Virus record (IMG/VR): IMGVR_UViG_3300043466_001944 | Coordinates: 1 to 20,949 of that record | Length of the DNA stretch: 20,949 nucleotides | Direction: 5' to 3' (one strand) | DNA from: a virus | Shown: in pieces, positions 1-20,949 of the stretch | Layout of the letters: the number at the start of each line of letters is the position of its first letter | Numbering within the stretch: the first letter of the stretch is position 1 | Program-made: the position numbers and the translations under genes | The notes under the pieces: generated by a model | Seen by the model: only the letters and a program-made list of their open reading frames with translations | Told to the model about the DNA's origin: nothing | The model's database searches: none

Positions 1-1507
1 CATTGTGGGAAAAGGTTATTGTTCCAACCGCTACACCACCGATGGTCAATTTTAAAGCACAATCTTGACCACCTGAGTCTTGGTTATAAGTTCCTGATAC
101 AAATATTTTAATCGTCTTACCTACTGCAAAAAAACTGGAAGGTAATGTGGAGCTTCCAATTAATGTTCCAAGTAGTGTTGTAGAGGTTGCTGTATTGGCT
201 ACCGTTATTGTATTTGTCTGAGTAAATATTCCCAATGCCGTCAAGTCACCTGACTTGGTAATATTTCCAGATATATCGGCAATAAGTACCCCAGAGGCTG
301 AACCTGTGGCAAAGTCAGAGTTCCTTGCCGTTGTCAATACATTGGTTGCTCCCGTGCCTTTGTAAAGCACCAGATTTGGAACAGAGGAAACATTCTGATA
401 TGTCAGCATTCCGTCAGTTGTTCCGGTGAATGCCGCAGAGGATGGTGTTAGGGTAAAGTGTGGAACAGATGCCGTTCCTGCACCTAAGGCTAATCTTGCG
501 GAAATAGTTGTTCCAAATCCAATACCCAATCGGTTGTTGGTATCGTCAAAAAAGAAATTGGAGTTGTCTTGTGCCAACACCCCACTAACCCCTGCAAATA
601 AAACACTTCCTGCTGTGGCACTTGTGATTGAACCACCGATTGCCATAGTAGCTACTCCTGCTGATGCCCACGAAGGAATGCCTGCCGATAAAGTTAATAC
701 ATGTCCGTTTGTTCCTGCCGCAAGCCTTGTGAATGCCCCTCCTGAGTTTCGGTAGTATATGTCACCTGTTGCATCCGATCCGACATTGATTACAGGAGAT
801 GTTAGTGTCTTATTGGTTAAGGTTTGTGATCCTGATATCGTTACCACTTCAACGCCATTCGACTGAAGAACTCCCGTTCCTTTTGGTACAAGGTTTATAT
901 TGATGTTTGATGACGATCCGGTTGCCGTCATTGCAATCGTTCCTGTACCTCCTGCAAATCCCCAGTAATCGGCAGAGGCAGCACCAATATTTGTTGCACC
1001 ATTCAAGGAAACACCTGTTCCTGCGGCAGAACCGAATGAGGCAACTTCAGTACCTGAATTATTAAGAATTGAAATGCCACCGCTTCCACTTGCTTTGAAG
1101 TCTGTTCCAATTAATGCACCTGCGGCAAATGTTACAGCAGTCCCGTTTGTAGTAGCCCCAGAAATGCCACCAAAAGCCCCTGCGTTATTGTATTGTAGCT
1201 GAGTTGATGATCCTCCTGGTGATCCGCTTGCAGTAATTACCGTCCAAACTGCGGTAGTTGTTCCTGAAGAATATAGATACTCAATTTGAGTGTTAAAATC
1301 AATAATTCTGCTTTTGCCAATCAAATACCCTGCTGCAACATTTTGACCTGCACCCGGAACGCCATCAAAAAAAGAATAAGGAGTAGATACGATAAAATCC
1401 TTTTGCTGACCCCTGAGTAAAGTCGGAGTGATTAACTTCGTGGTGTTATTAGGAAAATTACTATCTACCTGTGAATTTAATTCCGGTAATGATTTTGCTG
1501 TTGCCAT
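1..1507 (-). CDS. tail-fibre-like structural protein, 3' end cut by window edge
   Basis: An open frame starts at ATG 1507 and runs without a stop to the left edge, so about 502 residues are visible and the C-terminus is missing. The translation is rich in Gly, Ser, Thr, Ala and Asn with short beta-type segments and almost no Cys. Around the middle it has the segments SQTLTNKTLTSP and GDIYYRNSGGAFTRLAAG, which I know from predicted tail-fibre or appendage proteins of many phages. It starts 14 bp after the stop of the large tail protein, with the A-rich leader AAAAAACA before ATG, so it is probably co-transcribed. It would sit at the tail tip or side fibres and may contribute to host binding. 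No enzymatic domain is visible. Surface appendage class is likely; exact role is inferred from composition and position. Confidence 0.7.
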   Translation of the reverse strand, partial: MATAKSLPELNSQVDSNFPNNTTKLITPTLLRGQQKDFIVSTPYSFFDGVPGAGQNVAAGYLIGKSRIIDFNTQIEYLYSSGTTTAVWTVITASGSPGGSSTQLQYNNAGAFGGISGATTNGTAVTFAAGALIGTDFKASGSGGISILNNSGTEVASFGSAAGTGVSLNGATNIGAASADYWGFAGGTGTIAMTATGSSSNININLVPKGTGVLQSNGVEVVTISGSQTLTNKTLTSPVINVGSDATGDIYYRNSGGAFTRLAAGTNGHVLTLSAGIPSWASAGVATMAIGGSITSATAGSVLFAGVSGVLAQDNSNFFFDDTNNRLGIGFGTTISARLALGAGTASVPHFTLTPSSAAFTGTTDGMLTYQNVSSVPNLVLYKGTGATNVLTTARNSDFATGSASGVLIADISGNITKSGDLTALGIFTQTNTITVANTATSTTLLGTLIGSSTLPSSFFAVGKTIKIFVSGTYNQDSGGQDCALKLTIGGVAVGTITFSHN

Positions 1508-1521
1508 TGTTTTTTATTCGT

Positions 1522-3780
1522 TTAAGAAAATCCGTCTGAAAATCCATCTGAAAAGGCTTTTGCATCCCCGATTTTATTTGCCAAAGTTAATTTTAAAGTT
1601 GAAATTCCAGAATTGGGGTCTTGTGGTTTATTGGTCGCATCTTCAATGAATCCGAACAGTTCGAGACTTCCAGATGTGACACGAACCAACCCGTTACCGT
1701 TGTAACTCATGTCAATGAATGAACAGAGGGTTTGTGGTGCGTCAAATTCAACCGTAATTGGTTTCATCAGGTACTCCGCTTCACCAGGAACTAAGATATC
1801 CGGTCCGATGTTGGTATTTTCAAAGAGTACATCAGATGCACCATTGATTACCTCCATGCATCCTTCTGGTTCACTTGTCGAATCAATCCGACTGGAATAA
1901 TCCGTATTGTACTGCCCTACCTGAAAGGCAAGGATCGCCTTGGCCGTTGGTAAGCCATAGGTGTGCATACCAAGTATCTTCCACCACCGAGCAGCTATCC
2001 GAGCAGGTGAATTGAAGACATTGTAAACACGGTCAATTGGGCCGTTGGATTCAGCGATGAAGTTTGAACCGTAGCTAACTGTTCCCGGTGGAAATGTCTT
2101 ACTTCCCGTTTCACCTTCTAGCCCGTAACCACTTCCAGTTTCTGTATCGAGATCAACTGTAACCTCATACCGATTGATCCAGATGATGAAAAGATCATAA
2201 TCATTCGGTCTATCGGATGATCCAGAATCTTCACGAAGAAATTGCAATCGTCTGTAAAACTCAATCGCATAACCAGAGCCAATGATGTCGGATAATAGAT
2301 TCAGACTAACAGATGAATTGTCAGCCCTTGCTTTATTGGCGATGAAATAGTTCCGGTCTGCATTGATTTCAGTTAGTGCTGATACTGCAATGTTTTTGAA
2401 TTTGTCTGAATATCCAATTTTAATATTGTTTACCAGTTTGTCGGACATTGCACTTTGCACGATTTGACCAACCTTCGGGAATGAATGAACGACTGCGTTA
2501 CTGTTAAAAAAGTAATCAGCCTTTTCAACTCTGAGTTTCCAAGAACCGTAAACGTCTTGTTCAAATTGCCAACCAAGGCAGAATATCCGGTTTAGCCCTT
2601 CAAATAACTTTTCAAATGATGTTTTTATTGGGAATTGTGTTCCTTCTCCTGGCGTTGCATTACGAATCAGCAATCCAGTTGTAATGAAGTTATTCCATAA
2701 ACAACCATCTGGATCAGTAAATGTATCCGATACTAACCCGTTAGGATCGCCTGTGATTAGATAAATTGCGGTTTGAAGTGCTTTAAATACAGTAAGACCG
2801 TTTGTCAGAGATGCAGTTGTAGAATTAAATTCTTCTAGCCTTAATGTGTTGGTATCGGCAAAAGTTAAATCATAGCCATAAATTGGGCTAAAGTCAAGAG
2901 ATAAAAAATATGCAACTCTGTAATCAGCCTGAACTGTAATAGGGATTTGGGTAAAGGTATAGTCAATTAAGTATGTACTTAATGGGTTAATGTTCGGTGT
3001 TGCAAAAACAGTAGTAAAGATTCCAGTTGCTCCACCTGAACCATCATATTGACCAATTGTTACAAATGCTCTATTTGTATTAAATGGGTGATTATTCCTA
3101 ACCGATACAACTGCACGACCGGAAAATAGCATTTCTCTCGTCTCGTCTGAGTTGTTTACAAATATCACATTTGTGTTAGAAACGATATTACCAGTAATAT
3201 CGAACGTATTACCAAAAACACCCTTAAAATCAGAATTTCTCCAAAAGACCAGAAAAACAGGTTCGGTAATGATGTTATTATAAAATCTTGGATCGTATTG
3301 TATCGCATCTGCCTGAAGGAACAATTCTTGAGAATGCGTTGTAATCGTGTCCAGATCAACCGGAGTGATTACGTTTTCATCCAAGTCCTTTGCGGACAAC
3401 AGATCAATCTCTACGTTCTGCCGGGCCAAAAACCTTTCACGGAAATTGTCTTCAATTATTCCAACGGTCACTTCGAATCCATTGGTATCACAGACGTTCT
3501 TTTCAGAGTAGATCGAAAGGTTCAGGAATCCATTAAAGGCATAGGCTGAACCGTTCACATTGACATCCGACTGAATCAGGATGGCGATTTCGGCATTGAT
3601 GTAGTGAACATCATATTCAGCCTTGATCAGCTTTGCGGCCTTGCCGGTGAATGTCAGTTCAGTTGAGAATGGCGAATCAATGCCGTAAGAAGGTAGCCGT
3701 TTGGCCGTGAATTCGATTGCGTCAAAACCGATTGGTTCAGCAACCTGAATATTGTTTAAGTAAAACTTCCATCCTGCCAT
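1522..3780 (-). CDS. large tail protein, probably tail-tip/baseplate
   Basis: This 752-residue protein lies after the tape measure and before the fibre-like protein, the usual place of distal-tail or tail-associated proteins in siphoviruses. I do not recognise a named domain. It is a mostly beta-rich sequence, with an N-terminal part (about residues 1-120) of alternating hydrophobic strands and no signal peptide or membrane segment. The C-terminus ends in a short tandem repeat, SDGFSDGFS, encoded by a near-perfect 12-bp duplication just before the stop. The start at 3780 gives the sensible N-terminus MAGWKFYLNN and lies 4 nt after a TACCTTTG promoter-like element. A leftward terminator lies directly upstream, so expression needs read-through or this local promoter. 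Tail function is inferred mainly from neighbours. Confidence 0.65.
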   Translation of the reverse strand: MAGWKFYLNNIQVAEPIGFDAIEFTAKRLPSYGIDSPFSTELTFTGKAAKLIKAEYDVHYINAEIAILIQSDVNVNGSAYAFNGFLNLSIYSEKNVCDTNGFEVTVGIIEDNFRERFLARQNVEIDLLSAKDLDENVITPVDLDTITTHSQELFLQADAIQYDPRFYNNIITEPVFLVFWRNSDFKGVFGNTFDITGNIVSNTNVIFVNNSDETREMLFSGRAVVSVRNNHPFNTNRAFVTIGQYDGSGGATGIFTTVFATPNINPLSTYLIDYTFTQIPITVQADYRVAYFLSLDFSPIYGYDLTFADTNTLRLEEFNSTTASLTNGLTVFKALQTAIYLITGDPNGLVSDTFTDPDGCLWNNFITTGLLIRNATPGEGTQFPIKTSFEKLFEGLNRIFCLGWQFEQDVYGSWKLRVEKADYFFNSNAVVHSFPKVGQIVQSAMSDKLVNNIKIGYSDKFKNIAVSALTEINADRNYFIANKARADNSSVSLNLLSDIIGSGYAIEFYRRLQFLREDSGSSDRPNDYDLFIIWINRYEVTVDLDTETGSGYGLEGETGSKTFPPGTVSYGSNFIAESNGPIDRVYNVFNSPARIAARWWKILGMHTYGLPTAKAILAFQVGQYNTDYSSRIDSTSEPEGCMEVINGASDVLFENTNIGPDILVPGEAEYLMKPITVEFDAPQTLCSFIDMSYNGNGLVRVTSGSLELFGFIEDATNKPQDPNSGISTLKLTLANKIGDAKAFSDGFSDGFS

Positions 3781-3784
3781 AGGA

Positions 3785-3811
3785 CAAAGGTAAATAAAAA
3801 AAGCCCCACAA
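3785..3811 (-). promoter_or_regulatory. possible Bacteroidota promoter abutting the tail gene start
   Basis: On the minus strand TACCTTTG (3792 to 3785) matches the Bacteroidota -7 element TAnnTTTG. A TTG lies 16 bp upstream (3811-3809), shorter than the usual spacing of about 19. Only four bases (TCCT) separate the element from ATG 3780, so any transcript would be almost leaderless. It overlaps the U-tract side of the terminator. Confidence 0.35.
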
Positions 3812-3824
3812 TATGTGAGGCTCT
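3796..3824 (-). terminator. Rho-independent terminator after the 83-aa gene
   Basis: The minus-strand RNA forms a 9-bp stem, AGCCUCACA against UGUGGGGCU with one G-U pair and a 3-nt loop, followed by a run of U (3802 to 3796). On the plus strand the G-U becomes a C-A mismatch, so the leftward direction is favoured. It closes the 3864-4115 gene unit. Confidence 0.8.
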
Positions 3825-3863
3825 TTATTCAAAAAAAATCTATGGAAATAAACATTTATCCTT

Positions 3864-4115
3864 TTAATTCATTGAAATTTTATCTTGTTGCCACGTTTTT
3901 ACGGTGGTATAAATTAAATCCAAAAAATCAGTTTCCGTGTTCATTAAATGAATAAGGCCATTCAATAAATCGGGCTGCGTTCCAATCATATTAGAATAGA
4001 TTGATTCAGATCTTTTTTCAACAAACATTATAAATGCTGAATGATCATTTTGCTCTGCAAACAAAATCAATTCTTTAGCTTGATTTTCTACGTCTTCTAA
4101 ATTGGTAATTTTCAT
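3864..4115 (-). CDS. 83-aa protein of unknown function in a self-contained (moron-like) unit
   Basis: The protein is 83 residues, acidic to neutral, and predicted mostly helical with a central hydrophobic strand (SAFIMFVEK). There is no signal peptide, membrane span or Cys motif, and I do not recognise the family with confidence. Its layout is distinctive: it sits between tape measure and tail protein, preceded by the tape-measure terminator (4182-4207) and a near-perfect Bacteroidota promoter (4139-4169), and followed by its own terminator (3796-3824). That is the architecture of a moron, a gene carried by a phage but expressed independently of the structural operon. The start at 4115 lies 23 nt from the -7 element with an A-rich leader. 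A role in host fitness, superinfection exclusion or defence is a guess from the layout only. Confidence 0.75.
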   Translation of the reverse strand: MKITNLEDVENQAKELILFAEQNDHSAFIMFVEKRSESIYSNMIGTQPDLLNGLIHLMNTETDFLDLIYTTVKTWQQDKISMN

Positions 4116-4138
4116 TTTTCGTTTGTTTTAATTTGCAA

Positions 4139-4169
4139 CAAAACTAAACAAGAGAATTAAACTATCAAA
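4139..4169 (-). promoter_or_regulatory. Bacteroidota-type promoter of the 83-aa gene
   Basis: The minus strand reads TTTG (4169-4166), then exactly 19 bp, then TAGTTTTG (4146-4139). This is a full match to TTTG-N19-TAnnTTTG, the consensus for the primary sigma factor of Bacteroidota. The start codon follows 23 nt later. It is the clearest promoter in the window and a main support for the host assignment. Confidence 0.85.
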
Positions 4170-4181
4170 CTATTTTGCAAC

Positions 4182-4207
4182 AAAAAACCCGACCTTATGA
4201 GCCGGGC
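4182..4207 (-). terminator. Rho-independent terminator after the tape measure
   Basis: The minus-strand RNA forms CCCGGC / GUCGGG with one G-U pair and a 7-nt loop, followed by six U (4187 to 4182). It lies about 70 nt after the tape-measure stop and just ahead of the 83-aa gene promoter, so it separates the tape-measure transcript from that gene. Confidence 0.75.
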
Positions 4208-4278
4208 TTTTTGAAAACAAGCGAAAAAACAAAAAAGATGGATAAAAAACCTATTCCGCAAAGTAGCAACAAAAAGAA

Positions 4279-6981
4279 CTAATTACCAAAACGATTGTTC
4301 AGGATTCTGGTTTCTCTTGATTTGGTTTGAATCTTCTTTGTGAACCCTCTTTCATCCATCGTCAGGGATGTGATTGGTAGCTTTGACAAGGTTTCTTTGA
4401 TTGAAATTAGTTCACTTACTATGTGACCATTTCCAGACTCACCACGGCCCTGATTCATCAGCTTTGAACCCATGAACCTTTCGGATTTGATCACCTCGTG
4501 ATGCGGAATCACTTGTGATCCTTTCGGCAGGTCAACCAAGGTAGCTACTCCTGGTGTTTCGTAAACTTGACCCGATGTAGTCACAACCCACTCTTTACCG
4601 ATCTCACCGACAATGGCCTTTCCTCCTTTGAAGGGCTTACCTTTCGTTCCTTCTTTGAACTCTGGAACTGGTTGGGCAAGAATGAATCCTATTTGTGCGG
4701 CTGCTGAAGCATAAGCTGCAATGGCTAGGGGTGCAGTAACAACTTTGGCTAAATGTTGGGCAATGATTGGAGCAACATTAAATATAACTTGAGAAACTGC
4801 GGCCATTCGTTGGGCTTCAAATGCCTTTCTCCGCAATGCTTTTTCTTCGGCTTCTTGCTTTTGTTTTAACTCTAAAACCTTTTGTTGATTGTCACCTGCC
4901 AGACGAATTTCCTCGGAATACTTACGATTAAGTAATGTGATTTCATTTTGAATGTTTTGTTGTTGGATATCAAAAAGAGATTGAACTGAGTTGGCAGCTA
5001 TATCATAATAGATTTGTGTTGCTTGGGCTTTTTCCTCTTCGGCTTTTTTCTTTGCTTTAACTTCATCCTCCAAATTAGCTTCATACATTTTTGACCAGTT
5101 TTTCATCCTGATTATTCCGGCATCCTGCTCTGCATCCAATGCTTTTGTATTGTCTTTGGCAAAATCAGCAGTTGCGGTCTTATTGACCATTTTCAAACCT
5201 TCATAGTATTGTTTTAAATCAAACAAACTCTTTTCGGCTTGCTTTTCGGTCAATTTAATTTCAGTTTGTGTTAACTCCTTAACTTTACCAAAATATTCAA
5301 GTTGTAGATTATATTTCTTATTAAGAAACTCTTTTTCGGCAATTAATCCTGCTTCTGGAACTCCTTGTAGAGTTAATTCAATTTCTCTTATCTGTTTTAA
5401 TCTTTCCAGATTTTGAAGTCTTAATTGGTATTCTTTTTTCTTTGCATCTTCAAGGGCTTTCTTTTCCTTTTCGGTCAGTTCAACCTTTGTTTTTTCATTA
5501 ATCTCATACCCTTTGATTTCTTTTTCAAGAGCATCCAAAACAATATTGGTATTCTTTAAATTGTCTTGAGCCGTTTTTAATGAGACCTTATTCCATGAGT
5601 TAGCGGTTATGATTTTTTGATTAGTGACCTCAGTCTCATATTTAGACTGAAACGCCAATGTCTCAACGTACTTCTGCATAACAATCTGATCCATTGTGGC
5701 GTTCTTGTTAGTGCTTTCCTGAACGGCCTTTAATCGTGCTTCCAGTTCGTTCTTCAGGTTCGTTGTGATGTTTGATTCAACTTTGGCCTCACGTTCTTTT
5801 TTCAATTCATCTTCCGATGTAGTTAGTTCACGAAGAGAATTCAAATAACCCGACCAAATATTTAGTTCACGTTGAATCAATCTCGATATTCCAGGCGATT
5901 CAAGAAACCGATCATAGGCTGTTTTAAAACGACCTAAAGAAGAACTTAAACTATTTACCTTCTTTTCAGCTGCCGCCCCAAAGGCATTCTCTAATTCAAC
6001 TGCGAACTTTGGAAGGAAATCAGCCGATATGACCTGACCTTGTTCGAGCATTTTATTGAGTTCCTTTGTGGTCACTCCCATCGCTTTGGCGGCAAGATTG
6101 AAAGCACCAGGAATTCGTTCACCGATCTGGCCTCTTAACTCTTCAGCCTGAACCGTACCTTTTGAAACGATTTGAGAGAAGGCCAAAAGGATGCCTTGTG
6201 TATCCTCATTTGATTTGCCAAGTGCTGTTGATGCTTTGACGGCAGCTTCAAATATCTTATTGGATTCTTCCAGTTTAATACCTGCCAGATTGGATGAGGC
6301 AGTAAACGATGAATAAGTTCCGGCAAGGGATTGCAGGTCTTTGCCGTATGTATTAGCCAGATTGGTCAGATATTGAAACGCTTTCCCGTTTTCTTGTTGG
6401 CCCTCGGTTGCATAGTCAATTGTCGTTCTTAAACCTTCAAAGGCGGCAGTAGTTGTAAATATCTTTTTAGTGAATTCGATTAGTGCTGCTCCGGCAAATG
6501 CCCGTTTAATCATTGGGCCTAATCCATCGGCAATACCGCCAATGTTTTTCATCCCACCTGCAACCTGTTCTGTTGATTTTCTACCTTCACGACCTGTTGT
6601 AACAAGGGTGGTATTGAGTTGAACTAACTTATCATTGAACGCCTTTGCTCCGGCCTCGGCTTTCTTTTCGGCTGCGGTTATTCCGGTAAATCCTGCACTT
6701 GCCTTGTTACCTGCTTCAACTGCCGCCTGTGCTGCCGTTTTCAGATTAGTTGTAAACGATCTAACTGCATCACTTGAATTCTTTATGGGAGTCAATGCAG
6801 ATACAAATGCCTTTTCAGATGATGAACCAACATTGAGTATTTCGGCATTGAGTTTCTTGGTTTCAAGAATCGCCCTTTTTTCAGCCTCGGTCAGTTTATC
6901 AAAGTTCTGTTGAGCCTTTTGAATATCACCCTCCTTGATGATGTATTCGACAACAATCTGATTGGTACTTAAGGTACTCAT
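4279..6981 (-). CDS. tail tape measure protein
   Basis: This 900-residue protein sets tail length and is threaded through the tail tube. Residues about 180-340 carry the conserved tape-measure N-terminal domain, with TYSSFTASS, GILLAFSQIVSKG and EELRGQIGERIPGAFNLAAKAMG. The rest is long Lys/Glu/Gln-rich coiled coil (about 390-740), then a hydrophobic Ala-rich segment (about 755-800) and a C-terminal GEIGKEWVV...LPKGSQVIPHHEV region common in these proteins. By the usual 0.15 nm per residue the tail would be near 135 nm, in the siphovirus range. The ATG overlaps by four bases (ATGA) the stop of the -1 frame of the upstream chaperone, which suggests translational coupling. A terminator follows the gene. 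Confidence 0.93.
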   Translation of the reverse strand: MSTLSTNQIVVEYIIKEGDIQKAQQNFDKLTEAEKRAILETKKLNAEILNVGSSSEKAFVSALTPIKNSSDAVRSFTTNLKTAAQAAVEAGNKASAGFTGITAAEKKAEAGAKAFNDKLVQLNTTLVTTGREGRKSTEQVAGGMKNIGGIADGLGPMIKRAFAGAALIEFTKKIFTTTAAFEGLRTTIDYATEGQQENGKAFQYLTNLANTYGKDLQSLAGTYSSFTASSNLAGIKLEESNKIFEAAVKASTALGKSNEDTQGILLAFSQIVSKGTVQAEELRGQIGERIPGAFNLAAKAMGVTTKELNKMLEQGQVISADFLPKFAVELENAFGAAAEKKVNSLSSSLGRFKTAYDRFLESPGISRLIQRELNIWSGYLNSLRELTTSEDELKKEREAKVESNITTNLKNELEARLKAVQESTNKNATMDQIVMQKYVETLAFQSKYETEVTNQKIITANSWNKVSLKTAQDNLKNTNIVLDALEKEIKGYEINEKTKVELTEKEKKALEDAKKKEYQLRLQNLERLKQIREIELTLQGVPEAGLIAEKEFLNKKYNLQLEYFGKVKELTQTEIKLTEKQAEKSLFDLKQYYEGLKMVNKTATADFAKDNTKALDAEQDAGIIRMKNWSKMYEANLEDEVKAKKKAEEEKAQATQIYYDIAANSVQSLFDIQQQNIQNEITLLNRKYSEEIRLAGDNQQKVLELKQKQEAEEKALRRKAFEAQRMAAVSQVIFNVAPIIAQHLAKVVTAPLAIAAYASAAAQIGFILAQPVPEFKEGTKGKPFKGGKAIVGEIGKEWVVTTSGQVYETPGVATLVDLPKGSQVIPHHEVIKSERFMGSKLMNQGRGESGNGHIVSELISIKETLSKLPITSLTMDERGFTKKIQTKSRETRILNNRFGN

Positions 6982-7265
6982 TTTTTCGCATTGGATTTGT
7001 CTTGCTTAAGTGATGCTACCCAATGCGAGTACATCAGATAGTAAGTATAGAGGGGTTGTTCGACCAATTGAGAAAGGTCTGTTCCCATTCCTTTTGCAAA
7101 GCTAAGATTTTCGTTGAATCTGCGTTTGAAGTCTCGGAGGCAAGTAATGTAATATGATGCTCTAACATCTTTAAATTCATCAGAGTTTCCCCCGTTAAAT
7201 AGGTGTTCAAACTCCTCTGTAATTCGTCTCCAGTAGTCAGATATTGATTTTCCGGAAGACTCAAA
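6978..7265 (-). CDS. -1 frame extension of the tail assembly chaperone (T-like part)
   Basis: A second open frame overlaps the 3' end of the 7034-7780 gene in the -1 frame and continues past its stop. A -1 slip on the T9 run at 7263-7271 would add 95 residues after residue 172, giving a 267-residue fusion. The added sequence looks like protein: it begins FESSGKSISDYWRRITEEFE, contains RASYYITCLRDFKRRFNE, and ends in a basic KQDKSNAKK. Its TGA (6980-6978) overlaps the tape-measure ATG at 6981. This is the arrangement of lambda gpG/gpGT and HK97-type chaperones: short and frameshifted long products directly before the tape measure. It has no good start codon of its own near the slip site. The frameshift is inferred; efficiency is unknown. 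Confidence 0.75.
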   Translation of the reverse strand, partial: FESSGKSISDYWRRITEEFEHLFNGGNSDEFKDVRASYYITCLRDFKRRFNENLSFAKGMGTDLSQLVEQPLYTYYLMYSHWVASLKQDKSNAKK

Positions 7266-7780
7266 AAAAAAGTGGGAACATCGGCATATTTAGCCCAATG
7301 TTCAATCTTGGTCTTGTTATAATCGTGCTGATAACTGAACGGATTTTCGATCTCGTCAAAGTATTTGACCGTTGCCAGTTTGATTTGAATCTGGACAGAG
7401 ATAGCCAGTTCTTTGCGTTCTTTGAGTCTGGCGTTCAATATACCGATCTCAATTAGTTTCTTGTTGGTCTTGATCTTTTCGGATTCCAGAACGGCATCAA
7501 CGGCTTTACAATGGCTATCCAGGTACACCGGATTAACTGCCGCATCCAACTCCCGATAAATGTCAATGGCTGCGTGCATCCTCTCGTAAGGAATGTTGAT
7601 GTCGTGACCAAAGCAGAAATAGTTCTTGTCACCAGAACGAAACGCAAACTTGATCTTATCCCAATGTTTCCGGTCGGCAGTCCCATTGTATTGAGGTGTT
7701 ACAGGTTGATCTTGCTGCGTAAGTATGCCAGTAGTTTGAGTGCCAGATGGTTTATTCCAAGGCCAAATATTGAAAGCCAT
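7034..7780 (-). CDS. tail assembly chaperone, unshifted product (G-like)
   Basis: This 248-residue protein is encoded immediately before the tape measure, the position of siphovirus tail assembly chaperones that bind the tape measure while the tube polymerises. I assign it by position and by the frameshift signal, not by a named domain. The sequence has a flexible Gln/Thr/Pro-rich N-terminus (about 10-35) and a long charged helix (about 90-145). At residues 171-172 the codons read ACT TTT TTT TTG, a perfect T TTT TTT slippery heptamer. The unshifted frame continues 76 residues further to TGA 7034, so 7034-7261 is open in both frames. It starts inside the 3' end of the upstream membrane-protein gene (82-bp overlap). 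No strong ribosome binding site is visible. Confidence 0.7.
   Translation of the reverse strand: MAFNIWPWNKPSGTQTTGILTQQDQPVTPQYNGTADRKHWDKIKFAFRSGDKNYFCFGHDINIPYERMHAAIDIYRELDAAVNPVYLDSHCKAVDAVLESEKIKTNKKLIEIGILNARLKERKELAISVQIQIKLATVKYFDEIENPFSYQHDYNKTKIEHWAKYADVPTFFLSLPENQYLTTGDELQRSLNTYLTGETLMNLKMLEHHITLLASETSNADSTKILALQKEWEQTFLNWSNNPSILTI
7263..7271 (-). other. programmed -1 frameshift slippery run
   Basis: Nine consecutive T on the minus strand fall in the chaperone frame as ACT TTT TTT TTG, matching X XXY YYZ with X = Y = T. After the slip the ribosome reads TTT GAG and continues in the -1 frame to the tape-measure start. A homopolymer of this length can also promote transcriptional slippage, which would give the same product. 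Confidence 0.75.
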
Positions 7781-8028
7781 ATAGGTTGATTAAAGTAAAA
7801 TATTGAGATGATAAGGTATTGCCATGCACCCGAACAAAAGAGGCATTCACCGAGGGGCTTTGCGATGTTTTCGGGCAGTTGGCTTAACTGGTTGAGATAC
7901 CATTGGAAAGGCGGCATATGATCCATCAGATAGTCCAAGAACAATGATAGCATTGCCGACAGTATCGCAATCTGAAACAGGGCTAATAATGCAGCATCCT
8001 CTGCGCTTGCCTCCACAATTTGATTCAT
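7699..8028 (-). CDS. small membrane protein before the tail chaperone
   Basis: The protein has 109 residues. Hydrophobic stretches near residues 13-32, about 70-84 and 83-98 suggest two to three transmembrane segments. Between them lies KPLGECLFCSGAW, a Cys-x2-Cys motif preceded by PLG. I have seen comparable KPLG-x-C-x2-C-x-G motifs in small membrane proteins of other phages, but I cannot name a function. It overlaps the start of the chaperone gene by 82 bp, which is long but within what compact phage genomes show. An alternative overlapping frame (7847-8038) is Arg/Cys-rich and looks like a shadow. A holin-like or virion-associated membrane role is possible and untested. Confidence 0.65.
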   Translation of the reverse strand: MNQIVEASAEDAALLALFQIAILSAMLSLFLDYLMDHMPPFQWYLNQLSQLPENIAKPLGECLFCSGAWQYLIISIFYFNQPIWLSIFGLGINHLALKLLAYLRSKINL

Positions 8029-8044
8029 AGTTTGTCATGGTTGA

Positions 8045-8200
8045 TTAAAAGAAAAGGATTGCGAGAATGACAACGATTGAAAGAATCAATAGGATTTTAA
8101 ACGCTGATTTAGTGTCGTTGTCTGGCTTCGGTTCATCCTGATTCAGCATATCAACCGCCTCGTCATGCGTGAAAACTTTAAGACCGTTAACTATTCTCAT
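8045..8200 (-). CDS. 51-aa single-pass membrane protein
   Basis: A short open frame from ATG 8200 to TAA 8045 encodes 51 residues. The first 30 are polar and acidic (DEAVDMLNQDEPKPDNDTK), and the last 18 form one hydrophobic segment, ILLILSIVVILAILFF, ending directly at the stop, as in tail-anchored proteins. It fills the gap between the 199-residue gene and the membrane protein at 7699-8028, in the same direction and with only 16 bp to the latter, which supports it as real. A perfect 11-bp inverted repeat lies just upstream. Function unknown. Confidence 0.65.
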   Translation of the reverse strand: MRIVNGLKVFTHDEAVDMLNQDEPKPDNDTKSAFKILLILSIVVILAILFF

Positions 8201-8209
8201 GATGTTAGA

Positions 8210-8249
8210 AATCCTTCTTGCAGCTAAAATTGAAACTACAAGAAGGATT
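8210..8249 (-). repeat. 11-bp perfect inverted repeat in a gene gap
   Basis: AATCCTTCTTG at 8210-8220 pairs with CAAGAAGGATT at 8239-8249 around an 18-nt loop. It lies between the stop of the 199-residue gene and the ATG at 8200. There is no U-tract after it on the minus strand, so it is not a typical terminator. The downstream arm contains AAGAAGG, which resembles a Shine-Dalgarno sequence and would be hidden in the stem. Confidence 0.6.
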
Positions 8250-8264
8250 AAATTAATTTTGAAA

Positions 8265-8864
8265 TTAATCTGGGAATGTATTTAAATAACCCCTGAGGTC
8301 TTGCGGAGTATCAAATGAAATTAGATAGCTTCCATCATTTGCAAAAAACTTAATAATTGAACCTTTTTGAATCCCATTTACATTCAAATTTGGATATGGA
8401 CTTGTTGCATTGGGCCACGGGAAAAAATGTTGTTCAATTGTGAATTCACCCCTTTTTGAAAGAAGCTTATTGGTTGGAGTAGCATAATAAACTGGACTGC
8501 TTAGGTTATCCCCTTGACCTGCTAATAAAGTCATTAAAACGCCATCAATAATTGAATTATCTTCTGGATTTCTGTTGAAAAATGTCAATGCAGCCGAAAT
8601 TGTATTTACGTTACCCGGTATGTCAATCAACCATTGTTTTTGAAAATGATTGCTTCCAGATGGAACAAAATTAACCATATAACCTCTTATGGTTAATGAT
8701 AATTCCGAAACGTAAAAATCTCTTGCCTCAACCCAAAAGGTTTGATTTAATGAAATGGGTTGTTCGGGTATCCCACCGCTTGGTATTGGCTGAACTGTAG
8801 GCCCAGTAACCGAATTTCCTTGCCCGTAAAAAAAAGGACTAACGCAATTGCCGATGTATGCCAT
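8265..8864 (-). CDS. unknown protein of the packaging-tail module
   Basis: This 199-residue protein has no membrane span or signal peptide. The N-terminal 35 residues are Gly/Pro/Ser-rich and probably flexible; the rest is a mixture of beta strands with many aromatic and Asn residues, which suits a virion structural protein. I do not recognise the family. Its ATG overlaps the stop of the preceding gene (TAATG), so the two are translationally coupled. By position, between terminase and tail chaperone, it could be a head-tail connector or tube component, but no motif supports a choice. Confidence 0.7.
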   Translation of the reverse strand: MAYIGNCVSPFFYGQGNSVTGPTVQPIPSGGIPEQPISLNQTFWVEARDFYVSELSLTIRGYMVNFVPSGSNHFQKQWLIDIPGNVNTISAALTFFNRNPEDNSIIDGVLMTLLAGQGDNLSSPVYYATPTNKLLSKRGEFTIEQHFFPWPNATSPYPNLNVNGIQKGSIIKFFANDGSYLISFDTPQDLRGYLNTFPD

Positions 8865-9352
8865 TATTGTTGATTGTTTAAAGCTTGTAAAAATGTAAGT
8901 TCGTCAAATTGATTCTGTTGCTCATTGAGAGCAATTGAAACGTAGTTAATGTTTGTATTCATGTCTTCAGGAATAACTGTGTAAAAGGCATTCACAAAAG
9001 CAACCGTCTCATCTGTTGATCCGTTTGCAATATTGAATGAAATGCAATTATACATCTTTCCGTCAACTGCAACAAAATTCAATTCCTGCAAGGATGGACT
9101 CAAAAACCTGATTTCATACGGGCCACCATAGGATGAGAAGAACCCTTCGGGGATTGCTGCCGTTTCAACATTGATCTCAACGTGAGTACCACCGAGTACA
9201 TCCAAGGTCTGATATGTCACGTGGCCTTGTCCGTTCTTGATCCTGACTTTAATCTGGTCCTCCAGGTATCCAATTGGAACGTAGATAATCAAATCCTCAA
9301 AGCAACTAATCAGAGGCTCACAGATGGAGTAACACGTATTGCAGCAGTTCAT
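8864..9352 (-). CDS. Cys-rich N-terminus protein after the terminase
   Basis: I choose ATG 9352 (162 residues) rather than the TTG at 9361, because the ATG follows an A-rich ACAAA leader 5 nt after the terminase stop. The first 17 residues hold five Cys (3, 4, 7, 11 and 17), a CC-x2-C-x3-C-x5-C pattern that could bind a metal or form disulfides. The remainder is beta-rich without membrane segments. I recall similar Cys-tipped small proteins next to terminase genes in Bacteroidota phage genomes, but no function is known to me. It is coupled to the next gene by a TAATG overlap. A virion accessory role is inferred from position. Confidence 0.65.
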   Translation of the reverse strand: MNCCNTCYSICEPLISCFEDLIIYVPIGYLEDQIKVRIKNGQGHVTYQTLDVLGGTHVEINVETAAIPEGFFSSYGGPYEIRFLSPSLQELNFVAVDGKMYNCISFNIANGSTDETVAFVNAFYTVIPEDMNTNINYVSIALNEQQNQFDELTFLQALNNQQ

Positions 9353-9357
9353 TTTGT

Positions 9358-10656
9358 TCAATCAATTTCGTAATCGTTTGCAATTTCGTGAAAATTAGTG
9401 AAAACAAAATATCTGAACTCATCCAGACTGTGCGATAGGTTCGGGTTCTTCAGCTTCCAAGGGTCAAGGCTTCCTTTCCGGTCTACCTGTGCTTGTTTTA
9501 AATCTTCGATGAGCAGATCATTTTCTTCAGCTATCCTGACATTACAACGCTGAAGGACCATGTTGGTGATGACTCTGGACTGGATGTGTGACGGGTTCGC
9601 AGATGCGACCTGGATTTGCATATCATTCAATTGCAGATGCGATTTAATAGCCGTGTAGGCTGAGATGTTATCAGATGTGAATGCTGATTTGTTTTGACCA
9701 GATGCATCCCCGTTGATGATGAACTTTGCTTTTGGGAATTCAGCTCGGATTGTTTCACAAAGGATTTTCAGATCCCCGATTCGGTAGGTCTTGATCTTGT
9801 TGATGGTGGCGTAATACTTTTGGCCTTTGATGTTCTTCAGGAACTGATAGACTCCGCAGGTGTTGGTCACGTTAAAGTCAAATGAAAGGTAGATTTCAAA
9901 CTGAGGATTGATGTTGATCCTGCCCTTTACAACGTGCTTGTCGGCTTCGAATGAATAGGCAAAGGTTGAATCAATGTCTTCAACCCCCCAATCGCCCAAG
10001 GCCCAAACCTTGTACCTTCTCTCGCCTTCCATCCCGTGACCTTTGATCCTTAGAAGGCGTTCGTGTAGTGCATCCCGGTCAATGGTGTAATTATCCCAGA
10101 AGGTTGACTTGTGGAACAGGCAATCCGGTTTGTCTTTGTTTTCGTCAACTTCCCGTTTCAACCAATGATTGATTGATTCAGGATTCCAGTCCATTATGAG
10201 CGATATGGGAACGCCTGTTTCCCCTCGTAGGGTTGTGTCGATGTAATCAACATCTTCCCGTGTAAACTGATTGGCCTCGTTTAACCAGGCAATGTTAGCA
10301 CCTTCCACACCTTTACCCTTTTCGGCCTTGTCCATTCCCAGACCCCTGAACCAATTACCCGTGTGCTTATTGATGATCTCAAAGTGATTCTTGCGGATGA
10401 TAAAATCATTCTTGAAGTTCTTGTAAATTAGGTTCGTGAGCAGAGTAAAGGTAGAACCCTCGATGTCTGAGTAAACCTTTCTGGAATGAATCACATTGAA
10501 CTGGTAAGGCTGAAAGGAATGGTAGATTAGCTTTCTGGCTATGTTGTGACTCTTGGCTGATTGTCTTGTGCCATAGTGGCCTTCCTTTGTGTAGAGAGTT
10601 TCTACGAAAGGCCAGTACCATTGCAACCACCATTTACGGTCGAATTCGTAATTCAT
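9358..10656 (-). CDS. terL: terminase large subunit
   Basis: TerL is the ATP-driven motor and nuclease that packages DNA into the prohead. The 432 residues show an N-terminal ATPase with a Walker A variant GTRQSAKS (29-36), typical of phage terminases, and a Walker B-type segment NIAWLNEA (121-128) with the catalytic Glu. The C-terminal RNase H-like nuclease shows acidic residues in SFDFNVT (Asp260) and INGDASG (Asp317), and a late SLDEFRYFV motif. Length and order match PBSX/Terminase_3-type proteins. It follows the small subunit after 36 bp. An 8-bp inverted repeat ends on its start codon and could hide it. No portal gene follows, which is unusual. Confidence 0.93.
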   Translation of the reverse strand: MNYEFDRKWWLQWYWPFVETLYTKEGHYGTRQSAKSHNIARKLIYHSFQPYQFNVIHSRKVYSDIEGSTFTLLTNLIYKNFKNDFIIRKNHFEIINKHTGNWFRGLGMDKAEKGKGVEGANIAWLNEANQFTREDVDYIDTTLRGETGVPISLIMDWNPESINHWLKREVDENKDKPDCLFHKSTFWDNYTIDRDALHERLLRIKGHGMEGERRYKVWALGDWGVEDIDSTFAYSFEADKHVVKGRININPQFEIYLSFDFNVTNTCGVYQFLKNIKGQKYYATINKIKTYRIGDLKILCETIRAEFPKAKFIINGDASGQNKSAFTSDNISAYTAIKSHLQLNDMQIQVASANPSHIQSRVITNMVLQRCNVRIAEENDLLIEDLKQAQVDRKGSLDPWKLKNPNLSHSLDEFRYFVFTNFHEIANDYEID

Positions 10657-10688
10657 TTGCTAATTTATTTCGGGGAAAAGTTAGCAAA
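10656..10688 (-). repeat. inverted repeat overlapping the terL start
   Basis: On the minus strand TTTGCTAA (10688-10681) can pair with TTAGCAAA (10663-10656) around a 17-nt loop. The second arm includes the first base of the terL ATG. It lies in the terS-terL gap and could form a translational hairpin or a protein-binding palindrome. There is no U-tract. Confidence 0.55.
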
Positions 10689-10692
10689 CAAA

Positions 10693-11109
10693 CTATTTTT
10701 CTTCTGGTGGTTCTGGTCCGGTTATTCGAACAGTAAGTTCTGGCGGTGTTGTTTCGATCTCTTGCTTGTCTCTCCATTCTTGCATGAATCGGTTTTTCAT
10801 GTTGAAAATCCAGACCGATGCGTTCAATTTGCGTTCTTTGGTGTTCCAAGAGCCGTCTTCTTCCTTGGTTGATTCCTTGGTATCGAACAGACCATCAATG
10901 CCTTGTTGCTCCCAGAAGAGCCTTGATTTTTCAACCCCTATTTTTTTGGAGTCAAGAAAATCTGGATTTACTTTCTCCCAATCGTAGATGGTTTGTTTTG
11001 AAACACCTAAAAATCCGGCAAAAGACTCATAAGAAAGTCCCTTTGCCATGTGTTGAATTAACAAATCGCAATATCGCTCTTCATAGATTGAGGGCCGTCC
11101 TAATGCCAT
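10693..11109 (-). CDS. terS: terminase small subunit
   Basis: TerS recognises the packaging site and regulates the large subunit. The 138 residues begin with GRPSIYEERYCDLLIQHMAKG, then a helix-turn-helix, SYESFAGFLGVSKQTIYDWE (about 26-45), as in the DNA-binding domain of many small terminases. The central part is a charged helical region suited to oligomerisation, and the C-terminus is Pro/Glu-rich. It sits directly upstream of terL in the same direction. A small hairpin with a GAGA tetraloop lies in the 47-bp gap upstream. The assignment rests on the HTH and on terL adjacency. Confidence 0.85.
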   Translation of the reverse strand: MALGRPSIYEERYCDLLIQHMAKGLSYESFAGFLGVSKQTIYDWEKVNPDFLDSKKIGVEKSRLFWEQQGIDGLFDTKESTKEEDGSWNTKERKLNASVWIFNMKNRFMQEWRDKQEIETTPPELTVRITGPEPPEEK

Positions 11110-11156
11110 AATTATAATTAAGTAGTGCCGTTCTCACGGTAAATGATTTGAATTGA

Positions 11157-11315
11157 CTATTTCTTCTTTGTCGGCTTCTTTGCGGTCTTTGCAGACACTT
11201 TGAAGTCCTTTGCTGACGGTGCGGCCTTTGATCCAACACGGTTCATCTTCTCACCTGATCCGGCTTCAATGCGTTTCTTCTTTGCATTGATGTTAGCGTA
11301 TAATCCTGGTTTCAT
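11157..11315 (-). CDS. 52-aa Lys-rich small protein
   Basis: A short frame from ATG 11315 to TAG 11157 encodes 52 residues. It starts MKPGLYANINAKKKRIEAGSG and ends TAKKPTKKK. About one third of the residues are Lys or Arg. I recall MKPGLYANI-type small basic proteins from many phage genomes, usually close to terminase or structural genes, with no established function. It lies four bases after the stop of the next Lys-rich gene and 47 bp before terS, so it is part of the same transcript. Nucleic-acid binding is plausible from charge alone. Confidence 0.75.
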   Translation of the reverse strand: MKPGLYANINAKKKRIEAGSGEKMNRVGSKAAPSAKDFKVSAKTAKKPTKKK

Positions 11316-11319
11316 TTTT

Positions 11320-11550
11320 TTAAGTTCGTTTAAATTTGACTGCCTTTGATTTTACTGATTTCTTGCCTTCACAACCCCAAGCTTGGCGGCTTAGGTCATT
11401 CGGGCAGGGTGGATTCTTGCACTTCTTTATGCCGGCTGATCTGGCACAATAGGAGTCACCTTTTGGAGTTCCGGGTGCGATGGAGTAACCCTTCGCCCCG
11501 AACTTAACGGTCTTGTCTCCTATCGTCTTTTTGAACTTCTTTTCAGCCAT
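11320..11550 (-). CDS. 76-aa basic Cys-containing small protein
   Basis: I start this gene at ATG 11550 (MAEKKFKKTIGD), not at an upstream non-ATG codon near 11610, because the stop of the preceding gene lies at 11552 and the ATG follows two bases later. The 76 residues include YSIAPGTPKGDSYCARSAG, KNPPCPNDLSRQAWGCEGKK and four Cys, and the protein is strongly basic. I know the GDSYCARS / NxLSRxxWxCxG pattern from small phage proteins of unknown function, including marine phages. The four Cys could bind zinc. It is the middle one of three consecutive Lys-rich genes. Confidence 0.75.
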   Translation of the reverse strand: MAEKKFKKTIGDKTVKFGAKGYSIAPGTPKGDSYCARSAGIKKCKNPPCPNDLSRQAWGCEGKKSVKSKAVKFKRT

Positions 11551-11551
11551 A

Positions 11552-11698
11552 CTACATCTTCTTCTTGCTTGTCTTCTTTGCCTTACCTGCCGTGCTGAGT
11601 GCGATTGCAACGGCTTGCTTCTGCGGCTTCCCTGACTTCATCTCTGATTTGATATTGGATGAAATGGTCTTAGCTGAACTTCCTTTTTTTAGCGGCAT
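11552..11698 (-). CDS. 48-aa Lys/Ser-rich small protein
   Basis: An open frame from ATG 11698 to TAG 11552 encodes 48 residues starting [20 protein letters not shown], followed by [19 protein letters not shown] and a Lys-rich tail KKTSKKKM. The pattern [20 protein letters not shown]...[11 protein letters not shown] is one I recognise from very common small phage proteins of unknown function. The last codons overlap the start region of the next gene (TAG-T-ATG). A terminator and a -7-like element lie directly upstream, so this may be the first gene of its transcript. Confidence 0.8.
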
Positions 11699-11715
11699 AA
11701 TTGAAATCGTTTTTG

Positions 11716-11723
11716 CAAATATA
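11716..11723 (-). promoter_or_regulatory. possible -7 promoter element
   Basis: TATATTTG on the minus strand matches TAnnTTTG and is followed by CAA, as in the stronger promoter at 18067. No TTTG or TTG is found at the right distance upstream, where the terminator stem lies. The ATG at 11698 follows 17 nt later. Support comes from the -7 motif and position only. Confidence 0.3.
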
Positions 11724-11746
11724 AAAAAACCCTCAATTAAGAGGGT
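11723..11746 (-). terminator. terminator overlapping the stop codon of the 56-aa gene
   Basis: The minus strand reads ACCCUC, a 6-nt loop UUAAUU, GAGGGU, then a run of U (11729 to 11723). The UGA stop of the 11733-11903 gene is partly in the loop and partly in the 3' arm of the stem. It separates the 56-aa gene from the Lys-rich genes. Confidence 0.7.
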
Positions 11747-11903
11747 CTTGTTTTTTCAGTTCTGAAATCATGTTTCGAATTGCTAGTTTTAATCTGGCTT
11801 CATGAATGAGAGGCACACGGAAGGCGATTGTTGTGGTTGGCTCTCCAGACTTTCGACCGCATCCGGATTTACGAGGGCCGTCTTTTGGGATTCCTTTAGG
11901 CAT
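11733..11903 (-). CDS. 56-aa putative ribbon-helix-helix-like protein
   Basis: The 56 residues begin [20 protein letters not shown], a basic Gly-rich arm, then [20 protein letters not shown] and a second helix ending at Leu55. A short strand (TTTIAFRV) followed by two helices is the layout of ribbon-helix-helix DNA-binding proteins, and [15 protein letters not shown]-type N-termini are common in small phage regulators. The identification is weak because the protein is short. The ATG overlaps the 3' end of the upstream gene by eight bases. The stop lies inside the terminator hairpin. Confidence 0.65.
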
Positions 11904-12114
11904 TGATTAAATCAGATCGTGTGATAGTATATCCTTGCTTTCTAAATTGGCGATAATCACCGGATGAGATGCATTGACAATTGTCAGGCAAACCACCGAG
12001 GTATTTGATTGCGGCCTCTGGATTACCGAAGGCTTTATCTCCGGCTGATTTTAGAACTTCCAATGTGTTGGCGTTCTGGTCGATTTTTACGATGAATGGA
12101 ATGAAATTTTGCAT
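11896..12114 (-). CDS. 72-aa protein of unknown function
   Basis: The protein has 72 residues with no membrane span. It reads as a short beta segment (FIPFIVKIDQ), a helix around 27-40 (NPEAAIKYLGG), and a C-terminal part with CQCISSGDYRQFRKQGYTIT. I do not recognise the family. It overlaps the next gene by eight bases, so the pair is probably co-translated. The ATG at 12114 follows a leader with a run of A. Confidence 0.65.
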   Translation of the reverse strand: MQNFIPFIVKIDQNANTLEVLKSAGDKAFGNPEAAIKYLGGLPDNCQCISSGDYRQFRKQGYTITRSDLINA

Positions 12115-12149
12115 GGTTATTTTTTTTTTGATTGTTAGAAAATGAGGGG

Positions 12150-12365
12150 CTAAATCCAGATTAAGATATCAATTACCTCTTTCAATGCTTTTATACCGCC
12201 TAAAGGGTAGTAAGGCGTATTTTCGTTAGGCAAACATCCTTTTTGACCTAATTCATTAATTGCATAGAACCTTGTAGAATTTGCTTTACCTGTAAAAGTG
12301 TTAATAAAAAACTTGTTTCCTGTTTCTTTGGCAAATTTTACTTTGAGGCCATTTGATGTTGTCAT
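12150..12365 (-). CDS. 71-aa protein of unknown function, first gene of the leftward late module
   Basis: I choose ATG 12365 (MTTSNGLKVKFAKETGN, 71 residues), since extension upstream needs a TTG start. The protein is basic at the N-terminus and beta-rich, with RFYAINELGQKGCLPNENTP in the middle and a hydrophobic C-terminus EVIDILIWI. No known domain is recognised. It is the first leftward gene after the divergent gap, and the A-rich sequence ACAAAAACAAAAAAAGAC precedes its start. A -7-like TATGTTTG lies at 12434-12427 about 60 nt upstream, without a clear -33 element. Confidence 0.6.
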   Translation of the reverse strand: MTTSNGLKVKFAKETGNKFFINTFTGKANSTRFYAINELGQKGCLPNENTPYYPLGGIKALKEVIDILIWI

Positions 12366-12426
12366 GTCTTTTTTTGTTTTTGTTGCTGTTTGTTGAGACA
12401 AATTAAATACTTACTTTTCAATTCTG

Positions 12427-12434
12427 CAAACATA
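12427..12434 (-). promoter_or_regulatory. possible -7 element for the leftward packaging module
   Basis: The minus strand reads TATGTTTG, a match to TAnnTTTG, in the gap between the divergent genes starting at 12365 and 12530. The sequence 19 bp upstream is AATA rather than TTTG. The whole gap is very AT-rich, so a chance match is possible. Confidence 0.35.
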
Positions 12435-12494
12435 TTTGAAAAGAAATGTAAAATATTTTTCAATTATTTTTTATCCGTCTGATTTTCAGGGCGT

Positions 12495-12525
12495 TTTGAT
12501 TACATAATTTTTAGGTTAAAATTTG
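12495..12525 (+). promoter_or_regulatory. probable promoter of the lysis cassette
   Basis: TTTG at 12495-12498, exactly 19 bp, then AAAATTTG at 12518-12525: one mismatch to TTTG-N19-TAnnTTTG. Only CCTT separates it from the endolysin ATG at 12530, so the transcript would begin at or very near the start codon. Confidence 0.5.
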
Positions 12526-12529
12526 CCTT

Positions 12530-12889
12530 ATGGTACTGAAACATTTCACTCTCGCTGAATTCGATTCGAAGGATGCTCCTGGTTCTGGTTCACAAATGCA
12601 GCCTGATTTTTTGATAAAACTTGACAAGGCCCGTTCATTGTGCGGAATTCCTTTTAAGATAAATTCAGGCTTCAGGACTCCGGCTCATAACAAGGCGGTC
12701 GGTGGTGAACCGAATTCATCGCATACCAAAGGTTGGGCGGCTGACATCGGGTATTCGTCAGGAACGGAAGGATACAGGATTCTTTGCTCACTTCAGGCGG
12801 TCGGGTTTAACCGGATTGGGATTTACAAATCATTTATTCACGTTGACTGTGATCCTGCATTACCTTCGCACGTTATTTGGTCGAAATAA
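12530..12889 (+). CDS. endolysin, peptidase M15 family
   Basis: This 119-residue protein matches the zinc D-Ala-D-Ala peptidase fold of the M15 family (Peptidase_M15_3 type), which cleaves peptide bonds in peptidoglycan. The zinc ligands are visible as SSHTKGWAAD (His65, Asp72) and IHVDCD (His104), with the supporting INSGFRTPAHNKAVGG segment at 44-59. The N-terminus (KHFTLAEFDS) is typical. There is no signal peptide, so export to the periplasm would need the holin. It is the first gene of a four-gene rightward cassette; its stop overlaps the next ATG (TAATG). The start is fixed by the promoter directly upstream. Confidence 0.92.
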   Translation: MVLKHFTLAEFDSKDAPGSGSQMQPDFLIKLDKARSLCGIPFKINSGFRTPAHNKAVGGEPNSSHTKGWAADIGYSSGTEGYRILCSLQAVGFNRIGIYKSFIHVDCDPALPSHVIWSK

Positions 12890-13227
12890 TGAAGATACTA
12901 ACCACATTCGTTTGCAACCTGCGGCAGGATTCGTTTCATGCCGTTGGTGATCAATGCTCGTATTGGTCAATGAGAATGATGTATTCACTCGCTGATGTGA
13001 ATATAAGTTTCTCATCGGTCGAAGGCTTTCTGTTTTATCACGGTTGGCTGATCCTGCTTGTTTGGCGTTGCTTCAATGCTAGTTTGGACACCTACAAACG
13101 GGTCAGGGATGTGAGTAAGCCAGAATGGGAAACCCAGATCAAACCTTTGATTTTAAAGGATGCGATCCGGCAACGCAGATTGTCACTCTGGAATAGATTT
13201 TTAAAATTTATTAAATCAATTTTATGA
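12889..13227 (+). CDS. single-pass membrane protein of the lysis cassette
   Basis: I start at ATG 12889, which overlaps the endolysin stop, giving 112 residues. The central segment, about residues 46-63 (VEGFLFYHGWLILLVWRCF), is hydrophobic with aromatic residues and forms one likely membrane span; the C-terminal third is strongly basic (RQRRLSLWNRFLKFIK), consistent with a cytoplasmic end. I do not recognise a family. Its place directly after the endolysin and before two further membrane proteins suggests a lysis role such as holin, antiholin or endolysin partner. The next gene overlaps by four bases (ATGA). Confidence 0.7.
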   Translation: MKILTTFVCNLRQDSFHAVGDQCSYWSMRMMYSLADVNISFSSVEGFLFYHGWLILLVWRCFNASLDTYKRVRDVSKPEWETQIKPLILKDAIRQRRLSLWNRFLKFIKSIL

Positions 13228-13535
13228 AATACGTTATCATCGGCTTATCGGTCCTTGCAATGGGCCTTGGTGGCATTGAATATCAAATTCAGTCCAACAT
13301 TCAGAAACGCACCAAGATTGACCGCAAGGTTGATTCATTGATGTTGGTTCAGTCGGTCAGAATCCAGGTATTGCAGAATAACAATGATTCATTGGCTCAT
13401 CAGATTCATGATCTGGCCTTGTGCGTTCAGTACCTTGATTCTGTTAATCTGGCGAAAGGGCCAAAGTCAGAGAGGGCAGAAAAACGAGGTCGATTTATTG
13501 GCGGACTGATCAAGGGATTATTCCCTGGTCTGTAA
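13224..13535 (+). CDS. i-spanin-like membrane protein
   Basis: The 103 residues start with one N-terminal membrane segment (YVIIGLSVLAMGLGGI, about 3-18), followed by a long heptad-rich helix (about 25-75, with KVDSLMLVQSVRIQVLQNNN) and a basic Gly-rich C-terminus. An N-terminal anchor plus periplasmic coiled coil is the layout of inner-membrane spanins (Rz-like). No outer-membrane lipoprotein partner (Rz1) is evident inside or next to it. It overlaps the gene before (ATGA) and after (TAATG). Spanin function is inferred from topology and context. Confidence 0.6.
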   Translation: MKYVIIGLSVLAMGLGGIEYQIQSNIQKRTKIDRKVDSLMLVQSVRIQVLQNNNDSLAHQIHDLALCVQYLDSVNLAKGPKSERAEKRGRFIGGLIKGLFPGL

Positions 13536-13753
13536 TGACCTTCCAGAGGTGGATGGAAGCGATAACCTTTGCCGTTGTCACTCTGATGACGGCAGGGCTT
13601 CTATTCGGCCTTGGATGGCTCTATAAATTCGAAAAGGTAGACAAGTCTGATGCTATACTGATCTATGTCCTTGGTCAGTTTATAACAGGCTTTTGGGATT
13701 TGGTCAAAAAACGGAATCGGATAGAATCCCAACCACCGACAAAGGTTGAGTAA
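13535..13753 (+). CDS. holin candidate with two membrane segments
   Basis: The 72 residues hold two hydrophobic segments, about 9-30 (AITFAVVTLMTAGLLFGLGW) and 41-56 (ILIYVLGQFITGFWDL), separated by a short charged loop (KFEKVDKSD), and end in a basic tail (KKRNRIESQ). Two spans, small size and a charged C-terminus fit a class II holin, which makes the lesions that release the endolysin. It is the last gene of the cassette and overlaps its neighbour by one base. No convincing rightward terminator follows; the hairpin after it points leftward. The preceding single-pass protein is the alternative holin. Confidence 0.6.
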   Translation: MTFQRWMEAITFAVVTLMTAGLLFGLGWLYKFEKVDKSDAILIYVLGQFITGFWDLVKKRNRIESQPPTKVE

Positions 13754-13778
13754 AAAAGCCCCCACCAATGGCAGAGGC
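13752..13778 (-). terminator. Rho-independent terminator of the leftward replication/lipoprotein transcript
   Basis: The minus-strand RNA pairs GCCUCUGCC with GGUGGGGGC (nine pairs, three of them G-U, 3-nt loop) and ends in six U (13757-13752). On the plus strand the G-U pairs become mismatches, so it acts leftward. It lies after the tRNA-like element and overlaps the end of the lysis cassette. Confidence 0.65.
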
Positions 13779-13802
13779 ATTTACCTTTTCAACCCATATA
13801 AG

Positions 13803-13877
13803 CGGTGGAGTCCGGAATCGAACCGGAATAGCAACCACACGGGCCTCGGCCTCCTTGCCTCATTACGCCCCTCCACC
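13803..13877 (-). tRNA. tRNA-like element without recognisable anticodon arm (possibly degenerate tRNA)
   Basis: The minus strand begins GGTGGAG and ends CTCCACC plus G, a perfect 7-bp acceptor stem. The T arm is canonical: TCCGG, loop TTCGATT, CCGGA. Total length is 75 nt, normal for a tRNA. The 43 nt between them do not fold as D and anticodon arms: I tried each 5-bp stem with a 7-nt loop and none works with T at position 33. Instead GGGC can pair with GCCC and GGC with GCC as one stacked hairpin. A GAGGCC hexamer is duplicated in tandem. CCA is not encoded. It may be a pseudo-tRNA or a tRNA mimic. No decoding identity is claimed. Confidence 0.5.
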
Positions 13878-13881
13878 ATTT

Positions 13882-13897
13882 GCCCGTCTTTCCGGGC
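13882..13897 (-). repeat. GC-rich hairpin between lipoprotein gene and tRNA-like element
   Basis: GCCCG and CGGGC pair around a 6-nt loop, 12 bp after the lipoprotein stop and just before the tRNA-like element on the minus strand. No U-tract follows in either direction. It could protect the 3' end of the mRNA or mark an RNA processing point. Confidence 0.5.
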
Positions 13898-13909
13898 TGT
13901 CATTAGGTG

Positions 13910-15175
13910 TCATTTCAAACTCACTTCAAATATTCTGCTGATATTACTTGTTCCTGTTGTAGTCAGCACAAATCTCTTTCCGGTCGTATTGATCGCCTTA
14001 GTGAACTTAATTTTCTTGTCAAATCCCAAAGGCACATTCACGCCATCGACCGTTAATGTCAATGTCTGGTTCGGGCTGCCACCATTGAATCCTGAACTCA
14101 AATAAACCTGCGTCCGTGTTACCGGTTGAGCAAACGTCCATGTCAGCGTTGTTGGTCCTGCGGTGAGCCATCTGGTTGCCTCGTTCCCATCAACTGCCTT
14201 TGCCGTGTCTGCTCTTGTGTATCCGGGCTGATATGGCGTTCCGGCAATTCTAAAGGTGTTGGTTCCGGTTGGTGGTGGAGGAGGTGGATTAGTTGAATAA
14301 TCCGGCAGATTGGAGTAGAACAATGATTTGTGTAATACTGGTACAACGGCAGGATGCAGGGTATACTGCATCGTATTGTACAAGTGGCAATAACTATTCA
14401 AACCCCCAGCCATTCTTTTTGTCGTGCTTGAACAATTGGTTGGCGTTGGTGAACAAGTGATCTCAGCCGAATAGCAACTATCCAGACGGCCCAATGACAC
14501 ACCTGTTTGGGATTTCCATGCACAACAGTTTTGCGTGTGTGAGATGCCTAAATTATGAAGAAGTTCATGGGTGAAACAATACACCGAATAGGTGTAAAAC
14601 TCCCCATCTCCCGGAATGGATTGACCAAACCCACAAACGGAATATCTGGCAGACGTTACGTTTTCCCGACTTATGTAGGCAATACCGCCAAAGTTTTTGC
14701 CCGAAATAAATACGTTGAATGTGTCTTTTTTCAACGGATTGGCGTTGCCCCAATAATACAACACACTCATTGCATCGGGATAGATGGCATACGGATCAGG
14801 CGTTGTCCATTTCTTAACCTTCACCAGATTGATCTTTGGACCTGCAATGCGCTCCAATATCTGAGACGATGAATTGCACAGCCTTTGCAGATTGGCATCG
14901 GCATTCGCACCCCATGCGGTTGTCAAAGAGTAATCCAGTTCAATGTATACATTCATTGTTTTTCTTGACCGATAAGTCGGATCCCAGAAGTTGGGTTCAG
15001 CCTGACCCCGTAAAAGGATTTTAGGATGATCCTCTTTCACTTCAACTTCATCATTTCCAAGATCGGGCGGAACGAATGTTAAATCGGTGGTGGATGATGC
15101 CCTTTCAGGCATTTGCTTTGTGCATCCTGTAAGATAGACAAGCGCAATAATGATAAATAGCAATGTGTGTTTCAT
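13910..15175 (-). CDS. lipoprotein metalloprotease (reprolysin-like metzincin) with discoidin-like domain
   Basis: The 421 residues start with a lipoprotein signal (hydrophobic 4-15, lipobox LTGC with Cys18), so the protein is exported and lipid-anchored. The catalytic domain (about 70-290) has the full metzincin zinc motif HELLHNLGISH (203-213) and nine Cys in the region 100-263, suggesting disulfides. It resembles secreted Bacteroidota reprolysin-like peptidases with a C-S-P-x-P-T ... SYCHL segment; those I remember have I-M-S-Y-C-H, whereas here it is GLNSYCHL, so the usual Met-turn Met appears to be Asn260. A PPPPPP linker (297-302) leads to a C-terminal beta domain (about 305-421) with AKAVDGNEATRW, the signature of discoidin/F5-8C carbohydrate-binding domains. 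It starts 3 bp after the small gene at 15179, as the last gene of the replication transcript. Probably accessory cargo acting on surface or host-associated proteins; substrate unknown. Confidence 0.88.
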   Translation of the reverse strand: MKHTLLFIIIALVYLTGCTKQMPERASSTTDLTFVPPDLGNDEVEVKEDHPKILLRGQAEPNFWDPTYRSRKTMNVYIELDYSLTTAWGANADANLQRLCNSSSQILERIAGPKINLVKVKKWTTPDPYAIYPDAMSVLYYWGNANPLKKDTFNVFISGKNFGGIAYISRENVTSARYSVCGFGQSIPGDGEFYTYSVYCFTHELLHNLGISHTQNCCAWKSQTGVSLGRLDSCYSAEITCSPTPTNCSSTTKRMAGGLNSYCHLYNTMQYTLHPAVVPVLHKSLFYSNLPDYSTNPPPPPPTGTNTFRIAGTPYQPGYTRADTAKAVDGNEATRWLTAGPTTLTWTFAQPVTRTQVYLSSGFNGGSPNQTLTLTVDGVNVPLGFDKKIKFTKAINTTGKRFVLTTTGTSNISRIFEVSLK

Positions 15176-15178
15176 TTA

Positions 15179-15355
15179 TCAAAGATGAGAATTTTCTTGA
15201 AAAACTTTTTCCAACTCTTTTTCACGAACTGCCTTCATCAATAGATCACGCATCAACTGTGAACGGTTCAAATGGCCCAATGCCCTCAAATATCGGTCAA
15301 ACTGGTCATCTGCAATCATGAAGCTTATTTTCTGGTTGCCGGAATAATCAACCAT
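15179..15355 (-). CDS. 58-aa putative ribbon-helix-helix regulator
   Basis: I choose ATG 15355 (MVDYSGNQKISFMIADDQF), preceded by AAAAAG, over ATG 15385, which would overlap the upstream gene by 26 bp. The sequence shows a short strand (KISFMIADD), then helices DRYLRALGHL and SQLMRDLLMKAVREKELEKV. Strand-helix-helix with NRSQLMRDLLMKA is typical of small ribbon-helix-helix (CopG/Arc) DNA-binding proteins that dimerise through the strand. It lies between the small replication-operon genes and the lipoprotein gene, and might regulate this or the divergent region. Family assigned from pattern only. Confidence 0.65.
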   Translation of the reverse strand: MVDYSGNQKISFMIADDQFDRYLRALGHLNRSQLMRDLLMKAVREKELEKVFQENSHL

Positions 15356-15359
15356 CTTT

Positions 15360-15608
15360 TTATTTTTCTTTTGGTAAACTTGCATAGCTTATTTCTTTGG
15401 TTTTTAGTCGTTTATGGTCTTTGAGCATCCAGAACAGGCCATCATAAAATTCAGCATTGGCTTTGTGTTCCTGAATCTGGCTTTTGGTCTTTAATGTTTT
15501 GGCCTTGTCGTAGTGGTGATCCCGTTTCCTGATGACTGATTCAATCATCTGTTCAATCAACCGGATGTCCTTTGAATTGCCGTTACCGGTTTTGTTCTGG
15601 TTTATCAT
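15360..15608 (-). CDS. 82-aa charged helical protein of unknown function
   Basis: The protein is 82 residues, highly charged, with many Lys, Arg, Asp and Glu, and predicted almost entirely helical (DIRLIEQMIESVIRKRDHHY onward). No motif or membrane segment is seen, and I do not recognise a family. It overlaps the end of the 54-aa gene upstream by 26 bp and is followed after a few bases by the RHH-like gene. The position downstream of the helicase suggests an accessory early function. Confidence 0.6.
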   Translation of the reverse strand: MINQNKTGNGNSKDIRLIEQMIESVIRKRDHHYDKAKTLKTKSQIQEHKANAEFYDGLFWMLKDHKRLKTKEISYASLPKEK

Positions 15609-15747
15609 TTCTCAAGATGTCTTTAACCAGGGTTATGAAAATTGAAATGTCCATCTTAGTGACCGTCTGATCTTTGACCCGATTCTGCAAGGCATTCACG
15701 AACGGTTGAATCTGGATGCATTTATCTTTAGAAATTGGTTGATGCAT
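15583..15747 (-). CDS. 54-aa protein overlapping the end of dnaB
   Basis: A short frame from ATG 15747 to TAA 15583 encodes 54 residues, starting MHQPISKDKCIQIQPFVNAL and ending DILRNDKPEQNR. It overlaps the last 20 bp of the helicase gene and the first 26 bp of the next gene. Without it a gap of about 120 bp would be left in an otherwise packed operon, which supports it as real. It has no recognisable domain; one amphipathic helix (MDISIFITLVKDILRN) is visible. Confidence 0.55.
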   Translation of the reverse strand: MHQPISKDKCIQIQPFVNALQNRVKDQTVTKMDISIFITLVKDILRNDKPEQNR

Positions 15748-17065
15748 AGTCACTAAATTTCATGATGTTAGAATCCCATTTTAACGCCAGTAGTTTCGTT
15801 TCTCCGGCTCTGAACTTTGCGATTGAAAGTATGCAGAGGTTTTCTGTTTCAAATTCATCCCCTTCAACCATTGTCGTTCTGGATTCACGGAATTGCGGAT
15901 AGTAACCCGGTCGCATCAGGAACCAAATCGAATCAGCATCTTGTTCAATTGCTCCAGATTCACGCAGGTCTGACAATTGCGGCATCTTGTCCTGACGGGC
16001 TTCAACGGCTCTGGATAGTTGGGACAAGGCAATGATCGGAATTTGCAGATCCTTCGCTAAAATCTTAAGTCCTCTTGAAATCTCGCTGATCTCAGATTCA
16101 CGATTTCCTTTCTTGTTGTCACTCGACATCAGTTGCAGGTAATCCACACAGAGCAGCTTTATCCCGTGTTGTTTTTTCCAGATGTGCGCCCTAGTTCGTA
16201 ATCTTCGCAATGTCATTCCGGCTTCGTCATTGATGTACAAAGGCCATTTGTCAATCCTCGATGCGGCATCGTAGAGTCTCTGACGGTCGTAATTATCGTA
16301 TTTATCGTTTCGGATTTTATAGGCAAATACATCCGACTCCATAGAGAGCAACCTTTGAACCAGTTGAACCTGCCCCATTTCTAAACTGAACATCCCAACT
16401 GGAATGCCTCGCTTGCAATAGGACTGTATTAGGCTCATCAGGAAGGCCGTTTTACCTTGACCGGGCCTTGCACCCATAACGATCAAATCCGTGTCTACAA
16501 GTCCGCCTGTGGCCTTGTCAAGAGTATTCAATCCGGTTGACATACCTGCAAGTCCTGAGATGTTTTCAATCTCCCATTTTTCACGAATCTCACGAAGGGT
16601 TTCGGAGATGCTTTTTTCGTCTTTGATGATGACCTGGTTGATTAGGTTTTCCAATCCGGTCTGAACCTTTGCGACCCGTTCAAAGACATCATCCACATCA
16701 TTGACTGACGAGGTTAGGAGTTGTTGAGCAAACGATCCTATTCCACGTTTCACATAGGCTTCCAGTAGATAGCGGATGTGGATTGAGAAATGTGCGGCCG
16801 ATGAAACCTTGCCAGACAATTGAGCCAATGTCTTACCACCACCGATGGCCTTGTATGTTCCGGCCTTTTTAGCCCATTCTGCGATCGTCAAAATGTCGAT
16901 GGGTAGGTTGTCATCATACAAGGCTTTTAGAGCCTGATAAATCGTTTTGTGCTTTTCCTCTGTGAATACATCAGCAGAGTTTACAAGTGCGAAAAATTCA
17001 ATCTGTGCATCCCGGTCGATTATGACCGATCCGAGGATGACTTGTTCAAGTTCTGGTTGTTTCAT
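15728..17065 (-). CDS. dnaB: replicative DNA helicase, DnaB family
   Basis: The hexameric helicase unwinds DNA at the phage replication fork. The 445 residues show the DnaB N-terminal domain (about 1-105, LEQVILGSVI and YKAIGGGKTL), a linker, and the RecA-like ATPase. Walker A is GARPGQGKTA (198-207), Walker B is LLCVDYLQLM (304-313), and the H4 motif is ALSQLSRAVEAR (346-357), followed by LSDLRESGAIEQDAD. Length is close to bacterial DnaB. Its ATG overlaps the initiator stop by four bases (ATGA), so helicase and initiator are translated together. The phage therefore brings its own helicase, although the loader is not obvious. Confidence 0.95.
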   Translation of the reverse strand: MKQPELEQVILGSVIIDRDAQIEFFALVNSADVFTEEKHKTIYQALKALYDDNLPIDILTIAEWAKKAGTYKAIGGGKTLAQLSGKVSSAAHFSIHIRYLLEAYVKRGIGSFAQQLLTSSVNDVDDVFERVAKVQTGLENLINQVIIKDEKSISETLREIREKWEIENISGLAGMSTGLNTLDKATGGLVDTDLIVMGARPGQGKTAFLMSLIQSYCKRGIPVGMFSLEMGQVQLVQRLLSMESDVFAYKIRNDKYDNYDRQRLYDAASRIDKWPLYINDEAGMTLRRLRTRAHIWKKQHGIKLLCVDYLQLMSSDNKKGNRESEISEISRGLKILAKDLQIPIIALSQLSRAVEARQDKMPQLSDLRESGAIEQDADSIWFLMRPGYYPQFRESRTTMVEGDEFETENLCILSIAKFRAGETKLLALKWDSNIMKFSDYASTNF

Positions 17066-17736
17066 TTGTTAATTGTTTTGGAAGAAAAGGCCAGAGGGCC
17101 GGAATGAGTTGTTTGATTTTTATTAAAATCTTTATCACGTCTTGCCCACATTTCAAGTCTCCTTTCCAAATCCCAAGTCTTTTCAAGTTCCTGTTTGAAT
17201 TTCGTTCCTGACTTATTGAGTTCGCCCCAATATTTGTAAAAATCAGAAAGCATTTGTTTAGGATATAATTTTTGGAAAGGTTCGAGAGTGGAAGCAAATT
17301 TCAATTTGCGTTCTGACACGTTTATTGTTCCTTGTTTATTTGTTTCTTGTTTATCTATACTGTCCATGCTTTGCCCAGTGCTTTGACTTTGCTTTGCCCC
17401 GTGCTTTATCATTGCTTTGTCCAATGCTTTGCCGTTTTTTGGCATAGCACTTTTAAGACTAATGATGTTAGCAGAGTATTGATTTTTCGATTTTTGAACC
17501 AATCCAATAAACCCCCATTCGACCAAATCGGTAAAATGTTTTGTAAAGGTTTGATGCTTCTTAACTCCGATTGCATCCATCGCCATCTGGGTTGGAAAAC
17601 CAAACTTGTCTTTCCAACCTAATCGGTTGCAATGCTCAATCGCAAAAAAATAAATAGCGGTGTGAGTTGGAGTTATTAATTCTGGATTTTCAAAAGACCA
17701 ATCAAACCAGTTCCGGCTTAATTCATATCCATTCAT
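17062..17736 (-). CDS. phage replication initiator-like protein
   Basis: The 224 residues begin MNGYELSRNWFDWSFENPEL and continue through HTAIYFFAIEHCNRLGW and GFPTQMAMDAIGV to LVEWGFIGLV, a winged-helix layout (about 20-95). This N-terminus is very typical of Bacteroidota phage and prophage proteins found before dnaB. The middle is a polar Lys/Gln-rich linker. The C-terminal part (about 160-210) has LSDFYKYWGELNKSG and TWDLERRLEMWARRD, a segment also conserved in this group and likely to contact the helicase. No origin repeats were recognised inside. The role (origin binding and helicase recruitment) is inferred from family resemblance and adjacency. Confidence 0.75.
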   Translation of the reverse strand: MNGYELSRNWFDWSFENPELITPTHTAIYFFAIEHCNRLGWKDKFGFPTQMAMDAIGVKKHQTFTKHFTDLVEWGFIGLVQKSKNQYSANIISLKSAMPKNGKALDKAMIKHGAKQSQSTGQSMDSIDKQETNKQGTINVSERKLKFASTLEPFQKLYPKQMLSDFYKYWGELNKSGTKFKQELEKTWDLERRLEMWARRDKDFNKNQTTHSGPLAFSSKTINK

Positions 17737-17935
17737 TGCTAACTTTTATAAAAAACTCCCGAATCTCTATGATAGTATCTTTATCAACAAAAAAGTCTAA
17801 TTGTTCTATTATTTCATCAGTATCCATTTTTGTTTTCTGAATTTCTATCAATCCAAATTCATCTTCTTCGGATTTTTGATAAACAATTTGAATCCCACAA
17901 TCGCCTATAAAAAGTGTCTTTTTGTTCTCAATCAT
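17723..17935 (-). CDS. 70-aa acidic protein, first gene of the replication operon
   Basis: The protein has 70 residues with many Asp and Glu, and is without membrane or signal sequences. A beta-type N-terminal half (TLFIGDCGIQIVYQ) is followed by DEIIEQLDFFVDKDTIIEIR. I do not recognise it. It overlaps the initiator start by 14 bp. Its ATG lies directly after the U-rich end of the structured leader RNA, so its translation and that of the operon would depend on read-through of that structure. Confidence 0.65.
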   Translation of the reverse strand: MIENKKTLFIGDCGIQIVYQKSEEDEFGLIEIQKTKMDTDEIIEQLDFFVDKDTIIEIREFFIKVSNEWI

Positions 17936-17940
17936 AAAAA

Positions 17941-18064
17941 TAAAAACCCCGCCCGGTTTTCCTGTTTGGAACGCAGATTAAACAAACTGCACAGGTCCAC
18001 CGAGAGGGGCTAATAAAGTCTTTCATTGTTAATTTTCAGGGTTCCAATCCCGGCCTTTCGGCAT
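17941..18064 (-). ncRNA. structured leader or small RNA upstream of the replication operon
   Basis: The minus-strand transcript predicted from the promoter at 18067 would fold extensively. A GCC-GAAA-GGC tetraloop hairpin lies at 18062-18053, and GGG-ATTGGAA-CCC at 18051-18039. The main element pairs CCCCTCTCGG (18009-18000) with CCGGGCGGGG (17956-17947) with one mismatch. Inside it CCTGT (17995-17991) pairs with ACAGG (17965-17961) and GCAG (17990-17987) with CTGC (17976-17973). The outer stem is followed by TTTTTATTTTT and then the ATG at 17935, so it looks like a terminator. The 5' segment CCGAAAGG (18061-18054) can alternatively pair with CCTCTCGG (18007-18000, one mismatch), which would break the terminator stem. 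This fits an attenuator or riboswitch-like leader, or a free small RNA. I do not recognise a known class. Confidence 0.55.
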
Positions 18065-18066
18065 TG

Positions 18067-18097
18067 CAAATATACTAAAATATCATTTCTCTAAAAA
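18067..18097 (-). promoter_or_regulatory. promoter of the leader RNA / replication operon
   Basis: The minus strand reads TTTT (18097-18094), 19 bp, then TATATTTG (18074-18067), one mismatch to TTTG-N19-TAnnTTTG. It overlaps the 3' end of the preceding 93-aa gene. Transcription would start near 18064, just at the tetraloop hairpin. Confidence 0.6.
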
Positions 18098-18364
18098 GAC
18101 TTCCAGATATTCGATTGGATAATAATGAGCATCCTCTCCAATTTGTACCAGAAACCACACATCATAATTCGGATCAATTACCACGTTCACAATCCGGCCT
18201 TGATTGTCTTCAAAGTTACCTTTGGTGATCCTGCAAGGCTTATTCATATACGGTTTCGCAATGGCCGTTTTGATCAACGCCTTGGCCTCTGCATATTCCT
18301 GTTCAGCCTTTTGAATGGCTTTCAGTAAGGGCTGCAACGTGGATTTGATTTCTTCCTGTGTCAT
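18083..18364 (-). CDS. 93-aa protein, helix plus SH3-like C-terminus, function unknown
   Basis: I use ATG 18364 (MTQEEIKSTLQPLLKAIQKA), two bases after the upstream stop, giving 93 residues. The first 40 form a charged helix (KAEQEYAEAKALIK). The rest is beta-rich: PCRITKGNFEDNQGRIVNVV and DVWFLVQIGEDAHYYPIEYL, reminiscent of small SH3-like barrels that mediate nucleic-acid or protein contacts. I do not recognise a family. It is co-transcribed with the coiled-coil protein. The stop lies inside the promoter region of the leader RNA. Confidence 0.65.
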   Translation of the reverse strand: MTQEEIKSTLQPLLKAIQKAEQEYAEAKALIKTAIAKPYMNKPCRITKGNFEDNQGRIVNVVIDPNYDVWFLVQIGEDAHYYPIEYLEVFLEK

Positions 18365-18366
18365 GG

Positions 18367-18867
18367 TTAGGAACGTAAAAATATGAAACCAAAAAGAGTC
18401 GTGAAGAACATGATCCAACCCACCCAGGTAAGTACCTTCGTGTACTTCTGATCATTGTGAAGGTCTTCGTGATCCTTCTTCAAAGTTTCAAATTCGTTTT
18501 GGTAAAATTCCAAATCACCTTTCATCAACATGATTTCAACTTTCTGGTTCTTCACTTCCATTTTGCTAACCAATTCACCACTTTCAGCAAGTCGGCAACG
18601 CTCCAGAAGTTCCTCGTTGGATTGCTTCATAATCTTATGAGCTTCATTGGCCCATTTGTATTTGGTCTCAATGGTTTCCAGTTTTTTGGTTATTTCCTGA
18701 TTTTCAGCGACCATTTGATCTTGTACGAAGAAGAACTTTTCTTCCCAAGAATTACTCTTGTCTCTCCAATACTCGACCTGCTTCCGTCTGGATTCAGATT
18801 TCTTTTCCAACTTATCAATTTTAGTTAGGAGGCTTTCTTTCGCCTTGCCTGTTCCGATGGTATCCAT
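18367..18867 (-). CDS. coiled-coil protein with C-terminal membrane anchor
   Basis: The 166 residues consist of a long, highly charged coiled coil (about 10-140, rich in Lys and Glu with heptad spacing) and one hydrophobic segment at the extreme C-terminus (about 146-164, VGWIMFFTTLFGFIFL) followed by RS. There is no signal peptide, so it is a tail-anchored inner-membrane protein with its coiled coil in the cytoplasm. It belongs to the early leftward genes, not the lysis cassette. A role in membrane attachment of replication or in interfering with other phages is possible but unsupported. The gene after it starts two bases downstream. Confidence 0.7.
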   Translation of the reverse strand: MDTIGTGKAKESLLTKIDKLEKKSESRRKQVEYWRDKSNSWEEKFFFVQDQMVAENQEITKKLETIETKYKWANEAHKIMKQSNEELLERCRLAESGELVSKMEVKNQKVEIMLMKGDLEFYQNEFETLKKDHEDLHNDQKYTKVLTWVGWIMFFTTLFGFIFLRS

Positions 18868-18927
18868 GATTTTTTGTTTTTGTTATTTTTTGCAAATGAA
18901 TAATCTATTTTTTTCTGTTGCAAATTA

Positions 18928-19320
18928 TCAGCTAAAATATTTATCAATTTCATAAATCACCTGGTCGAGCGAGTAGCTGACAAGGACGTGCCAATTGTGG
19001 GCTATGAAGTGCCTACGCATTTCATTCTGATGATCTGTGCATTTATTTTTTCCAACCTTCAGTTCGATTGCAAATCCGTAGCAGTTCTTGCGAGGCTCTA
19101 AAATCAGGATGTCAGGGATTCCGGCCTTGACTCCCATCGCTTTGAGTTTAGCAGCTTCAGCTACGTTCCTGTGGCCTCCATTCGGACAATGAAACCATAG
19201 CACACCTTTGGCATCCAGATACCGAGCAACGGCTTTCTGGAAGTTATCCTCTGATCCGATATAAGGTTGGAACTCTCCTATTTTATTGTATGGAATTATT
19301 GACATTGAAAAGCCCGGCAT
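18928..19320 (-). CDS. VRR-NUC family nuclease
   Basis: VRR-NUC proteins are PD-(D/E)XK nucleases that occur in phages and in FAN1-type repair enzymes and often cut branched DNA. From ATG 19320 the protein has 130 residues. The catalytic core is visible as GIPD (67-70), then AIELK (84-88, the ExK motif) and the downstream Gln98; FHCPNGGHRNVAEAAKLKAMG precedes it, typical of the family, with Glu24 in SEDNFQ. I prefer 19320, after GAAAGAAATA, over ATG 19350, which lies inside the 19344-19361 palindrome. It is the first leftward gene of the early region, divergent from the gene at 19375. Likely role is DNA processing or resolving replication intermediates. Confidence 0.88.
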   Translation of the reverse strand: MPGFSMSIIPYNKIGEFQPYIGSEDNFQKAVARYLDAKGVLWFHCPNGGHRNVAEAAKLKAMGVKAGIPDILILEPRKNCYGFAIELKVGKNKCTDHQNEMRRHFIAHNWHVLVSYSLDQVIYEIDKYFS

Positions 19321-19343
19321 TATTTCTTTCAATATTGCAAAAA

Positions 19344-19361
19344 GTTGCATAGTATTGCAAC
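19344..19361. promoter_or_regulatory. palindromic operator candidate between divergent early genes
   Basis: GTTGCA, six bases, TGCAAC is a perfect 18-bp palindrome in the 54-bp gap between the divergent starts at 19320 and 19375. A further ATTGCAA lies 9 bp to the left (19335-19341) and CAATATTG, itself palindromic, at 19330-19337. Repeated TTGCAA units in a divergent gap suggest binding of a dimeric regulator. Confidence 0.55.
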
Positions 19362-19374
19362 AGATATTTTCAAT

Positions 19375-19596
19375 ATGGGAAAGAAACGACAAGCGGAAAA
19401 AGTAGTTATGGCTCTAACGCCATCTGATTTTTCACGGCTTTACAACATACCAAAGTACGCAATCACAAGGCATACTGACAGATTTAAATGGGCCGAAACA
19501 GTTGAAGGATGTAAACCGAAAATCCTTGACTGTGAGGAGAATGCACTTGCTGCTCTACACATAGAAGCGACAAGACACAAACGATTTAGAAAATAG
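19375..19596 (+). CDS. 73-aa putative helix-turn-helix DNA-binding protein
   Basis: I start at ATG 19375 (MGKKRQAEKVVMALTPSDFS), not at the TTG 30 bp upstream. The segment SDFSRLYNIPKYAITRHTDR looks like a helix-turn-helix (about 17-36), followed by KW and a beta-like ILDCEENALAAL, as in small excisionase or MerR-like regulators. The C-terminus is basic (RHKRFRK). It has its own terminator 34 bp downstream, and the palindrome 19344-19361 lies just upstream, so it may regulate itself and the divergent nuclease operon. DNA-binding function is inferred from the pattern. Confidence 0.65.
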   Translation: MGKKRQAEKVVMALTPSDFSRLYNIPKYAITRHTDRFKWAETVEGCKPKILDCEENALAALHIEATRHKRFRK

Positions 19597-19629
19597 TAAT
19601 GGTTATCAATTTGTTATTCATGTTGAAAT

Positions 19630-19657
19630 TAGGTCGGATTTTCTGACCTATTTTTTT
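19630..19657 (+). terminator. Rho-independent terminator after the HTH gene
   Basis: TAGGTCGGA and TCTGACCTA pair over nine positions with one G-U and a 3-nt loop, followed by seven T. It isolates the HTH gene from the SSB-like gene. Confidence 0.85.
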
Positions 19658-19677
19658 GTCCTTTTTACTTTTTTTTG

Positions 19678-19706
19678 TTGCAAATGAAATAATTGATTTA
19701 TCTTTG
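19678..19706 (+). promoter_or_regulatory. promoter of the SSB-like gene
   Basis: TATCTTTG at 19699-19706 is a full match to TAnnTTTG; TTG lies 18 bp upstream at 19678-19680. The ATG follows 24 nt after it with an AAAAAACAAAAACA leader typical of Bacteroidota. Confidence 0.65.
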
Positions 19707-19730
19707 TCGAAACTTTAAAAAACAAAAACA

Positions 19731-20387
19731 ATGGCGATAACCGCAACCAATTCAGGCGGCTCATCTTATGAGCCAATTCCGGCCGGAACTTATCTGGCAA
19801 GGTGTTATTCGATGGTCCAGATTGGGACTATCAAAGAAGAGTTCCAAGGACTCGAAAAACAAGTGAACAAGGTCAGGATCACTTGGGAACTTCCAACTGA
19901 GATGAAAGTGTTCAATCCAGAGAAGGGCGAACAACCACAAGCGATCTCTAAGGAGTTCACGTTGTCGATGCACGAGAAGTCAAGCCTACGGGCCTTCCTG
20001 ACCTCGTGGAGGGGCAAAGGATTTACTGATGACGAGGCTAAAGCCTTTGATGTCACTAAGCTTCTTGGTGTGCCTTGTATGCTTAGTATTGTGCATGAAC
20101 CAGGGAAGAAAGACCCGTCACGGATTTATGATAAGATTGCAAGTGTTTCAACGGTTATGAAAGGCGTTATCATGCCTCCGCAGATCAACCCATCGTTCGA
20201 GTTCACGTTGGAGAATTTCGATCAGAACAAGTTTGATTTTCTGCCGGACTTTTTGAAAGACAAGATCAGACAGTCCAAGGAATACAAGACCATGATCAGC
20301 CCAGAGATTAGGCACATGGAAGAAATCAAAAATAAGATTGAAAACTTTGGTCCGGCTTCACAGGAAGAAGATGAAATGCCTTTTTAA
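19731..20387 (+). CDS. SSB-like phage ssDNA-binding protein (predicted)
   Basis: The 218 residues start MAITATNSGGSSYEPIPAGT followed by YLARCYSMVQIGT, an N-terminus that I recall from phage proteins predicted to be ssDNA-binding. The body is beta-rich with basic and aromatic residues (KVRITWELP, KEFTLSMHEKS, RAFLTSWRGKGF), consistent with an OB-fold. The last residues, EEDEMPF, copy the acidic Pro-Phe tail that bacterial SSB uses to recruit partners. It would coat ssDNA at the phage fork and could contact host or phage replication proteins. Promoter and leader are clear and the following gene starts 12 bp later. The tail is seen; the fold is inferred. Confidence 0.7.
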   Translation: MAITATNSGGSSYEPIPAGTYLARCYSMVQIGTIKEEFQGLEKQVNKVRITWELPTEMKVFNPEKGEQPQAISKEFTLSMHEKSSLRAFLTSWRGKGFTDDEAKAFDVTKLLGVPCMLSIVHEPGKKDPSRIYDKIASVSTVMKGVIMPPQINPSFEFTLENFDQNKFDFLPDFLKDKIRQSKEYKTMISPEIRHMEEIKNKIENFGPASQEEDEMPF

Positions 20388-20399
20388 AATTAAACAATC

Positions 20400-20864
20400 A
20401 TGAACAACATTGAACTAATAAAATCTGGTCCTCAAACAGGGGATCAGATTCTTGAATTCCAGAACGAAATACTGGATTCAGTTACAAACGGGTTTGAAGA
20501 CCCGTTATTCCTGCTTGTAAAGCTTAAGGCAATGAGCAAGGCTCTGGATGGTGCAATAGACTCAATTCAGGAATACGCCTTGTCAGAGGCCCAGAAACAC
20601 GGCAAGTCGTTTGCGATCTATGGCGCAAAGGTTGAAGTCAAAGAAATGGGCACTAAATGGTATTTCGATAAAACGGGCGATCCAATCATTGCCCGAATTG
20701 CCGAGCAAAAGGACCAGATCAGCAAAGAAGAAAAAGATCGTCAATCATTTTTGAAAACTTTAAAAGAAAAAACCTCATTTTTGGATGAGGAATCAGGAGA
20801 GGTCTTTACGGTTTATCCTGCAAGAAAAGAATCAAAGACTGGAATTGCGATTTCAATAATTTAG
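20400..20864 (+). CDS. unknown protein paired with the SSB-like gene
   Basis: The 154 residues are without membrane segments. The first part is acidic and helical (GDQILEFQNEILDSVTNGFE, then LLVKLKAMSKALDGAIDSIQ), the middle contains a beta hairpin (FAIYGAKVEVKEMGTKWYF) and the C-terminal part is Lys/Glu-rich. I recall similar proteins next to ssDNA-binding genes in phages, but know no function. It starts 12 bp after the SSB-like gene and is followed by a strong terminator, so the two form a bicistronic unit. A replication or recombination accessory role is inferred. Confidence 0.7.
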   Translation: MNNIELIKSGPQTGDQILEFQNEILDSVTNGFEDPLFLLVKLKAMSKALDGAIDSIQEYALSEAQKHGKSFAIYGAKVEVKEMGTKWYFDKTGDPIIARIAEQKDQISKEEKDRQSFLKTLKEKTSFLDEESGEVFTVYPARKESKTGIAISII

Positions 20865-20901
20865 AGAATTGGTTATTTTTTTGGTTGAAAAAAGTACGTG
20901 A

Positions 20902-20937
20902 AAAAAAAGAGGGGTTTTTGGCCCCTCTCTTTTTTTT
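20902..20937 (+). terminator. strong terminator after the SSB-like operon
   Basis: AGAGGGG (20908-20914) pairs with CCCCTCT (20922-20928) around a 7-nt loop, followed by C and eight T. A run of A on the other side makes it usable in both directions. Confidence 0.9.
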
Positions 20938-20949
20938 AAGCATATCCAT

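Follow-up and report, generated by a model that had tools for sequence, protein, structure and literature searches.

The gene that precedes the tape measure gene in this virus carries a run of nine Ts, from which a second reading frame is open as far as the tape measure start and the first frame also remains open for about 76 codons of the same DNA. The question raised by this locus is whether the two frames supply alternative C termini of one protein, reached by a programmed change of frame and each maintained by selection, or whether one of them is open by chance. The slip site, its register, its conservation, and the constraint on both frames were established by computation here; that shifting takes place, at what rate, and what the products bind is inferred. 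Judged from these sequence comparisons, the locus is very probably a tail assembly chaperone gene of the lambda G/GT type, with programmed -1 ribosomal frameshifting and two alternative C termini.

The locus and its relatives

Positions are those of the window, which is the whole stretch of DNA that was analyzed (20,949 nt). The features of the locus are as follows:

4279-6981, minus strand: tape measure protein gene, 900 aa (Pfam TMP_3, 6.5e-36; PHROG tail length tape measure, 7.9e-52)
6978-7033, minus strand: -1-only portion past the zero-frame stop, its TGA overlapping the tape measure ATG
6978-7265, minus strand: ORF of the -1-frame extension, with 95 residues past the slip, accessible by recoding only
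7034-7262, minus strand: dual-coding region of about 229 bp, encoding the zero-frame C-terminal tail (76 aa) and the -1 extension
7034-7780, minus strand: zero-frame chaperone-like gene, the unshifted product, 248 aa, kept in all relatives
7263-7271, minus strand: T9 homopolymer (T9 in 105/108 distinct relatives listed, T7 in 3/108)
7265-7271, minus strand: slippery heptamer T TTT TTT (P-site TTT, A-site TTT), within the T9 run
7699-8028, minus strand: membrane-like ORF of about 109 aa upstream of the chaperone gene, overlapping its 5' end at 7699-7780

The T run forms part of ACT TTT TTT TTG, which lies in frame at 7273-7262 on the minus strand (ACT at 7273-7271), and the coordinates and lengths given in the original prediction were right. 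The zero frame runs on for 76 residues beyond the second TTT, to a TGA at 7036-7034, and the -1 frame, open from the T run onward, reaches a TGA at 6980-6978, which forms an ATGA overlap with the tape measure ATG at 6981, again as had been claimed; the stretch over which both frames are open, put earlier at about 228 bp, comes to about 229 bp (7262-7034). The residues leading into the slip junction are ADVPTFF, followed in the predicted fused product by -1 residues, and the two frames are represented by the peptides ITEEFEHLF in the -1 extension and SLNTYLTGETLMNLK in the zero-frame tail. The sole other A or T run of at least nine in the window is a T10 run at 12120-12129.

Relatives were collected from IMG/VR by searches with progressively wider alignments, down to about 30% amino-acid identity; in one search, 256 relatives were confirmed by tblastn and the best 80 of the 256 were taken. 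The figure of 108 used here is the number of distinct complete overlap sequences among the matches listed, with identical sequences collapsed (many contigs had been fetched twice) and loci cut by contig ends left out. Window-like relatives are about 77-99% identical, the L037/L038 group about 50%, L039-L048 with L091 about 48%, and the L124-L131 group about 37-39%. Identity is about 33-37% for a large group made up of L186-L220 and L237-L314, and there is a further subgroup that includes L239, L253, L259, L280, and L317. Searches of isolate phage records and of GTDB genomes found no relatives, and the arrangement belongs to a widespread set of uncultured tailed phages. The proteins encoded before the tape measure gene in Leeuwenhoekiella and Polaribacter phages were tried and rejected; they are unlike the window protein and are without a long alternative frame.

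Among the distinct relatives listed, the T TTT TTT heptamer occurs in the same register in 108/108, the zero-frame tail is 79-85 codons long in 108/108 (counted from the codon preceding the T run), and the -1 ORF is 92-104 codons long in 108/108, with stops in either frame in 0/108. The original prediction had named an absence of -1-frame homologues in related phages, or stops in that frame in relatives, as results that would speak against it, and neither was encountered. When 12 divergent representatives were aligned as DNA, the seven Ts that make up T_TTT_TTT proved to be the sole long invariant block. The codon preceding the first TTT varies between ACT, AGT, GCT, GGT, and GAT (Thr, Ser, Ala, Gly, Asp), and its third base is T in every case; in the upstream part of the same genes, T-ending codons make up only 20-26% of those for Thr, Ser, Ala, and Gly, and 58% of those for Asp. 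Three members of the further subgroup, L259, L280, and L317, have a T7 variant (GAT TTT TTT ATT) with both frames intact.

Identity of the gene before the tape measure

The gene lies immediately upstream of the tape measure gene in the window, as identified by Pfam TMP_3, and contains a slippery heptamer from which the -1 frame is open to near the tape measure start. In this it resembles lambda gpG/gpGT, in which the gene before the tape measure undergoes a -1 shift, the two products have a common N terminus, and the -1 product ends beside the tape measure start (PMC5009743). In the relatives checked by position (7/7), the next gene is a tape-measure-sized ORF whose start lies between -4 and +83 nt relative to the -1 stop. 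When the downstream ORF of five relatives was compared with Pfam TMP_3, three were above the cut-off, that of L041 was below it, and that of L195 had no match. The ATGA overlap is not universal, with a gap of 74-83 nt between the -1 stop and the tape measure start in L195, L206, L253, and L259.

We infer the name tail assembly chaperone from position and recoding rather than from homology, since homology to described chaperones was not found. Neither product has a useful match in Pfam or PHROG, and none that identifies a chaperone, and a PDB sequence search gave no match for the chaperone-like protein. The structure model of the zero-frame product is poor (pLDDT 49) and that of the -1 extension is acceptable (pLDDT 72), and a fold search with the latter gave no match. 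Of the earlier claim of a frameshifted tail assembly chaperone, the -1 shift and the position before the tape measure are supported by the sequence comparisons. The lack of profile or fold homology to known chaperones would also suit genuine recoding in a gene for a different tail morphogenesis factor; this is unlikely, given that in the clades checked the gene directly precedes the tape measure gene and the -1 product ends near the start of the latter, a placement that is the standard G/GT arrangement.

In lambda, the tape measure protein is bound by G, whereas T has the tail tube protein as its partner (PMC5009743). If the window gene is a chaperone of this type, then by analogy the part common to both products would attach to the tape measure protein, the -1 extension would recruit tail tube subunits, and the shift rate would set the ratio of the two products, which would be expected at a fixed ratio and outside the virion. 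The slip site is a U run in the window gene and a G/A sequence, GGGAAAG, in lambda, and no sequence homology was detected between the two. The lambda zero frame ends 18 nt (5 codons plus the stop) past GGGAAAG, so that an unshifted product ending soon after the slip is a lambda trait that is not found here, with 76 residues compared with 5; the original prediction had drawn this distinction correctly. In the case of HK97, gp13/gp14 includes an annotated -1 frameshift product, encoded between the tail subunit and the tape measure as here, and no sequence relation of the window gene to gp13/gp14 was found. Members of the HK97-related cluster shift at 6-7% in vivo (PMC3711429).

On the minus strand, the terminase large subunit gene and only two genes of unknown family occupy 10656 to 8265, with the membrane-like ORF next and then the chaperone gene. 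Genes of the G/GT type follow the major tail protein gene; here the upstream genes at 8265-8864 and 8864-9361 gave no informative Pfam or PHROG match, and neither could be recognized as encoding that protein. Between the terminase and tail genes there is, unusually, no recognizable portal or capsid gene. The membrane-like ORF of about 109 aa is conserved in all clades checked; it has a conserved Cys-x-x-Cys...Trp motif and an 82-bp overlap with the chaperone 5' end. Elsewhere in the window, a 421-aa ORF at 13910-15175 on the minus strand begins like a lipoprotein and carries an HExxHxxGxxH motif (HELLHNLGISH), which gives it the look of a phage-encoded secreted zinc metalloprotease, and a 119-aa ORF at 12530-12889 on the plus strand is, by eye, peptidase M15-type endolysin-like (SxHxxGxAxD-like motif).

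The proposed change of frame at the T run

A heptamer of the X XXY YYZ type is present in the zero-frame register and is under selection, as is expected of programmed -1 frameshifting, and it is ribosomal -1 frameshifting that best fits an invariant, phased heptamer. Most ribosomes would read ACT TTT TTT TTG in frame to give the 248-residue protein, and a minority would move one base back on T_TTT_TTT to give a protein of about 267 residues, in which the first 172 residues, common to both products, would be followed by a different 95-residue, mainly helical C terminus. No strong or conserved RNA structure was found downstream of the site, with z values from -1.4 to +0.2 and no shared stem-loop among folds free of pseudoknots.

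A serious rival is slippage of RNA polymerase on the T9 run, because runs of nine A or T are reported to be efficiently slippery for bacterial RNA polymerase (PMC5009743); a share of the transcripts, with an extra U, would then be read by ordinary ribosomes into the -1 frame. The Thermus dnaX gene undergoes such transcriptional slippage at nine Ts, the same run length as here (PMC5009743), and T9 is kept in all but three of the 108 distinct relatives listed. A homopolymer of about nine or more in all members, as transcriptional slippage would demand, is nevertheless not what is found: L259, L280, and L317 keep both frames intact with T7 in codon register, which, unlike the Thermus dnaX case, points to ribosomes. 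As these three relatives have the canonical heptamer alone, they favor ribosomal -1 frameshifting over polymerase slippage. Moreover, the invariant part is exactly the 7-base ribosomal site in register, the two extra Ts are explicable by Phe and Leu codons of both frames, and runs of T9 or longer and A9 or longer are not depleted in the window (2 observed, 3.1 expected by chance). Polymerase slippage as the source of the -1 product is thus quite unlikely, and it could be an added contributor to ribosomal frameshifting where T9 is present.

Evidence for selection on the two C termini

When the zero-frame protein was held fixed and its synonymous codons were resampled, the -1 frame was open in 0.08-1.7% of trials (seven representatives), and the third frame of the same seven sequences contains 8-13 stops. 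When the -1 protein was held fixed, the zero frame was open in about 6-13% of trials, for a single sequence each. The latter figure would allow that one end alone matters, with the zero frame past the slip, or else the -1 frame, open by chance and unselected, but this becomes very improbable when the frames are open in 108/108 distinct relatives listed with a near-constant tail length, when amino-acid conservation in each frame exceeds the expectation from the other frame in most pairs, and when synonymous change is suppressed exactly across the overlap.

Full codon resampling overstates significance because it destroys relatedness, and it was rejected for that purpose; we relied instead on a relatedness-keeping simulation that uses the upstream synonymous divergence of each pair. 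In six of the eight pairs the -1 score was reached in at most 0.2% of simulations and the zero-frame score in at most 0.5%. Constraint was weaker for the window and L041 (-1, 332/5000 = 6.6%; zero, 1.8%) and for L037 and L041 (-1, 57/5000 = 1.1%; zero, 3.0%), both of which are among the most distant pairs.

The synonymous differences are pairwise counts rather than tree-based and are therefore descriptive. In the zero frame of 24 window-like sequences they are 0.28-0.42 in most upstream blocks and 0.07-0.15 in the overlap blocks, with the fall located exactly at the slip codon; the final overlap block, which extends past the zero-frame stop, has a value of 0.03, and the tape measure gene has 0.13 over codons 1-15 and 0.36-0.55 beyond codon 15. 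A translation-initiation or RNA constraint may also contribute to the low values over the short -1-only tail and the tape measure start. The drop is seen in clade 5, too, with values in 54 sequences of the large group of 0.28-0.45 upstream compared with 0.10-0.26 in the overlap. The far 5' blocks of the chaperone gene are also low (0.11-0.18) where the upstream ORF overlaps, and together with the conservation of that ORF this suggests that the chaperone gene is overlapped at both ends. A comparison of codon usage between the two frames gave no indication of which is older.

Overlapping independent genes occur in phages, and the -1 ORF might be a gene translated from its own internal start with no fusion. 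This is extremely improbable because the first 60 -1 codons contain no ATG, GTG, or TTG in the clade 1, 2, and 4 representatives; L128 has none whatever, and the conserved heptamer is positioned at the join of two conserved proteins. Homopolymer runs are prone to error, but a sequencing error or a broken gene is refuted by the recurrence of the run, in identical phase and with both frames open, in 108 distinct sequences drawn from many metagenomes.

The simulations and the synonymous drop bear out the earlier description of both C termini as protein-like, substantial, and different, and they support the view that both are real, selected protein segments from the same 229 bp. Under such selection, the frameshift would decide which of two alternative ends the protein receives, and the products would not be related as a short form and its extension. 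The closest long dual-coding parallel is SPP1 gp17.5/gp17.5*, with a putative -1 shift at UUUUUUC, a U-run site as here; the published lengths, by which the two were compared, are 173 aa for 17.5 and 297 aa for 17.5* with 112 shared, leaving 61 unshared zero-frame residues (PMC6316719). A long overlap is thus not unprecedented, and as SPP1 also departs from the early zero-frame end, that end appears to be a trait of lambda and not universal to this kind of gene. The account of the two SPP1 products does not report selection on both frames (PMC6316719), and homology with the window gene is not established.

The window gene probably represents an undescribed chaperone family whose frameshift acts as a real fork between independently selected C termini of about 80 and about 95 residues. 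Within this reading, the arrangement is intact across a deep phage radiation, which suggests that the unshifted tail is essential in its own right for tail assembly and would have a role of its own. What appears to be new is the family, along with the finding, from comparison of relatives, that neither end has been lost. The family would provide a natural, deeply sampled case in which about 76 codons of one DNA have two protein ends under selection, in a kind of system for which the shift ratio is known from lambda to be important to assembly. The question of a separate job for the unshifted chaperone tail is thereby opened to testing, and more than 100 natural variants, T7 and T9 sites included, may serve for dissecting a U-run slippery site.
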